DNA of 64,000 bases. Origin: Clostridia bacterium (GTDB taxonomy: Bacteria; Bacillota; Clostridia; Oscillospirales; Acutalibacteraceae). The stretch lies in NCBI GenBank assembly GCA_017430535.1, contig JAFRMR010000027.1, forward strand, positions 1-64,000. The letters run 5' to 3'. Shown here one piece after another: positions 1-64,000 of the stretch. Position 1 is the first letter of the stretch. Every line of letters starts with the position of its first letter. Below the pieces are notes generated by a model. It saw only the letters and a list, made by a program, of their open reading frames with translations, searched no databases and was not told the DNA's origin. The position numbers and the translations under genes are program-made.

Positions 1-60
1 TCGTCGTTGTTTAATTTTCAAGGTGCGTTCTTGCTCCCGTTTTTTTTCGAGTGCTCGCAT
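1..60 (-). other. Leader of a leftward rRNA operon, running off the left edge
   Basis: Read on the minus strand, this stretch follows directly from a strong promoter and contains CCTTGAAAATTAAACA, a sequence I recognise from leaders just ahead of 16S rRNA in Clostridia. No structural RNA lies inside the window, so the 16S gene itself is inferred to begin beyond position 1. It could instead lead into a tRNA or other stable-RNA transcript. Confidence 0.5.
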
Positions 61-90
61 ACTATATCACATATTTATTACCATTGTCAA
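61..90 (-). promoter_or_regulatory. Strong leftward rRNA-type promoter
   Basis: On the minus strand there is a perfect -35 TTGACA (85-90), an 18-bp spacer and -10 TATAGT (61-66). AT-rich sequence with an A tract lies directly upstream (91-110), as expected for an UP element. It fires leftward out of the window, opposite to the 5S promoter at 275-303. Confidence 0.75.
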
Positions 91-274
91 GAAATTTTTT
101 TACCACCTTTTCATCTTTCCTCAACTGCTCCGGGTGTGCAGAGAAATCGGGATTTTTCTGCTCCGGAATTTTGCATTTATACCCCCCCGCAATATATTAA
201 TGTTTCTATATATTAGAGCCCCGAGAGCCGTAATCCCCTTTCAGGCAAAAATAAACGGCTTATCAAAAAAATCC
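91..274. other. Divergent intergenic region without a gene
   Basis: AT-rich spacer between two divergent stable-RNA promoters. I see a homopolymeric C run near 182-188 but no ORF with a ribosome binding site, no tRNA and no hairpin followed by a T run. Confidence 0.6.
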
Positions 275-303
275 TTGACAAACCGTAAAATGGGTATTAT
301 AAT
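275..303 (+). promoter_or_regulatory. Consensus promoter of the solitary 5S rRNA gene
   Basis: TTGACA (275-280), a 17-bp spacer and TATAAT (298-303) match the sigma-70/sigma-A consensus exactly. The predicted start near 310 lies about 30 bp before the mature 5S end, leaving a short 5' precursor. Confidence 0.85.
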
Positions 304-339
304 TACGGAGCATTCAAGAAAACGCCGATGCGTTATTCA

Positions 340-455
340 GTTGGTGTTTATGACGTTGAGGGTCCACCCGTTCCCATCCCGAACACGGTAGTTAAGCTCA
401 ACGGTGCCGACAATACTTGGTTGGAAGCGACCCGGGAAGATAGGACGACGCCAAC
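340..455 (+). rRNA. rrf: 5S ribosomal RNA (solitary copy)
   Basis: About 116 nt with the typical 5S core: CCACCCGTTCCCATCCCGAA, then CACGGTAGTTAAGCTC, and near the 3' end GGGAAGATAGGACGACGCC. The ends close helix I: 340-347 pairs with 448-455 (GTTGGTGT with ACGCCAAC, one G-T pair). The gene has its own consensus promoter and terminator and no 16S or 23S next to it, so it forms a separate transcription unit. The exact ends are set from helix I pairing. Confidence 0.95.
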
Positions 456-462
456 ACAAAAA

Positions 463-492
463 GCAACCGCCCAACAGGGCGGTTGTTTCATT
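463..492 (+). terminator. Intrinsic terminator of 5S rRNA
   Basis: Stem CAACCGCCC (464-472), loop AACA, stem GGGCGGTTG (477-485), followed by a T-rich stretch. It starts 8 nt after the 5S 3' end. Confidence 0.85.
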
Positions 493-530
493 TTATATAA
501 CAAATTTCAGATGTTCCCATTTTTTCCTTA

Positions 531-2237
531 TCACTTCGCTCCGAACAGGTGGGCAAAGAGATACAGAATACTGTGGAAAAATGCGGTAAGGCGGCCGCCG
601 AAGCTGCTGCCGTGATCAATTCCGTCCCATTTGCAAAGATTCCCTTCGGGGGGCTTTTCGCCTGTGGGGGGTACTGCGGCGGTTTTAACATCCTTATAGG
701 TTTTGCCTTCAAATTTAACAGAGGCGGTGTATTTCATTTCACCTTCCGCCTCGGCAGTAGGTTCCTTTACGGTTTCCTTCTTTACCGAAGCGGTCTTTTT
801 GACCTCTTCTTTGCATACTCCGCATTTAAAAACGGCAACCGCAGAGCCGGAATCCTTTGCCCAGTTCCATTTGGGGCTGCCCCAGGTGTGGCCCTTTGCT
901 TTTACGGTTACGGTGTTTCTGCTGACCTGAACCCCGCAGCCCTCACGGGTGCAATATATAACGCTGTCATAGCTGCCGTCCTTTGTGCAGGAGGCGGCTT
1001 TTTCATTTTCCTTAACAGCTTCTCCGGGCAAATGCCCCAGAGCTGTGCCCGCACGGGGAGCTACACGGTCAACCCCGCAGTTTTTACAGACCTGACAGAT
1101 TTCAGCATCATCAAGGCAGGTGGCGTCTTTTACCGGTGTGCCCTCATCCCAATCGTGATCTCCCTTTACGGCAATTGTAAGGTTGTAGCCGTCAAAGGCG
1201 GTAACTTCTCCGTTTTCCGCCTGAACGCTTTTGAGATAATAACCGAATGCCGGCTGAATCTCCATAGTCGCATAATAGGTACTGCCTGCCTCAACTGCGC
1301 CTTCATAAAAGCCTTTATACGGCGTGCTGTATGTCCAATCGCCCTCTGCGTTATCGCACCAGAAGCCGTCGGTATTTGCGTGATAAGGGCTTCTGAAAAG
1401 TTCGGCGCTGCCGGATACCCTTATAACCGGGGCGGGATCCGATGTGGGGGATGCGTTTCCTCCCCCTGCGGCATAATCATTTATTTTGCGTATTTCCAAG
1501 CCGCATACAGGGGGTTCAACATAAACGCTCACATCCTGCGCAGGCTTATCCCAGAGCATATACCATACTGTGCCGTCGGTATAAGGCGCATCATAAGCGT
1601 TAACTTCGGCCCTTAATTCCACCGCATTCACATACTGCTCCATAGGCTTCAGACCCAGCACATAAGAATCCATACGCTCCGTGCCGTCATAAAAATATTC
1701 ATAGTGTATAAGCTCGTCAATAACCTTGCTTATTTTTGCTCTGATAAATTCCTTGACCTCATCGCGGTTGTCGCCAGCGGCTGCAAAGCTGATTGCCGGG
1801 CCGTTTACGGTATATCCCTCCGCCCCCTCAAAGCGGCCGGCGAGGGCTGTGTGGTTTTTGCCGAAATCCAGCACAGCTGTATGGGCTGCGGCAAAAGTGT
1901 AATATACCGTTACATCATTGCCGGGCATTGTGAAATAATATCTGCCTGTTTCCGGGTCAACGGGCAGCTCCTTATCAAAATAATGAATCCATCCGCTTAC
2001 GCTTTCTTTCCTCAGCTCATAAACGGTATAGCCCTCATCGGGGGTAACGGTCAGGTAAACCGTATCGCCCTCTGCAGCCGATGATACATTTGCGCTTACG
2101 GTACCGTGGCCTTTTTCAAACTCATCGGTGCAGGTTACGGTGTAAAGGGTGCCGTCCTCGGAAAAGGCCGGGGCGGCAAATCCGCACGCCATAATAAAGG
2201 AAAGCGCAAGGCAAAGCAGTTTCTTGAAAAGTTTCAT
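531..2237 (-). CDS. Secreted InlB-like and Cys-motif repeat protein with hydrophobic C-terminal tail
   Basis: A 568-residue exported protein of unknown function. Residues 1-26 are a signal peptide (MKLFKKLLCLALSFIMACGF, then AAPAFS). Next comes an InlB/Flg_new-like beta repeat ending in a TMPGNDVTV motif, a central region I do not recognise, and from about residue 365 Cys-pair repeats of the kind CQVCKNCG, CTREGCG and CGVCKEE alternating with GH.W motifs. Such repeats occur in clostridial surface proteins; metal binding is possible but unproven. The protein ends in an aromatic hydrophobic tail (LTAFFHSILYLFAHLF) with no LPXTG. The start is preceded by GGGAG. A minus-strand TATAAT lies near 2296-2301. 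The gene converges on the 5S unit and is divergent from lacZ. Confidence 0.8.
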   Translation of the reverse strand: MKLFKKLLCLALSFIMACGFAAPAFSEDGTLYTVTCTDEFEKGHGTVSANVSSAAEGDTVYLTVTPDEGYTVYELRKESVSGWIHYFDKELPVDPETGRYYFTMPGNDVTVYYTFAAAHTAVLDFGKNHTALAGRFEGAEGYTVNGPAISFAAAGDNRDEVKEFIRAKISKVIDELIHYEYFYDGTERMDSYVLGLKPMEQYVNAVELRAEVNAYDAPYTDGTVWYMLWDKPAQDVSVYVEPPVCGLEIRKINDYAAGGGNASPTSDPAPVIRVSGSAELFRSPYHANTDGFWCDNAEGDWTYSTPYKGFYEGAVEAGSTYYATMEIQPAFGYYLKSVQAENGEVTAFDGYNLTIAVKGDHDWDEGTPVKDATCLDDAEICQVCKNCGVDRVAPRAGTALGHLPGEAVKENEKAASCTKDGSYDSVIYCTREGCGVQVSRNTVTVKAKGHTWGSPKWNWAKDSGSAVAVFKCGVCKEEVKKTASVKKETVKEPTAEAEGEMKYTASVKFEGKTYKDVKTAAVPPTGEKPPEGNLCKWDGIDHGSSFGGRLTAFFHSILYLFAHLFGAK

Positions 2238-2317
2238 ATATCATTCTCCCGAAAGCCCGTGCCCGATTGCAGGTGCAGGCGTTTTGTTGTGCTTTTATTA
2301 TATCACACTGCCGGAGG

Positions 2318-2334
2318 AATTAAAAGCTTTAATT
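2318..2334. promoter_or_regulatory. Palindrome between divergent genes, possible operator
   Basis: AATTAAAAGCTTTAATT is an imperfect 17-bp inverted repeat (7 of 8 pairs). It lies just upstream of the lacZ -35 box and next to the leftward promoter of the secreted protein. Operator function is a guess from position; AT-rich palindromes also occur by chance. Confidence 0.25.
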
Positions 2335-2336
2335 TC

Positions 2337-5485
<3,149 letters not shown>

Positions 5486-5486
5486 T

Positions 5487-5515
5487 AAAAAAGCCCGCTG
5501 AAATGCGGGCTTTTT
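5487..5515 (+). terminator. Intrinsic terminator of lacZ
   Basis: Stem AAAAAGCCCGC / GCGGGCTTTTT around a TGAAAT loop, starting directly after the stop codon. A runs and T runs on both sides let it work in both directions. Confidence 0.85.
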
Positions 5516-5524
5516 CAATGATAT

Positions 5525-5594
5525 CCGCTCTGTGAGCGGGTGATATCCCTTCGGGATGATATCTGCTGCGCAGATGATATCCGCCTTACGGCGG
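5525..5594. repeat. Array of four small hairpins, spacer type TGAT(AT)
   Basis: Four consecutive perfect mini-palindromes: CCGCTC-TGT-GAGCGG (5525-5539), ATCCC-TTC-GGGAT (5545-5557), ATCTGC-TGC-GCAGAT (5561-5575) and CCGCC-TTAC-GGCGG (5581-5594). They are linked by short GTGAT/GAT spacers. Each stem has a different sequence but similar size. The array lies between the lacZ terminator and the RAYT gene, resembling a REP/BIME-type array. No ORF is present. Confidence 0.7.
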
Positions 5595-5728
5595 GTGAAC
5601 GGTCGCGGGGCTCCTTTAAATTATACGACCCATAACCTGAAACGGAACAAAAAGAATAATAACATCTGTTGTTTTCTTGTTTTTTTCTGTTATACTGTTT
5701 CTGAAAAACATAATATGGAGAAATTATA

Positions 5729-6211
5729 ATGAATCAATTGCCCAAGCGCAGGAAAAATCGCCTTGAAAACATCAATTATACAGAAACCGGAATATACTTT
5801 ATAACTATGTGTTCAAAGGATAAAAAGTGCATATTTTCAAATGTTTATCCCGGCGCAGATGATTCCCTGCCCCCGGTAATTAAACTAACCAAAACAGGCC
5901 TGATTGCAGAAGAGGCAATCAAAGGTGTTGATGACCATTATGAAAACGCATCGGTTATAAATTATGTGATTATGCCCAACCACATTCATCTGCTGCTGGC
6001 TTTGAATAATACCGGCGGGCGGATAATATCCGCCCCTACGGTAATTGGCAGTTTAAAACGCTTTGCCTCAAGGCAGGCAAAATCTGATATCTGGCAAAAA
6101 GGTTTTTATGACCATGTTATCCGTGATGATGAAGACCTGAAAATTAAGTGGGATTATATTGAAGGAAATCCTGCACAATGGCTTCTGAATAAAGATGAAT
6201 ATTCAGAATAA
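5729..6211 (+). CDS. REP-associated tyrosine transposase (RAYT, Y1/HUH family)
   Basis: A 160-residue single-domain protein of the TnpA_REP group, IS200/IS605-related transposases that nick single-stranded palindromes and are thought to spread REP elements. Visible motifs: YFITMCSKDKKCIFSN near the N-terminus, the metal-binding HUH pair His85/His87 in MPNHIHLLL, and the probable nucleophile Tyr127 in KGFYDHVIRDDEDL. Length is normal and the frame intact, so it may be active. GGAG lies 8 nt before the ATG; TATACT upstream is a plausible -10. Oddly, residues 97-104 (GRIISAPT) are encoded by a 25-bp palindrome (6016-6040) that also occurs right after the gene. Hairpin arrays lie upstream and at several other intergenic sites. 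Confidence 0.93.
   Translation: MNQLPKRRKNRLENINYTETGIYFITMCSKDKKCIFSNVYPGADDSLPPVIKLTKTGLIAEEAIKGVDDHYENASVINYVIMPNHIHLLLALNNTGGRIISAPTVIGSLKRFASRQAKSDIWQKGFYDHVIRDDEDLKIKWDYIEGNPAQWLLNKDEYSE
6016..6040 (-). repeat. RAYT-type palindrome inside the RAYT gene (copy 1)
   Basis: 25 bp with arms GGGCGGAT / ATCCGCCC. Its reverse complement matches 6218-6242 and 13034-13058 at 24 of 25 positions by eye. It adds eight codons in frame without breaking the ORF. Confidence 0.75.
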
Positions 6212-6217
6212 GTACCA

Positions 6218-6242
6218 CGTAGGGGCGGATATCATCCGCCCG
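6218..6242 (+). repeat. RAYT-type palindrome (copy 2), downstream of the RAYT gene
   Basis: CGTAGGGGCGGAT followed by ATCATCCGCCCG, starting 7 bp after the RAYT stop. The sequence that follows (a GGATATGCG motif then AGCAT) is also shared with copy 3 at 13034, so the repeat unit extends to about 50 bp. Confidence 0.75.
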
Positions 6243-6308
6243 CAAAGGGATATGCGTGAGCATTCATCCCTCTCCGTTCTCGGAGAGGGCTATTATCCGC
6301 CTGCGGCG

Positions 6309-6342
6309 AATCCTAATTTCTAAGTCCTATCCCCTAAAGCCT
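6309..6342. repeat. Degenerate 7-bp tandem tract
   Basis: Successive heptads AATTTCT, AAGTCCT, ATCCCCT, AAAGCCT after a partial AATCCT. It directly precedes a terminator. The same arrangement recurs at 9515-9542 before the sister terminator. Confidence 0.55.
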
Positions 6343-6375
6343 AAAAAGAGCCTGCATTTCTGCAGGCTCTTTTTT
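6343..6375. terminator. Bidirectional terminator
   Basis: AAAAAGAGCCTGC / GCAGGCTCTTTTTT around an ATTTCT loop. It ends the leftward surface-protein gene starting at 7261 and could also stop rightward RAYT transcripts. Sequence nearly identical to 9543-9576. Confidence 0.85.
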
Positions 6376-6376
6376 C

Positions 6377-7261
6377 TCAGCATACGCTTTCAAATTTTGA
6401 GAACAGGGGAGCGAAGGCACCGAGGATTAAGTCAGTAAACCAGGCTTTGATTTTATCAAGGAAGCCGGTCTTAATCGTGACCTTGATTTTGCTGAAACCT
6501 TCGGTTAGTATTCCGGGCAGGTTATTGAAGAACCATTTGCTTTTATCGAGAAAAGAGTTCTTAACCTTGACCTTGATTTTGCCTGAGCTTGCGATTTCTT
6601 TGCCGTTGGCGCCGAGGACTTTGCACTCAACCGTGTAATCATCGGTCGGCTCCTTAACGGAGATTGACGTGCCTTCACCCTGATCCTCGCCGTTGTAATA
6701 TACATGGGCGGTCGCGCCTTCGGGCATATTTTCGGTCTCAAATTTGAAATTCTTTGTTTGCTTGTAATCCGTGGTGATTTTGCTTTCGGTGTCAACCGCC
6801 TTTACGGTTGTTTTGCCGCCGTGAGTGGTTGATTCATTATTCTCTCTGCCTTTTACGGTAAAGTCAGCGGGCGCTTCACCATTTGCCGTGACGATTTTTA
6901 TCTTGTGTTCTCCTGCGGAGAGCGTATCCAGATACCCCGCATGCAGCGTGACCGCCAGCGGTTCCCCTGAGGCCGTATAGTTTTCAGGGGAAACGACCTT
7001 CCCGTCTACCAGCACCCGCAGCAGATTATCTGTTGTATCATCTGTTGTGAATGTCAGGCCTTCGGTGCTGCCTTTGCGGTACTCCGCACCGCCGCCCGAT
7101 TTAACAGCAGGAGGAACTTTTGTCGAAAGCGAGATACCGTTCTCGTAGTCGTCAGAGTACCGCTCTGATTCGGCATAAGCACAGAAAGGCGTACAGTACG
7201 CAAGGATAACAAGCAACAGCAGGAGCGATACAACTGTTCTGTATTGCTTTTGCGCTTTCAT
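6377..7261 (-). CDS. Secreted Ig-like protein with the 'FAPLFSKF' C-terminal tail
   Basis: 294 residues, function unknown. Signal peptide 1-30 (LLLLLVILAYCTPFCAYA). Residues about 55-130 look like a small Ig-like/X2-type beta domain (EYRKGSTEGLTFTTDD, LSAGEHKIKIV). A second Ig-like domain follows (about 165-225: ENMPEGATAHVYYNGEDQGE) and is homologous to the last domain of the protein at 9578-12286. It ends with two amphipathic segments, NSFLDKSKWFFNNL and a tail containing AWFTDLILG and FAPLFSKFESVC, with a C-terminal Cys. No LPXTG, no Cys-rich repeats. It is last in a possible leftward operon (9316 to 6377), although the 115-bp gap before it could hold its own promoter. Confidence 0.75.
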   Translation of the reverse strand: MKAQKQYRTVVSLLLLLVILAYCTPFCAYAESERYSDDYENGISLSTKVPPAVKSGGGAEYRKGSTEGLTFTTDDTTDNLLRVLVDGKVVSPENYTASGEPLAVTLHAGYLDTLSAGEHKIKIVTANGEAPADFTVKGRENNESTTHGGKTTVKAVDTESKITTDYKQTKNFKFETENMPEGATAHVYYNGEDQGEGTSISVKEPTDDYTVECKVLGANGKEIASSGKIKVKVKNSFLDKSKWFFNNLPGILTEGFSKIKVTIKTGFLDKIKAWFTDLILGAFAPLFSKFESVC

Positions 7262-7376
7262 TGTGTTTCTCCAATCTATGAGCTATAATTACCGTCAGGA
7301 TCAATCCTCGCAAAAGACTGCGAAACATTATCCGGTTTGGTAGATTTTAACATAATAAAACTTCTTTAAAATATAT

Positions 7377-8657
7377 TTAATTAAATCTTATACTCGCTTT
7401 TAACACAGCTGTATAACTACCCGGCTTCGCCGCTGCCCAGTTATCGCCGGTGATATGGATAAATCCCTGAAAGCTAAACGGCAAAGACATTTCCCTAAAT
7501 ATGGCAACGTAACATAAATTTCCATGATAACCATGTGAAGTTCCGTCTGCATTCGTGGAGACAGTAAATGGTATTGTTCCATTGTGCGTAGTGCATTGGA
7601 ATGAAGATTGATTAAAACGCACCTCAAAAGAGTCACGAGTGGAAAATACGGCTTCTTTTACCTGAACATCAAACGCAGTCTCCGTATCACCATAATTGAT
7701 GTTGAGCGTTGCAGGTATGGAAAGCGTTACACAAGGATCCGGTTCCGGTACTATTTCTTTCCACAGGGCAGTAATATAGAAGCTTCCTTTTTCTGCTATA
7801 TCAATTGATGTGCCGTGGTCAAATGTACCGCCAAAGCTGGCTTGCCAGCAGTCAAACTCTTTGTCTTCCGGTGCAGTGAATGAGCATCTCGAAGGGAATT
7901 TATAATAGAGTTTTCCGTTATTGCCCCGATAGAAGCAGCCTGCCGTTTGAGTATAATTGCCAGCCCACATATCCGCCTCGGTGAGGATCGTTGTACTCCG
8001 CACACTTATTCCTATAATGTCTCCCGATTCGCCCGGTTCGATTTGTACTGTATAGATGACTTCCTCAAATTCAGCTACAAGTGTGCGGTCAGATGTAGCG
8101 GTAAAGGTATAGCTTGCATCAGTGCTGACCTGTTCGCCGTTTTCTGTCCATTTCACAAAGTAATAACCGCTGTTTGCAGTAGCTGTTACGGTAACAGACG
8201 CATCTTCCGCAAACTCACCGCCGCCGCTTACTGTTCCGTATGCTGCCGGATTTGCCGAAACAGCGATGGTGTATGTATTCACGGACTGACCGGTGACAGT
8301 TACATTAAATGTTTCAGATACGGTGTTCTCTTTCTCCGTATAAGATACGGTCACGGTAACTTCGCCCGCAGTAGAAGAATCAAAACCGCTGAGGTTTACA
8401 TCAGATGTAACTTCCTTTGTTGAATAATCACTGTAATTTGCTGTAACGACCATTCCGGTGGTATCCAATTCTTCTCCGATATTGTATGTGGTCTTTGTAG
8501 GGGCTGTAACAGTGATCGAGGACAGTTCGGGGACTTCGGCTGTCATCAAAATGTTTGTTTCTTCTTCATCCACAAATGTCGTGTCAGCCATTGCCGTCAC
8601 AGGGATACACGCCACAGCGAGGATAAGACTCAGCACGATAGATAATAGCTTTTTCAT
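7377..8657 (-). CDS. Secreted protein with bacterial Ig-like and InlB-like repeats
   Basis: 426 residues. Signal peptide 1-25 (LLSIVLSLILAVACIPVTAM). Residues about 48-122 form a Big_3-type Ig domain (SITVTAPTKTTYNIGEELDT). Residues about 127-200 form a divergent InlB/Flg_new_2 repeat (NPAAYGTVSGGGEFAEDASV, YYFVKWTENGEQV). A third related repeat follows. The C-terminal about 120 residues (from PCVTLSIPATLNINYGDTET) look like a beta-sandwich surface domain I cannot name. There is no LPXTG or hydrophobic tail, unlike the neighbours. GGAGG precedes the start. It follows the membrane-anchored gene at 8683-9195 by 25 bp, so the two are probably co-transcribed and act at the cell surface. Confidence 0.75.
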   Translation of the reverse strand: MKKLLSIVLSLILAVACIPVTAMADTTFVDEEETNILMTAEVPELSSITVTAPTKTTYNIGEELDTTGMVVTANYSDYSTKEVTSDVNLSGFDSSTAGEVTVTVSYTEKENTVSETFNVTVTGQSVNTYTIAVSANPAAYGTVSGGGEFAEDASVTVTATANSGYYFVKWTENGEQVSTDASYTFTATSDRTLVAEFEEVIYTVQIEPGESGDIIGISVRSTTILTEADMWAGNYTQTAGCFYRGNNGKLYYKFPSRCSFTAPEDKEFDCWQASFGGTFDHGTSIDIAEKGSFYITALWKEIVPEPDPCVTLSIPATLNINYGDTETAFDVQVKEAVFSTRDSFEVRFNQSSFQCTTHNGTIPFTVSTNADGTSHGYHGNLCYVAIFREMSLPFSFQGFIHITGDNWAAAKPGSYTAVLKASIRFN

Positions 8658-8682
8658 TTTTCAAAACCTCCGTTTGATAAAT

Positions 8683-9195
8683 TTATTGTACTACAAGTTT
8701 AACCAATGTTTCCGCCCCGTTGAGCGGTTCTTTCTTGTCATCATATGTCCAGTGCTTGTAACTGAGGACGGCGTTTTCGTATTCTCCGGCGGGAAGCGTC
8801 TTATTCAGCGTAATGCTCCGCACTACCTGTCCGGGTATAAGCTCCTCCGATTTCCAAAGCTCTGTTCCGTCCTCAAGCGAAAGTGTGATGACCAGCCAGC
8901 AGTTATTTTCAAGTGGATTATTCAGTCTGAGGGACTGCTCCAACGTATCTGCTTTCAGCTTGATTGTATCGTATGCAGTAATATCAATCATTTCGGGACG
9001 GTCGGGAACAACAAGGCCTCCGCTGTCATATTGTGTGGTAGTCTGAACGCTCTCAGCGTTGTCCTGCTTACTGTCAGGCTTGGACTTTTGCCACAGCAGC
9101 ACACCGAACACCACAATCAGCACCGCCACAAGGCACACAAGAACTATGATAACTTTTTTAATTATGCTGTTCTCAGCATTATTCTTTGTTTTCAT
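8683..9195 (-). CDS. Membrane-anchored extracytoplasmic protein of unknown function
   Basis: 170 residues. One N-terminal transmembrane segment (about 13-34, VIIVLVCLVAVLIVVFGVLL) with a basic cytoplasmic side, then a Ser/Gln/Thr linker and a beta-rich domain (PDRPEMIDITAYDTIKLKAD, LEDGTELWKSEELIPGQVVR). I recall similar domains beside clostridial secreted Ig-like proteins but know no function. It lies directly upstream of the secreted protein at 7377-8657. Its ATG overlaps the stop of a short disrupted reading frame at 9192-9316, which suggests translational coupling in an ancestral operon. Confidence 0.65.
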   Translation of the reverse strand: MKTKNNAENSIIKKVIIVLVCLVAVLIVVFGVLLWQKSKPDSKQDNAESVQTTTQYDSGGLVVPDRPEMIDITAYDTIKLKADTLEQSLRLNNPLENNCWLVITLSLEDGTELWKSEELIPGQVVRSITLNKTLPAGEYENAVLSYKHWTYDDKKEPLNGAETLVKLVVQ

Positions 9196-9316
9196 TGATG
9201 TGTCCTCTTTTTCCTCCCTTCCGGTTTCTTTGTATCAGTAACATCGATAACTCCGATTAAAGAGAGAATCAAAGCGAGGATAAAAGCAGAGAAAGCGCTC
9301 TTTTGAAGTTATCCAT
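9192..9316 (-). pseudogene. Possible broken small membrane-protein gene
   Basis: A GGAGG sits 7 nt before an ATG (9316), but that frame stops after 15 codons (MDNFKRALSLLLSSL). The frame offset by two continues as a hydrophobic helix (FILALILSLIGVIDV) and a basic end (KKPEGRKKRTHQ), and its stop overlaps the next ATG. Joined, the two frames would give a single-pass protein of about 41 residues. A frameshift mutation, assembly error or programmed shift are all possible; I cannot tell which. Confidence 0.35.
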
Positions 9317-9373
9317 ATAAATACCTCCGGGCCAGTTTTCATAAGTGCTTAACTATAAAAACTACCTATATCT

Positions 9374-9403
9374 ATTCTATCATAACCCGGGAAAAGAATA
9401 CAA
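9374..9403 (-). promoter_or_regulatory. Leftward promoter of the 9316-7377 operon
   Basis: Minus strand TTGTAT (9398-9403), 18-bp spacer, TAGAAT (9374-9379). The sequence just upstream (CAACAGTTTTTTAAGG on the plus strand) is nearly the same as that upstream of the small-peptide promoter at 12760-12789. Confidence 0.5.
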
Positions 9404-9514
9404 CAGTTTTTTAAGGAAGAAGGAAAAAGTGACAAGTAACAAGTCCGGGTCGCATTCGCTCCTTTATTTTATGCTCCGCATATCCTGTTTGTCGCTGCCC
9501 GAAGGGCTTCCCAT

Positions 9515-9542
9515 AATTCCTAATTCCTAACCCCTAAATCCT
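9515..9542. repeat. 7-bp tandem tract
   Basis: Heptads AATTCCT, AATTCCT, AACCCCT, AAATCCT, directly preceding the terminator at 9543. Parallel to 6309-6342. Confidence 0.6.
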
Positions 9543-9576
9543 AAAAAAGAGCCTGCATTTCTGCAGGCTCTTTTTT
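9543..9576. terminator. Terminator of the large surface-protein gene
   Basis: AAAAAAGAGCCTGC / GCAGGCTCTTTTTT with an ATTTCT loop; same hairpin as at 6343-6375. On the minus strand it directly follows the stop codon of the gene ending at 9578. Confidence 0.85.
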
Positions 9577-9577
9577 C

Positions 9578-12286
9578 TCAGCATACGCTTTCAAATTTTG
9601 AGAAGAGCGGGGCGAAGACGCCGAGGATTAAGTCAGTAAACCAGGCCTTGAGTTTATCAAGGAAGCCGTGCTTTACGGTAACCTTTACGGTTTCGCTCTC
9701 GGCAACGGTGCTGCCGCTCGCATCCACTATCTTTGACTGTACGGTGTAATCATCTTCGGGGTTTTCCACCTTGAAGGTCTTGCCTTCGCCGGCCTTTTCG
9801 CCGTTGAGGTACCACTGAACTTTGCCGCCTTCGGGTACACCTTCGGTATCGGCAGTGAAGGTTTTATTCTGCTTGTAGCCCAGGGTTAAAGCATCCTCGC
9901 CTTTGATTGCGATTGCCGCTTTTGCGGCGGGTTTATCCTTCTTTGTTTCGGTGAAGGTGGCGGTGTAGGTGGCATCGCCGGTTACGGGGACTATTTCGGG
10001 GCTCCAGCCCTTGAAGGTGTAGGTGGCTTTATCGGTTGCCGCCTTAACGGGGGTTTCACCCTTATATTCGGGAGTTTCACCGTAAAGAACCTTGGTGCTC
10101 TGGAGCTCGGTGCCGTCCTCATTAACAAATTTTATATTATATTCCTTATCGGTATTTTCAAGTGGATCAACAAGGGCGTAGGGGCTGAAGTGGTCGGTCC
10201 AGACCACGGCAAAGGCCTTTACGGTTTCGCCTTCTGCAGGCTGATAATCCTTATCCACTACCTTTATGAAATTGCCCTGAGCATCATAAAGCTGATATTC
10301 AATGCCTTCCACAAACTCTATGTCATTGCCCTCGGTCAGGCGAAGAACCTGCACCTCGTTCACATCCCAGCCATCGGGGATTTCAAGGAGCAGCCTGACT
10401 TTGCCGCGAAGCTGGCCGGAAATCTGCACTCCGCTGTCATTTATGATTATTACATTGGCCTTATAGGCGTTTTCGGCGGTATATGCGCCGTCATAATCAT
10501 CGCCAAGGTCTTCGGAGATTGATTCAATAACTACCGAATACAGTTCTGCTGCATACAGAGGATCCTGAACAATAACCATTACATCGGTATCGCCGAGCTT
10601 TTGTGAAGAATCCGCCTGCATTGTATCGCCTTCGCTTATATTTGTGCCGTCTGCATATTTTGCCGGGTTGGTGTCATCGGCAAGCACGGGGTATGTATCA
10701 TATTCCACCTCACCGCAGCGGGAGCATTTTTTGCGGGCTTCACCCAGGCTGTCTGCAGTTGCGGCCTGAAGTATCTCCTCCTCACTCCAGTCATGGCCCC
10801 GGGCATCAACAGCCACCTCTCTTACCTGCACCTCAAAAGCGGCGTTTGCAAATGTTGCGGTGTATGTTGCTGTGCCCGCTTCGGTGCAGGTTGCGGTTGT
10901 TGTAACTGCGGCAGTAACGGTTTCTTCTTCCTTATGGGAAGCATCCTTTGTGCACACTCTTGTTGCGGTGCAGGTTGAGTTATCACCGGACCAGGTGTAT
11001 GTGGGCTCGCCCCAGTCGTGGCCGGCGGGCTCCCCGTATGACATTTCTTCTGTCTGAGTTGAGAAGCCCTCCTTTGTAAATGTTGCGGTATATACTGTTT
11101 TGGGAGAATCATAGCAGGTGGCGGGGATCTCCCGAGGTGTGGAGTTAACAGTTTCGCTCACTTCTTTGCCGCAGACGGTGCAGGTGTGCTTTGCGGTACA
11201 GGTTGAGTTATCGGCAGACCAGTCGTATGAAGCCCCGCCGAAGGTGTGGTTTTCTCTGGCGGTGGCTTCATAGCATCTGTCGCAGATCTGCCAGTGCTGA
11301 GATTCGTTTGATTCATAATTATTGCCGAAGCTATGCCCTCCCAGGTTGGGAATGCTTTCGGCATCCGGCGTTGTTTCCGTTGTGCCGTCAGCCTTCAAGT
11401 ATTTGCCGCAATCGTTGCAGTAGTAATATTTATTGTTACCGTCCTCAGTGCAGGTGGCGCCTTTTTCCGGGGTTTCTGTTTTGTTTGTATGAGGGCAGAC
11501 ATACTCGCCAACATTTACCGCGCAGGTATCGGTATAATCCGTGCCCTGAATTGTTGCTGTGATTGTTGCGGTGCCCACACCTGCGGCACTAACGGTTGCA
11601 GTGCCGTCATTATTGCCGCTGACCTCTGCAACGCTCGGATTGTTTGAGTACCAGGTTATGGTGCCGGTTGCGCCGGCCGGCGCAATGGTGGCGGTAAGTG
11701 TCTGAGGAGAATCTCCCTCTGTAAAGTTGATTTCATGCTTATCAAGGGAAACGCCGGTGGGTTCAACCGGCGCAGCCGAAATATAAACGGTTGAGTTGAG
11801 ATTATCAGTGTTTGCGGGAATCTGTTCGGCATCGAGATTGGAAAAAAGGCAGGTTGAGAGTGTTACCGTCTTTTCATTCTCGGCGTCGTCATCAACCGAA
11901 CACCTGAAAGTCATAAGAACGGTGTCATCCGTGCTTGAGTAATCGCCGCCGAAGAACAAAAGCTTCTTTGAGGATTCGGTGAAAGAAATATCGGCGATTT
12001 CGTCGATGTTGAGTGTTTCTTTGATGTTGTCGGCAAGCCGGGCGGATATGAATGTCAACCCCTCGGGTATAACAAGCTTTATTTCCGCCCCCGCAAGATT
12101 CTCTACGGGGCCTATTTTAAGGGTATAGGAGATCTCATCCCCGGGATGCGCCTCGGCTTTATCAGGGGTTACATAAACGGAAACAGGGTTATTATCAGCA
12201 AATGCGGTGGTTGCTCCCACGGCAACTGCCCCCATAAGGAGCAGGAGGGAGAGGAGAAGGGAAATGAATCTTTTTGTGTTTTTCAT
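9578..12286 (-). CDS. Large secreted cohesin-like/Big_2/Cys-motif repeat protein with 'FAPLFSKF' tail
   Basis: 902 residues. Signal peptide 1-31. Residues about 34-170 resemble a cohesin-type beta-sandwich (SVYVTPDKAEAHPGDEISYT, AGAEIKLVIPEGLTF). A Big_2 Ig domain (about 175-255: PTGVSLDKHEINFTEGDS) follows, then at about 258-530 a series of Cys-pair repeats (CPHTNKTE, YYCNDCGKYL, CDRCYEA, CTVCGKEV, CSRCGEVEYD) with GH.W/GHSF motifs. Next come a region reminiscent of surface-protein spacer domains, an InlB-like repeat (YTFKGWSPEIVPVTGDATYT) and a C-terminal Ig-like domain plus tail (AWFTDLILG, FAPLFSKFESVC), homologous to the end of the protein at 6377-7261. Probably an adhesin or cell-surface scaffold; no catalytic domain is visible. 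No LPXTG. Confidence 0.8.
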   Translation of the reverse strand: MKNTKRFISLLLSLLLLMGAVAVGATTAFADNNPVSVYVTPDKAEAHPGDEISYTLKIGPVENLAGAEIKLVIPEGLTFISARLADNIKETLNIDEIADISFTESSKKLLFFGGDYSSTDDTVLMTFRCSVDDDAENEKTVTLSTCLFSNLDAEQIPANTDNLNSTVYISAAPVEPTGVSLDKHEINFTEGDSPQTLTATIAPAGATGTITWYSNNPSVAEVSGNNDGTATVSAAGVGTATITATIQGTDYTDTCAVNVGEYVCPHTNKTETPEKGATCTEDGNNKYYYCNDCGKYLKADGTTETTPDAESIPNLGGHSFGNNYESNESQHWQICDRCYEATARENHTFGGASYDWSADNSTCTAKHTCTVCGKEVSETVNSTPREIPATCYDSPKTVYTATFTKEGFSTQTEEMSYGEPAGHDWGEPTYTWSGDNSTCTATRVCTKDASHKEEETVTAAVTTTATCTEAGTATYTATFANAAFEVQVREVAVDARGHDWSEEEILQAATADSLGEARKKCSRCGEVEYDTYPVLADDTNPAKYADGTNISEGDTMQADSSQKLGDTDVMVIVQDPLYAAELYSVVIESISEDLGDDYDGAYTAENAYKANVIIINDSGVQISGQLRGKVRLLLEIPDGWDVNEVQVLRLTEGNDIEFVEGIEYQLYDAQGNFIKVVDKDYQPAEGETVKAFAVVWTDHFSPYALVDPLENTDKEYNIKFVNEDGTELQSTKVLYGETPEYKGETPVKAATDKATYTFKGWSPEIVPVTGDATYTATFTETKKDKPAAKAAIAIKGEDALTLGYKQNKTFTADTEGVPEGGKVQWYLNGEKAGEGKTFKVENPEDDYTVQSKIVDASGSTVAESETVKVTVKHGFLDKLKAWFTDLILGVFAPLFSKFESVC

Positions 12287-12308
12287 AAAATAAATCCTCC
12301 GTTAGTTC

Positions 12309-12343
12309 AATGCGCAATTCGCAATGCGCAATTCGCAATTGCG
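12309..12343. repeat. 7-bp tandem tract (AATGCGC/AATTCGC)
   Basis: Alternating heptads AATGCGC, AATTCGC, AATGCGC, AATTCGC, AATTGCG in the 5' upstream region of the large surface-protein gene. A short relative (AATTGCG twice) lies at about 62391-62404. Confidence 0.6.
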
Positions 12344-12403
12344 GGTCGCTTGCGCTCCATTGTATGATTTATAACTGCTTTTCAATATTTTGTGTTAGAT
12401 GAT

Positions 12404-12625
12404 TTGACCTGCGGTCATGATTTGGCTTCGCCGTGAATTGCCTGCAGCATGATTTGAATTGCGCCGCAATTCATTAAGGATGCTTGCGCATTTTATATAA
12501 TCGGAACGAAGTGACCGTTTACATTTTGCAAAGCAAAATATATCGCATTGCGTAAGCAATATATCGCATCGGCTATGCCGATATATCGCACCGACAAAGT
12601 CGGTATATCATTGCCCGCAGGGCTT
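12404..12625. repeat. Hairpin array A, spacer type ATATCGC
   Basis: Run of perfect small palindromes: TGACC-TGC-GGTCA, TGAATTGC-GCC-GCAATTCA, ATTTTGC-AAA-GCAAAAT (12523-12539), ATTGC-GTAA-GCAAT (12547-12560), ATCGGC-TAT-GCCGAT (12568-12582), ACCGAC-AAA-GTCGGT (12590-12604), then GCCC-GCA-GGGC. The last units are separated by ATATCGC. Homologous to array B (12836-13210) and lying directly downstream of the small peptide gene. No protein coding seen. Confidence 0.75.
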
Positions 12626-12626
12626 C

Positions 12627-12716
12627 TTATCTGTTGAATAAGAAAAACAGGATGCTCACAAAAAATGAGCCCACTACATCAAAAAAGCCGTCAAATGCGG
12701 TAAAGATAAAATCCAT
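12627..12716 (-). CDS. 29-residue hydrophobic aromatic small protein
   Basis: A small ORF with a perfect Shine-Dalgarno (AGGAGG, 12724-12729) 7 nt before its ATG and a plausible promoter (12760-12789). The product starts MDFIFTAFDGFFD and ends ILFFLFNR: nearly all hydrophobic with many Phe, two acidic residues near the start and an Arg at the end. It should insert into or lie on the membrane. Composition resembles the C-terminal tails of the nearby secreted proteins (for instance LTAFFHSILYLFAHLF). Function unknown: a membrane regulator, toxin-like peptide or tail partner are guesses. It lies between two homologous hairpin arrays. The strong ribosome site makes chance unlikely but expression is unproven. 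Confidence 0.6.
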   Translation of the reverse strand: MDFIFTAFDGFFDVVGSFFVSILFFLFNR

Positions 12717-12759
12717 ATATCTGCCTCCTTTTAAATTTGCCGCAAAATTTTACAGAAAT

Positions 12760-12789
12760 ATTTTAACATAGCGTTATGGTAAATTACAA
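12760..12789 (-). promoter_or_regulatory. Promoter of the 29-residue peptide
   Basis: Minus strand TTGTAA (12784-12789), 18-bp spacer, TAAAAT (12760-12765). The adjoining upstream sequence (CAACTGTTTTTTAAAGG on the plus strand) is shared with the promoter at 9374-9403. Confidence 0.5.
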
Positions 12790-12835
12790 CTGTTTTTTAA
12801 AGGAAAAGTGTGGATGTCGATATGCCTTGCGGCTC

Positions 12836-13210
12836 GATATATCGGCAAGGCCGATTCGATATGTTACCCCCGGTAACTCGATATATTTTGCATCGGCAAA
12901 ATGTAAAGGATGCTGACGCATTTTGTATTAGATGATTTGACCTGCGGTCATGAATTGGCTTCGCCGTGAATTGCCTGCGGCATGATTTGAATTGCATTGC
13001 AATTCATCAAGGAGCGCAAAGCGCTGATTATATCGTAGGGGCGGATATCATCCGCCCGCAACAAGGATATGCGCAAGCATAATATAAAGGAGCAACGCGA
13101 CCCGCAACATTTTGCAGGGCAAAATATATCGCATTGCGTAAGCAATATATCGCATCGGCTGTACCGATATATCGCACCGGCAAAGCCGGTATATCGCTGC
13201 CCGCAGGGCA
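12836..13210. repeat. Hairpin array B, spacer type ATATCGC
   Basis: Related to array A. Units include ATCGGC-AAG-GCCGAT, GTTACC-CCC-GGTAAC, TGACC-TGC-GGTCA, TGAATTGC-ATT-GCAATTCA, AGCGC-AAA-GCGCT, ATTTTGC-AGG-GCAAAAT (13109-13125), ATTGC-GTAA-GCAAT, ATCGGCTGTACCGAT (13154-13168) and ACCGGC-AAA-GCCGGT (13176-13190). Against array A the last stem has a compensatory A-T to G-C change. It also contains RAYT palindrome copy 3 (13034-13058). No gene. Confidence 0.75.
13034..13058 (+). repeat. RAYT-type palindrome (copy 3)
   Basis: Identical to 6218-6242 over 25 bp, and the following bases (CA, then AGGATATGCG, then AGCAT) continue the similarity. It sits inside hairpin array B. Confidence 0.75.
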
Positions 13211-13282
13211 ACTTTCCTTCGGTTAAATTCACCTAAAATCCTGCCCGTTTCTTGATACTTTTCCCGAAAAAATCCCCGCCCC

Positions 13283-13311
13283 TTGCTAATTAAATAGATA
13301 AGTGCTATATT
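13283..13311 (+). promoter_or_regulatory. rmuC promoter
   Basis: TTGCTA (13283-13288), 17-bp spacer, TATATT (13306-13311), about 30 bp before the TTG start. Confidence 0.55.
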
Positions 13312-13342
13312 ATTTTTATATTTTAATATGGAGGATTATGCC

Positions 13343-14665
13343 TTGGAGAAGTACCTTATCCCCGCCGCTCTCCTCTTGGGCGCCGCCCTTCTCATTGTGC
13401 TTATAATCCTTGCCGCCCGGGCCCTTGCCTCCGGCAGAAAAACGGATGAACGGTTACGGGAGCTTTCCGGCAGGATTGATTCCGAATTTGAGCGGGCCCG
13501 GCGTGAAAATTACTCCGCCCAGAAGGATATGCGGGAGGAAACCGCCAGAGCCCTTGGTGAGATGAACGGCAGGATTGAGCAGCTGCGGCTTGAGAATAAA
13601 GATAACAGCCGCCGCACGGAGCAGGAGATTGCCAGGTCCCTTGGTGAAATAAGGGATAAAAACGAGGAGCAGAGCGAAAAGCAGACCCGCCGCCTGAACG
13701 AGGCCGTGGATAAAATGCGGGAAAGCAACGAAAAAAAGCTGGAGGAAATGCGGAATACCGTGGATGAAAAGCTGACCTCCACCCTTTCAACCCGCCTTGA
13801 TTCCTCATTCAAAACCGTTTCGGAGCGGCTGGAGAGCGTGTATAAATCCCTGGGCGAAATGAAGGAGCTCTCCTCCGGGGTTACGGATAATGTAACGGCC
13901 CTTAACCGGGTGCTTACCAATGTTAAGGCCAGAGGCACCTGGGCGGAGGTACAGCTGGGGGCTCTGCTGGACCAGACCCTGCCCGGCATGTACGAAACAA
14001 ACTTTGCCTGCGTGCCCGGCTCCAAAGACAGGGTTGAGTTCGCGGTAAAAATCCCCACGGAAAACGGGGACCCCTCTTACCTGCCCATAGATTCAAAATT
14101 CCCCTTAGAGGATTATGTGCGGCTGTGCGATGCCGCGGATGCGGGCAACCCGGAGGCCCTTGAGGCCGCCCGCAAGGCCCTTGAGGCCCGGGTTCTGAAC
14201 GAGGCGAAGATGATAACAAAATATATCAATGTGCCCGTTACCACCCCCTTCGCCATAATGTACCTTGCAACAGAAGGGCTCTATGCCGAGATAACCTCAT
14301 CCAAAACCGGGGTTGCGGAAAAGGTGCAGAGCGAAATGAACATAATGATTGCCGGCCCCTCCACCATAACGGCCCTGCTCAACTCCCTTTCACTGGGCTT
14401 CAGGGCTGTGGCGGTGAATAAAAAGGCAAACGAGGTCCGCCTGCTTCTGGGCGCGGCAAAGCAGCAGTACGAAAAATTCGGCCTGCTTATAGAGAAAGCC
14501 CGCAAAAAGGTTGAGGAGGCGGGCAGCGCCCTGGATGAAGCGGATAAACGGAACAACCTTATCCGCAAAAAGCTGGGGGGCGTTGAAACCGGGGATGAAA
14601 ACCCGGATGAACTTTTGGGAATTACCGATAACACATATACACAACTCAAGGAGGATGAAAAATGA
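13343..14665 (+). CDS. rmuC: DNA recombination protein RmuC
   Basis: About 440 residues. RmuC is a predicted nuclease-like protein that limits inversion and recombination at short inverted repeats in E. coli. N-terminal membrane anchor (about 5-27), then a long coiled coil (about 35-175, many Glu/Lys/Arg), then the RmuC domain (about 200-400: KARGTWAEVQLGALLDQTLP, PIDSKFPLEDY). An ATG at 13328 is in frame, but GGAGG at 13330-13334 sits 8 nt before the TTG at 13343 while nothing precedes the ATG, so TTG is preferred. The stop overlaps the GH3 start (ATGA), indicating co-translation. Its presence beside inverted-repeat arrays is notable but may be coincidence. Confidence 0.93.
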   Translation: MEKYLIPAALLLGAALLIVLIILAARALASGRKTDERLRELSGRIDSEFERARRENYSAQKDMREETARALGEMNGRIEQLRLENKDNSRRTEQEIARSLGEIRDKNEEQSEKQTRRLNEAVDKMRESNEKKLEEMRNTVDEKLTSTLSTRLDSSFKTVSERLESVYKSLGEMKELSSGVTDNVTALNRVLTNVKARGTWAEVQLGALLDQTLPGMYETNFACVPGSKDRVEFAVKIPTENGDPSYLPIDSKFPLEDYVRLCDAADAGNPEALEAARKALEARVLNEAKMITKYINVPVTTPFAIMYLATEGLYAEITSSKTGVAEKVQSEMNIMIAGPSTITALLNSLSLGFRAVAVNKKANEVRLLLGAAKQQYEKFGLLIEKARKKVEEAGSALDEADKRNNLIRKKLGGVETGDENPDELLGITDNTYTQLKEDEK

Positions 14666-17082
14666 AAAAACCCGAAGAAATACTGGCTCAGATGACTCTG
14701 GAAGAAAAGGCCGCCCTTTGCGACGGCAAGGATTTCTGGCACCTCAAGGGCTTTGAAAACTACGGCGTGCCCTCAATTATGGTGTGCGACGGCCCTCACG
14801 GACTGCGCAAAAAGGACTATGACAAAACCGGCTCCAGCTTAAACAACTCCGTGCCCTCTATCTGCTACCCCACCGCAGCGGCCACCGCCGCCTCCTGGGA
14901 CCCGGATATGATTAAAGAGATGGGCGTTGCTCTGGGCAAAAAGTGCCTTAAAGAGCAGGTAGGCGTGCTGCTGGGCCCCGGTATCAATATGAAGAGAAGC
15001 CCCCTGTGCGGCAGAAACTTTGAGTATTTTTCGGAGGACCCAGTGCTTGCCGGCGAAATGGCCGCCGGCCTTATTGACGGCGTGCAGAGCATGGGCGTAG
15101 GCACATCCCTTAAGCATTTTTGCGTAAACAGCCAGGAAACCCGCAGAATGACCGTAAGCGAGGTTGTGGATGAAAGAGCCCTCAGGGAAATCTACCTGCG
15201 TGGTTTTGAAATAGCAGTCAAAAAATCCCAGCCCTGGACCGTAATGAATTCCTATAACAGAATCAACGGCATCCACGGCTCCGAGAATAAACACACCCAG
15301 TGGGAAATCCTCAGGGAGGACTGGGGCTTTGAAGGCGCGGTTGTAAGCGACTGGGGCGCCGTAAATGACAGAGTTGAAGGCCTTAAAGCCGGCAACGATA
15401 TTGAGATGCCCTCCTCCTGCGGCTCAGGCACTGAGAAGATTATTGCCGCCGTTAAGGACGGCTCCCTTGATGAAAAGGTGCTGGATGAGAGAGCCCTCAC
15501 CATCCTTAAGCTTATTGAAAAGGCCGCCGCAGGCGCAAAAGAAAACTATGAGTATAACGATGCGGACGACCAGCCCCTTGCAAGGGCCATAGCAGGCAAG
15601 TGCATGGTGCTGCTCAAGAATGAAGGCGGCATACTGCCCCTTGCAAAGGATAAGAAAATTGCGGTTATCGGCGATATGGCAAAGAACCCCAGGTATCAGG
15701 GCGCCGGTTCATCCCAGATTAACCCCACAAAAATCGACAACGCTTTTGATGAGCTGCAGGCAATGGGCTACAATGTGGAATATGCCCAGGGCTATGAGCG
15801 CTCAATCAAAAAAGAGAAGAAGAATCCTCCCCTTATCAAGGCCGCGGCTGAGCTTGCGGCAAAGTGCGATATAGCTGTGGTGTTTGCAGGGCTTACGGAT
15901 GACTTTGAATCCGAGGGCTTTGACAGGCAGCATATGAGAATGCCGGATTCACACAACACCCTTATTGATGAGGTTGTGAAGGCCAACCCCAACACCGTGG
16001 TAGTGCTGGCAGGGGGCTCACCGGTTGAGATGCCCTGGAATGACAGCGTTAAAGCAATCCTTAACTCTTACCTTGGCGGCCAGGCCGGGGGCGGAGCCGT
16101 TGCGGATATACTCAGCGGCGCAGTGAACCCCTCCGGCAAGCTCCCCGAAACATATCCCATTGCTTACGAGGATACACCTGCCTATAACTTCTACCCCGGC
16201 AACCCCGCAACGGTTGAGCACAGGGAGAGCATTTATATCGGCTACAGGTATTATGAAAAGGCAAACAAGGCCGTAAGGTACCCCTTCGGCTTCGGCCTTT
16301 CATACACAAGCTTTGATTATTCGGATATATCCCTTGATAAATCCGAAATGGATGAAAACGATAAGCTCACCGTTACTTTCAAGGTAAAGAATACCGGCGA
16401 TGCAGCCGGCTACGAAACAGCCCAGCTTTATGTGGCGGATAAAGAGAGCACAATATTCCGCCCGGTTAAAGAACTGAAGGCCTTCAAGAAGGTATGGCTG
16501 GAGAGCGGCGAAGAGAAAGAGATTACCCTTGAGCTCTGCAGGCGTGCTTTCGCCTTCTGGAATGTTAAAACAAACAGCTGGTGCGTTGAAAGCGGAGATT
16601 TTGATATACTCGTAGGCGCATCCTCTGCGGATATCCGCCTTACCGCAACAGTCAAGGTAAACGCCGCGGCGGCTGAAATACCCGATTACTCCGCAACAGC
16701 CCCCGCCTACTACACCGGGGATATTCAGAATGTAAGCGACGAGCAGTTTGTGGCTGTTTACGGCAGCGAGCTGCCTGCAACGGACTACGCCCCCGACGCT
16801 CCCATCACCATTGCGGACAGCTTTGAGAGCGCCGTAAGAACAAAGAACGGCAAAAAGATGTTTAACCTGCTTGCCAAGTTTGTGCCCGAAGGCTTTGCCC
16901 AGGCAATCGCCTTCCAGGTGCCCTTCCGTGATTTTATCAGCATGAGCGGCGGCGTATTCAGCGAAAGAATGGCAGAAGGCCTGTGCATGCTGCTTAACGG
17001 CAAAAAGGGCGGCGTAAGGCAGATGATAAGCTGCATACCCAAGGCAATAAAGGGCGTAGGCCCCCTGCTTAAGCAAATCTGA
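14662..17082 (+). CDS. Glycoside hydrolase family 3 beta-glucosidase
   Basis: 806 residues, cytoplasmic (no signal peptide). Releases beta-linked glucose or related sugars from short oligosaccharides. GH3 N-terminal TIM barrel (about 1-290) with substrate motif KHFCVN and nucleophile Asp230 in AVVSDWGAV; GH3 C-terminal alpha/beta sandwich (about 305-510: GAGSSQINPTK, LTDDFESEGFDRQHM, LNSYLGGQAGG) and an Fn3-like domain (about 560-650). The last about 95 residues (after YAPDAPITI) form an extra helical extension not usual for the family. GGAGG lies before the ATG. Its start overlaps the rmuC stop; a secreted phosphoesterase follows 21 bp later. Confidence 0.93.
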   Translation: MKKPEEILAQMTLEEKAALCDGKDFWHLKGFENYGVPSIMVCDGPHGLRKKDYDKTGSSLNNSVPSICYPTAAATAASWDPDMIKEMGVALGKKCLKEQVGVLLGPGINMKRSPLCGRNFEYFSEDPVLAGEMAAGLIDGVQSMGVGTSLKHFCVNSQETRRMTVSEVVDERALREIYLRGFEIAVKKSQPWTVMNSYNRINGIHGSENKHTQWEILREDWGFEGAVVSDWGAVNDRVEGLKAGNDIEMPSSCGSGTEKIIAAVKDGSLDEKVLDERALTILKLIEKAAAGAKENYEYNDADDQPLARAIAGKCMVLLKNEGGILPLAKDKKIAVIGDMAKNPRYQGAGSSQINPTKIDNAFDELQAMGYNVEYAQGYERSIKKEKKNPPLIKAAAELAAKCDIAVVFAGLTDDFESEGFDRQHMRMPDSHNTLIDEVVKANPNTVVVLAGGSPVEMPWNDSVKAILNSYLGGQAGGGAVADILSGAVNPSGKLPETYPIAYEDTPAYNFYPGNPATVEHRESIYIGYRYYEKANKAVRYPFGFGLSYTSFDYSDISLDKSEMDENDKLTVTFKVKNTGDAAGYETAQLYVADKESTIFRPVKELKAFKKVWLESGEEKEITLELCRRAFAFWNVKTNSWCVESGDFDILVGASSADIRLTATVKVNAAAAEIPDYSATAPAYYTGDIQNVSDEQFVAVYGSELPATDYAPDAPITIADSFESAVRTKNGKKMFNLLAKFVPEGFAQAIAFQVPFRDFISMSGGVFSERMAEGLCMLLNGKKGGVRQMISCIPKAIKGVGPLLKQI

Positions 17083-17103
17083 TTATTTCACCGGAGAAAC
17101 AAA

Positions 17104-20100
17104 ATGAAAAAATCACTTAAACTTAAAATACTTGCAGTGCTGCTTGCCTTTGTAATGGCCTTCAGCTGCCTGCCCATTACGGTATTTGCGGATGAAACCA
17201 CCATACACCTGGGGGTTTTCTCCGATACCCACATTTACCCGGATGCCCTCAAGGGCGGCTTCAATCAGGCATATAAGGACTATACCGTTGCAAAAAGCAA
17301 GGAGTACGCGGAGAATAAATCCACGGTGCTCAACGCCCTTGAAGGCGTGCTGAAAAATGCGGAAAACGACGGCGCCGATTACCTGCTCATACCCGGCGAC
17401 CTTACCAAGGACGGCGAGTACGAGGGCCATGTGGCCCTTGCCAAGATGCTGGAAGAGTGGCAGACAAGGACCGGCATACCCGTATTTGTAACCAACGGCA
17501 ACCACGATATCAACAACAGCAACGCCTGCTCCTTTGAGAGCGGCAAAAAAGAGCCCTCAAGAATCACCACCCCCGAGGAGTTCAGGGAAATTTACAAAAA
17601 CCTGGGCTTTGACAAGGCGGATGCCACCTTCACCCCCACGGGCTATTCCGCGGATAAGGACGGCATCAAGGGCGGTATGCTCTCATATACCGCAAACCTG
17701 GGTGATGCCTTTAAGCTCATAGTTGTTGATACCTCCATTTACTCCGTGGATAACGGCGCAAAGGAAACGGAGCACATTACGGACGGCCGCGTGGGCCCGG
17801 AGCTGCTCAAATGGGTATGCGACCAGGCAAAGAAAGCCATAGCAGAGGGCAGAACCCCCTTTGTTATGCAGCACCACAACCTTGTGCCCCATATGGAGAT
17901 TGAGCCCTCCACCTTCTTTGCGTTTGTCTGCTGGGACTGGGAGGAGATTGCGGATGCCTATGCCGACGCGGGCATACATTACCTCTACTCCGGCCACCTT
18001 CACTCCAGCGATACCGCATCATACATAAACGATAACGGCGAGGAGATAACGGATATACTCACCCCCACCCTCACCGGCTACCCCAACTATTTCAGAACCG
18101 TGGATATGACCACGGACGGCTCAAAGACCACCCTTGAAATGACCAACCACGATATTGACGAATACTCACCCGTGGTTACCGAGGACGGCAAAACCCACAC
18201 CGCCCCCTATAAATTCACATCTTCCTACGAGCAGACCTTCGGCAATAATATTGAAGATTTCCTTGAAAGGCTGCTGGGCAGCGTAATTGACGAATACTTT
18301 GACCAGATGGTTGAGGCCGGCGGTTTGCTTCCCTTCCTTGCCTTCAAGGGGATTGATGTGCAGGCCCTGCTTACGGACCTTATAGGCACCAACGGCCTTG
18401 CGGTGGGTGATTTTGACATACTCACCGTCAGCGGCAATGTAATGGGCCTGCTCAAGGACCTTGACAGGCAGCTTATGGAAAACTACCTTACCAAACCTCA
18501 GGAAACCCTTGATAAGGTAATGGCGCTTATCCACAAGCTCCTCTCCTTTGAAACAAGCAAGTACCCCTGCACCTATAACGCCGAATGCCTCGGCAAGCAG
18601 TATTACACCGGCAAGGGCTGCACCCTGGGTGAATACGCAACATCCGTGCTGCTGCTCTATTACGGCGGCGATGAGGCAAAATACGGCAAACCCGGCTATG
18701 AGTACCTTGAAGATACCCTCAAGGGCTTTGACAGCGGCAAAAAGACCGAGGAATTCTTTAACCTGCTGATTGAGGTTCTGCTCAAGGACCTTATTGAGGA
18801 TGAGCTGCTGTCAAACCTTGACCTTAATATTGACACCCTGTTCCCCGCCGGCACCGCCTTCTGGCTGTTCGGCAAGCTCCTGGGCAGCATAGTTGACCTG
18901 CTTCTGGGCGGCGACACCAGCTTTATGAACCTTATTGATTCGGTGCTGGGTCTTTCCGTGATACCCGAGGGCTACGGCTCCATTGAGGAGATACTGGATA
19001 CCCTGCTGCTGGATAAATACTTCACACCCAGCCAGTATGAGGCCTGGGGCGCCACAATATGCTGGATGATAAAATCCCTTGTTTATGATGAAAACCCCGC
19101 AGAGGGATATGATAACAACATCACCCTGACTTATACCGGCAAAAAGGATGTTGAGGCCACTCAGGATAACTTCCGCCTGCCTCAGAACATTGTGCTCGGC
19201 CTTACGGATAAGGCGGATGCCGTTACCGTAACCTGGCTTACCAAATACAGCCTCACGGATTCCGATATTGAGATAACCGATTACAGCGAAAACCCGCAGT
19301 TTACCGGCACACCCACCAAAACCGGAGTTAAAGCCGCAAGCGAAATCACAAAACGGTGCTTCCCGGGTGCTGACCTTGGCGTTATCGGCTTCCTTGATTA
19401 CTACAAGAACTACTGCAGCCACACCGTAACCCTTACAGGCCTTACCCCGGGCAAGAAGTACAGCTACCGGGTGGGCAACGCAAAATACGGCTGGTGGAGC
19501 GAGCCCGGCACCATAACCGCGCCGGAAAAGGACAAAGCCTTCACCTTCATAAATATCACCGACCCCCAGGCACAGAGAGAGAGCCACTATAAAACTCTCG
19601 GCTCTGTAATGGAAAGCGCCGCCGCCCTTTACCCGGATGCTGAATTCGTGGTATCAAACGGCGATCAGGTGGATCTCGGCACCCACTCCAAGCAGTGGAA
19701 CTACTTCTTCCGCAGCAGCCCCTCCTTCCGCTCCCTGCCCATTATGCCCGCAACAGGCAACCACGAAAAGAAGGGCGAGGTGCTTAAAACCAACTTCAGG
19801 CTCCCCGGGGTGCCCAAGCAGGATGAAACCACAGGCACTTATTACTCCTATGATTACGGCAATGTTCATTTCACGGTGCTCAACACCAATGATATGGAGG
19901 ATAAGAAGCTGGGGCAGGAACAGCTTGACTGGATGAAGAAGGATATCAAGGCAAGCACTGCCCGCTGGAAGATTGTGGTGCTCCACAAGGCCCTTTACGC
20001 CAACGGCATTTACTATAAGGACAAGGAAACGGAAAACCTGAGAAACCAGCTCAGCGCCCTTCTGCCCTACCTCGGGGTTGACCTTGTGCTTCAGGGCCAC

Positions 20101-20595
20101 AACCATGTTTACACAAGAACCGACGCCATGGATTCAAACTGCGTTGTACCCTCCGCCACCGAGACTAAGAACTACAACGGGCAGAGCTACAAGATGAAGA
20201 TTGACCCCAGAGGCACGGTTTACTCCATAATCTGCTCCGCAGGCGTCAAGGAGTATCAGGAAATACCTGCCGAGAAGTGCGATAAATACTTCCCCAGAGC
20301 GGAGTGCATTGTAAGCAACGATTACCCCATGTTCAGCGCAATCACTGCGGACGGGGACTGCCTCTATTACGCCGCCTATCAGGTAATTGACGGCAAGGCA
20401 AAGCTGGCGGATTCCTTCGGCATAGAGAAGACGGATAAATACTCCGCCCCTACGGACGGCGTAAAAGCCGCCGGGCTTGACGGATTTATCCAGAACTTCC
20501 TGTCAAAATTCAACTCCACATTCCTCTGGCAGGTTAAGAACTTCTTTATCAAGTTCTTCTCACCCATTATTCTGTTTTTCAGAAGCCTTGCGTAA
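17104..20595 (+). CDS. Secreted double metallophosphoesterase with hydrophobic C-terminal tail
   Basis: 1163 residues. Signal peptide 1-29 (ILAVLLAFVMAFSCLPITVF). First calcineurin-like domain about 34-345 with complete metal motifs: FSDTHIYPD, PGDLTKDGE, TNGNHDI, MQHHN, YSGHLHSSD. A helical region (about 370-680) of unknown role follows. An Fn3-like domain (about 690-800) of the type found in purple acid phosphatases leads into a second phosphoesterase domain (about 810-1090: NITDPQ, SNGDQVDLG, TGNHEKKG, VVLHKALY, LQGHNHVYTR). Both centres look intact, so the protein may cleave two different phospho-substrates outside the cell. It ends in an aromatic tail (NFFIKFFSPIILFFRSLA). No LPXTG. Confidence 0.88.
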   Translation: MKKSLKLKILAVLLAFVMAFSCLPITVFADETTIHLGVFSDTHIYPDALKGGFNQAYKDYTVAKSKEYAENKSTVLNALEGVLKNAENDGADYLLIPGDLTKDGEYEGHVALAKMLEEWQTRTGIPVFVTNGNHDINNSNACSFESGKKEPSRITTPEEFREIYKNLGFDKADATFTPTGYSADKDGIKGGMLSYTANLGDAFKLIVVDTSIYSVDNGAKETEHITDGRVGPELLKWVCDQAKKAIAEGRTPFVMQHHNLVPHMEIEPSTFFAFVCWDWEEIADAYADAGIHYLYSGHLHSSDTASYINDNGEEITDILTPTLTGYPNYFRTVDMTTDGSKTTLEMTNHDIDEYSPVVTEDGKTHTAPYKFTSSYEQTFGNNIEDFLERLLGSVIDEYFDQMVEAGGLLPFLAFKGIDVQALLTDLIGTNGLAVGDFDILTVSGNVMGLLKDLDRQLMENYLTKPQETLDKVMALIHKLLSFETSKYPCTYNAECLGKQYYTGKGCTLGEYATSVLLLYYGGDEAKYGKPGYEYLEDTLKGFDSGKKTEEFFNLLIEVLLKDLIEDELLSNLDLNIDTLFPAGTAFWLFGKLLGSIVDLLLGGDTSFMNLIDSVLGLSVIPEGYGSIEEILDTLLLDKYFTPSQYEAWGATICWMIKSLVYDENPAEGYDNNITLTYTGKKDVEATQDNFRLPQNIVLGLTDKADAVTVTWLTKYSLTDSDIEITDYSENPQFTGTPTKTGVKAASEITKRCFPGADLGVIGFLDYYKNYCSHTVTLTGLTPGKKYSYRVGNAKYGWWSEPGTITAPEKDKAFTFINITDPQAQRESHYKTLGSVMESAAALYPDAEFVVSNGDQVDLGTHSKQWNYFFRSSPSFRSLPIMPATGNHEKKGEVLKTNFRLPGVPKQDETTGTYYSYDYGNVHFTVLNTNDMEDKKLGQEQLDWMKKDIKASTARWKIVVLHKALYANGIYYKDKETENLRNQLSALLPYLGVDLVLQGHNHVYTRTDAMDSNCVVPSATETKNYNGQSYKMKIDPRGTVYSIICSAGVKEYQEIPAEKCDKYFPRAECIVSNDYPMFSAITADGDCLYYAAYQVIDGKAKLADSFGIEKTDKYSAPTDGVKAAGLDGFIQNFLSKFNSTFLWQVKNFFIKFFSPIILFFRSLA

Positions 20596-20606
20596 CCGGA
20601 ATAAAA

Positions 20607-20637
20607 CTCACGGCTGCCCGCAAAGGGCGGCCGTGAG
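20607..20637 (+). terminator. Stable hairpin after the phosphoesterase gene
   Basis: CTCACGGCTGCCC / GGGCGGCCGTGAG with a GCAAA loop and one G-T pair. No U run follows, so termination may be weak or factor-dependent. Confidence 0.45.
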
Positions 20638-20722
20638 ATAAGGCTTTAACTGCTTACAGCGGGCCTGAACCTCAGACCCGGCGTAAACCGATAAAGTCGG
20701 CATTTATGAAAGGATGCTGTTT

Positions 20723-22141
20723 ATGACAAAAGTACCCCTGAGAGAAAAAATCGGCTACGGCGTAGGGGCCATCGGCCTTGACCTGAGCTACGGCCTGTTT
20801 TATTCCTACCTTTCCCTTTACCTTACAAACGCTTTGGGCATAAAACCCGCCTTCCTGCTGATTCTTGCTCCCCTTGCAAGAATCTGGGACGGCGTAAACG
20901 ACCCTATGATGGGCACCCTTGTGGACCGTACCCGCACAAAAATGGGCAGGTACCGCCCCTGGATTCTTACCGGCGCAATCCTCAACGGCATTGTGCTGGC
21001 CCTTATGTTCAATAACAATATGCCTGCGGGCTCCGTACGGCTTTATGTTTATGTGGCGGTATTCTATGTGCTCTGGGGTATGACAAACACCCTTGCGGAT
21101 ATACCCTTCTGGAGCATGATACCCTCCTTTGCAACGGAGGAAAAGGACCGCAACCTGGTTTCCACCATAGCCCGTACATTCTCGGGCCTGGGTCAGGGCA
21201 TTGTTTCAATACTTACCGCAATTATCGTTGCCGCCATTGCAGGCGTTGCAGGCAGCGACCTTGATGAAATGGGGGCCTCCGCCCTCAAAAAAGGCTTTGG
21301 GGGCTGGAGCATAATCGCCGCCATAGCCCTTGTGTTCTTTGCCTGCATCAGCGTTATCTCCACCAAAGAAACCCTGCCGGAAAACAAGAATGAGGAAAAG
21401 TTCTCCTTCGGCAAGGCCCTTAAAATGATAAGGCACAATGACCAGCTGCTTATCTTTATGCTTTTTGCAATGATTTCAAACTGCGGCTACTATATGACCT
21501 CAGGCATCAGCAGCTACTACTTCCTTCAGGTAAGGGGCGACCTTACCATGCAGTCCAAATTCAACCTGCTGGGTTCCGTGGGCTCCGTGCTCTCAATCCT
21601 TGTTATACCCATCTGCAGCAAGTTTATGACCAACCGCTCCACCTACCGCTTCTCCCTTACCTGCGCCACAATCGGCTATGCCGGTATGGCGGCGGTGGGC
21701 TACCTTACGGCGGGTAATGTTTACGCCCTTGGCGCCTGCTACCTTGTGGCGTCTCTCGGCATAGGCAGTATGTTTGTTAACCAGACCGTAATGCTGGCGG
21801 ATATAGTGGACTACGGCGAATACAAGCTGGGCACAAGGAACCAGAGCCTCACCTTCTCAATGAAGGGCTTCCTGCAGAAGATGGCCTACACCCTGCAGTC
21901 AATTATTATGTACGCCGCCTTCGTTGCCACAAAGTACGATTTCTCCTCCGGCACATCGGCGGCAAAAGCGGTTTCAAACCCCGCCGCGGACAGCGCCATT
22001 TCCTTTATGATGTTCATTGTTCCCCCGGTAATGCTCATAATTTCTCAGATTATCTTCTCCCGCAAATATACAATCTACGGCGATTTCAAGCGTGAAATAC
22101 TTGATGCGGTTTCCGCCAAAAAAGCGGAGCTTGCAGAATAA
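20723..22141 (+). CDS. GPH-family sugar:cation symporter
   Basis: About 472 residues, 12 predicted membrane segments, MelB/UidB-type transporter of the glycoside-pentoside-hexuronide family, importing a sugar with Na+ or H+. Motifs: IWDGVNDPMMGTLVDRTRTK and GRYRPWI in the first cytoplasmic loop, DIVDYGEYKLGTRNQ near the C-terminal half. AAAGGA (20709-20714) is correctly spaced for ATG 20723 and overlaps the upstream in-frame ATG at 20714, so 20723 is chosen. Next to the TetR gene (20-bp gap). The nearby GH3 and galM genes make beta-glucoside or galactose derivatives plausible substrates, but this is inference. Confidence 0.9.
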   Translation: MTKVPLREKIGYGVGAIGLDLSYGLFYSYLSLYLTNALGIKPAFLLILAPLARIWDGVNDPMMGTLVDRTRTKMGRYRPWILTGAILNGIVLALMFNNNMPAGSVRLYVYVAVFYVLWGMTNTLADIPFWSMIPSFATEEKDRNLVSTIARTFSGLGQGIVSILTAIIVAAIAGVAGSDLDEMGASALKKGFGGWSIIAAIALVFFACISVISTKETLPENKNEEKFSFGKALKMIRHNDQLLIFMLFAMISNCGYYMTSGISSYYFLQVRGDLTMQSKFNLLGSVGSVLSILVIPICSKFMTNRSTYRFSLTCATIGYAGMAAVGYLTAGNVYALGACYLVASLGIGSMFVNQTVMLADIVDYGEYKLGTRNQSLTFSMKGFLQKMAYTLQSIIMYAAFVATKYDFSSGTSAAKAVSNPAADSAISFMMFIVPPVMLIISQIIFSRKYTIYGDFKREILDAVSAKKAELAE

Positions 22142-22161
22142 TTTGAAAGGGAGTCTTCCGA

Positions 22162-22722
22162 ATGTCCGTTTCAACCAAAAGAAAAATATTCGCAACCTTC
22201 CTCACAATCCTCGAGAAAAAGCCCTTTGATAAAATCACCGTAAGGGATATAGTGGAGGCCTGCGATATAAACCGCAACACCTTCTACTACTATTACAGCG
22301 ATATTTACGAGCTGCTGGAGGAAATATTCAAGTTTGAGTTTTCCGAAATGATTGAAAACCACAGCAACGGCTTCCGCTGGCTGGTGGGCTTTTCAAGGAT
22401 GATTGAAACCTCTTACAAGAATAAGAAAATCATCAACAATATCTGCGCCTCCCGCAGCTATGAGTACCTTGAAAACTACCTTTTCAAATCCTGCCGTACA
22501 ATTATGTCGGATTACATACACGAGCTTACCGAGGGCAAAAACATAGATGAAAACCGGCTGGAGTTCATAATCTCCTTCTACCAGTACGCCATTATCGGCT
22601 CCCTTTCCGAGTGGTACAGAACCGGTATGCCGGAGCCCCCGGAGCAGATACTCAGAAACTTCCTCACCGTGTTTGAGGGCATTGCTCCCGCCCTTGAGAG
22701 AGCAGAGGAAATGGATGGTTGA
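22162..22722 (+). CDS. TetR/AcrR family transcriptional regulator
   Basis: 186 residues. N-terminal TetR helix-turn-helix (about 20-50: ITVRDIVEACDINRNTFYYY), with a tyrosine-rich recognition helix of the DhaS/TetR-like group; the C-terminal helical ligand domain resembles TetR_C_33-type proteins. It probably controls its own operon, perhaps the upstream GPH transporter. I see no clear palindromic operator upstream. Its last 8 nt overlap the RluA-type gene. Confidence 0.88.
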   Translation: MSVSTKRKIFATFLTILEKKPFDKITVRDIVEACDINRNTFYYYYSDIYELLEEIFKFEFSEMIENHSNGFRWLVGFSRMIETSYKNKKIINNICASRSYEYLENYLFKSCRTIMSDYIHELTEGKNIDENRLEFIISFYQYAIIGSLSEWYRTGMPEPPEQILRNFLTVFEGIAPALERAEEMDG

Positions 22723-23386
22723 TATTGTTTATTCCTGCGGCTCTTTTGCCGTTTGCATAAAACCCCGGGGCCTTGTGAGCCAGGGTGCTGAAAAAAGCGC
22801 GGTGACCCTGCTTGAGGAGCAGACCGGCTCCCCGGTTTACCCCGTTCACCGGCTGGACAGGGAAACAGAAGGCCTTATGGTATTCGCCCTCAGTCAGAAA
22901 GCCGCCGCGAAGCTTTCCGCCGCAATACAGCAGGGCGCTTTCAGCAAGGAATACCTTGCGGTTATAAAAGGGCGGCCCGAAAGCAGCAGCGGAATATATG
23001 AAGACCTGCTTTTAAGGGATAAGCTCAAAAACAAAACCTATGTGGTTAGCCGCAAACGGGCTGGGGTTAAAGAGGCAAAGCTTGAATACACCCTGCTTGC
23101 GGAAAAAGAGGGGCTTTCCCTTTGCCGCATAAAGCTGCGCACCGGGCGCACCCACCAGATAAGGGTGCAGTTCGCCTCAAGGGGCACACCCCTTTACGGC
23201 GACGGTAAATACGGAGGGGGCAGCGGAGACCTTGCACTTTACGCTTTTTCCCTGTCATTTCCCGACCCCGAAACGGGGAAGAAACTCAGCTTTGTTTCTT
23301 CACCCTGTGTGAATAATTCCCCCTGGAGTCTCTTTTCCGGGGAAATTGAAAATATAAATGCAGATAAAACCGAGGACAGTATATGA
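22715..23386 (+). CDS. RluA-family pseudouridine synthase
   Basis: About 223 residues. Converts uridines of rRNA or tRNA to pseudouridine. Catalytic motif HRLDRETEGLMVFA with the conserved Asp; RTGRTHQIRVQFASRGTPLYGD also matches the family. No S4 domain, so it is a short RluA-type enzyme; the target site cannot be told. AGAGGA precedes ATG 22715, which overlaps the TetR stop; the stop overlaps the next start (ATGA at 23383). Confidence 0.92.
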   Translation: MVDIVYSCGSFAVCIKPRGLVSQGAEKSAVTLLEEQTGSPVYPVHRLDRETEGLMVFALSQKAAAKLSAAIQQGAFSKEYLAVIKGRPESSSGIYEDLLLRDKLKNKTYVVSRKRAGVKEAKLEYTLLAEKEGLSLCRIKLRTGRTHQIRVQFASRGTPLYGDGKYGGGSGDLALYAFSLSFPDPETGKKLSFVSSPCVNNSPWSLFSGEIENINADKTEDSI

Positions 23387-24126
23387 TTTACTATTTTTCC
23401 GGCACCGGCAATTCCAAATACGCTGCTGAAAAAATCGCCCGGCTCACCGGGGACAGATGCGTGAATATAGCCGCAATCTATAAGGGCACCGTGGGCTCCG
23501 TTGTGGGCAGAAACGATGTTACGGGCTTTGTTTTCCCCGTCTATTACGGGGGCCTGCCCGAGATTGTGAAAAGGTTCGCCTCCCACCCGGAGATTAAAAA
23601 CAACCTTGCCCCCTATGTTTTCGCGGTTATCACCTGCGGGGCAATGTCCGCCGCGGCGGATCTCAGGCTGGAGCAGGCTCTTGGCAGGCAGCTGGATTTA
23701 AGCATATCCCTTAAAATGCCGGATAACTATATTATTGCCTACAACCCCTCCTCCAAAGAGGAGGCCCTGCAGACTCTTAAAAATGCGGACGGCAAGCTTA
23801 CGGGTATAGCGGACCGGGTGCTGAGAAGAGAAACCCACCGTGAAACCGGGGCAAAGGGCAAAATCGCCACCGCCTTTATGTATCCCTTCTATAATATCTT
23901 CCGCACCACCTTCTTTTTCGGGGCGGACGATAACTGCAGCTCCTGCGGGCTGTGCGAAAAGATATGCCCCGTGGACGCAATCAAAATGATAAGAGGCAGG
24001 CCGGAGTGGATCAAAAACAAGTGCCAGCACTGCACAGCCTGTATAAACACCTGCCCCAGGGACGCAATCCAGTTTACCCCCCTTACCAAAAACAGAGACA
24101 GATACAGTATATTCAAACTTAAATAA
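23383..24126 (+). CDS. EFR1-type flavodoxin-ferredoxin fusion
   Basis: 247 residues. N-terminal flavodoxin-like domain (MIYYFSGTGNSKYAAEKIA, FMN phosphate loop) and a C-terminal pair of 4Fe-4S clusters (CSSCGLCEKICPVDAI and CQHCTACINTCPRDAI, each CxxCxxCxxxCP). Likely an electron carrier in anaerobic redox metabolism; partner unknown. Translationally coupled to the RluA-type gene by an ATGA overlap; galM follows after 11 bp. Confidence 0.92.
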   Translation: MIYYFSGTGNSKYAAEKIARLTGDRCVNIAAIYKGTVGSVVGRNDVTGFVFPVYYGGLPEIVKRFASHPEIKNNLAPYVFAVITCGAMSAAADLRLEQALGRQLDLSISLKMPDNYIIAYNPSSKEEALQTLKNADGKLTGIADRVLRRETHRETGAKGKIATAFMYPFYNIFRTTFFFGADDNCSSCGLCEKICPVDAIKMIRGRPEWIKNKCQHCTACINTCPRDAIQFTPLTKNRDRYSIFKLK

Positions 24127-24137
24127 AGGAGCCCGTT

Positions 24138-25169
24138 ATGATTACAAAAAAACCTTTCGGAACAACAGAAAAAGGCGAGCAGGTTGACCTGTTCACCCTT
24201 GAAAACTCAAAGAAAACCGCCGTTGATATAATTACTTACGGCGCCACCGTAAACAGTATTTATGTTGCGGATAAAAACGGCGAATTTGCCGATATTCTTT
24301 GCGGCTTTGACACCATTGAGGGCCACGAAAAATACTCAAACTACCAGGGAATGACCGTAGGCAGGTACGCAAACCGTATTGCCGAAGGCAAATTTGAGCT
24401 TGAAGGCACGGTGTACCAGACCGTAAAGAACGAAAAGGGCGTTACCGGCCTTCACGGCGGCGGTGAGCTTTCCCACGCGGTGTGGAAGGCCCTTATTGTG
24501 GATGACAACTGCCTTGAAATGACCTATTTCAGCCCCGACGGCTCAATGGGCTTCCCCGGCAATGTGGATTTCACCGTAACCTTCACACTGCACGAGGATG
24601 ATTCCCTTGAGATTAAATACAACGCCGTGAGCGACAAAACCACGGTTATCAATATGACAAACCACGCCTACTTTAACCTTGCGGGCAAAGGTGATATCCT
24701 GGGCCACGAGCTTAAGATAAATGCGGATTGCTTTATCCCCACGGATGAGCTGAGCATACCCACGGGCGAAATAAGGCCCGTTGAGGGCACCGCCTTTGAT
24801 TTCAGGCAGTCAAAGCCCATCGGCAGGGATATAGGCGCCGATGATATTCAGCTCAAACAGTGCAGGGGCTATGACCATAACTTCTGCCTCAATGAGGGCG
24901 ACGGCCCCGCCGCCGTTGCAAGGGACCCGGAGAGCGGCAGAACCATGGAAGTTTATACCGACCTTCCCGGGGTGCAGCTTTACTGCGGCAATTTCCTTGA
25001 CGGCACCCGCCCGGGCAAAAAGGGCGTTCCCCTTATCAAGCACTGCGGCTTCTGCCTTGAAACCCAGTATTACCCCAACACCCCCAATATGCCCGAATTC
25101 CCCCAGTGCACCGTAAAGGCAGGGGAAAAATTTGAGAGCGTAACCGTATTTAAGTTCTTTGTAAGCTGA
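24138..25169 (+). CDS. galM: Aldose 1-epimerase (mutarotase)
   Basis: 343 residues, cytoplasmic. Interconverts alpha and beta anomers of galactose and glucose at the head of the Leloir pathway. Motifs: GMTVGRYANRIAEGKF, GVTGLHGG, NMTNHAYFNLAG (catalytic His) and FCLETQYYPN (catalytic Glu). Normal length. GGAG precedes the ATG. Last gene of the cluster from 20723; it would serve galactose released by the GH2 enzyme at 2399, although it is not adjacent. Confidence 0.94.
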   Translation: MITKKPFGTTEKGEQVDLFTLENSKKTAVDIITYGATVNSIYVADKNGEFADILCGFDTIEGHEKYSNYQGMTVGRYANRIAEGKFELEGTVYQTVKNEKGVTGLHGGGELSHAVWKALIVDDNCLEMTYFSPDGSMGFPGNVDFTVTFTLHEDDSLEIKYNAVSDKTTVINMTNHAYFNLAGKGDILGHELKINADCFIPTDELSIPTGEIRPVEGTAFDFRQSKPIGRDIGADDIQLKQCRGYDHNFCLNEGDGPAAVARDPESGRTMEVYTDLPGVQLYCGNFLDGTRPGKKGVPLIKHCGFCLETQYYPNTPNMPEFPQCTVKAGEKFESVTVFKFFVS

Positions 25170-25241
25170 CTGCAGGATTTACAAAAACTTTTTTCCGTAT
25201 TCACAGATAAGAAACAATCGGTTGCAATAATTGTACCGTAA

Positions 25242-25247
25242 TATAAT
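25242..25247 (+). promoter_or_regulatory. Candidate -10 box for the response regulator
   Basis: TATAAT about 24 bp before the ATG. No good -35 at 16-18 bp (TTGCAA is only 14 bp away), so expression may need an activator, possibly the regulator itself. Confidence 0.35.
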
Positions 25248-25270
25248 CCATATTGTGAGGAGAGATACAA

Positions 25271-25960
25271 ATGGCAAGCGAAAAAATACTTGTAGTGGAT
25301 GATGATACCAATATATGCGAACTGCTCCGCCTTTACCTTGAGAAAGAGGGCTATTCCGTATTTATCGCAAATAACGGCAGCGATGCCGTAAAAATGTTCA
25401 AAGAGCTTGACCCGGACCTTATGCTTCTTGATATTATGCTGCCCCTGCTGGACGGCTGGCAGGTCTGCAGAGAGATTAGGAAATTCTCCCAGAAGCCGGT
25501 AATTATGCTTACCGCCAAGGGCGAAACCTTTGATAAGGTGCTGGGCTTTGAGCTGGGCGCCGATGACTATGTTGTGAAACCCTTTGACGCAAAAGAGGTT
25601 ATGGCCCGTGTCAAAGCTGTTCTGCGCCGTACCGGCGGCGGAGCCAAACCCGATGTGAAAGAGGTAAGCTACGATAAGCTCACCATAAACCTTACCAACT
25701 ACGAGCTCACCGTTGACGGCAAAAAGATTGACACTCCACCCAAAGAGCTGGAGCTGCTTTATCACCTTGCCAGCAACCCCAACAGGGTTTATACCCGTGA
25801 CCAGCTCCTTGATGAGGTGTGGGGCTTTGATTATTACGGCGACAGCCGCACGGTTGATGTTCATGTAAAGCGCCTTCGCGCAAAGCTTGAAGGGGTTTCC
25901 GATAAATGGGAGCTCAAAACCGTATGGAGCGTCGGTTATAAATTTGCAACCAACGAATAA
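25271..25960 (+). CDS. OmpR/PhoB-family response regulator
   Basis: 229 residues. Receiver domain 1-120 with acidic pocket Asp10-Asp12, phospho-acceptor Asp54 (LMLLDIMLP) and Lys near 104 (VVKPFDAKE); C-terminal winged helix about 130-227 (YTRDQLLDEVWGFDYYGDSR, VDVHVKRLRAKL). Partner of the histidine kinase that starts 345 bp downstream. Unusually, a terminator carrying a 280-bp repeat in its loop separates the two. GAGGAGAG precedes the ATG. Confidence 0.94.
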   Translation: MASEKILVVDDDTNICELLRLYLEKEGYSVFIANNGSDAVKMFKELDPDLMLLDIMLPLLDGWQVCREIRKFSQKPVIMLTAKGETFDKVLGFELGADDYVVKPFDAKEVMARVKAVLRRTGGGAKPDVKEVSYDKLTINLTNYELTVDGKKIDTPPKELELLYHLASNPNRVYTRDQLLDEVWGFDYYGDSRTVDVHVKRLRAKLEGVSDKWELKTVWSVGYKFATNE

Positions 25961-25983
25961 TAAAATCTCATTTATAAGTCATG

Positions 25984-26287
25984 GGCGGGCGAAGGGCGGA
26001 TGCTCATAAAACAGTAATGCCTCAAAAAGCGATCTTTGCGCATCTTGTGCAGGCTTTCCTCCTCGGAATACAGCCAAGTATTCCTCGTCGTCAAAACCTG
26101 CAAACATGCGCAAATCTCATCTTTTTGAGGTGCAAAGCAGTTTTCTCGTGAAAAATAAGACGCAGAACAAGGAAGATTTGCGAAGCATACTATGTGTATG
26201 GTGAACAAATCTGACGATGTGCTGCGGTTTTAGTTTTACGTGAAAACCAATACTGATTTACGAACATCCGCCCAATGCCCGCCTTTT
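25984..26287 (+). terminator. Intrinsic terminator split by a 280-bp element (copy 1)
   Basis: Arms GGCGGGC (25984-25990) and GCCCGCC (26277-26283) followed by TTTT. The structured repeat at 25994-26273 sits in the loop, bounded by GAA and AAT. Because the repeat itself folds, the arms could still pair. Confidence 0.55.
25994..26273. repeat. 280-bp structured dispersed repeat, copy 1
   Basis: Ends are 23-bp imperfect inverted repeats beginning GGGCGGATG and ending CATCCGCCC. Inside, nested complementary arms: CCTCAAAAAG (26020) with CTTTTTGAGG (26121), TTGCGCAT with ATGCGCAA, TGCAGG with CCTGCA, GGAATAC (26065) with GTATTCC (26078). A second domain has AGATTTG (26174) with CAAATCT (26206) and CATAC with GTATG. 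Copy 2 (29627-29906) has the same length with about 11 substitutions by eye and no indels. Not coding: the antisense ORF here is stopped in copy 2. Confidence 0.85.
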
Positions 26288-26304
26288 AAAGTAAGGTGAA
26301 AAAT

Positions 26305-27807
26305 GTGGCAAAGATAAGAAAAGGCAGGGGTTCAAGCCTTTTCCGTAAATACTTTTTCATAACCATGGGCATACTGCTCGCAAGCTTTGTGTTTGCGGGC
26401 ACGGCTCTTATGATTTTCGTTTCCGGCCAGTGGATGAAGGAAAAGATAAACCTGCTGGAAGAGAACACCATAAGCATCACCAAAAATACATCCGATGTGC
26501 TGCTTTCCGAGTATATGGGCCAGAGCGGCAGAGGCGCCGTGCTTATGATTTACAACTCCATAGCCCAGGCCTCCGATGTGCTGGACGGGGACTTCTTTAT
26601 TGTAAATGAAGAGGGCACCGTGGTTTACTGCAAGGAGCTGCTCAGAAATACCGGTATGATGCAGGACGGCAAGTGCCTGCTTCACGGCAACTACCAGATA
26701 CCGGAAAACTTCCTTGAAACCCTTTCCGAGGGCAAAACCATAAAGCTCAACGGCACCCTTGAGGGTCTGCTCGCCAAGGAAAACTTTGTTGTGGGCTGTC
26801 CCATTATCACCAACGATACCTTCCGCGGCGCCGTATTCGGCACAATCCCCATTGCGGACGGCCTGCTGCCCTATATTGCAGGTATTTTCCAGATGTTCTT
26901 CTTCGCCACCCTTTTTGCCTTTGTTTTAACCTTTATCCTTGTTTACCTTACCACCTACACACTTGTAAAACCCCTGAGGCAGATGAGCATTGCCGCAAAG
27001 CAGTACGCCCAGGGAGATTTTTCAAACCGTGTTTATGTGAAACACTCCGTATTTACCCGCCGCAGCCGCACGGAGGTTGATGAACTGGCGGAGGCCTTCA
27101 ACACCATGGCCAAGGAGCTTTCCGCCCTTGAATATTCAAGGCGCAGCTTTGTTTCAAATGTTTCTCATGAACTGAAAACTCCCATGACCACCATAAGCGG
27201 CTTTATTGACGGCATACTTGACGGCACCATAGATGAAAAGGATGAGAAAAAATACCTCTCAATCGTTTCCGAAGAGGTGCGCCGCCTGTCGCGGCTTGTT
27301 ACGGGTATGCTGAATATCAGCAAGCTTGAGGCCGGCAAAATGGAGCTTAACCCGGTGGAGTTTGATATAAGCGAAATGCTCTTCACCACCCTGCTGTCCT
27401 TTGAGCAGATACTTGAGCGCAAAAATATTGATGTGCGCGGCCTTGATTCCGTTACCGAAAACAAAATACGGGCGGATAAGGATATGATAAATCAGGTTAT
27501 ATATAACCTTACGGATAACGCGGTCAAATTCACCCCCGAGGGAGGTTACATCGAGGTTGCCTCCAAGTCCGATGCCGAGAAAGTTATTGTCAAGATAAGA
27601 AACAGCGGCAAGGGCATACCCGAGGAGGAAATAAACCAGATTTTTGAAAGATTCTATAAGGTTGACCGCTCCAGAAGCTACGATACCAAGGGCGCCGGTA
27701 TGGGCCTTTATATAGTCAAAACCCTTATTGAGCTCCACGGCGGCGAAATAACCGCCCGCAGCCAAGAGGGAGAGTACACCGAATTTATATTCTCTTTACC
27801 CAAATAA
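26305..27807 (+). CDS. Membrane sensor histidine kinase
   Basis: About 500 residues. TM1 (about 17-40), an extracytoplasmic sensor region (about 41-190), TM2 (about 195-222), HAMP, then HisKA with the phospho-accepting His in SNVSHELKTPMTTISGF, and HATPase_c (N box NLTDNAVKFTPEGG, FERFYKVDRSRS, G2 box KGAGMGLYIVKT). Pairs with the response regulator upstream. A GTG at 26296 is in frame, but AAGG (26293-26296) is spaced 8 nt from the GTG at 26305, which is preferred. The htrA gene 84 bp downstream suggests envelope-stress sensing. The kinase-htrA pair is bracketed by two copies of the 280-bp repeat. Confidence 0.9.
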   Translation: MAKIRKGRGSSLFRKYFFITMGILLASFVFAGTALMIFVSGQWMKEKINLLEENTISITKNTSDVLLSEYMGQSGRGAVLMIYNSIAQASDVLDGDFFIVNEEGTVVYCKELLRNTGMMQDGKCLLHGNYQIPENFLETLSEGKTIKLNGTLEGLLAKENFVVGCPIITNDTFRGAVFGTIPIADGLLPYIAGIFQMFFFATLFAFVLTFILVYLTTYTLVKPLRQMSIAAKQYAQGDFSNRVYVKHSVFTRRSRTEVDELAEAFNTMAKELSALEYSRRSFVSNVSHELKTPMTTISGFIDGILDGTIDEKDEKKYLSIVSEEVRRLSRLVTGMLNISKLEAGKMELNPVEFDISEMLFTTLLSFEQILERKNIDVRGLDSVTENKIRADKDMINQVIYNLTDNAVKFTPEGGYIEVASKSDAEKVIVKIRNSGKGIPEEEINQIFERFYKVDRSRSYDTKGAGMGLYIVKTLIELHGGEITARSQEGEYTEFIFSLPK

Positions 27808-27891
27808 TCAATTTTCTTTACGGCTTGTTCAAATTGTTTTAAAAATTCAACTTTATACTTGCAACTGTAAAACTCATACGGAGGCAGAAAA

Positions 27892-29589
27892 ATGAACGAC
27901 GATTTTGATTATAAACCCGAAGAATCCTCAGAGCCGGAAGCGCCGGAAGCGCAGGAAAACGGCGCCGCAGAGGCCCCTTACACAGATGTTTTTTCCGGCG
28001 AAAATACGGAAACCGTAGATTTTGAGGCGGAGGCAGCCGCTGCTGCCGCAGATGCCGCAAACAGCGCCGCGGCGGAAACCGAGGCAAAGGCCTACGAAGC
28101 GGCGGATAATATGGGCTATGTGCCCCCCGAAGCTCCCGAAGCAGCAGAGAAACCCGCCGGAGAGCCCGCCCCGGCATATACACAGCCGGAGCCGGAAATC
28201 CCGGTAGTTGAGGCCGAAAGAACAGGCCCCTCCGCTCCCTATAACGCAAACCCCTACAGCTACGGCCAGCCGGGAGCCCAGAACCAGAGCTATCAGTACG
28301 GCTACCAGTACGGTGCATACCGTCAGCCCGTTCAGCAGGAACCTGCAGAGCCCCCGAAAAAAGGAAAAGGCAAAAAGGTCTTCCTTTCAATTATCGCCCT
28401 TATTCTTGTTTTTGCCCTTGGCGTAGGCACATCCTCCCTTTTCGGCAAAACCAGAAATTTCATCACCCCTGCAAAAGATGGCACATCCGAAGCCACAACG
28501 GTTAAAGACGATACTCAGATAACCATTTCCGCCACTCCCTCTGCCTCCAAGGCAAGCGGAGCGGGCCTTACCGCAGCCCAGATTGCGGAAAAGCTCAGCC
28601 CCAGCAATGTGGGAATCCTTGTTTATTCCGATACCGCAGGAGCCACCGCCTCAGGCGAGGGCTCGGGTATTGTAATGGGCACGGATAAGAGCGGCCAGTA
28701 TACATATATTGTTACCTGCGCACATATCCTCAACACCGCAGGCACAAAGTTTAAAGTACAGACTTCCGACGGCACTCTTTATGATGCGGAAAGCGTCGGT
28801 TACGATACAAGAACAGATGTAGGCGTTATCAAGGTTAAAGCCACAAACTTCAAAGCCGCAGAGTTCGGCAATTCCGACGACCTTAAAGTAGGCGACCCGG
28901 TTTACGCCATAGGCAACCCGGGCGGCACGGAGTTTTTCGGCTCCTTCACCGGCGGCTTTGTTTCCGCCATCAACCGCCCCATAAACAGTGAAATCGGCTA
29001 TACCATGAAGTGCATCCAGCACGATGCCACCATTAATCCGGGCAACTCCGGCGGTATGCTGGTTAACCAGTACGGTCAGGTTGTGGGCATCAACTCCCAG
29101 AAGATAAGCGCCACCAACTATGAGAGCATGGGCTTCGCAATCCCCATCACCGCCGCCAAGGAAATCATTGATGACCTTATCCAGTTCGGCTATGTTCCCA
29201 ACAGACCCAAGCTTGGCATAACCTACTACCCGGTAGCGGCCAACTCACAGTACTATATGATTGCCCAGATCAAAGGCCTGCCCGCAGGCACCCTTATCAT
29301 AAACACCATTTCATCCGACAGTTCCCTCAACGGCTCAAATGTACGCAAATATGATATGATTACCGCCGTAAACGGCAAGGAGCTGGATAAATCCGATACC
29401 CTTATTGAAATGATAGATAACGGCAAAGTGGGCGATAAGCTTACCCTTACAATCTGCAGGGTAAACAGCAACTACTCAATCAACGAATTCACCGTTGACG
29501 CCACCCTGGTGGAGGACAGAGGCACAGAGCCGGAAACCACCACCCAGGCCGTAAATCCTTTTGATTTCTACTTCAATTACGGTAATTGA
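27892..29589 (+). CDS. htrA: HtrA-type membrane-anchored serine protease with PDZ domain
   Basis: 565 residues. A long acidic, Ala/Pro/Glu-rich and then Tyr/Gln-rich cytoplasmic N-terminus (1-about 160) precedes one membrane segment (FLSIIALILVFALGVGTSSL). The extracytoplasmic trypsin-like domain (about 230-440) has the full triad: His278 (TCAHIL), Asp309 (TRTDVGVI), Ser386 (NPGNSGGML). A PDZ domain (about 450-545: ITAVNGKELDKSD) follows. It degrades or refolds misfolded exported proteins. Many clostridial HtrAs have shorter N-termini. Behind the kinase gene, so likely controlled by that two-component system. GGAGG precedes the ATG; TATACT lies 37 bp upstream as a possible -10. Confidence 0.93.
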   Translation: MNDDFDYKPEESSEPEAPEAQENGAAEAPYTDVFSGENTETVDFEAEAAAAAADAANSAAAETEAKAYEAADNMGYVPPEAPEAAEKPAGEPAPAYTQPEPEIPVVEAERTGPSAPYNANPYSYGQPGAQNQSYQYGYQYGAYRQPVQQEPAEPPKKGKGKKVFLSIIALILVFALGVGTSSLFGKTRNFITPAKDGTSEATTVKDDTQITISATPSASKASGAGLTAAQIAEKLSPSNVGILVYSDTAGATASGEGSGIVMGTDKSGQYTYIVTCAHILNTAGTKFKVQTSDGTLYDAESVGYDTRTDVGVIKVKATNFKAAEFGNSDDLKVGDPVYAIGNPGGTEFFGSFTGGFVSAINRPINSEIGYTMKCIQHDATINPGNSGGMLVNQYGQVVGINSQKISATNYESMGFAIPITAAKEIIDDLIQFGYVPNRPKLGITYYPVAANSQYYMIAQIKGLPAGTLIINTISSDSSLNGSNVRKYDMITAVNGKELDKSDTLIEMIDNGKVGDKLTLTICRVNSNYSINEFTVDATLVEDRGTEPETTTQAVNPFDFYFNYGN

Positions 29590-29613
29590 TTTTTGATATT
29601 CTCCTCTCATCGG

Positions 29614-29923
29614 AAAACCCGGGTAAGGGCGGATGCTCATAAAACAGTAATACCTCAAAAAGCAATCTTTGCGCATCTTGTGCAGGCATTCCTCCTCGGA
29701 ATACAGCTAAGTATTCCTCGTCGTCAAAACCTGCAAATATGCACAAATCTCATCTTTTTGAGGTGCAAAGCAGTTTTCTCGTGAAAAATAAGCCGCAGAA
29801 CAAGGAAGATTTGCGAAACATACTTTGTGTATGGTGAACAAATCTGACGATGTGCTGCGGTTTTAGTTTTCCGCGAAAACCAATACTGATTTACGAACAT
29901 CCGCCCAATGCTCCCGGGTTTTT
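29614..29923 (+). terminator. Intrinsic terminator of htrA split by a 280-bp element (copy 2)
   Basis: Perfect arms AAAACCCGGG (29614-29623) and CCCGGGTTTTT (29913-29923) enclose the repeat at 29627-29906. The outer stem differs in sequence from that of copy 1, so it belongs to the host site rather than the element. Confidence 0.65.
29627..29906. repeat. 280-bp structured dispersed repeat, copy 2
   Basis: Same orientation and exact length as copy 1. Junctions are the same: AA before GGGCGG and AATGC after CCGCCC. Substitutions avoid most of the predicted stems, with a few exceptions (for instance ATGCAC in one arm). Confidence 0.85.
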
Positions 29924-29943
29924 CATTTATATATGATTTTATC

Positions 29944-30957
29944 TCACTTCAGCAATTCCAGCAAATCATCAAGCTTTGCCGTGGCAAGGCATACGCAGGT
30001 ATCCGATGCGCCGTAATAGATTTTTACCTCGCCGTCATCCTCCAGCACCATTCCGCAGGGGAAAATCACATTATGCCGGAAGCCCTCTTCCGTTTCCTCG
30101 GGAGTTTCGGGGGCAATCAGGGGTTTATCGTAAAGTGCAATCACTTTTGAGGGGTCCTCGCAGTCCAGCAGCATAAGCCCGGCGGTGTATCGCTTTTTCC
30201 AGCTCTGCTCCCAGCCGTTCTTACCCCTTGAATCATCTCTGTCAACCGCGTGGAACAGGGTGAGCCAGCCTTTCTCCGTCTTTACGGGGGGAGCCGTGGG
30301 TCCTATTTTATCGTTTACCCAGTTTACGCTTTCCGTGCCAAGCAGCAGCTTGCTCCTGCCCCAGTATATCAGATCCGGCGAGCGGGAAATCCATATATCA
30401 AACTTTTCGTTATTTCGGCTGTAAACCGGCATAGGTCGCTCAAGGCGCACATACTCTCCGCCGATTTTTTCGGGGAACAGGGCCATATTGCGGTTATCCG
30501 GCACGCTCATGCTGATAATGCGGAAAGATTTCAGGTCATCGCTGAGCTCCGCAATCGCTCCCTGCAGGCCGTGGCGGGTATCCGCCGCAAGGCACAGGTA
30601 AAGCTTCCCGTCAATTATTGTAATCCTTGGGTCATAGTACCGCTTAAGCTCCGGGTCCTTGCACGGATCGTTACTGTCCGCAAGGGGTACGCTGTCAAAC
30701 ACCCAGCCGTCAATTCCGTTTTTGCTGCGGGCAACGCCTATGCTTGTGCCGGCAAATTTTTTATTCTCATTTTCATATAGTTCCCTGCTTGTGCCGTAAT
30801 CGTTGCGGAATACCATTATATATTCGCCCCGGTATTTCACAACCCCTGCGTTGAATACAAGGGAGCAGGGGTAAGGCAGATCGGAGGCGGTTATTATTGG
30901 TTTTTCCCTCTTTTTTATGCAGGGATGGGTTTTCAGTTCAGGCAGTACGGGCGGCAT
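29944..30957 (-). CDS. GH130 mannoside phosphorylase-like enzyme
   Basis: 337 residues, cytoplasmic, five-bladed beta-propeller family. GH130 members phosphorolyse beta-1,4-mannosyl-glucose or beta-mannooligosaccharides to mannose-1-phosphate; some are hydrolases. Motifs: FNAGVVKYRGEYIMVFRNDY, KRYYDPRIT (the Asp in the catalytic region), NMALFPEK, WISRSPDLIYWG, GPTAPPVKTEKGW and YYGASDT. Exact substrate cannot be read from sequence. It is convergent with htrA, with the split terminator between them, and may be co-transcribed with the phosphatase gene upstream (21-bp gap). Confidence 0.9.
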   Translation of the reverse strand: MPPVLPELKTHPCIKKREKPIITASDLPYPCSLVFNAGVVKYRGEYIMVFRNDYGTSRELYENENKKFAGTSIGVARSKNGIDGWVFDSVPLADSNDPCKDPELKRYYDPRITIIDGKLYLCLAADTRHGLQGAIAELSDDLKSFRIISMSVPDNRNMALFPEKIGGEYVRLERPMPVYSRNNEKFDIWISRSPDLIYWGRSKLLLGTESVNWVNDKIGPTAPPVKTEKGWLTLFHAVDRDDSRGKNGWEQSWKKRYTAGLMLLDCEDPSKVIALYDKPLIAPETPEETEEGFRHNVIFPCGMVLEDDGEVKIYYGASDTCVCLATAKLDDLLELLK

Positions 30958-30978
30958 ATTATTTCCCCTTTCCTCTGT

Positions 30979-31659
30979 TTACAGCAGGTGTCCGGTGCGG
31001 TTTACATAATCAAACACCATATCGCCGTATTTGTTGGTGCCGGGCTCATAAAAATCAATCTTTGTTACCCCTGTGTTGCTCAGGCGGAAATCATAAAAGG
31101 GTTCCCTGTCCCTGAGCCCCGTAAGGTAAAAGATAATATAGGTAAGGAATCCGGCGTGGCCGGTAATCAGCACCTTTTCGCCGCTTGTGTGCCGGGCAAA
31201 AATGTAATCCAGCGCCTTTCCGGCCCTTTCAAAATATCTCTCCTCATTTTCCCCGGGGGTATCGTCGGGTATAACAAAGCTCATGCCCTCCCTGCCCGGG
31301 GCGGGGGCAAGGTTAACCTCCGGGTTTTCCCCCTGCAGTTCCTCAAGGCTCTTGCCCGGGTATTCCGGGTTAACCGATATTTCGCAGAGCTCCGGCAAAA
31401 TCAGAATCTCTTTGCCTGCCTGCCGTTTTGCAATCTCCGCCGCCGTTGCGGCAGCCCTTCTCAGTCCGCTGGAGTAAATGCAGGCAAATTCCGTATCTCT
31501 CAGGAATTTCCCCAGCTTTTCCGCCTGGGAAACCCCCTTTTCAGTAAGTGCGGGGTCTTCTCTTTCCATCAGGGAATCCCCGGGGTCAATGCCCGCATTG
31601 CCCCGGCTTTCGCCGTGGCGCACAAGATAAAGTTCTCTGAGTAATATTCCGTCTGCCAT
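30979..31659 (-). CDS. Histidine phosphatase family protein
   Basis: 226 residues, phosphoglycerate mutase-like fold. Catalytic RHG motif (YLVRHGESRGNAG), the second-half motif YSSGLRRAAATA, the Glu near 84, and the second catalytic His in ITGHAGF. Could be a phosphoglycerate mutase-like or small-molecule phosphatase; substrate unknown. AAGGA is spaced 8 nt before the ATG. Lies between the zinc-ribbon gene and GH130, all leftward. Confidence 0.9.
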   Translation of the reverse strand: MADGILLRELYLVRHGESRGNAGIDPGDSLMEREDPALTEKGVSQAEKLGKFLRDTEFACIYSSGLRRAAATAAEIAKRQAGKEILILPELCEISVNPEYPGKSLEELQGENPEVNLAPAPGREGMSFVIPDDTPGENEERYFERAGKALDYIFARHTSGEKVLITGHAGFLTYIIFYLTGLRDREPFYDFRLSNTGVTKIDFYEPGTNKYGDMVFDYVNRTGHLL

Positions 31660-31675
31660 AATAAAATCCTTTTTA

Positions 31676-31909
31676 TCAGTAATCAGATTTTTTTCTGTCC
31701 TTTTTCTTAAGCAGCTTTTCCGGGTCCTTTACATAGCTGCGCAGCACGCTGCCGCAGTTTCTGCACACAGAGTGGTAAAGCTCGGTACCCCCCAGCTTGT
31801 TTTTTGGTGAGACAACCGCGCCGTAATATGACTGAAAAGCTTCAATAATCTCCGTGCCGCCGCAGTAGGGGCACCTTTTTACATATTTATCGGTTAAGTA
31901 TTCTTCCAT
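31676..31909 (-). CDS. Small zinc-ribbon protein
   Basis: 77 residues with two CxxC pairs (RCPYCGG near 12 and CRNCG near 50) and a Lys-rich end (KKKDRKKSD). This is a typical small zinc ribbon, possibly binding nucleic acid or ribosome; function unknown. GGAG precedes its ATG, and the preceding gene (CD1247 family) ends with a terminator, so it may depend on read-through or its own weak promoter. Confidence 0.75.
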   Translation of the reverse strand: MEEYLTDKYVKRCPYCGGTEIIEAFQSYYGAVVSPKNKLGGTELYHSVCRNCGSVLRSYVKDPEKLLKKKDRKKSDY

Positions 31910-31920
31910 AATATCTCCTT

Positions 31921-31955
31921 AAAAAACAGAGCCCGGCGGTGATTCCGGGCTCTGT
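31921..31955 (-). terminator. Terminator after the CD1247-family gene
   Basis: On the minus strand ACAGAGCCCGG / CCGGGCTCTGT around an 8-nt loop followed by six T. It separates efp-CD1247 from the zinc-ribbon and phosphatase genes. Confidence 0.8.
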
Positions 31956-31968
31956 AATACGATGCTTA

Positions 31969-32376
31969 TTATTCGTCTTCCGCGTCCTCGTCGTCAAACT
32001 CAAGGTCAAACTCAAGCTTTTCGCCGCAGGCGGGGCACTGAACGCTTCCTTCGTCAAGGATATCGCCGTCAACAGTGATAACTTCACCGCAGGAGGGGCA
32101 TTCAACATCATACAACTCCTCATCGCAGCAGCAGTCGTCATCATCACAGCAGCAGCCGTCTTCGTAAACGCATTCCTCAAGATCTGCAAGATCCTCATCC
32201 ACTGCGTCAAGCTGATCGGCAAAAACATCAAGATCCTCGTCGATATCATCAACCAGGCCTGCCATTTCATCAATCACATCAATAATGGCCTTGATAAGCT
32301 TTTCGTTTTTGCTGTCTCCCAGTTCCATGCCCTCTGCAAGGCCCTTGAGGTAAGCAGCTTTTTCGGTCATAGACAT
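31969..32376 (-). CDS. CD1247-family acidic zinc-ribbon protein
   Basis: 135 residues. The N-terminal helical part (SMTEKAAYLKGLAEGMELGD) matches what is named the CD1247 N-terminal domain in clostridia. The centre is extremely acidic and has two CCC clusters (GCCCDDDDCCCDEE). The C-terminus is a zinc ribbon (CPSCGEVITVDG, CPACGEKLEFD). It directly follows efp (36 bp), a pairing I know from other Firmicutes. Role unknown; a link to translation or EF-P is an inference from context. Confidence 0.85.
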   Translation of the reverse strand: MSMTEKAAYLKGLAEGMELGDSKNEKLIKAIIDVIDEMAGLVDDIDEDLDVFADQLDAVDEDLADLEECVYEDGCCCDDDDCCCDEELYDVECPSCGEVITVDGDILDEGSVQCPACGEKLEFDLEFDDEDAEDE

Positions 32377-32412
32377 AAAAACACCTCCGTTTTTAGCTTA
32401 TATAATTCCGGT

Positions 32413-32970
32413 TTAGCCTCTGGAAAGGTACTCGCCGGTACGGGTATCAATAACAATCATTTCGCCCTCTTCAATAAAGAGAGGAACCTTTACCTCGGCG
32501 CCGGTTTCAACGGTAGCGGGCTTGGTGGCGTTGGTAGCCGTGTTGCCTGCAAAGCCGGGATCGGTCTGGGTAACCTGAAGGGTAACGCTGTTGGGGGGCT
32601 CTACGCCGAAAACATTGCCCTTGTAGGAAAGCACGCGGCAGGTCTCGTTCTCTTTGACAAACTTGAAATTATCGGGCAGGGTGGCGGCGCCGATGGGAAC
32701 CATATCGTAGGTTTCCGGGTCCATAAAATAATAGAGGTCGCCGTCGTTATAGGAATACTCCATATCCTTGCGCTCAATATAAGCGGTGGGGAATTTATCG
32801 GTAGGGCTGAAGGTACGCTCAACAACCGCTCCGCCGATAACATTTCTTATTTTTGTTCTTACAAAAGCAGCGCCTTTGCCGGGCTTAACATGCTGGAACT
32901 CTATAATCTGATAAACCTGGCCTTCCATTTCAAAGGTAACGCCGTTTCTGAAATCACCTGCTGATACCAT
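32413..32970 (-). CDS. efp: Elongation factor P
   Basis: 185 residues, three OB-like domains. Relieves ribosome stalling at polyproline stretches. Matches the family throughout: [37 protein letters not shown] (Lys at the tip of the KPGKG loop, site of modification in other bacteria) and [21 protein letters not shown]. No EpmA/EarP-type modification gene is visible in the window. GGAG precedes its ATG; own promoter at 33013-33041. Confidence 0.98.
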
Positions 32971-33012
32971 AAAATTTTCTCCTTATACAAAGTTTTTATG
33001 ATTAACAATACT

Positions 33013-33041
33013 ATTTTATACTATTCCCTGTTGTTTTTCAA
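33013..33041 (-). promoter_or_regulatory. efp promoter
   Basis: Minus strand TTGAAA (33036-33041), 17-bp spacer, TAAAAT (33013-33018), between the M24 peptidase and efp. Confidence 0.6.
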
Positions 33042-33055
33042 GTGCTTTTTTCAAG

Positions 33056-34111
33056 TTAAAGCACTATAAGATTTTTGGGGGCTTCTGTAAGGTTTTCCGC
33101 CGAATTCTCGGTAACATAAAGCATATCCTCTATGCGCACCCCGAATTTACCCGGCAGGTAGATGCCCGGCTCCGCCGTAACCACATCCCCGGGCCTTAAG
33201 GTTTCCTCGCTGCGGTAGGATACCGTAGGGGGCTCGTGGATATCTATGCCCACCCCGTGGCCTGTGCCGTGGGTAAAAAACTCTGCATAACCGGCTTTCT
33301 CAATAATCTGCCTTGCGGCGGCATCCGCATCGGCGCATTTTGCCCCGGGTTTTACGGCCTCAGCGGCAGCTTTCTGGGCTTCAAGCACGGTGTTATAAAC
33401 CTTTTCCTGCTCGTCGCTCACATACCCCAGGGCCACGGTCCTTGTCATATCGCTGTGGTAGCCCCGGTAAAGCGCGCCGTAATCCATGGTGATAAAATCC
33501 CCTTTTTCCACAGGCTTTTCCGTGGGCACCCCGTGGGGCATTGAGGTGTTTTTTCCGCTGATTGCTATGGTTTCAAAGGAAAGGCCGTCCGCTCCGTTTT
33601 TAAGCATATAAAACTCCAGCTCCAGCCTTATTTCCTTTTCCGTTACCCCTTCTTTTATGAAGGAGAGTATGTGCTTAAAAGCTCCCTCGGCAATCCTCTG
33701 GGCTTTTATAATTCTTTCTTTTTCCTCAAGGGATTTTTTTCGCCTCAGGTTCCTTGTAAGCTCATCTGTTTTTTCGGGAGCAAGCTCCCGCTCAAGGGCT
33801 TTTTCAAGGGCTTTGAATTCCCTTAAAGTCAGCTTTTCCTCTTCTGTATAAACCTTTGTTATGCCTTCCGCCTCAAGGGCGCTCTTTACATCCTCACTTA
33901 CCTTTTTAAGCAGACGGATTTCATCGCAGTTTTTCGCTTTGCTCTGCGCCGCCTCAATATATCTGCCGTCCATAAAAAGAACAGCTTTTTTCGGGGTAAC
34001 AAGCAGGTAACCGTCGGACGCCTCAAAATCCGTGTAATATCTTCTGTTTTCCGGTGAGGATATGAGAAAGGCCTCCCCGGCTTTAAGCTCATTCTTCAGA
34101 TAATCAGTCAT
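33056..34111 (-). CDS. Xaa-Pro aminopeptidase/dipeptidase (M24B family)
   Basis: 351 residues. N-terminal creatinase-like domain (1-about 125) and a pita-bread metallopeptidase domain (about 130-350). Metal ligands visible: Asp in FITMDYGALYRGY and SDMTRT, His in THGTGHGVGID, Glu in TAEPGIYLPG and the last Glu in GVRIEDML. It cleaves peptide bonds next to proline in the cytoplasm. The gene upstream of efp in many Firmicutes is of this type. Start overlaps the maf stop by 8 nt. Confidence 0.94.
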   Translation of the reverse strand: MTDYLKNELKAGEAFLISSPENRRYYTDFEASDGYLLVTPKKAVLFMDGRYIEAAQSKAKNCDEIRLLKKVSEDVKSALEAEGITKVYTEEEKLTLREFKALEKALERELAPEKTDELTRNLRRKKSLEEKERIIKAQRIAEGAFKHILSFIKEGVTEKEIRLELEFYMLKNGADGLSFETIAISGKNTSMPHGVPTEKPVEKGDFITMDYGALYRGYHSDMTRTVALGYVSDEQEKVYNTVLEAQKAAAEAVKPGAKCADADAAARQIIEKAGYAEFFTHGTGHGVGIDIHEPPTVSYRSEETLRPGDVVTAEPGIYLPGKFGVRIEDMLYVTENSAENLTEAPKNLIVL

Positions 34112-34679
34112 CGCTTATTTCACCCTGAATCTTTTTAAGCTCTTTTACAACTCTTGCGATGGGGAGCCCTACAATATTGTAATAATCCCCTTCAATGCTC
34201 TCCACAAAAACGCAGCCCTTGCCCTGTATTCCGTAGCCCCCGGCCTTATCCATGGGCTCGCCGGTTTTAACATAGTGCAGGGCCTCGGTGTAGCTTATCT
34301 CATAAAATTTAACCTTGCTGGTCACATGGAAAACCCGGCTGTGCTTGCCTTTTGTAAGGCAGACCCCGGTTATTACCTGATGCTCCCGGCCGGAAAGGCT
34401 CAGCAGCATGTTGATTGCATCCTCGGTGTTTTTTGGCTTGCCCAGAATGTTGCCGTCCAGCACAACCACCGTATCCGCGCCGATTATAACAGCCTCATCG
34501 TTTATCTCGGAAACGGCCTCCGCCTTTTCCCTGGCAAGGTATTCCACCGCCTGCTCCGGGGTATAGCCCTCGGGGATGGTTTCATCAATATTCTTAACGC
34601 AGAGTGAGTATTTTATATCCGCCTGGGAGAGCAGCTCCTGCCTGCGGGGGGATGATGACGCAAGTATTACTCTGTCCAT
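34104..34679 (-). CDS. maf: Maf-type nucleoside triphosphate pyrophosphatase
   Basis: 191 residues. Maf proteins hydrolyse dTTP/UTP or modified nucleotides to monophosphates and were linked to septum inhibition. Motifs: LASSSPRRQELLSQ at the N-terminus, IGADTVVVLDG, and GYGIQGKGCVFVE. It overlaps NUDIX by 13 nt and the M24 peptidase by 8 nt, so the three are one operon. Confidence 0.95.
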   Translation of the reverse strand: MDRVILASSSPRRQELLSQADIKYSLCVKNIDETIPEGYTPEQAVEYLAREKAEAVSEINDEAVIIGADTVVVLDGNILGKPKNTEDAINMLLSLSGREHQVITGVCLTKGKHSRVFHVTSKVKFYEISYTEALHYVKTGEPMDKAGGYGIQGKGCVFVESIEGDYYNIVGLPIARVVKELKKIQGEISDD

Positions 34680-35224
34680 TTTATCTTTCCCCTTTTCACA
34701 AGTTCGTTCACTTTGAATATGAGGGCCTGAGTTTTGCCGTCCTTTATCTCATTGGTCATAACCATTTCAAGGGCTTTTTCAAGGGGAATTTTAAGGGTCT
34801 CAAGGAACTCGTCCTCATCAAGGTGCATATTTGTTTTTGTAAGCCCGCAGGCGGCGTAAAGGTGGATAACCTCGCCGCAGTAGCCGGGGGTGGGGTAGAA
34901 TTTGCCCAGGTCAAAATACTCAGCGGCAACGGTGCCCGTCTCCTCCTCCAGCTCTCTTTTGCCCGCCTCAAAGGGGTCCTCCCCTTTTTCAAGCTTGCCG
35001 GCAGGCAGCTCAAGCAGCTCCTCCTCATAAGCGTAGCGGAACTGCCGCACAAAGATAAGCTCGCCCTTATCCGTAACCGGGGCTATACATACCCCTCCGT
35101 TATGGTCAACTATCTCTCTGCCGGCGGTTTTGCCGTTGGGCAGTGAAACCGTATCCCTGCGCAGGGTAAGGATTTTTCCCTCAAATATAATGTTGCTTTC
35201 CAGTTTTTTCTCTGTGAGATCCAT
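34667..35224 (-). CDS. NUDIX hydrolase, ADP-ribose pyrophosphatase type
   Basis: About 185 residues. Nudix box GKRELEEETGTVAAEY, preceded by EELLELPAGKLEKGEDP as in NudF/ADP-ribose pyrophosphatases. An open frame extends upstream to 35290, but GGAGAT is spaced for the ATG at 35224 (MDLTEKKLES), and the promoter -10 lies at 35262-35267, so the shorter start is chosen. First gene of the operon NUDIX-maf-M24. Confidence 0.93.
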   Translation of the reverse strand: MDLTEKKLESNIIFEGKILTLRRDTVSLPNGKTAGREIVDHNGGVCIAPVTDKGELIFVRQFRYAYEEELLELPAGKLEKGEDPFEAGKRELEEETGTVAAEYFDLGKFYPTPGYCGEVIHLYAACGLTKTNMHLDEDEFLETLKIPLEKALEMVMTNEIKDGKTQALIFKVNELVKRGKIKWTE

Positions 35225-35261
35225 AAATATCTCCGTTTCATTCCGAAATTCTTTCGGCGGA

Positions 35262-35290
35262 ATTATACCACTTTCCCGCGGTGCAGTCAA
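35262..35290 (-). promoter_or_regulatory. Promoter of the NUDIX-maf-M24 operon
   Basis: Minus strand TTGACT (35285-35290), 17-bp spacer, TATAAT (35262-35267). Divergent from the MFS promoter at 35314. Confidence 0.8.
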
Positions 35291-35313
35291 TTAAGTATAA
35301 TACCCACTGCAGA

Positions 35314-35342
35314 TTGACAGGTGTTTTATTATATGATAAAAT
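35314..35342 (+). promoter_or_regulatory. Promoter of the MFS transporter
   Basis: TTGACA (35314-35319), 17-bp spacer, TAAAAT (35337-35342), 33 bp before the ATG, with AAGGAG between. Confidence 0.8.
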
Positions 35343-35375
35343 TTATTTATTCCCGTGAAAAGGAGAAAAATATAA

Positions 35376-36746
35376 ATGAATAACTTTTACTGCGCAAAAG
35401 AAAACGGTAAGCTGAATTACCTGCATACCGCTTTCACAGGCTTCGGCTTTATGGCCGTTCAGATTGCCTGGATTATCTACAACGCCCGCGTTCCCCTTAT
35501 CCTTAAGGAAAACGCCACCATCGCAAACCTTGCCTGGTCCGGCACCGCCGTAGGCATCATAATGGTTATTGATAACATCTTCGGCGTTGTGTTCCAGCCC
35601 CTTTTCGGCAGAATTTCAGACCGTACGCACACCCGCTTCGGCAAGCGCACACCCTTCCTGATGTACGGCATCCCTCTTTGCGCCCTTCTTTTCATATTCA
35701 TACCGAGAATCCAGACTTTGGGCATACTTATGCTGGATATTATCGTATTCAACTTCATTATGTCCACCTGGCGCTCTCCGGTTGTTGCCCTGATGCCGGA
35801 CTTCACCCCCTCCGAAATAAGAGGCGAAGGTAACGCGGTTATCAACATCATGGGCGGCGTAGGCGTTGTGCTGGGCACCGTTTCCGGCTCCATAATCAAG
35901 CTTTTCCTCCCCAACGCCACTGAGGAAGCCATAAGAAAAGATGTATTCATCCTCGGTGCCGTTGTAATGGTTATCTGCCTTATGGTTGTTCTGTTTGTGG
36001 TAAGAGAACCGGATAACAGAATCTCCAAGGCGGAAGCCGCGCAGCTTCAGGCGGATTTTGAAAAGAGCAAGGCCTCCGGCGAAAAGAAAGATGCGGTTGC
36101 AAAGCTCTCAAAGGGTGAAAAAGTCAGCCTTATCTTTATGCTCATAGCCCTGTTCTTCAATTCCAACGCCACGGATTCAATACAGACCTATTTCACCACC
36201 TTTGCAAAATACGAGCTTGATTTCACGGAATCAAACGCTTCCCTTATAATCACCCTGTTTGCGGCGGCCACCGTTATCGGCGCAATCCCCGCAGGCAAGC
36301 TTGGCCAGAAATTCGGCAGAAAGAAGACCATAATGACCGGCTGGATCGGAGCCCTGGCCTTCTTCCTGATTTTCTTCATCACAAGATGGATGCCCCTGCT
36401 CTATATCGCAATTGTTGCCGGCGGCATTCTCATCGCTTTCGTTACAATCAACACCCTGCCCCTTGTGCTTGAAATCGGCGGCCTTGAAAGAGTGGGCACC
36501 TTCACCGGTTACTACTACACCGCCACCTTCTCCGCCTCCATCGTGGGCCCCGTGCTTGTGGGCGGCATGTTTGACCTTACCAAGGTCTTCTCCTCCACGG
36601 GAGAGGTCAATTACTGGTCCCTGTTCTTCTACGCCCCCGTCTGCTTCGCCCTTGCCCTGCTGTGCATGAGCAGAGTAAAGCACGGCGAAACCCAGACCAT
36701 TTCCGAAGAAATGATAGCGGAAATCCGCGACGAAAACGAGGATTAA
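35376..36746 (+). CDS. MFS transporter, SLC45/GPH-like sugar porter
   Basis: 456 residues, 12 predicted membrane segments. The first cytoplasmic loop (GRISDRTHTRFGKRTPF) and the sixth-to-seventh loop rich in Lys/Glu fit the SLC45-like/GPH-related MFS group, which moves sucrose or other disaccharides with protons. No glycosidase or regulator is directly adjacent, so the substrate stays open. Monocistronic: own promoter and terminator. Confidence 0.87.
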   Translation: MNNFYCAKENGKLNYLHTAFTGFGFMAVQIAWIIYNARVPLILKENATIANLAWSGTAVGIIMVIDNIFGVVFQPLFGRISDRTHTRFGKRTPFLMYGIPLCALLFIFIPRIQTLGILMLDIIVFNFIMSTWRSPVVALMPDFTPSEIRGEGNAVINIMGGVGVVLGTVSGSIIKLFLPNATEEAIRKDVFILGAVVMVICLMVVLFVVREPDNRISKAEAAQLQADFEKSKASGEKKDAVAKLSKGEKVSLIFMLIALFFNSNATDSIQTYFTTFAKYELDFTESNASLIITLFAAATVIGAIPAGKLGQKFGRKKTIMTGWIGALAFFLIFFITRWMPLLYIAIVAGGILIAFVTINTLPLVLEIGGLERVGTFTGYYYTATFSASIVGPVLVGGMFDLTKVFSSTGEVNYWSLFFYAPVCFALALLCMSRVKHGETQTISEEMIAEIRDENED

Positions 36747-36769
36747 CTGACTGAAAACCATTGAACCCG

Positions 36770-36806
36770 GAGCTGCGCCGATTTGTGCGCAGCTCTTTTA
36801 TTTTAT
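36770..36806 (+). terminator. Terminator of the MFS gene
   Basis: GAGCTGCGC (36770-36778), 8-nt loop, GCGCAGCTC (36787-36795), then TTTTATTTT. Confidence 0.85.
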
Positions 36807-36823
36807 AAAATTTTTCTTTTCCC

Positions 36824-36852
36824 TTGATTGTTACGGCAATTTTATATATAAT
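36824..36852 (+). promoter_or_regulatory. gltX promoter
   Basis: TTGATT (36824-36829), 17-bp spacer, TATAAT (36847-36852), 48 bp before the ATG. The leader is too short for a T-box riboswitch. Confidence 0.7.
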
Positions 36853-36900
36853 ACTCTTTAATATAATGGATTATTGTGTCCGGACTGAAGGAGATTTTCA

Positions 36901-38568
36901 ATGGACTTTGAAAAACTTGCGGATTTATTATTCCCCGAGATAGATAAAACCCCCGATTATTATGAGAAGCTTTACCCTGCCCGCAATCTGCCCGAGGGGG
37001 CCCGGGTTACCCGTTTTGCTCCGTCGCCTACCGGCTACCTTCACATAGGCGGCCTTTTCGGCGCCCTGGTAGACGTGCTCACCGCAAAGGTTTCCGGGGG
37101 TATATCATACCTGAGGATTGAAGATACGGATAAAAAGAGAGAAATTGAGGACGGCGTTTCCGGCATAACAAACGGTCTTAAAGCCTTCGGCGTTGAGTTT
37201 GACGAAGGCGTTACGGGTTTCGGTACCGAAACGGGAAATTACGGCCCCTACACTCAGAGCCAAAGGGTTGAGATTTACCGGACCGTTGCCAAATCCCTGG
37301 TAAAACAGGGCCTTGCCTACCCCTGCTTCTGCACTTCTGAGGAGCTTGACTCAATCCGCGAAGAGCAGGAAGCCGGCGGCGCGGATATCAGAGGATATTT
37401 CGGCAAATGGGCAAAGTGCCGCAGCCTTTCTTATGAAGAGATTGAAAAGAATATTGCCGGGGGCAAAAGCTGGGTGCTCCGCTTCTGCTCCGACGGCAGC
37501 GAGGATAAACGGATTGCCTTTGAGGATATGATAAGGGGCAAAATTGAAATGCCCGAAAACATTATTGATGAGGTTCTGCTCAAATCCGACGGCATACCCA
37601 CCTACCATTTTGCCCACTGCTGCGATGACCACTTTATGGGCACCACCCATGTTATCAGGGGTGAAGAATGGATTTCATCCGTGCCCAAGCACATAGCCCT
37701 TTTCAGAGCCTGCGGCTACAGGGTACCAAAATACGCCCATACCCCTCAGGTGCTGAAGCTGGATGATGAAACGGGAGATAAACGCAAGCTCTCCAAGCGC
37801 AAGGACCCGGAGGCCGCTGTTTCCTACTTTGTGGAGGAAGGTTTCCCCAAAGAGAGCCTCATTGAGTATCTGCTCACCATAATAAGCTCCGGTTTTGAGG
37901 ACTGGAGGCGGGCCAACCCCGGCGTGCCGGCAATGGATTACCCCTTCAACCTCAAAAAGATGAGCTCCAGCGGCTGCCTGTTTGACCTGGTAAAGCTTAC
38001 GGATGTAAGCAAAAATGTTATTTCCCTTATGAAGGCGGATAAGGTTTATGCCTGCGTTGCTCAGTGGGCTCAGAGTTATAATAAGGATTTTTATGCCGTT
38101 CTCTGCGCGGACCCGGCCCGCTCCGCCGCAATTCTTAATATAGACAGGGAAAACCCCAAACCCCGCAAAGATATTGCAAAGTGGAGCGAGGTTAAGGATT
38201 ACATCTCCTACTTCTTCCCGGAATACTATGAGAGCGATTTCACCCTGCCGGAGAATATAAACCCTGCGGATGCCGCCGCAATTGCGGAAAAATACGCCGG
38301 TGTTTTTGACCTTAACGATGATAAAGATACCTGGTTCAGCCGCATAAAGGATTTGTGCGCTCCCCTGGGCTTTACCCCAAATGTAAAAGAATACAAAGCG
38401 GACCCCTCCGCTTTCAAGGGCCATGTGGGGGATGTTTCCACCGTAATACGCATAGCGCTTACCTCAAGAAAGAACACCCCGGATTTATACTCAATTATGA
38501 GCATTCTGGGCACTGATGAAATAAAAGCAAGGCTGGCCTGCGCCGCCGCCTGCTGGGCGAAAGGATGA
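36901..38568 (+). CDS. gltX: Glutamate--tRNA ligase
   Basis: 555 residues, class I aminoacyl-tRNA synthetase charging tRNA-Glu. HIGH motif in [25 protein letters not shown] equivalent in [12 protein letters not shown], and a C-terminal anticodon-binding helical domain. An N-terminal extension of about 30 residues precedes the Rossmann fold and the protein is longer than most bacterial GluRS (about 470-490). Followed directly by glnS with overlapping ends, an unusual pairing for Firmicutes. Confidence 0.94.
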
Positions 38569-38573
38569 TTCCC

Positions 38574-40229
38574 TTGGACGAACTTACCAACACTTCCAAT
38601 TTCATACACGATTTTATTGATGAGGACCTTGCCGCCGGCGTAAACAGCCGGGTTCAGACAAGATTCCCCCCGGAGCCCAACGGCTACCTGCATATAGGCC
38701 ACGCAAAGGCAATCTGCATAAATTTCAGCACCGCCGAAAAATACGGCGGCATCTGCAACCTGCGCCTTGACGATACCAACCCCTCAAAGGAAGATACGGA
38801 GTATGTGGATTCCATTAAAGAGGATATCGCCTGGCTGGGGTTCAAATGGAACAAGTGCCTTTACGCCTCGGATTATTTTGATTTTATCTATGACTGCGCA
38901 ATTAAGCTCATAAAGAAGGGCAAGGCCTATGTGTGCGACCTTACGGCAGATGAAATAAGGGAGCACAGAGGCACCCTTACGGAGCCCGGCATCAACAGCC
39001 CTTACAGGGACCGCTCCGTTGAGGAGAACCTGGACCTTTTCAGGCGCATGACCGAGGGCGAGTTCCCCGACGGCGCAAGAACCCTCAGGGCAAAGATAGA
39101 TATGAGCTCCCCCAATATAAATATGAGGGACCCGGTCATCTACCGTATAGCTCATGTGAGCCATCATCAGACCGGGGATAAATGGTGCGTTTACCCCATG
39201 TATGATTTTGCCCATCCCCTCTCCGACGCAAGAGAAAATGTTACATATTCCCTCTGCTCCCTTGAGTTTGAAAACCACAGGCCTCTCTATGACTGGTTCA
39301 TTAAGGAAATCGGCTTTGAAGAGCCGCCCCGCCAGATTGAGTTTGCCCGCCTTAACCTGAATTACTGCGTAACCTCAAAACGCAAGTGCCTTGAGATGGT
39401 AAAAAGCGGCATTGTTGACGGCTGGGATGACCCCAGAATGGTTACCCTGTGCGGTATGAGAAGAAGAGGCTACCCCGCCGCCGCCATCAGGGATTTCATA
39501 GGCAAAATCGGCGTTTCCAAGGCTTACAGCGTGGTTGACTACGGCCTGCTTGAAAGCTGCGTAAGGGATAACCTTAACCTGAACGCCCCCAGAGCCATGG
39601 CCGTGCTCAGACCCCTTAAAGTTGTGATTGATAACTACCCCGAGGGCAAAACCGAGGAAATTGAGGTTGAAAACCTGCCCGGCTGCCCCGAAAAGGGAAC
39701 AAGAAAAATCAAATTCTCCCGTGAAATATATGTGGAGCAGGAAGACTTTATGGCAGAACCCGTAAAGAAGTACTTCCGCCTTTATCCCGGCAACGAGGTA
39801 CGCCTCAAGAGCGCCTACTATGTAACCTGCACCGGCTATGATACGGATGAAAACGGCAATGTTACCTGCGTTCACTGCACCTATGACCCGGAAACCAGGG
39901 GCGGAGATTCCCCGGACGGCAGAAAGGTGAAAGGCACCCTGCACTGGGTAAGCGCCGCAGGCTCCGTGCCCTGCGAGGTACGGCTCTATGACCGACTTTT
40001 CAATACGGAAAACCCCGCCGGGGATGAAGAGGTCAACTACCTTGACAACCTGAATCCGGATTCTCTGCAGATTCTTACCGGCTGCCTTATTGAGGAAGGC
40101 CTCGGGGATGTAAAACCCGGCGACACCTTCCAGTTTATGCGCCAGGGTTACTTCTGCGCCGATAAGAATTCGGCCCCCGGCAGCATTATCTTCAACCGCA
40201 CCGTGGCTCTTAACAGTTCCTGGAAATAA
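38574..40229 (+). CDS. glnS: Glutamine--tRNA ligase
   Basis: About 551 residues. Charges tRNA-Gln directly. HIGH motif in [35 protein letters not shown]-like [11 protein letters not shown], then two beta-barrel anticodon domains. An ATG at 38565 overlaps the gltX stop, but AAGGA (38561-38565) is spaced 8 nt from TTG 38574 and overlaps that ATG, so TTG is chosen; [15 protein letters not shown] fits the family N-terminus. Most Firmicutes lack GlnRS and use GatCAB; genes for that are not seen here. Confidence 0.94.
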
Positions 40230-40256
40230 ACCAATCTGAGTAAAGAAGGTTTTTAT

Positions 40257-41018
40257 ATGAAAGTTGTTTACAGAGTGGTAAATGCCGTTTTAGGCGCCCT
40301 TGTTTTCGTGGCCTCTTTCTTTCTGGACTTTTTCTATGTAAGAATCGGCACCGGCGAAAATCTGAAAGAGGTTATTGAAACCATATCAAAGGATAAGACC
40401 TCCGGCGTTGCCATTGCAGAGACCTTTTCAATCAAGCGTTTTATAGATATTTATAACGGCAAGGATTCTCTTTCCGCCCTTTTGAAGTTTGACCACGATA
40501 AATCCTTCCTGTGGCCCAAGGAGTTCTATTCTCTTAATACCCGCCTTATCATCTTCCTTGCGGCCTTTGCCCTTGTGCTTGCAGCGGGCCTGTTCATTAT
40601 CATCTGGTCCTGCTGCTCGGCAAAGCGCATCCCCGTGCTTGCCGCGGGCATACTGGGCATTGCCCTTGTGGTTACAATGATCTGCACCCTTAACTCCGTG
40701 AGCAAAGATTTGTATGAGGGCAAGGTAAATGTTATTGACTATGTGATTGACAGCCTGCTTGGCGAGGGAATTGTATCAATGCTGCTGGGCTCCACGGTCA
40801 CCGCCGCCCTGGTATTTTACATCACCCTTGCCGGGGTACAGAACGGCCTGCTGTTCATCTTTATAGGCGTTGTAATCTGGACCGCAATCTACTACCTTGT
40901 TGAGTGGGGAGACCCCAAGGCAAAGGAAGAGAAGGAGCGCGCCCTTGCCGAAAAGGCAGAGAAAAAGCGCCTTAAAGCGGAAAAGAAATCCGGCAAAAAA
41001 GCAAAAGCAGAATCATAA
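40257..41018 (+). CDS. Polytopic membrane protein of unknown function
   Basis: 253 residues. I do not recognise a family. About five membrane segments: one at the N-terminus (LGALVFVASFFLDFFYV), a polar loop (about 35-95), then four more between about 100 and 220 (IIFLAAFALVLAAGLFIIIW; IPVLAAGILGIALVVTMIC; and so on). It ends in a highly charged Lys/Glu/Ala coiled tail (about 222-253). It lies 27 bp after glnS and may be in the same transcript. Confidence 0.75.
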   Translation: MKVVYRVVNAVLGALVFVASFFLDFFYVRIGTGENLKEVIETISKDKTSGVAIAETFSIKRFIDIYNGKDSLSALLKFDHDKSFLWPKEFYSLNTRLIIFLAAFALVLAAGLFIIIWSCCSAKRIPVLAAGILGIALVVTMICTLNSVSKDLYEGKVNVIDYVIDSLLGEGIVSMLLGSTVTAALVFYITLAGVQNGLLFIFIGVVIWTAIYYLVEWGDPKAKEEKERALAEKAEKKRLKAEKKSGKKAKAES

Positions 41019-41093
41019 ATTTCCGGCGGATTGCGGCTGAGGCTTCGGGTTTCGGCTGAAATCCGCTTTATTTATACCCGAAAGGACAGCTAT

Positions 41094-42923
41094 ATGAAAC
41101 AGATTGATTTTTACAATGTCTCCTTTTCCGGCTTCTGGAAAAACAGGCAGGATATCAACAGGCTGGTAACCGTAACTGCTGTTTATGACAGATTCAGCGA
41201 AACCGGCAGGTTTGAGGCCCTTAAATGCCGGTGGAAAGAGGGCATGCCCAACAAGCCCCATATTTTCTGGGATTCGGATGTTGCCAAGTGGATTGAATCC
41301 GTTGCATATATCCTCAGAAATACTCCGGATGAAAAGCTTGAGGCTGAGGCCGACGCCGCCATTGACGATTACTGCGCCAACCAGTGGGATGACGGCTACT
41401 GCAACAGCTATTTCACCGCCGTTGAGCCGGAAATGCGCTTTAAGGTAAGGGACTGGCACGAGCTTTACTGCGCCGGCCATATGGCGGAGGCCGCCGTTGC
41501 CTATTTTGAGGCAACTGGCAAGGATAAGCTGCTGAAAACCATTGAAAAATATATGGACTATATAAACCTGCGCTTCTTTGTTGAGGATTCCGCAGAGTTC
41601 AGCACCCCGGGCCACGAAGAAATTGAGCTTGCCCTCATAAAGCTTTACCGCTGCACGGGCAAAGAAAAATACCTTGATATGTGCCGCCGCTTCATTGAAG
41701 CAAGGGGCACAAGCGAAAAGGACCTTAAAGGCAAGCGGGACTGGGTGGATAATTACTACTGCCAGAGCGATAAACCGGTGCGTGAGCTGGGGGAGGCAAA
41801 AGGCCACAGCGTAAGGGCAATGTACCTTTACTGCGGTATGGCGGACCTGGCCCTTGAAACCGGGGATAAGTCTCTTTACGATGCCTGCCGCACCCTTTTT
41901 GATTCCGCCGTTAACAGGCGTATGTATGTTACCGGCGGCATCGGCTCCGCAAGCCACGGCGAGCAGTTCGGCAACGATTACTTCCTGCCCAACGATACCG
42001 CCTACTCCGAAACCTGCGCTTCCATAGCCCTTGCCCTTTTTACCCGCAGGATGAGCCTTATTGAGGCGGATTCCGCTTATGCGGACGCGGCGGAAAGAGC
42101 CATTTACAACTGCTGCCTTGCCGGGGTTTCTCTTAAAGGCAACAGCTTCTTCTATGTGAATCCCCTTGAAATCAACATAAGCCGCTTTAATTCATATAAG
42201 GAATACTGCAACAGAAACGAACACCTGCTTACACAGAGAGCAGAGGTATTTGACTGCTCCTGCTGCCCGCCGAACCTGACCCGTTTTATTGCATCAATCG
42301 GTGATTTTCTTTACTCCGCAGATGACAGCACCCTTTATGTTCATCAGTACGCCACAAGCGAAACTGAGTATAACGGTATAAAAATCACTCAGGATACCCG
42401 CTACCCCCTCCACGGGGATGTGCGCATAACCGTAAAGGGTATGAAGGGCAGAAAAATCGCCCTGCGCATACCCGGCTGGTGCTCATTTGCCTCCCTTGAC
42501 GGCAGCCAGGTTACGGATACCGTAAAGGGCTATGTTTACAGGGATGTTACCGGTGATGAGCAGGTATTTGACCTTTACCTTGAAATGAAGCCCCGCCTTG
42601 TTGCCGCCAACCCACTTGTGGATGCGGACTGCGGCAGAGTATGCCTTTGCAGAGGTCCCCTGGTTTACTGTGCCGAAAGCGCCCTCAACGGCGGCGTTCT
42701 GCTTAACACCCTGTCAATCAAAACTCCCCTTGAAGCAGGCACAGAATATGACGAAAGCATTTACGGCTATAAAATCACCGCAAAGTGCCTTGAGGACGAA
42801 CCCTTTGACCCCCTCTATAAAGACTATGACGGCACCGCAAAAGAGAGAGAAATCACCTTTCTGCCCTATTACGCCTTCGCCAACAACGGCGAAAGCGATA
42901 TGCTGGTGTGGTTCAGGAGATGA
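41094..42923 (+). CDS. GH127 beta-L-arabinofuranosidase (DUF1680)
   Basis: 609 residues, cytoplasmic. GH127 enzymes release beta-L-arabinofuranose with a Zn-bound cysteine as nucleophile. An (alpha/alpha)6 barrel with HELYCAGHMAEAAVAYFEAT, then the metal/nucleophile cluster VFDCSCCPPNLTRF; a beta-sandwich C-terminal region (about 470-605) follows. Family members range over arabinosides and other furanosides. An upstream open frame begins at 41031, but AAAGGA fits ATG 41094. No signal peptide. Not clustered with arabinose genes here. Confidence 0.92.
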   Translation: MKQIDFYNVSFSGFWKNRQDINRLVTVTAVYDRFSETGRFEALKCRWKEGMPNKPHIFWDSDVAKWIESVAYILRNTPDEKLEAEADAAIDDYCANQWDDGYCNSYFTAVEPEMRFKVRDWHELYCAGHMAEAAVAYFEATGKDKLLKTIEKYMDYINLRFFVEDSAEFSTPGHEEIELALIKLYRCTGKEKYLDMCRRFIEARGTSEKDLKGKRDWVDNYYCQSDKPVRELGEAKGHSVRAMYLYCGMADLALETGDKSLYDACRTLFDSAVNRRMYVTGGIGSASHGEQFGNDYFLPNDTAYSETCASIALALFTRRMSLIEADSAYADAAERAIYNCCLAGVSLKGNSFFYVNPLEINISRFNSYKEYCNRNEHLLTQRAEVFDCSCCPPNLTRFIASIGDFLYSADDSTLYVHQYATSETEYNGIKITQDTRYPLHGDVRITVKGMKGRKIALRIPGWCSFASLDGSQVTDTVKGYVYRDVTGDEQVFDLYLEMKPRLVAANPLVDADCGRVCLCRGPLVYCAESALNGGVLLNTLSIKTPLEAGTEYDESIYGYKITAKCLEDEPFDPLYKDYDGTAKEREITFLPYYAFANNGESDMLVWFRR

Positions 42924-42977
42924 GGGTTAATGCGCAATATAAATAAATGATAAAGTCCCAGTCATATTGCGCTCCTT

Positions 42978-43019
42978 ACTTCTTCCTTGTGACTTCTTCC
43001 TTGTGACTTATTCCTTATA
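42978..43019. repeat. 14-bp (2 x 7) tandem tract
   Basis: ACTTCTTCCTTGTG twice, then ACTTATTCCTTATA, in the gap between GH127 and the antiporter. Period 7, like the tracts at 6309, 9515 and 12309. A GCGCAATAT / ATATTGCGC inverted pair lies just upstream (about 42931-42972). Confidence 0.65.
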
Positions 43020-43048
43020 ACTTATATTACAGAATCGAGAAAACTACT

Positions 43049-44329
43049 ATGTACATTTTATTTTCCATTTCCGTATGTATTGCGGCGGGGCTGCTTGTTT
43101 CCCGTCTGTCCAAAATAGCCGGGCTGCCCTCGGTAACCGCCTACCTTGTGGCGGGCATACTTATCGGCCCCTATTTCCTCGGGCGTTTCGGGGTTGAGGG
43201 CCTGGGCTTTATATCCGCCGAAAATGTTAAGCAGTTTGATATTATCTCCGATGTGGCCCTGGGGTTCATCGCCTTCTCAATAGGCAATGAGTTCCGGCTG
43301 AGCCAGCTTAAAAAAATAGGCGGCAAGGCCACCTTCATCGGCATATTTCAGGCGGTGGTTGCCACCCTTTTTGTGGATGCCGCCCTTATAGGCCTGCACC
43401 TTGTGCTGGGGGATAAGCTGCCCGTATCAATGGCGCTGGTGCTGGGCTCCATAGCCGCCGCCACCGCCCCCGCCGCAACCCTGATGGTTGTTAAGCAGTA
43501 TAAGGCAAAGGGCAAGCTCACGGACCTGCTGCTGCCCATAGTTGCCATTGACGATGCGGTGGGCCTTATGATATTTGCGGTTTCCTTCGGCATAGCCAAG
43601 GCCCTTGAAAACGGAGAATTCAACATAACGGGCATTATAGTTGAGCCCATACTTGAGATTGTGCTCTCCCTGCTGCTGGGCAGCGTTGTGGGTTTTATCT
43701 TTACCCACGCGGAAAAGATGTTCAGCTCCAACTCAAAGCGGCTGAGCCTTTCGCTTATGTTCATTTTCCTGTGCGTTGCACTGTGCCAGCTTAAATTCAC
43801 CGTGGGCGGCGTGAACCTTGGCTTTTCGCCCCTGCTCACCTGCATGATGCTGGGCACAATGTTTTGCAACCTGTGCGATTTTTCGCCGGAGATTATGGAT
43901 AAAACCGACCGCTGGAGCCAGCCGCTGCTGCTGCTTTTCTTCGTGCTCAGCGGTGCGGAGCTGGAGCTTAACGTATTCAAGGACCCGGCGGTTGTGGGCA
44001 TAGGCCTTGCCTATATCATCAGCAGAAGCGCCGGCAAATACGCCGGAGCTTACGCAGGGACAAAGATTACGAAATGCGACAGAAAAACTCAGAAATATCT
44101 CGGCGTAACCCTGTTCCCTCAGGCAGGGGTTGCCCTTGGGATGAGCGTGGCGGTAATGGATTTCGGCACAACCGGGCCGTTAATCAGGAATATAGTGCTG
44201 TTTTCCGTGCTCATTTATGAGCTTGCGGGCCCGGTGATGACCAAAATGGCCCTCACCGCCGCAGGGGATATTACGGCAAAGCCCTCTGCCAAAGAGAGAA
44301 AGAATAAAAAAGCCCCCGCTAAAATTTAG
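43049..44329 (+). CDS. CPA2-type cation:proton antiporter
   Basis: 426 residues, about 12 membrane segments, Na+/H+ exchanger (Kef-like) family, probably swapping K+ or Na+ for H+. Conserved stretches: GLPSVTAYLVAGILIGPYF, AAATAPAATLMVVKQYK, VAIDDAVGLMIFAV (the Asp pair) and SAGKYAGAYAGTK. No C-terminal RCK/TrkA-N domain, so gating as in Kef would need other proteins. mtnN follows after 12 bp. Confidence 0.9.
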   Translation: MYILFSISVCIAAGLLVSRLSKIAGLPSVTAYLVAGILIGPYFLGRFGVEGLGFISAENVKQFDIISDVALGFIAFSIGNEFRLSQLKKIGGKATFIGIFQAVVATLFVDAALIGLHLVLGDKLPVSMALVLGSIAAATAPAATLMVVKQYKAKGKLTDLLLPIVAIDDAVGLMIFAVSFGIAKALENGEFNITGIIVEPILEIVLSLLLGSVVGFIFTHAEKMFSSNSKRLSLSLMFIFLCVALCQLKFTVGGVNLGFSPLLTCMMLGTMFCNLCDFSPEIMDKTDRWSQPLLLLFFVLSGAELELNVFKDPAVVGIGLAYIISRSAGKYAGAYAGTKITKCDRKTQKYLGVTLFPQAGVALGMSVAVMDFGTTGPLIRNIVLFSVLIYELAGPVMTKMALTAAGDITAKPSAKERKNKKAPAKI

Positions 44330-44341
44330 GAGGATAACAAT

Positions 44342-45028
44342 ATGATCGGCATTATAGGCGCAATGAAAATTGAGGTGGAAACCATCCGCTCCATGCTTGA
44401 AAACAAAGAGGAAAAGCAGATAGGCAATGTGCTTTATGTGAAAGGCCTGCTCCGGGGCAGGGAGGTTGTTACCGCCGAGTGCGGCATAGGCAAAGTGGCC
44501 GCCGCAATCTGCGCACAGGCTATGATAATGGAATACGCGCCGGAGTGCATAATCAACACGGGCGTAGGCGGCTCCCTGTGCGATGAGCTGGATGTGTGCG
44601 ATGCCGTAATAGGCGAGCGCCTTGTGCAGCACGATATGGATACCACCCCTCTGGGTGACCCGCCGGGCTATATCAGCGGCCTGGGGATTGTGGAAATCCC
44701 TGCGGATAAAGAGGTGTGCGACAAGCTGAAAACCGCCGCGGAAAAAGCGGGGATAAACAAGGTGATAAAAGGCAAAATCGCCTCCGGGGATCAGTTCATA
44801 GCCGGCAGCGAACAGAAAGATTTTATCAAAAACACCTTCGGCGCCCAGTGCTGCGAAATGGAGGGGGCGGCAATAGCCCAGACCTGCTTCAGCGCAGGCG
44901 TGCCCTTTGCGGTGCTGAGGACCGTCAGCGACAAGGCGGACGGCTCCTCCCATGTGGAGTACAGCGAGTTCCTCCCCGCCGCCGCCGACCTCGCAGCAAA
45001 AACAATAATAAACTTCTGCGAAGGATAA
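44342..45028 (+). CDS. mtnN: 5'-methylthioadenosine/S-adenosylhomocysteine nucleosidase
   Basis: 228 residues. Cleaves adenine from MTA and SAH in the activated methyl cycle. Motifs: IGIIGAMKIEVE, GIGKVAAAICAQ, INTGVGGSL, CCEMEGAAIAQTC and RTVSDKADGSS with the catalytic Asp. Normal length. GGAGG precedes the ATG. Ends in a bidirectional terminator. Confidence 0.95.
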   Translation: MIGIIGAMKIEVETIRSMLENKEEKQIGNVLYVKGLLRGREVVTAECGIGKVAAAICAQAMIMEYAPECIINTGVGGSLCDELDVCDAVIGERLVQHDMDTTPLGDPPGYISGLGIVEIPADKEVCDKLKTAAEKAGINKVIKGKIASGDQFIAGSEQKDFIKNTFGAQCCEMEGAAIAQTCFSAGVPFAVLRTVSDKADGSSHVEYSEFLPAAADLAAKTIINFCEG

Positions 45029-45029
45029 G

Positions 45030-45061
45030 AAAAGGAGCTTGCATTTCTGCAAGCTCCTTTT
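45030..45061. terminator. Bidirectional terminator between convergent genes
   Basis: AAAAGGAGCTTGC, loop ATTTCT, GCAAGCTCCTTTT. It serves mtnN (plus) and the SCP2-like gene (minus). Confidence 0.85.
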
Positions 45062-45065
45062 ATCT

Positions 45066-45878
45066 TTACTGTACGTATCCGCCGACCGTAAGCAGGAATC
45101 CGCCGAACTGGGCGCCGAACTCGGGGCCGCCGTCCATAACGATTCTGCCATTTTTGGTGGCATCAAGCATATCGTCGGTACCCAGCAGAGTGCCGAGGGC
45201 GCTCTTGAATGAATCGAAGCGAAGGGTGAAGAAAGGCATTGCTCTCTTGTATTCGCCTCTGCCTGCCTTGGAGTGGCCGGCCTTGATTCTGATAAATGCG
45301 GATACCTCGGGGTGATCCTGAACCGCAAGGGCGTAAACACGGTCCGGGCTCTTTAAGGTCCACTCGTGAACCTCTTCGTGGCCCTGCTTGTTGAGGGTGC
45401 TTATGCCGCTTGTAAGGAGGTAGAAGAAGCACTTGACCATAAGGCGCTGGGTGTCTTCATCCTCGGGAGCTTCCTTTGCGGTGAGCAGGGAGCTCATCTT
45501 GAGCAGAACCATCATAAAGGAAAGGAAGGTGCCGAAATTTTTGACTATGCCGTGCATTTTGGGCAGGGTCTTCGGGCCTATTGTTCCCTTGAAAAATGCG
45601 TTCATCTGCTCAACGCTCTTGAACTCAAGCTCAACATCGGTATGCTCTTTGTCGCTTACTTTATCTGCGTGAACCTCCCACTCACCGGAGTTGATAACAA
45701 AGTGAGTGGCGTATTTGCCTTCGGGGGCGTCCGGGTCCTTGGCGCTGATCTGAACCACCGCGTGGGTGTTTTCAAACTTTTTGGCAAGGTCCGGCACATC
45801 GGTTGCGATGGTTTTCATAAGCGGAAGAGCGCCGCAAAGAAACAATTTGTTGGTAAACATATCATCTCTTGAAGCCAT
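45066..45878 (-). CDS. Conserved protein, possibly SCP2-like lipid-binding
   Basis: 270 residues, no signal peptide or membrane helix. A stretch at about 50-110 (THFVINSGEWEVHADKVSDK then VELEFKSVEQMNAFFKGTIG) recalls SCP2 sterol-carrier domains, but the match is by eye only. The rest (KQGHEEVHEWTLKSPDRVYA; NGRIVMDGGPEFGAQFGGFL) I do not recognise. An in-frame TTG at 45887 is closer to AAAGGA than normal; the ATG at 45878 has 9-nt spacing and is chosen. It follows the transketolase pair by 45 bp. Confidence 0.6.
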   Translation of the reverse strand: MASRDDMFTNKLFLCGALPLMKTIATDVPDLAKKFENTHAVVQISAKDPDAPEGKYATHFVINSGEWEVHADKVSDKEHTDVELEFKSVEQMNAFFKGTIGPKTLPKMHGIVKNFGTFLSFMMVLLKMSSLLTAKEAPEDEDTQRLMVKCFFYLLTSGISTLNKQGHEEVHEWTLKSPDRVYALAVQDHPEVSAFIRIKAGHSKAGRGEYKRAMPFFTLRFDSFKSALGTLLGTDDMLDATKNGRIVMDGGPEFGAQFGGFLLTVGGYVQ

Positions 45879-45923
45879 AATAATCAATCCTTTCTGTCAA
45901 AGCATCAATGCTCTTCCGGTTTA

Positions 45924-46931
45924 TCAATATTCGTCGTCCCAGTCGTTGTCTTCTTCGAAGTCCTTATTCATAACCTCTCTTACGGAAGCGATTATGCCGT
46001 TGGCATCAATGCCTGCATCGGCCATAATATCTTCCTGAAGGCCTATCATTGCAAAGGACTTGTGGCCCAGCATCTTGAAAGCGCAGGCCTTGCCGCTGTC
46101 AACAACAACCTCTGCAACTGCAGAGCCAAGGCCGCCGGTAACAAGGTGATCCTCAACGGTGATGATTCTTCTGGTTTCAAGCACGGCCTTGAGGATGGCG
46201 TCTCTGTCAATGGGCTTGATGGTGTGCATGTTGAGCACCCTTACGCTCAGGCCGTCGGCGTTCTTGAGGAACTCGGCGGCTTTCTTTGCCTGAGCTACGC
46301 AGGAGCCGCAGGCGATAACGGTGATATCGGTGCCCTCGTTGATGGTAACTGCTTTGCCTACCTCGAAGCCGTAATCCATATTTTCATAAAGAACCAGATC
46401 AAAACCGCGGTTGATTCTGATATAGAAGGGGCCTTCGGTGTTATAGGCGGCGTTAACGGCGTTTGCGGTTTCAAAGCCGTCAGCGGGAACTATAACGGTA
46501 AGGTTGGGCATTGCTCTTGTAATGGCAAGGTCGGTAATTGCGTGATGGGTGGAGCCGGCCTGGCCGAAGGAAGTGCCTGAATGGGTGGCTATGATTTTGG
46601 CATTGACATTCTGGTAGCAGATGTCGGTATGGAGCTGATCGCAGGCTCTCATTGAGGTGAATGCGGAGAAGCCGGAAACAAAGGGGATAACCCCGGCCCT
46701 TGCCATACCTGCGGCTACGCCGAACATATCCTGCTCTGCAATACCTACGTTAATAACTCTCTCGGGGCAAACCTTGAGAACGTCGCCCAGTTTGGTGGAC
46801 TTTGCAAGGTCGGCTGTAATGGCTACAACCTTGGGGTCGTTAAGCATAATATCCGCTATTGCCTTGCCGTAGATTTCGGCTGTTGCAACTTCGGTCTGGT
46901 CTATTGCGTTATAAACAAATCCGCCTGCCAT
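45924..46931 (-). CDS. Transketolase, C-terminal subunit
   Basis: 335 residues: pyrimidine-binding ThDP domain (AEQDMFGVAAGMARAGVIPF with the catalytic Glu; SFGQAGSTHHAITDLAI) and the transketolase C-terminal domain (VRVLNMHTIKPID, VEDHLVTGGLGSAVAEV). Works with the N-terminal subunit 2 bp upstream to transfer two-carbon units between sugar phosphates in the pentose phosphate pathway. Split transketolases are common in Firmicutes. The acidic C-terminus (EEDNDWDDEY) is unusual. Confidence 0.94.
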   Translation of the reverse strand: MAGGFVYNAIDQTEVATAEIYGKAIADIMLNDPKVVAITADLAKSTKLGDVLKVCPERVINVGIAEQDMFGVAAGMARAGVIPFVSGFSAFTSMRACDQLHTDICYQNVNAKIIATHSGTSFGQAGSTHHAITDLAITRAMPNLTVIVPADGFETANAVNAAYNTEGPFYIRINRGFDLVLYENMDYGFEVGKAVTINEGTDITVIACGSCVAQAKKAAEFLKNADGLSVRVLNMHTIKPIDRDAILKAVLETRRIITVEDHLVTGGLGSAVAEVVVDSGKACAFKMLGHKSFAMIGLQEDIMADAGIDANGIIASVREVMNKDFEEDNDWDDEY

Positions 46932-46933
46932 AA

Positions 46934-47812
46934 TTATTCAGCCTCCTTTTCTGCGCGGGCTACACGGTCGGCATAATACTGATCCAGCTCGGCCTTATAT
47001 TTTTCAAATGTTTCGTCATCAATTGCCATATAGTGGCAGTGATAATCGCCCTGAACACTGAGAAGGCCGGCGCCCTTGTAGGTATCCATAAGGATGCAGG
47101 TAGGGGCCTGAACCTCTTTGGAGCGCTCTATTGCAACGTCAATGGCGTCGCAGAGCTCCTTGATATTGTTGCCGTCAACGCAGATGGTGTTGAAGCCGAA
47201 AGCCGTGAGTTTGTCAGCCAGGGGCTCAAGAGCCATAACGTCTTCGGTGTTGCCGTCAATCATATTGTGGTTTCTGTCAACAAAAACAATGCAGTTGGAG
47301 AGCTTGTAGTGGTTCATTGTCATAAAAGCTTCCCAGTTGGAGCCTTCGTCAAGCTCGCCGTCGCCGGTTACAACATAAGTAAGATAGTCTTTCCCCAGAA
47401 TTCTGGCTGCAAGGGCGGTGCCGGCGGCGATTGATGCGCCGTGGCCCAGGGAGCCGGTGGAGGCGTCAACGCCCACAACCTTATTGGAGTCAAGGTGCAT
47501 ACCCATTTTTGAGCCGGAAAGGTTGAAGGTTTTAAGCATTTCGGGGTCGTTGAACCCCTTGTCGCAGAGTACGGGTGCATAGGCAATGGCCGCGTGACCC
47601 TTTGAAAGAATGAATCTGTCTCTGTCTTCCCACTTGGGATCCTCAACCTTTATGTTGAGATACTTGTAGTAAAGAACGGTAAGAAGATCCAGCACGGAAA
47701 GGCCGCCGCCCAGGTGACCGCTGCCTGCCCACACGGTAGTCTGCAAAGTGAGGTGGCGCAGCTCATGAGCTTTTTTCTCAAGGTCAAGCCATTCCTGTTT
47801 TGATAATGCCAT
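46934..47812 (-). CDS. Transketolase, N-terminal (ThDP-binding) subunit
   Basis: 292 residues. ThDP diphosphate-binding fold: VWAGSGHLGGGLSVLDLLTV, ILSKGHAAIAYAPVLCDKG, GSLGHGASIAAG and the cofactor motif GDGELDEGSNWEAF through VFVDRNHNMIDG. Forms the enzyme with the next gene. GGAGG precedes the ATG. Confidence 0.95.
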   Translation of the reverse strand: MALSKQEWLDLEKKAHELRHLTLQTTVWAGSGHLGGGLSVLDLLTVLYYKYLNIKVEDPKWEDRDRFILSKGHAAIAYAPVLCDKGFNDPEMLKTFNLSGSKMGMHLDSNKVVGVDASTGSLGHGASIAAGTALAARILGKDYLTYVVTGDGELDEGSNWEAFMTMNHYKLSNCIVFVDRNHNMIDGNTEDVMALEPLADKLTAFGFNTICVDGNNIKELCDAIDVAIERSKEVQAPTCILMDTYKGAGLLSVQGDYHCHYMAIDDETFEKYKAELDQYYADRVARAEKEAE

Positions 47813-47884
47813 GGTAAATTCCTCCTTTTAAAGTCTGATAAGCGAAAACCGCCCTCAATAGCCGATTACAAATCAGTTAAAATT

Positions 47885-47913
47885 ATTTTAACAGAGAAAT
47901 TATGCAAAGTCAA
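47885..47913 (-). promoter_or_regulatory. Transketolase operon promoter
   Basis: Minus strand TTGACT (47908-47913), 17-bp spacer, TAAAAT (47885-47890), about 75 bp before the first ATG. Confidence 0.7.
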
Positions 47914-47959
47914 CAAAACCCGCTGAATATTATGAAAAGAAATTATAAAATAAGCAAAA

Positions 47960-47987
47960 CCCGCCGGCGGATATCTCCGCAGGCGGG
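47960..47987 (-). terminator. GC-rich hairpin in the DUF4838/transketolase gap
   Basis: CCCGCCGGCGGA, loop TATC, TCCGCAGGCGGG with one mismatch. On the minus strand GTTTTG follows it, so it could end leftward transcripts of the DUF4838 gene (stop at 48103). The rest of the 290-bp gap shows nothing else. Confidence 0.5.
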
Positions 47988-48102
47988 AAAATCCATATAG
48001 TGTATTATAAAATGCAGATTTTCGGCCAAACAAAGTGATTATTTCTCTTCACTCGCAGGGATTTATGAGGAGTATCAACCGAACGGACAGCAGAATTATT
48101 TT

Positions 48103-49998
48103 TTATGAGAAGATTTTATACCACAGCCCGAAAGCGGAAAGGAGAGGAGTGAGCGCTTCAAGGATTCTGCCGAAGAAAAGCCGGGTCTGAGCGCCGGATT
48201 CATCGGCCTCATACATATTCCACTCGTTTGCGGGGGCATATCTTACGCAGATGCAGTCAAGATAATCGCCGTAGCCCCCTTCGGATATGGTCTGCACCCC
48301 GTGGGCTTTAAGGTCGTCAAACAGTTTTTGTCTTTCATTGTACCGCTCGGGATTCAGAAGGGAAAACTCGCTTTTATCCGTGCTTGCCTTCCAGAACCTC
48401 CAGGAAAGCTCGGAGCGCCTGATATTGTTTTTTTGCATATCGGTTTCAGCGGCTTTATATGCGCTTGCCCAGGCGGAATCAATGGCAGAAACTTCTGCAG
48501 AGGTAAAGTTCACGCTAGAATAAGGGCTGTCGCCTATACTGAGGTGCCCGTCATCCCCTCCTGCGTGCTCAATGTGTTTATCAATAACAAGCTTTATGTT
48601 TTCCCACCCGGGGCCGTAATAAGCTCTGAGGAAGCCATTCTCTTCGCTTTCAAGGTCGCAGTACGGGTTCTGAAGGCATTTTGAAATCATGTAGGAGCGC
48701 AGTTCGCCGAACTCCGTATCACAGGAGGACATATAGTAATTGCCCTCTTCATAAACGCCCTTTACATTATTCTCATAGAATACCTGAATATTTCGCTGTA
48801 TAACATCAAAATCGGGAAAAACAATGCAGGTGTTGGCGTAGTTTGTGGTGTAATCCCATATATAAATCCGCCTGCATATTGCGGACCAGTTTTTCAGGTC
48901 CTTCATAAGCTTTACATTGCGCTCGCACTTCGGGTTATCCAGAGCATGGCAGAAGCAGCACTCTATGGTACAGAGCCGCACTATAACATTATCACGGGGA
49001 ACAATATTTTCCGGCGCGCTCCTTGTGTACTGATAAGCGAAGGTATCAATTGCAACATTATTATAGCCGGCGGCCTTTACGGCATCGGCAATCTGATTTA
49101 CAAAATTCAGCATAGTTGCGGACTGAACGCCGCCGTGGGCTTTTTCAAAAGCCCTGCATTTTTCGCACTCGCAGTAATTGTAATTATCATTCTGAGTTAC
49201 GGAAACTATCTGCAGGGAAGCATCCGGGTTGTGTTTTTCCTTAAGCAGAGCCAGCACATTTTTTGTTGCAACGGCAAGCACATCCGGGTTCATAAGGCAG
49301 GGTTGGTCGGCAGTGCGTTTCCCGTCATGCAGGGCAAGCTGCTCCGGGTGTGAATCCGCATTGGCCGCAGTTTCGCAAAGGGTGCCCATTGTGTGGCAGA
49401 ATCCGCCTAAATAATTCACCGTGCCGCCGGCCTCATCGGGTATTGCGCGGTAAGTGCCGCCGGTAAGGCCGTTTGCCATGGAATATTCGGTGTTTGTGGG
49501 GCTCTTCCAGTCTGTATCGGTATATTCGAAGAACGGGTTATAGGAAACATCTGTGCCGGCGGGGACCGGAATTTCTTTAACCTCAGGCAGTTCAATAATA
49601 TCCGAGGTGTAAACCTTCCTTTTGCAGAACTGCTCTGCAAAGCGGTAAACCCCTGCCTGCAGACCTCTTGCGCCGGTGCCGCCGATATGCACATTACCTC
49701 CGGCAGCGGTAATGCGGTAGCCGTTTTCCGCCGTCCTGGTCAAATCTGCCTTTGAAGCCGAACCCACAGCGATATACTTATCCTCTGCGGAGGATACAAC
49801 AGGTATATCTGCCCCCAGAGCCTCCGAGAGCATCTCGCTCAGCCTTCCCGCGGCAAAAGTTTCATAAACGGATGGAGAAGCTGAAACCAGCACGCACCAG
49901 GTTTTATCAATATGAATATCATTATCCGCGGCATAAGCCGGGGCAATAAGCCCTGTGCAGATAACCAAGGCAATAAAAACCGATAATAATTTTTTCAT
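48103..49998 (-). CDS. Secreted DUF4838 protein with hydrophobic C-terminal tail
   Basis: 631 residues. Signal peptide 1-23 (LLSVFIALVICTGLIAPAYA). Residues about 45-150 resemble the small alpha/beta domain that precedes many glycosidases (ETFAAGRLSEMLSEALGADI, GGTGARGLQAGVYRFAEQF), followed by the DUF4838 TIM-barrel-like region (about 200-480: SVTQNDNYNYCECEKCRAFE, DTFAYQYTRSAPENIVPRDN, FENNVKGVYEEG-like segment). Probably a carbohydrate-active enzyme; activity not established for the family as far as I know. Ends in a hydrophobic tail (LEALTPLLSAFGLWYKIFS). No LPXTG. GGAGG-like site precedes the ATG. Confidence 0.85.
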   Translation of the reverse strand: MKKLLSVFIALVICTGLIAPAYAADNDIHIDKTWCVLVSASPSVYETFAAGRLSEMLSEALGADIPVVSSAEDKYIAVGSASKADLTRTAENGYRITAAGGNVHIGGTGARGLQAGVYRFAEQFCKRKVYTSDIIELPEVKEIPVPAGTDVSYNPFFEYTDTDWKSPTNTEYSMANGLTGGTYRAIPDEAGGTVNYLGGFCHTMGTLCETAANADSHPEQLALHDGKRTADQPCLMNPDVLAVATKNVLALLKEKHNPDASLQIVSVTQNDNYNYCECEKCRAFEKAHGGVQSATMLNFVNQIADAVKAAGYNNVAIDTFAYQYTRSAPENIVPRDNVIVRLCTIECCFCHALDNPKCERNVKLMKDLKNWSAICRRIYIWDYTTNYANTCIVFPDFDVIQRNIQVFYENNVKGVYEEGNYYMSSCDTEFGELRSYMISKCLQNPYCDLESEENGFLRAYYGPGWENIKLVIDKHIEHAGGDDGHLSIGDSPYSSVNFTSAEVSAIDSAWASAYKAAETDMQKNNIRRSELSWRFWKASTDKSEFSLLNPERYNERQKLFDDLKAHGVQTISEGGYGDYLDCICVRYAPANEWNMYEADESGAQTRLFFGRILEALTPLLSAFGLWYKIFS

Positions 49999-50075
49999 AC
50001 GGGCCTCCGGAACAAAATATCTTATAATCCGATGATATCAAAACAAGGGACGCCGGTCAAGTGAAAGAGCCCCGA

Positions 50076-50104
50076 TTGACAAAAAAGCAGGGATTTGATA
50101 TAAC
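50076..50104 (+). promoter_or_regulatory. Promoter of the 50206 gene
   Basis: TTGACA (50076-50081), 17-bp spacer, TATAAC (50099-50104). The leader of about 95 nt holds an ACCGG / CCGGT mini-hairpin. Confidence 0.7.
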
Positions 50105-50205
50105 AGAATTGCAAAAAAGCTGTAAATAATGAGACCGGTCTAAACCCGGTTTCCGCAAAAAAACAACGAAGCTCCGGCTGATAAAGCAATGAAAGGATGA
50201 AAGAT

Positions 50206-50601
50206 ATGAATTACTGCCCACCGTATTTTGAAAAGCATTCGGATATTGATTACCGGGCAATTTTTGCGAAAATTATAAATTCCGCAAAAGGCTGGTTTCC
50301 TGCAACCGGAACCGGAATTCTGCCCGATATTACCGCGGAAGCTTTCGAAAAATACGGCATCAAAGAATTTGCCGACTGGGAGTCGGCGTCACTGGATAAC
50401 GAAGCCTGGTTCGATATTATATGTGAAACATATATTTCGGCCAGAAAGCTCTATGAAAGCGACAGAATCGCAGAAGAAGACTATCTGACAGGAAACGTTC
50501 CCAATTTAATAAGCAAGAAGGTTCTTAGTGATATAGAAGAAACTCTTGTCAGTACCGACAAAGGACTTGCCGCCATTCTGTTAGGTAGAAGAAACGTTTA
50601 A
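50206..50601 (+). CDS. Hypothetical cytoplasmic protein
   Basis: 131 residues, acidic, mostly helical by eye, with no signal peptide, membrane segment or motif I recognise (MNYCPPYFEKHSDIDYR at the start; TSTDKGLAAILLGRR-like end). AAAGGA overlaps an in-frame ATG at 50197 but is spaced 8 nt from the ATG at 50206. It has its own consensus promoter and terminator, so it is probably a real single gene. Function unknown. Confidence 0.65.
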   Translation: MNYCPPYFEKHSDIDYRAIFAKIINSAKGWFPATGTGILPDITAEAFEKYGIKEFADWESASLDNEAWFDIICETYISARKLYESDRIAEEDYLTGNVPNLISKKVLSDIEETLVSTDKGLAAILLGRRNV

Positions 50602-50613
50602 GGCAAAATTCAT

Positions 50614-50644
50614 AAAAAGGGCTGTCGTTGACAGTCCTTTTTTC
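50614..50644 (+). terminator. Terminator of the 50206 gene
   Basis: AAAAGGGCTGTC / GACAGTCCTTTTTT around a GTT loop with one G-T pair, followed by TTTTC. Convergent with the small gene at 50648-50836. Confidence 0.8.
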
Positions 50645-50647
50645 TTT

Positions 50648-50836
50648 CTATAATATATCATCCACATATTCCGAGCCGAGGTCAAGGTAATCCTCAACTA
50701 TTGCCTCAATCTCCCACTCATCGCCGTCATCTATGGCGTCATAAAGCAGGTCGCGGCATTCCTCGATTTTATCTTTTGCCTGCCTTTTTGATAAACCGTC
50801 GCGCTGCATAAGTACCTCAAGAGCTGATTTTCTCAT
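50648..50836 (-). CDS. Small acidic helical protein
   Basis: 62 residues (MRKSALEVLMQRDGLSKRQA then an acidic helix ending in GSEYVDDIL). AGGAGG is spaced 9 nt from ATG 50836; the in-frame ATG at 50842 would be only 3 nt away. The N-terminal part looks like a small helix-turn-helix or antitoxin-like bundle, but no partner toxin gene is adjacent. It is upstream-adjacent to the lipase gene (30-bp gap) on the same strand, so the two could be co-transcribed. Function unknown. Confidence 0.65.
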   Translation of the reverse strand: MRKSALEVLMQRDGLSKRQAKDKIEECRDLLYDAIDDGDEWEIEAIVEDYLDLGSEYVDDIL

Positions 50837-50866
50837 AATCATTTCCTCCTTTTGCAGTTTTTATTC

Positions 50867-52027
50867 TTACTGGCTGTTTATATTCATTATAAGGTCAAGG
50901 TAAAATTCCCGTATGTTGTTATTGAGGAAAAGCCCTCCCATAAGGGACATATGGTCTCCCCGGTAAACGGGATAAACATTGAATACCCCTTTTACGGCTC
51001 TGCCGCCGCTGTAATCCCTGGACCGGGCGTTGAAGGGAGCCCTTGCGGATATTGTATTCACCATGCCGTCATTCGGCTGCCAGCTTTCATCGCATACAAC
51101 ACCGCCGGGGGTTGTGCCCGTGTATTCGCACATAACGGTTGCGGCGCCGGCATAGATGAATTCAAAGTTGCTTTCATCGCAGGTTGTAACCCCGTTTTCA
51201 TCCGTATCGGTCATACAGCAGGGAACGGAAAAATAGTAAATATCCTTTGAGTAGTGCCAGGTTTTTGTAAGAGCTATGGCCGGGTCAATATCAAGGTCAT
51301 AGGCGGCGCAGTCCTCTTTTGCTCTGCCGTCGGGTATCGGCCCTGCAATCCCTCCCACGGCGGCAACCACAAGCCGCTGATTAAGGGGGGCGATTTTTTT
51401 GGCGTTTATTACATCCTTGCAGGGTACGGCCGTGGTTCCGTTATACGGGGAAGCAAGGCCTGTTACGCTGTAAATCCAGTCACCTTTTCCGCCCTCAAAC
51501 AGGGGTGAGAGTTCCCCGGCGGGGGTGGCTTTCCTTTCCGCTTCACTGCCGTTCATCATAAGCTCAACCAGCTCAAGCATTGTAGCTCCGCCGAAGGAAT
51601 GGCCCATAAGGTTTATTTTATCCTCAGAGCTCCAGCTTTTCAGCATAGCTCTGCCTGTATAGTTTTTGCCGAATCTGGGGTGGTTGCACCGCTTTGAATG
51701 CTCCGCGCCGTAATCCACCCTTGTGCCGGTCAGCTGGGCGTAAGCCTCGCAGGCTCTGTCCCAGGCGCTGCCGTTCAGGGTAACGGAGGGGGCAACGCAT
51801 TCTATACCCCGGGCGTTGAGGTATTTCATCATATCTCCGCCCAGCACTCCCCAGTAGGGGAACAGATCATAATAAACCGTATTTTCACCCCAGCCCCCAA
51901 GGCCGTGGATGAAAACATAGGTGTAATTTGTTTTCATTTTATCCTGCTCAATATGCACCTCGGGAATATTTGCCCGGGGGCAGATAAACATAATAAAGGT
52001 CATTATAACCGAAACAATCTTTGCCAT
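50867..52027 (-). CDS. Secreted lipase, family I.5-like alpha/beta hydrolase
   Basis: 386 residues. Probable N-terminal signal/anchor (1-17). Strongly resembles Geobacillus/Staphylococcus-type lipases: oxyanion region VFIHGLGGWG, WDRACEAYAQLTGTRVDYGA, HPRFGKNYTG, nucleophile Ser144 in LMGHSFGG, SPLFEGG, catalytic Asp in the AAYDLDIDP region, NDGMVNT and catalytic His359 in RGDHMSLMG. Hydrolyses acylglycerols or other esters. Conserved Asp/His residues of the Zn site appear present (YGAEHSKRC). Own promoter at 52059-52087. Confidence 0.9.
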   Translation of the reverse strand: MAKIVSVIMTFIMFICPRANIPEVHIEQDKMKTNYTYVFIHGLGGWGENTVYYDLFPYWGVLGGDMMKYLNARGIECVAPSVTLNGSAWDRACEAYAQLTGTRVDYGAEHSKRCNHPRFGKNYTGRAMLKSWSSEDKINLMGHSFGGATMLELVELMMNGSEAERKATPAGELSPLFEGGKGDWIYSVTGLASPYNGTTAVPCKDVINAKKIAPLNQRLVVAAVGGIAGPIPDGRAKEDCAAYDLDIDPAIALTKTWHYSKDIYYFSVPCCMTDTDENGVTTCDESNFEFIYAGAATVMCEYTGTTPGGVVCDESWQPNDGMVNTISARAPFNARSRDYSGGRAVKGVFNVYPVYRGDHMSLMGGLFLNNNIREFYLDLIMNINSQ

Positions 52028-52058
52028 ATAATCCTCTCCCCGTTATTTTTACAACTAA

Positions 52059-52087
52059 AGAATATCACACCGCAAATAAAATGTAAA
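52059..52087 (-). promoter_or_regulatory. Lipase promoter
   Basis: Minus strand TTTACA (52082-52087), 17-bp spacer, TATTCT (52059-52064). Divergent from the TetR promoter. Confidence 0.6.
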
Positions 52088-52114
52088 TAAAATGTTAAAA
52101 GTGCCGTCGCAATA

Positions 52115-52143
52115 TTGACTGTTAGTCAGTTTTGGGTTAATAT
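52115..52143 (+). promoter_or_regulatory. Promoter of the TetR-MMPL operon
   Basis: TTGACT (52115-52120), 17-bp spacer, TAATAT (52138-52143). The -35 box is part of operator O1. Confidence 0.75.
52116..52128. promoter_or_regulatory. TetR-type operator O1
   Basis: TGACTGTTAGTCA, a perfect palindrome around the central base, overlapping the -35 box. The half-site TGACT is shared with O2; TGACTnnnAGTCA is typical for TetR-family sites in front of MMPL transporters. Confidence 0.75.
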
Positions 52144-52151
52144 ACCGAAAG

Positions 52152-52166
52152 ATGACTGACAGTCAT
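52152..52166. promoter_or_regulatory. TetR-type operator O2
   Basis: ATGACTGACAGTCAT, palindromic, just after the transcription start. The centre-to-centre distance from O1 is 37 bp. Two sites flanking the -10 box suggest repression by the gene that follows. Confidence 0.75.
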
Positions 52167-52201
52167 TTTTTGAGAAACAGGCAAAATACAGGATACAGGT
52201 G

Positions 52202-52813
52202 ATGAATATGACAGCACTTGAAGAAAAAAAGATACTGAAAAGAAGCAGAATACTTGAAGCGGCATCAAAGCTCTTTATGGATAAAAGCTTTGCCTCAACG
52301 GCGGTAGATGATGTGGTTAAAATGGCCGGCGTTGCAAAGGGAACGTTTTACCTTTATTTCAAGGATAAATACGATCTGCTGGATCAGATAATTTCATATA
52401 AAAGCGCAGAGGTTCTCCGGCAGGGAATAGCCCTTCTGGATGAAAAGGAGAAGGAAGCGCCCATGACCCTTACGGAAAAGGGACTTTTTATTGCGGACTA
52501 CACAGCGGATTACCTTGCAGAGCACAAGGACCTTGCGGCCCTTCTCAACAAAAAGCTTTCCTCCTGCTTCCGTAATTTTGCGGCAAGCGGAAATGAAGAC
52601 TTTTCCGGCCTTATGGATATGCTTACCGGGGAGCTTATAAAGGAAGGCTGCACCCGGGAACAGGCGGAAATTAAAATTTACCTTGTTACGGACCTTATCG
52701 GTTCGGTCTGCTGTGACGCCGTGCTCGGCGCCGGCCCATATACCCTTGAGCAGATCCGGCCGGAGATGAAAAGAACCGTAGCCGGCATACTGGGAGGCGA
52801 AATCAATGATTGA
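52202..52813 (+). CDS. TetR/AcrR family repressor of the MMPL operon
   Basis: About 203 residues. N-terminal helix-turn-helix (about 13-50: KRSRILEAASKLFMDKSFAS, VAKGTFYLYFKDKYDLL) and a helical ligand domain. Likely represses its own operon through the two TGACT palindromes upstream until a lipid-like or toxic ligand binds. AGGA is 8 nt before ATG 52202; a GTG at 52199 and ATG at 52208 are in frame. Overlaps the MMPL gene by 8 nt. Confidence 0.88.
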   Translation: MNMTALEEKKILKRSRILEAASKLFMDKSFASTAVDDVVKMAGVAKGTFYLYFKDKYDLLDQIISYKSAEVLRQGIALLDEKEKEAPMTLTEKGLFIADYTADYLAEHKDLAALLNKKLSSCFRNFAASGNEDFSGLMDMLTGELIKEGCTREQAEIKIYLVTDLIGSVCCDAVLGAGPYTLEQIRPEMKRTVAGILGGEIND

Positions 52814-55800
52814 TAAACTTGCCCGTTTCATAGCGGGGCACCCGAAAATAATACTGCTGGCTGCAAGCCTGCTGCTTATACCCTCGTTTTTCGGCTATAT
52901 CAGCACTTTTGTAAATTACGATATTATGTCCTACCTGCCTGAGGATATTGAATCCGTGCAGGGAGAGGCGATACTTGATAAAGAATTCGGCCTTGCGGCA
53001 AACGCCTTTCTTGTGATTGATGATATGAGCCCCAAAGATGTTGTGAAAATCAAGGGCGAGATTGCCGGGGTTGAAGGCGTTTCAAATGTTACCTGGGTTG
53101 ATGATATTGCGGATATAAGCATACCGAAGGCAATTCTTCCCGATGCGGTTACGGATATTTTCTACGCTAACGGCGGCAAATCCACCCTGCTGATGATACA
53201 GTTTGAGCAGGGCTCCGCCACCACCGCCACAATGAACGCCATAAAGGAGATAAGGACAAAGCTCAACAAGCAGTGCTTCCTGAGCGGAATGTCGGCAATT
53301 ATTACGGATACCAAGGATTTAAGCGATTCCGAAGCGCCCAAATATATTGTAATAGCCGTTGTGCTGGCGCTCATAGCCCTCTCTTTCACAATGGATTCCT
53401 TCGTGCTGCCCCTGGTGCTGCTTACAGCCCTCGGGTATGCGGTAATATATAACCTGGGCACCAATTTCTTTATGCCCGGCGGAATATCATATATAACCCA
53501 GAGCGTGGCGGCAATACTGCAGCTGGGTGTTACCATGGATTATTCCGTATTTCTTATGGACAGGTTCAATGAGGAGCAGAAAAACACGGATAACAGAACC
53601 GAAGCAATGGCAAAGGCGGTTTCCTCCACCTTCGTTTCCCTTGCCGGCTCATCCCTTACCACCATATTCGGCTTCCTTGCCCTGTGCTTTATGAGCCTTA
53701 CCCTGGGCCTTGATATAGGTATAGTAATGGCAAAGGGCGTTGTGTTCGGCGTAATAACCGTTGTGGTTGTGCTGCCCGCCTTCCTGCTTCTATTCTATAA
53801 TCCCATTTATAAATTCAGGCACAGGAGGATTATTCCCGGCTTCAGGCACCTGAATAAGTTTGTTATAAAGCACAGAAAGGTTATTGCGGTAATATTTGCC
53901 ACGCTGATTATACCCTCTTATATCGCAAAAAGCGCAGTGCCCCTTGATTATGTTATATCAAACGCCCTGCCGGAGCAGCTGGATTCCGTGCAGGCCCTTG
54001 GCAAACTCAAGGGCGATTTCAATATGGCTACCACTCATTTTGTGATTATCGATGACGATGTACCCTCAGGCAGAGTTTCGGAGATGATTGATGAATTTGA
54101 AGCGGTAGACGGCATTTCCGGTATCATTTCCCTTAATTCTTTCGTAGGCCCCGCCATCAGCGAAAATATGCTGCCCGAAAGCATAAAGCAGATTTGCTTC
54201 AAAAACGGAAAGCAGCTTATGATGGTGAATTCGGTTTACACCCCCTCATCAAATGAAGAAAACGCTCAGGTTGATGAGCTTACCTCCATAGTTAAAAAAT
54301 ACGACCCCTCCGGTTATCTTACGGGCGAGGGGGCAATGTCCAAAGACCTTATAACAGTAACGGATAAGGATTTCAAGGTTACCAGCATTATTTCCATAGC
54401 GGCAATATTCATCCTTGTTGCAATTATATTCAAATCCGTTTCAATCCCGGTAATCCTTGTGGCGGGTATTGAGCTTGCCATAATGATAAACCTTGCGTTT
54501 TCGCTTTTCACCGGAGCAAATGTTTCATTTATTGCGCCCACTATAATCAGCTGCGTTCAGCTGGGCGCCACGGTGGATTACGCAATACTTATGAGCACAA
54601 GGTTCCGCGAGGAGCTTAACAAGGGCCGCAATAAGCTTGAAGCAATGCAGATTGCCGCCGAAGCCTCGGATAAATCCATATTCCAGTCCGCCCTTGTATT
54701 CTTCTGCGCTACCTTCGGCGTTTACTGCGTGTGCAATATTGAGATAGTAAAATCAATCTGCTCAATGCTGGCAAGGGGCGCCGTGATAAGCGGGCTTGTG
54801 ATAATAGTGTTCCTGCCCGCCCTGCTTACCTGCTTTGAAAGCATAATAAACAAAACATCATACCGCTGGCGCACGGGAACAGTGAATAGCGAAAAATCCG
54901 GAGAAAGGACTGAAGCAAAAAGTATGAAAGCATCTTCCTTAATAAAAAAAGCCGTTGCTCTTACAACAGCTCTTATAATGGTTATGGGCTTCACCGCCTG
55001 CGGCGCAAAGCAGGATGAAGAGAATACTGATAATAAAGAAATCACCGCCGAGCAGCCTGTTTATACCGCAGAGCCCGGCTCCGTTTCAAAATCCGAAACC
55101 GTATATATCAATATAGATAACAGCGGCAAAACTCAGAATATCAGCGTAACCGACTGGCTCCATACAGATAAGGGCGAAGTCCGCGTAACAGATAAAAGCG
55201 GGATGAAAAATATTGAGAATATCAAAAGCGATATTCTTCCCGTTGAAGAGGGCGGAAACATCCTTTGGAATATGACGGAATCGGACCTTTATTACAGCGG
55301 GCAGACGGATAAAAAGCCCCCTGTGGAGATTGAAATAAACTACACTCTTGACGGCGAAAAGATTGCCCCTGAAAAGCTGGCGGGCAGGAGCGGAAAAGTT
55401 GAGATTGATATTAAAATGAAAAACACTCTCAGCGAAAAATTCAGCGCCGACGGCAATGAATCAAAAGTTTACCTGCCCGTGCTTGTGGTCGGCGGATGTA
55501 TCCTGCCCGAAGCTGAGTTTTCCGGCGTTCAGGTTAAAAACGGCAGAGCCATAGGCGACGGCACAAAAGAAATTGCGGTTGTTTTCGGTGTGCCGGGGCT
55601 CAGCGAGAGCCTGGGCCTCAAAGGGCTGGGGCTTAATGAAATAACCGGCATTGAGCTCGGCTCATCTGCAAGCATTACCGCAGATGCAAAGGATTTTGCC
55701 CTGGGCAATATGTATTTTGCCGCCATACCGATAAGCTCCCTTAATATTGAGCTTGATAATGACAGCTCAATTGATGACCTTAAAACCGTGCTTTCCGTGC

Positions 55801-56552
55801 TCAGCGAGGTGCAGAATACCGTAAGCAATATGGATATAGACCGGCTTATGGGTATGCTGGCCCCCGGCAGTTCGGATTCGCTTATAAGCGTTGTGGGTGA
55901 TGCGGTTGACCTGTATAACAGCAACAAGGCCCTTATAAATGTGCTGGCAAAATACGCCTCCCCCGAAAATAACGCCGCCCTCAGGGGCCTGCTGGAATTC
56001 ATGACCGATGAAAACACCGTAAAAGCCCTGCGGCTGCTCACGGATTCCAGCGTAACTCAGTTTTTTGCCCGGTTGTCCGATATGGGCAACAGTGTTGCGG
56101 TTGCGGATTCCCTGCTTAAGGACCTGCAGGACCCGGAGGTAAGAAAAGCCCTTGACAACCTGCCTGATACTATGGAGAAGCTGGGAAAAATTCAGAAAGT
56201 ACTCAGCGAAAATCAGAGCACGGTGGATTACCTTATGTCATTGCTCAATGATGACACGGCCCAGGCGGTAAATAAGATATTCGCTATGCTTGATGAAACA
56301 GACCTTAAAAAGCTGGATGAAAAATACGGCGCCCTGACCGAAAATGCAGGGGATATAGCCGTAAGGATTGAAAAGTGGATTGCCTTCGGCAAATCCTACA
56401 GGATTTTTACCGATGCACCCGAAAACATGCAGACCTCCGTATTCTTTATCTATATGACTCCTTCTATAGAAAAGAAGGCGGAAAAAACGGAAACCACCAC
56501 CGCCCCCTCCGGCCAATCTCCTCTGGATGAGTTTATAAAGAAATTTAAATAA
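52806..56552 (+). CDS. MMPL/RND-family transporter fused to a lipoprotein-like domain
   Basis: 1248 residues. Residues 1-about 690 are a two-fold MMPL exporter: TM1 (IILLAASLLLIPSFFGYI), porter domain 1 (about 35-180), six-helix bundle (ILQLGVTMDYSVFLMDRFNE), TM7, porter domain 2 (about 385-525), second bundle (VQLGATVDYAILMSTRFREE). From residue 707 a new signal-peptide-like stretch with lipobox (LIMVMGFTACG) starts a beta-rich then helical extracytoplasmic domain (about 730-1248). In other genomes I would expect this as a separate gene; here it is one frame. An internal ATG at 54924 has no well-spaced Shine-Dalgarno. Exports lipids or drugs, probably under the upstream TetR. Confidence 0.9.
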   Translation: MIDKLARFIAGHPKIILLAASLLLIPSFFGYISTFVNYDIMSYLPEDIESVQGEAILDKEFGLAANAFLVIDDMSPKDVVKIKGEIAGVEGVSNVTWVDDIADISIPKAILPDAVTDIFYANGGKSTLLMIQFEQGSATTATMNAIKEIRTKLNKQCFLSGMSAIITDTKDLSDSEAPKYIVIAVVLALIALSFTMDSFVLPLVLLTALGYAVIYNLGTNFFMPGGISYITQSVAAILQLGVTMDYSVFLMDRFNEEQKNTDNRTEAMAKAVSSTFVSLAGSSLTTIFGFLALCFMSLTLGLDIGIVMAKGVVFGVITVVVVLPAFLLLFYNPIYKFRHRRIIPGFRHLNKFVIKHRKVIAVIFATLIIPSYIAKSAVPLDYVISNALPEQLDSVQALGKLKGDFNMATTHFVIIDDDVPSGRVSEMIDEFEAVDGISGIISLNSFVGPAISENMLPESIKQICFKNGKQLMMVNSVYTPSSNEENAQVDELTSIVKKYDPSGYLTGEGAMSKDLITVTDKDFKVTSIISIAAIFILVAIIFKSVSIPVILVAGIELAIMINLAFSLFTGANVSFIAPTIISCVQLGATVDYAILMSTRFREELNKGRNKLEAMQIAAEASDKSIFQSALVFFCATFGVYCVCNIEIVKSICSMLARGAVISGLVIIVFLPALLTCFESIINKTSYRWRTGTVNSEKSGERTEAKSMKASSLIKKAVALTTALIMVMGFTACGAKQDEENTDNKEITAEQPVYTAEPGSVSKSETVYINIDNSGKTQNISVTDWLHTDKGEVRVTDKSGMKNIENIKSDILPVEEGGNILWNMTESDLYYSGQTDKKPPVEIEINYTLDGEKIAPEKLAGRSGKVEIDIKMKNTLSEKFSADGNESKVYLPVLVVGGCILPEAEFSGVQVKNGRAIGDGTKEIAVVFGVPGLSESLGLKGLGLNEITGIELGSSASITADAKDFALGNMYFAAIPISSLNIELDNDSSIDDLKTVLSVLSEVQNTVSNMDIDRLMGMLAPGSSDSLISVVGDAVDLYNSNKALINVLAKYASPENNAALRGLLEFMTDENTVKALRLLTDSSVTQFFARLSDMGNSVAVADSLLKDLQDPEVRKALDNLPDTMEKLGKIQKVLSENQSTVDYLMSLLNDDTAQAVNKIFAMLDETDLKKLDEKYGALTENAGDIAVRIEKWIAFGKSYRIFTDAPENMQTSVFFIYMTPSIEKKAEKTETTTAPSGQSPLDEFIKKFK

Positions 56553-56564
56553 TAAAACAAAAGC

Positions 56565-56598
56565 AACCGGAGCCTATGTTTTACAGGCTCCGGTTTTT
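56565..56598 (+). terminator. Terminator of the TetR-MMPL operon
   Basis: CCGGAGCCT (56567-56575), 9-nt loop, AGGCTCCGG (56585-56593), TTTTT. Confidence 0.88.
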
Positions 56599-56628
56599 GA
56601 CTGCGCAGGAGTATTTGCCGGGTATATG

Positions 56629-56657
56629 TTGCGCAGGGGGAAAAGCTGTGATATAAT
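56629..56657 (+). promoter_or_regulatory. MATE operon promoter
   Basis: TTGCGC (56629-56634), 17-bp spacer, TATAAT (56652-56657), 35 bp before the ATG. Confidence 0.65.
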
Positions 56658-56692
56658 TCGGATATAATAATTTACCAAAACGGAAAGAAAAA

Positions 56693-58054
56693 ATGACAGA
56701 CAGAGTTTTTTACAAATCATTTCTTATAATGACCGTTACCGTGGCTCTTCAGAACCTTATTGTTTACGGCGTTAACCTTGCGGATTCCGTAATGCTGGGA
56801 GCTTACAGCGAAACGGCTCTCAGTGGCACGGGGGTGTGCAACAACCTGCAGTTTCTGCTGCTTATGGGGGTTACGGGCGTTGCCAACGGTATGACGGTAA
56901 TTGCCTCAAGAAGCTGGGGCGAAAAGGACCTGACGGGGATTAAAAGAATATCCGCAGTGGCAAATATTATGGCCCTGGGGTTTTCCGCGCTGCTTTTTGC
57001 CCTTGCGGCCTTTATGCCGGAGAAGCTCATAGCCCTTTATACCGATAAACCTTCGGTGGCTGCTCAGGCGGTTGAGTACCTTTCGGTAATAAAATATACC
57101 TACCTGCTTTTCGGCGCCACCCAGATTCTGCTTGCGATACTCAGAAGCGTTGAAACGGTGAATATCGGTTTTTATGTTTCCCTTTCATCCTTCGGAATAA
57201 ATGTTTTTCTTAATTACATACTGATTTTCGGCAAGCTGGGCTGCCCGGAGATGGGCATTAAAGGCGCAGCCCTAGCAACCCTGATATCAAGGGCCGTGGA
57301 ATTTGCCGTTGCCCTTATCTACACCCTGTGGGGGGATAAGAAAATACGGCTTAAAATCACCGACCTTTTCAGAGCGGACAGAGAGATGTTCCGCGCCTAT
57401 TTCAGAACTGGATCCCCCCTGCTTGCAAGCTCCGTTTCCTGGGGAATTGCCATGAGCATACAGGGGGCGATTATAGGCAGGCTGGTTGAGAGCGCAATAG
57501 CCGCAAACAGCATTGTTACCACACTGTTTCAGGCGGCAACAATATTCACCTATGCAGGCAGTAACGCCGCCTGCGTGCTGACTGCCAAAACCATTGGCGA
57601 AAACGCCAGCCTTGATGTGATTAAAAAACGCAGCACGGGCCTTCAGATAAGGTTTCTTATAATCGGCGCCGTGTCAAGCGGCCTGCTGGTGCTGTGCAAA
57701 CACCTGCTGCTGGGCTTTTATGTCGCCACCCCCGAAACCGTGCATTACGCAAACCTTTTTACCATTGTGCTGGCGGTATCCATACTGGGCACATCCTATG
57801 AGGCGCCCACCCTGTGCGGCATAGTTTCCGGCGGGGGAGATACCACCTTTGTGCTGAGGAACGATATTATATTCATGTGGCTTATAGTGCTGCCGGTTTC
57901 CGCCCTGAGCGCCTTTGTTTTCAAATTCCCCGTGGCAGTTACCTTTGCCTGCCTTAAGGCGGACCAGGTGCTGAAATGCCCTGTGGCCTTTTTCAAGGTG
58001 AGAAAGTATAACTGGATAAAGAAAACAGGGCAGCAGGAAAACCCCGCAGCGTGA
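56693..58054 (+). CDS. MATE family efflux transporter
   Basis: 453 residues, 12 membrane segments in two MatE halves, exporting drugs or metabolites in exchange for Na+ or H+. Family stretches: YGVNLADSVMLGAYSETALS, GVANGMTVIASRSWGEKDLT and SIQGAIIGRLVESAIAANSI. First of four closely spaced genes (gaps 13, 29 and an overlap of 23 bp), so probably one transcript to 60098. Confidence 0.92.
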   Translation: MTDRVFYKSFLIMTVTVALQNLIVYGVNLADSVMLGAYSETALSGTGVCNNLQFLLLMGVTGVANGMTVIASRSWGEKDLTGIKRISAVANIMALGFSALLFALAAFMPEKLIALYTDKPSVAAQAVEYLSVIKYTYLLFGATQILLAILRSVETVNIGFYVSLSSFGINVFLNYILIFGKLGCPEMGIKGAALATLISRAVEFAVALIYTLWGDKKIRLKITDLFRADREMFRAYFRTGSPLLASSVSWGIAMSIQGAIIGRLVESAIAANSIVTTLFQAATIFTYAGSNAACVLTAKTIGENASLDVIKKRSTGLQIRFLIIGAVSSGLLVLCKHLLLGFYVATPETVHYANLFTIVLAVSILGTSYEAPTLCGIVSGGGDTTFVLRNDIIFMWLIVLPVSALSAFVFKFPVAVTFACLKADQVLKCPVAFFKVRKYNWIKKTGQQENPAA

Positions 58055-58067
58055 AAGGTGCGGATTT

Positions 58068-58766
58068 ATGAAACTGGGAATATATGCGGACCCTCATTAC
58101 TCCGCACAGGAGATAACCTGCGGGGTGCGCTTTAACAGCAGGTCCCTTGATAAAATACGGGCGGCCTACAGATTCTTTGAGCAGGAAAAATGCGATATTG
58201 CAATCTGCCTCGGTGATCTTATTGATAAAGATATAAACCACAAAGCGGAAACCGAAAACCTGAGAAAAGCGGCTGAGGTTATAAATTCCTCTTTTGTGCC
58301 CACCGTATGCCTTATGGGCAACCACGATGCCTTTGCCTTTACCCGTGAGGAGTTTTACGGTATTCTGGGGGGCGAGTGCATGCCCCGGGACTGTACCGTG
58401 CAGGGGAAGCGGCTGATTTTTCTTGATGCCTGTTATTTCGGGAGCGGCGAGCCCTATATGCCCGGGGATACGGACTGGACCGATACATACTTCCCCTTTG
58501 AGGAAAAGCTCAGAGAAGCCGTTTCGTCATCCGATGAGGAGATTTATGTATTTGTGCATCAGAATCTGGACCCTGCCGCGGGAGAACGCCACCTTATTCA
58601 GAACGCCGGAAGCATAAACAGAATTCTTTATGAAAGCGGCAGAGTTAAAGCCGTTTATCAGGGCCATTATCACCCCGGGTGCCGGAGCATCCTTAACGGA
58701 ATCCGCTATATCACGGTGCCCGCAATGTGTGAATCCGACGGCGCATTTTTTACGGAAGATATATAA
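58068..58766 (+). CDS. Metallophosphoesterase
   Basis: 232 residues, cytoplasmic, single calcineurin-like domain: MKLGIYADPHYSAQ (DPH instead of DxH), ICLGDLIDKD, LMGNHDAF, VFVHQNLDP and YQGHYHPG. Substrate unknown; related small phosphoesterases act on nucleotides or lipids. Third position in motif I (Asp-Pro-His) is intact for metal binding. Confidence 0.9.
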   Translation: MKLGIYADPHYSAQEITCGVRFNSRSLDKIRAAYRFFEQEKCDIAICLGDLIDKDINHKAETENLRKAAEVINSSFVPTVCLMGNHDAFAFTREEFYGILGGECMPRDCTVQGKRLIFLDACYFGSGEPYMPGDTDWTDTYFPFEEKLREAVSSSDEEIYVFVHQNLDPAAGERHLIQNAGSINRILYESGRVKAVYQGHYHPGCRSILNGIRYITVPAMCESDGAFFTEDI

Positions 58767-58795
58767 GAACCGGGAAAACCCGGAGGAGAAATAAA

Positions 58796-59719
58796 ATGAA
58801 AAAACACAGTCAGATAATCTGCCCCGCGCTGATAATTCTTGCGGGTTGTTTCTGGGGGAGCATGGGCATTTTTGTAAGGAAGCTCGGCACCTTCGGTTTC
58901 AGCTCGGCGCAGATTGTATCAATCCGCCTTACATTGGCGGCTCTGGTTTTCTGCCTGATTCTGCTTATAAAAGAGCCCGCCGGCTTTAAAATACAGCCTA
59001 AAGATATTCCCCTTTTTCTGGGGCTGGGCCTCGGGAGCATATTGTTTTTTACGGTGTGCTATTTTACCGCAATAACAATGATGCCCCTTTCCGTTGCGGC
59101 AATACTGCTCTATACATCCCCTATATGGATTATGCTTATGTCCGCAGTGTTTTTCCGCGAAAAAATCAGCGGCAGAAAGCTTGCGGCCCTTGCCCTGGCC
59201 TTTGCCGGCTGTGTACTGGTTTCGGGCATTTCCGGGGAGGGAATAAGCCTTAAGGGGTTTTTAATCGGTCTCGGCGCGGGTTTCGGCTACGGGCTTTACA
59301 GTATCCTCGGCACCGTTGCCCTGAGGCGTTACTCACCCTATACCGTAACCGCCTATACCTTTATTATTGCGGCGGCGGGGTCCTTTGCAGTCTGCCGCCC
59401 CGGGGATATGCTCTCAAAATTTGCCCGGGCGGATAATACGGCGTGGCTGTTTCTGTTTTGCTGCCTTACCGCCCTTGTAACCGCCGTTATCCCCTTCCTT
59501 GCCTATACCCGGGGGCTTGCCGGGACTGAACCGGGCAAGGCGGGAATCCTTGCAACAATAGAGCCGGTGGTTGCAACCGTTATCGGTATAATTGTATTTG
59601 CCGAGCAGCCCACGGTTATTTCCTGCGCAGGCATTGCCCTGATACTTACGGCAGTAATTATTCTTAACATAAACAATAACAAAAAGGAGAAAAACTATGA
59701 GCAACGCGGCGAAAGTTAA
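58796..59719 (+). CDS. DMT-superfamily EamA transporter
   Basis: 307 residues with ten membrane segments, two EamA repeats (about 10-145 and 155-295). Typical stretches: GCFWGSMGIFVRKLG, AILLYTSPIWIMLMSAVFFR, GTEPGKAGILATIEPVVATV. Exports or imports metabolites such as amino acids; substrate not predictable. GGAGG precedes the ATG; its end overlaps the next gene by 23 bp. Confidence 0.9.
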   Translation: MKKHSQIICPALIILAGCFWGSMGIFVRKLGTFGFSSAQIVSIRLTLAALVFCLILLIKEPAGFKIQPKDIPLFLGLGLGSILFFTVCYFTAITMMPLSVAAILLYTSPIWIMLMSAVFFREKISGRKLAALALAFAGCVLVSGISGEGISLKGFLIGLGAGFGYGLYSILGTVALRRYSPYTVTAYTFIIAAAGSFAVCRPGDMLSKFARADNTAWLFLFCCLTALVTAVIPFLAYTRGLAGTEPGKAGILATIEPVVATVIGIIVFAEQPTVISCAGIALILTAVIILNINNNKKEKNYEQRGES

Positions 59720-60098
59720 TGATTTTCTTAACAAGGCAGAAGTTTTTTACTTCCTTACCACAGACGGGGACCAGCCCAAAGGCCGCCCCTTCGGCTTTCA
59801 TCTGCTGGCGGATGACAGGCTGTATTTCGGCTGCGGCACATTCAAGGATGTTTACAGGCAGCTGACTGAAAACCCCAAGGTGGAAATCCTTGCCCTGGCA
59901 GGGGGAGAGTTCCTGCGCTATGACGGCACAATAAAAGAGGTTAAGGATGAAGCATTGCTTGAAAAAACCAGGCAGGCAATGCCCGATGTTATGGATTTAT
60001 ACGATAAAAACGGCTGGACCATGGCCCTGTTTTATCTTGAAAACGGCCGGGCAGAAATCCGGGGGCTTTTTGAGCAGAAAGAAGCCTTTGAGGTATAA
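59697..60098 (+). CDS. Pyridoxamine 5'-phosphate oxidase-like flavoprotein
   Basis: 133 residues, split-barrel FMN-binding fold. Motifs: YFLTTDGDQPKGRPFGFHLL and LYFGCGTFKDVYRQLTENPK. Too short for true PdxH; probably an FMN-dependent reductase or FMN-binding protein. AAGGAG precedes the ATG within the end of the EamA gene, so translation is coupled. Confidence 0.9.
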   Translation: MSNAAKVNDFLNKAEVFYFLTTDGDQPKGRPFGFHLLADDRLYFGCGTFKDVYRQLTENPKVEILALAGGEFLRYDGTIKEVKDEALLEKTRQAMPDVMDLYDKNGWTMALFYLENGRAEIRGLFEQKEAFEV

Positions 60099-60103
60099 AA
60101 AAT

Positions 60104-60136
60104 ACCGCGCTCCCCTAAATCGGGAGCGCGGTTTTG
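60104..60136. terminator. Bidirectional terminator between convergent genes
   Basis: CCGCGCTCCC, loop CTAAAT, CGGGAGCGCGG, then TTTT; A run on the other side. It serves the PNPOx-like gene and the leftward OYE gene. Confidence 0.85.
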
Positions 60137-60144
60137 CTTTTGCA

Positions 60145-62121
60145 TCATATTTTATTGCCGACGGTATAGCCCTCATAAACTGCGGCGGGCAGAATTCCTC
60201 CGCCGTTTGAATCACCTATATTGTAAACTTCCGGCAGCTCATCCTTAAGCTGCTCATAGAGGGAGGCATCCGGCCTTTCGCCTATGGCCATTACAACGGT
60301 TTCGGCAGGCAGGGTTATTTCTCTGCCGGCTTTATCTGCGCAGATAACGGCGGAATCCGTAATGCGCAGTGCCTTGTGCTCTGTAAGAATTTTAACACCG
60401 AAGCCCTTCAGGTGGCCCATAAGTATTGTGCGGGCGGTTTTGCCCGTGTTGCCCGCAAGGGTATCGGTAACCTCAACCAGGGTTACGGCCTTGCCCTGCT
60501 TGCCCAGAAGCTCCGCAGTTTCGCAGCCCGTGGAGCCCCCGCCAATAACAACAGCGGTTTTTCCTGTTGCGGCGCCGGCAAGCACATCTTTTGCAAATAC
60601 CGCTCTTTCGGCCCCGTCAATTTTAAGGGATACGGGTTTTGAGCCGGTGGCGCATACAACCGCGTCCGCCCCGAGGGCAAGCACATCCTCTTTTGTGAGG
60701 GCTTTGCCCAGATGAACGGTTACGCCCTTGAGCTCAAGCTGCCTTTCAAGGTAGGGCCTGAGCAGGGTGAAATGCTCCTTGAAGGGGGGCTTATCCGCAA
60801 GATTTATCATGCCGCCTACTTCATCGGAGCTGTCATATATATCAACGGTATGGCCCCTGAGGGCGGCTATGCGGGCGGCCTCAACCCCGGCAACACCGGC
60901 GCCGATTACCGCCACCTTCTTTTTAACCGGGGCAGGGGTGATTGTGTAATCGTTATCTCCCCTTGCAAGCACGGCATTTGCGGAGCAGATTGCCCTGCCC
61001 CCGTGCTGAAGCTGCTGGTTTATGCAATGGCCGCAGCCTATGCAGGGGCGTACTTCATCCTCTCTGCCCTCTTCAATAAGCTTAACAAGGTCCGGCTGCG
61101 CCAGCAGAGCGTGGCCGATGAATATGAAATCGCATTTTCCTTTTGCCAGGGCGGCTTCCGCCTTAACCGGGTCCTGAGCCCTGCCGCCGCCGATAAGGGG
61201 TATGGTTTTGGGTCTGCCTGTGGTAAGGAAGATACCTGCCTTCACCACCTGACAAAGGGGCACCGCCATACAGTCGGGGTAAGCGGATTCCGGTTTTTCG
61301 TTTTTGCCGGATTCCTCGGACCACTTGCCGGCCAGAACCTCAATGGCATCAACCCCGGCCTGCTGCAGCTTTTTGCTGTAATATATGCCGTCCGGTATGG
61401 AGATACCGCCGTCTTTGCCCTGCTCCACTACGGAAAGCTTGACTATAAGGGCAAAGTCATCCCCGCAAAGCTCCCGTATGCGCTTAACAATATTCAGGTG
61501 AAAGCGTATGCGGTTTTTTCTGCTGCCGCCGTATTCATCGGTGCGTATGTTTGCCGTGGATGAAAGGAACTGCTGCCCGAGGTAATAGCCCACGCTGTGA
61601 ATTTCCACTCCGTCAAAGCCCGCTTTTTTGGCTCTCAGGGCGGCCTGAGCGTATTTTTCCTCTATTTCGTGAATCTCGGGTATTGTAAGCTGCCGGGGAG
61701 TTTCGTTGGCAAGGCCCATCATAAAGGAATAGGGCATGGCCACAGGGCTTGGGCCCACGGGCTGAGCGCCGATTATTGCCCGCCTTGCGCCTCTGCCTGT
61801 GTGGGAAATCTGCAGAAAGGCCTTTGCTCCACCTTCGTGGATAACCGAGGCGAGCCTGGCCATGCCGGGGATATATTTATCATCATCAATTACCAGCATA
61901 CCTTTGGTGTTAAGGCCCAGTGGGGTATCAACGCAGGTAACCTCAACTATAATTGCGCCCACGCCGCCTTTTGCCCGCTCTGCATAGTGGTTGAGCACCG
62001 CCGTATTAACAAAGCCGTTATCGGACTGGCTCATACCCATTGCCGCCATAACCGTGCGGTTGCGCAGGGTAACGGGGCCGATACTGCCCGGGGAAAAAAG
62101 ATGAGGATATTTCGGATTCAT
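60145..62121 (-). CDS. OYE-type NADH:flavin oxidoreductase with 4Fe-4S and FAD domains
   Basis: 658 residues, 2,4-dienoyl-CoA reductase/BaiCD/enoate reductase group. Residues 1-about 360: FMN TIM barrel (SPGSIGPVTLRNRTVMAAMG, FDGVEIHSVGYYLGQQFLS). About 355-385: iron-sulfur site CIGCGHC with a fourth Cys in RAICSANAV. About 395-658: FAD/NAD(P) Rossmann domains (VAVIGAGVAGVEAARIAALR, VVIGGGSTGCETAELLG). Reduces C=C bonds of unsaturated acids, steroids or similar compounds; true substrate unknown. GGAG precedes the ATG. Confidence 0.93.
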   Translation of the reverse strand: MNPKYPHLFSPGSIGPVTLRNRTVMAAMGMSQSDNGFVNTAVLNHYAERAKGGVGAIIVEVTCVDTPLGLNTKGMLVIDDDKYIPGMARLASVIHEGGAKAFLQISHTGRGARRAIIGAQPVGPSPVAMPYSFMMGLANETPRQLTIPEIHEIEEKYAQAALRAKKAGFDGVEIHSVGYYLGQQFLSSTANIRTDEYGGSRKNRIRFHLNIVKRIRELCGDDFALIVKLSVVEQGKDGGISIPDGIYYSKKLQQAGVDAIEVLAGKWSEESGKNEKPESAYPDCMAVPLCQVVKAGIFLTTGRPKTIPLIGGGRAQDPVKAEAALAKGKCDFIFIGHALLAQPDLVKLIEEGREDEVRPCIGCGHCINQQLQHGGRAICSANAVLARGDNDYTITPAPVKKKVAVIGAGVAGVEAARIAALRGHTVDIYDSSDEVGGMINLADKPPFKEHFTLLRPYLERQLELKGVTVHLGKALTKEDVLALGADAVVCATGSKPVSLKIDGAERAVFAKDVLAGAATGKTAVVIGGGSTGCETAELLGKQGKAVTLVEVTDTLAGNTGKTARTILMGHLKGFGVKILTEHKALRITDSAVICADKAGREITLPAETVVMAIGERPDASLYEQLKDELPEVYNIGDSNGGGILPAAVYEGYTVGNKI

Positions 62122-62156
62122 AAGGGCTCTCCTTTTTTCATTTTTATTCTCTTTTG

Positions 62157-62185
62157 ATTATACCCGCCGAGCCCTTGAATGTCAA
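62157..62185 (-). promoter_or_regulatory. Promoter of the OYE gene
   Basis: Minus strand TTGACA (62180-62185), 17-bp spacer, TATAAT (62157-62162); near-perfect consensus. Confidence 0.85.
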
Positions 62186-62201
62186 CGGAAACGGGGCGAA
62201 C

Positions 62202-62228
62202 AAAAACCCCCGGATTGTTACATCCGGG
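62202..62228 (-). terminator. Terminator of the leftward lipoprotein operon
   Basis: On the minus strand CCCGGA, 8-nt loop, TCCGGG then GGTTTTTG. It lies about 200 bp beyond the lipoprotein stop codon, with the hairpin array in the resulting 3' untranslated region. Confidence 0.65.
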
Positions 62229-62248
62229 AGAGGGAAGAGGAGTGATGT

Positions 62249-62342
62249 TCCGCGTTGCGGAGTGAAGTTTTGCTCACGCAAAGTGAAGTTCCTTCGGAGT
62301 GATGTGCTGCTTCGCAGCGTGATGTATTTTGCGTTGCAAAAT
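62249..62342. repeat. Hairpin array C, spacer type GTGATGT/GTGAAGT
   Basis: TCCGC-GTT-GCGGA (62249-62261), TTTGC-TCAC-GCAAA (62269-62282), TCC-TTC-GGA, GCTGC-TTC-GCAGC (62306-62318), ATTTTGC-GTT-GCAAAAT (62326-62342). Spacers alternate GTGATGT and GTGAAGT. Further on, AGCGC-TTT-GCGCT and two AATTGCG heptads follow to about 62404. No ORF. Confidence 0.7.
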
Positions 62343-62432
62343 GTTAACGGTCGCTTCGCTCCGGATTATATAACCAGCGCTTTGCGCTCCGAAATTGCGA
62401 ATTGCGGATTAAAAACAGCAGGTTTTTTTTAA

Positions 62433-63137
62433 TCACTTAACAATAAACTCTCCGTAATAGTTTCTCGCGGTTCTCCGGCTGTCTGCGCTCTCGGAAACCT
62501 CTTTCACAAGGCGGTAGGTACCGGGGTAAAGTTTGCCGTAAGTGTTTGTGAAATCCACATCCATTGTGTATTCACTGTCAAGGGGAATAAGATAGGCAAG
62601 CATGATAAAAGTCAGATTGGGGTCTTTATAATCCGGGTCATAGTGCTTGCGCACATAGCCCTCATAGCTTATCCAGCGGCCTTCATCCTTTGCCTCCACC
62701 TTATAGCTTGCACCGGTCATCAGCTCGCCCTCCGGTTTTCCCGCGGCAGTGGACTGAATAAAAGTAACCGTTCCTTTTTCGCCGTCTGTGCAGTCAAAGG
62801 TCATTTTCAGCCCTCGGTCATCAAAGCCGTCGGTATCGGCTTTGGCAGGTTTTTCCTGTTTTGTTGTGGGGGTATAGGGAGCTTCGGTTGTTTCTGTTTC
62901 ATCCGGTTTGTCCGCCGTTTCTTCCGCTCCGGCGGTTTCCCCGCCTGAAGCTGTCTCCCCGGCCGGGTTTACGGTTGCAGTTTCCGCAACAGTTTCATCG
63001 TCTGAAGCTGTTTGCGTGCCCGGCGCCGCAGTTGCGGTTTCATTATTTTCCGTCCGCGTTTCTTCCTCCGCCTTTCCGCAGGCGGCAAGGGAGAAAACAA
63101 GAGCGCAGATTATAAGAAGCGCAAATATCTTTTTCAT
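62433..63137 (-). CDS. Lipoprotein with Thr/Glu-rich linker and beta-rich domain
   Basis: 234 residues. Signal peptide with lipobox LAACG (Cys20), then a Thr/Glu/Ala/Gly-rich low-complexity linker (about 22-100), then a beta-rich domain (about 105-232: GLKMTFDCTDGEKGTVTFIQ, GTYRLVKEVSESADSRRTAR) of the Ig-like type seen in clostridial envelope lipoproteins. It should sit on the outer face of the membrane. It follows the partial gene at 63151 by 13 bp, so the two are co-transcribed. Function unknown. Confidence 0.8.
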   Translation of the reverse strand: MKKIFALLIICALVFSLAACGKAEEETRTENNETATAAPGTQTASDDETVAETATVNPAGETASGGETAGAEETADKPDETETTEAPYTPTTKQEKPAKADTDGFDDRGLKMTFDCTDGEKGTVTFIQSTAAGKPEGELMTGASYKVEAKDEGRWISYEGYVRKHYDPDYKDPNLTFIMLAYLIPLDSEYTMDVDFTNTYGKLYPGTYRLVKEVSESADSRRTARNYYGEFIVK

Positions 63138-63150
63138 TTTATCACCGCTT

Positions 63151-64000
63151 TCAGTTCTTTAAGCCTAAAGTTATATAATCATCCAGTATGCCGTTAAGCT
63201 TCTGCCTGTCGGCTTCCGTTATTTTTACGGCTCTGTCGGAATCGGGTGTAATAACCGTGATTATTCCGCTTGCGGAATCATAATAATACTCCCGGTTATC
63301 CGCTGTGCTGATTAAAACATCGCTTATGTTGTCATAGCCCGGTGTATCAAAACTGTATTTGCCCAGGATTTTTTTAACCGTTTCGGCATCGGCCTCTTTA
63401 AGGCCCGGGCTTATGCTGCCTGAGCCCCGGCCGAGAGATGTAACATAAACATCCGATTGAATATTGCCGGGAACAGAGGGGCTTTCCTCCCGGGTGACGG
63501 AATCTTCGGTTTCAAACCTGACATCCACATCTTTTTTGCTGTATTTCAGTATGCCGTTATTATTTTGGATTTCATCTATAATCAGCCAGCTTGCCATATC
63601 GCAGGTGCGCACCTCCGGCACATACCGCCTTACGGTTATTGATTTGCTGCCGGGGTCAATCACCACGCCTTTATAGTAGTTTGAGCCGCTGGATTCCGAT
63701 GTGCGGATAACAGCAAGGGAGCAGGATGCAAAGAACCTGTCGCTGTATTTTTTATTCAGCTTTTCAAATGAAGGGGAGTAGGTATTCTCCGCGCTTTCAA
63801 GCGCCGATTTGTTATTATCAATAAATGCGTCAAACTCCTCCCGGGTTTTTATAAAATCCAGCCGGGGTTCAGGATAGTAACCGGAAGGGTATATCCTGAT
63901 ATAGTGAAGTGAATCCTCCGGGCTGAAATGGTAGGTGTCTTTAACGGGAGCAGTGTAGTTTACGGATATTTTTTCCCGGGCGGGGGCTGTTGTTTCCGTT
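63151..64000 (-). CDS. Partial extracytoplasmic protein, 5' end beyond the window
   Basis: At least 282 residues; the frame stays open to the right edge (the first readable residues are TETTAPAREKISV), so an ATG-like start within the window (GTG at 63666) is not the true start. The leading Thr-rich linker suggests a lipoprotein or secreted protein like its downstream neighbour. Motifs visible: YHFSPEDSLHYIRIYPSGYY, KKYSDRFFASCSLAVIRTSE and YYDSASGIITVITPDSD. I do not recognise a family. Operon partner of the lipoprotein gene. Confidence 0.75.
   Translation of the reverse strand, partial: TETTAPAREKISVNYTAPVKDTYHFSPEDSLHYIRIYPSGYYPEPRLDFIKTREEFDAFIDNNKSALESAENTYSPSFEKLNKKYSDRFFASCSLAVIRTSESSGSNYYKGVVIDPGSKSITVRRYVPEVRTCDMASWLIIDEIQNNNGILKYSKKDVDVRFETEDSVTREESPSVPGNIQSDVYVTSLGRGSGSISPGLKEADAETVKKILGKYSFDTPGYDNISDVLISTADNREYYYDSASGIITVITPDSDRAVKITEADRQKLNGILDDYITLGLKN

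Follow-up and report, generated by a model that had tools for sequence, protein, structure and literature searches.

A probable MITE-like DNA element of about 278 bp in the loops of terminator-like hairpins of Clostridia

Copies of a gene-free DNA element are found at many unrelated sites in Clostridia, most of them where the two halves of a terminator-like hairpin meet, at its dyad centre; a duplicated AA or TT from the hairpin loop borders many copies. The element is short, carries no transposase gene, has terminal inverted repeats and is flanked by a target duplication, and thus has the structure by which a MITE is defined. The reading we favour, with a probability of roughly 0.7, is that of a non-autonomous MITE-like DNA transposable element of about 278 bp, conserved as a DNA shape and moved in trans by a putative shape-recognising enzyme. 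Its placement among the DNA transposable elements follows from the constraint on both strands in combination with the orientation of the copies and the target duplication. No description of such an element was found in the literature searched, a search outside which most subscription journals fall.

Results

Two copies in the window

The window, i.e. the entire 64,000-nt stretch of DNA analysed, contains two copies of the element on the same strand (Table 1). A first-pass annotation had described them as 280-bp copies in one orientation with about 11 substitutions and no indels, and the alignment agrees: the lengths are equal, and 11 differences were counted (96.1% identity across 284 aligned bases). 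The enclosing terminator-like stems, GGCGGGC/GCCCGCC plus TTTT for copy 1 and AAAACCCGGG/CCCGGGTTTTT for copy 2, are unrelated in sequence, as had also been noted, and a T-run follows each of the two hairpins. The ends described as 23-bp inverted repeats are indeed inverted, with pairing that is imperfect over 23–26 bp. The deep internal pairing is borne out by the RNA fold of 25984-26287, at -131.2 kcal/mol (z = -10.05) and equalled by 0 of 100 shuffles; the opposite strand of the same interval folds at -145.1 (z = -12.6). The terminator stem is retained in the predicted fold of copy 1. Elsewhere in the window, Gut-1 RNA (RF01706) lies at 5516-5585 and 5S rRNA at 340-456.

Table 1. Positions in the window of the two element copies, their arms and the enclosing host sequence
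Feature	Copy	Positions	Strand	Remark
Host terminator stem, 5' half GGCGGGC	1	25984-25990	+	
Left target duplication AA	1	25992-25993	+	duplication model derived at another site (L004/L155)
Element, 280 bp	1	25994-26273	+	
P1 terminal stem, 5' arm	1	25994-26019	+	
P2 long hairpin, base CCTNAAAA...TTTTNAGG	1	26020-26130	+	
P3 mini-hairpin TGC-AAA-GCA	1	26131-26139	+	
P4 long hairpin, base GTTTT...AAAAC	1	26140-26247	+	
P1 terminal stem, 3' arm	1	26248-26273	+	
Right target duplication AA	1	26274-26275	+	
Host terminator, 3' half GCCCGCC (26277-26283) + TTTT	1	26277-26287	+	
Host terminator, 5' half AAAACCCGGG	2	29614-29623	+	
Left AA duplication	2	29625-29626	+	
Element, 280 bp	2	29627-29906	+	
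Arms P1, P2, P3, P4	2	P1 29627-29652/29881-29906, P2 29653-29763, P3 29764-29772, P4 29773-29880	+	offset from copy 1
Right AA duplication	2	29907-29908	+	
Host terminator, 3' half CCCGGGTTTTT	2	29913-29923	+	

Copies in the genome and among Clostridia

The genome of origin (2.41 Mb, 27 contigs) gave 15 matches, of which 11 are full-length and 4 are halves lying at the ends of contigs. When complementary flanks are read by eye these reduce to 12 insertions: nine are complete with both flanks and three are split over contig ends. The halves, split at 151/152, pair up by their flanks and are therefore read as assembly breaks. Each of the 12 insertions occupies a different hairpin (nine by score, the three split ones by eye), and the nine copies with both flanks on one contig all reach a cross-element stem score of at least 19. 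In the assembly of this genome, labelled G000, contigs C5, C10, C11 and C22 end 141-143 bp inside a copy and contigs C19 and C25 at a copy's end; as contigs end inside or at copies, the repeat probably fragments these assemblies.

BLAST matched 15 of 60 genomes, the genome of origin included, all within the 37 of the same genus, and 0 of the 23 genomes from other families. A 22-letter junction motif, TTTTNAGGTGCAAAGCAGTTTT, matched 57 stretches with titles naming Clostridia, Clostridiales, Oscillospiraceae or Ruminococcaceae, many of them from the gut of goat, sheep, deer, buffalo or horse; no match was found in viral contigs searched with the 22-letter pattern, nor in the phage and plasmid records searched. 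Most of the named records are MAGs. A covariance model, built from 22 sequences each less than about 90% identical to the others, extended the range. At E ≤ 0.001 it was positive in 87 of the 200 family genomes and in 79 of the 391 class genomes, tallies that include look-alike palindromes without clear terminators (the L301 group, L314, L316 and L318). At E ≤ 1e-35, counted from the hit lists, 27 of the 200 sampled family genomes (22 genera) and 15 of the 391 class genomes (8 families, the own family included) were positive; the scored candidates per genome numbered 9 in the family search and 4 in the class search, and absences are therefore not firm. In one genome that is 99% complete in 3 contigs (G160), 15 copies are present, each place counted once.

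Insertion site

Two sets of copies were used for the analysis of insertion sites. The stem-scored set comprises 73 of 131 anchor hits (44 were dropped for lack of a clear stem or for short flanks, and 14 as duplicates), and 140 distinct copies were kept from 168 spans after removal of 26 duplicates and 2 spans without a stem. The ends of the element were set by extending the terminal pairing outward; the pairing ends of its own accord where AA or TT is directly repeated. The flanking dinucleotides of the 140 copies are AA/AA in 52, TT/TT in 28 and TG/TG in 1, i.e. identical in 81 and non-identical in 59, while the combinations AA/TT or TT/AA occur in 0 of the 140 (Fisher p = 3e-22). Filtering by the core motif (n = 118) leaves 45 AA/AA, 22 TT/TT and no mixed pair. 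Because the third flanking base agrees in only 21 of the 81, the duplication is 2 bp long. Two copies at different sites of one genome, L276 and L278, are identical over 276 bp, yet the former is flanked by AA and the latter by TT; consequently, the duplicated letters derive from the target.

A site without the element, which the first-pass annotation had suggested looking for, is found in a relative (L155, GCCGCTCACTAATTGTGGGCGG), where the site of copy L004 has a single AA and an intact hairpin: L155 reads TCACTAATTGTG, and the filled site reads TCACTAA, the 280 bp of the element, and AATTGTG. Judging from the sequence, L155 may be a paralogous counterpart rather than a strictly orthologous empty site, since its site sequence is repeated within the genus. 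The repeated unit in the L004/L155 surroundings, about 75 bp ending in a GCCGCTCAC..GTGGGCGG hairpin (query 990-1065), recurs in several genomes of the genus. In the response regulator-kinase gap, which is the window's first site, 7 of 11 loci from other species carry a different hairpin and no element (by eye).

Scoring the stem that the two flanks form across the element gave values of at least 18 in 83 of the 140 copies, against 3.8% of mispaired flanks, and of at least 21 in 71 of 140, against 1.1%; the remaining 57 copies score below 18. The true partner flank is the strict best in 60 of 140, where about 1 would be expected. Thus, the outcome named in the first-pass annotation as speaking against its proposal, namely that other copies lack inverted-repeat flanks, does not apply to most of them. 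Among the loci from other families in the class search, 7 of 11 reach 18, and L320, L321, L326 and L327 score lower. Both the stem and the duplication are present in 56 copies; of these, 29 have a reconstructed loop of 4 or 5 nt, 50 a T-run on the right and 46 an A-run on the left. With a stem and T-run around the element, and one clear site without it, the host sites would fit intrinsic terminators. Four copies (L041, L044, L061, L111) adjoin a complete hairpin rather than lying inside one.

Gene context was read from gene calls made by rough ORF scoring, which assigned 81 of the 140 copies and left 59 unassigned or far from a gene. The assigned copies lie between convergent genes in 40 cases, between tandem genes in the same direction as transcription in 22 and in the opposite direction in 16, and between divergent genes in 3. 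The copies sit at gene 3' ends, with no clear preference of orientation relative to transcription, which is about random.

Fold and covariation

The length of the element is near 278 bp (5th–95th percentile 261-281; 122 of 140 copies at 270-285; range 191-328), and it holds while identity between lineages drops to about 55%. Only 2 of 140 copies overlap with a rough ORF call. In the consensus fold four arms, i.e. P1 (a stem of about 25 bp that closes the ends), the long hairpins P2 and P4, and the 3-bp mini-hairpin P3 (TGC-NNN-GCA), join with no unpaired base at the junction. In the covariance check, of a kind proposed in the first-pass annotation, compensatory double changes were seen in 42 of 58 consensus pairs across 22 sequences. 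In 50 sequences of less than 85% identity, P1 contains 1059 Watson-Crick cells, 25 GU, 22 AC and 42 others. The junction letters GCCT / AGGTGC / GCAGTTTT / AAAACC vary little across 50 sequences, and most of the near-invariant letters lie at this internal junction, not at the ends. The terminal letters differ between lineages (GGGCGG, CGGGAG, CGCCAC, ACGGAA), and the terminal stems are alike within a species.

Constraint on the two strands

A true RNA should tolerate G-U pairs on one strand only, and the two strands were compared on this basis. In the RNase P control (28 relatives) the GU:AC ratio was 91:17 for the strand of the RNA itself and 34:63 for the opposite strand, with consensus energies of -117.9 and -91.7. 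For 50 elements the ratios were 85:59 on the plus and 95:51 on the minus strand (-58.1 and -60.3), and for 22 elements 42:24 and 35:24 (-47.3 and -42.0). Thus, in contrast to RNase P, the two strands of the element are under about the same pairing constraint, and the structure therefore appears to matter as DNA. The alignment fitted to the covariance model, a GU-permitting RNA model, has GU 25 vs AC 22 in P1 and leans to RNA pairing in P4 (GU 56 vs AC 17). A single-sequence fold test without GU pairs gave GT 81 vs AC 74 for the elements, in a test whose RNase P control failed (GT 18, AC 30). Against Rfam, the element in the window had no match at gathering score, and a search of 8 loci at E ≤ 5 gave overlaps with elements in three cases only, all of them weak (E from 0.11 to 1.4) and short of the gathering score. 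An RNA element was judged unlikely from the both-strand comparison with the RNase P control.

Alternative explanations

Two explanations would place the function of the element in RNA. One is an RNA-level mobile element, a bacterial SINE or group II-like retroelement, which attacks terminator hairpins in transcripts or in DNA; the structured RNA-like fold and the excess of GU over AC in P4 of the fitted alignment are in its favour, and group IIC introns offer a precedent in that they integrate at DNA stem-loops (PMC10190682). However, we consider it very improbable, given that both strands are constrained about equally, that tandem copies are split 22 vs 16 in orientation and that Rfam yields only the weak overlaps given above. 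Moreover, the duplication of 2 bp lies inside a loop, whereas in the group IIC target a short spacer separates the insertion site from a stem-loop on its 5' side (PMC10190682). Still more remote is a regulatory RNA or attenuator that acts in cis and has been selected into terminators for its function. It would account for the location at gene 3' ends, and hairpins are also present in other species at some of the sites, the response regulator-kinase gap among them; against it, copies occur in both orientations, a counterpart without the element exists, recent identical copies occupy different sites, and the neighbouring genes vary in the cases read. The first-pass annotation had spoken of a mobile element or RNA that targets terminator loops or has been selected into them. 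Its mobile element is upheld by the unrelated sites, the 2-bp duplication, the empty counterpart and the near-identical copies, its RNA is disfavoured by the about equal constraint on the two strands and the about random orientation, and selection into the loops is unlikely in view of the precise insertion position.

An ordinary MITE, derived by deletion from a conventional DDE insertion sequence, with ends read by sequence, a preference for palindromic targets and a passive internal fold, would explain the inverted ends, the 2-bp duplication, the multiple copies and the lack of genes. Entry of insertion sequences into palindromes has precedent in ISPsy8, which inserts into a REP hairpin at its axis of symmetry and duplicates three positions (PMC1525189), and the similarity of terminal stems within a species would allow for co-evolved, sequence-specific transposases. 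We nevertheless regard this as unlikely, since compensatory change preserves the internal hairpins as well as the ends, and the near-invariant letters are concentrated at the junction. Nor does the search for a partner favour it: one end pattern, searched in the genome of origin with up to 1 mismatch, gave 24 matches, each of them an end of a known copy, and no further element with this end type was found there. The IS630/Tc1 DDE_3 transposase was found in 0 of 18 element-rich genomes and the IS110 Transposase_20 in 1 of 18; IS30 HTH_38 was not found at E ≤ 0.001 in three element-bearing genomes (G000, G010, G012), and a rough end-repeat scan of 8 loci for an IS30-type partner gave nothing resembling GGGC..GCCC. 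The Y1 transposase was positive in at least 11 of the 18, and among the other 7, 4 are listed as negative. IS30, IS630, IS110 and Y1 are accordingly rejected as required partners, being missing from some, nearly all or all of the element-bearing genomes searched. A serine recombinase with a fixed 2-bp core is likewise unlikely, as the sequence-identical L276 and L278 carry different dinucleotides. A further alternative concerns the target only and is compatible with a transposable element: any DNA palindrome may serve, terminators being merely the commonest strong intergenic palindromes. We see this as evenly balanced. L041, L044 and L111, beside complete hairpins, and L006, in a palindrome of the element's own end sequence, speak for it; the frequent T-runs and A-runs around the 56 copies would speak against it but do not discriminate, as local terminators often look bidirectional.

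Discussion

For the MITE-like DNA element moved in trans, the following mechanism is proposed. A trans-acting putative enzyme would recognise the extruded cruciform or the folded single strand of the element, as the covariation suggests, and would cut at the base of the terminal stem, at a near-constant distance of about 25 bp from the junction. The ends would then be joined, across a 2-nt stagger, to the unpaired loop strand of the hairpin that serves as target. P1 would extend or stack on the terminator stem, with terminator half-stems that could still pair around the insert; because of this arrangement, terminator loops may be tolerated harbours for the element. Insertion may even be close to harmless, because the terminator stem is still present in the transcript predicted for copy 1. 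We further put forward, tentatively and with more doubt than confidence, a class of transposition in which both partners are read by shape, i.e. a four-way cruciform with a 25-bp ruler arm and a hairpin loop of any sequence, acted on by a putative enzyme with a 2-nt stagger, in a family across the class Clostridia.

Bacterial MITEs are likewise short, gene-free, multi-copy and intergenic, with inverted ends and a target duplication. The present element differs from them in its four-way-junction fold, which is kept by compensatory change between lineages and matched in 8 families, in ends that are not conserved in sequence between lineages, in its position in terminator loops, and in that no parent insertion sequence was found in the searches given above. 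REP/REPIN sequences are non-autonomous hairpin DNA moved in trans by RAYT (Y1) transposases, as the element would be moved by its putative enzyme. REPs are much shorter than the element, and target duplications are not known for them; Y1 is found in at least 11 of the 18 element-rich genomes, and 4 of the other 7 are listed as negative. Insertion sequences that target REPs (ISPsy8, ISPpu9/10) similarly enter hairpin-forming extragenic palindromes, ISPsy8 at the symmetry axis (PMC1525189), but these encode a transposase and insert in REP sequences, whereas the targets of the element share no visible common sequence.

Group IIC introns also choose stem-loops as targets and recognise a structured DNA stem-loop (PMC10190682). 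They insert beside the stem-loop by means of a ribozyme and a maturase, whereas the element sits in the loop, with a 2-bp duplication and no strand preference; the one-way orientation and RNA-strand constraint of such introns are not seen here (tandem 22:16, strands about equal). Integron attC sites resemble the element in being folded DNA with structure kept more than sequence, and their recombination uses the bottom strand (PMC2727003) and the tyrosine recombinase IntI (PMC11641012). The structure of the element, in contrast to attC, shows no strand preference and is itself the mobile unit.

If the reading as a DNA transposable element is true, a widespread mobile element has been missed by annotation, its sequence drifting while the DNA fold is kept, and terminator loops would be a new target choice by which a parasite inserts with little damage. 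The element would allow the formation of cruciforms in living cells to be tested in a natural system, and would perhaps provide a tool for inserting DNA into hairpins of any sequence. Should both partners be read by shape, this would be a shape-coded family of mobile elements across the class Clostridia.

Variant and related palindromes

Six copies are shortened to 191-256 bp (L024, L025, L078, L104, L152, L073); in the first five, by eye, P2 is cut back and the terminal stem and junction are retained. In L006 (G000:C27:199087-199366) the end sequence of the element itself (ACATCCGCCC..GGGCGGATGT) forms the host terminator. At L026/L095, a decayed second copy, mainly the terminal stem, lies just to the right of the element within another terminator-like stem (by eye). 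A second palindromic family of about 273-277 bp, with ends TAAGCAAACACGAATAATCC and a similar fold, was observed in genome G259 (L301, L302, L310-L313) at different sites without clear terminators. L314, L316 and L318 share the arrangement in four arms and resemble the element at the junction (GGTGCTTCGCAGTTTT or GGTTCTGCGAAGTTTT), but their ends differ and a clear terminator is lacking. They suggest that the element belongs to a wider superfamily whose members differ in target choice.
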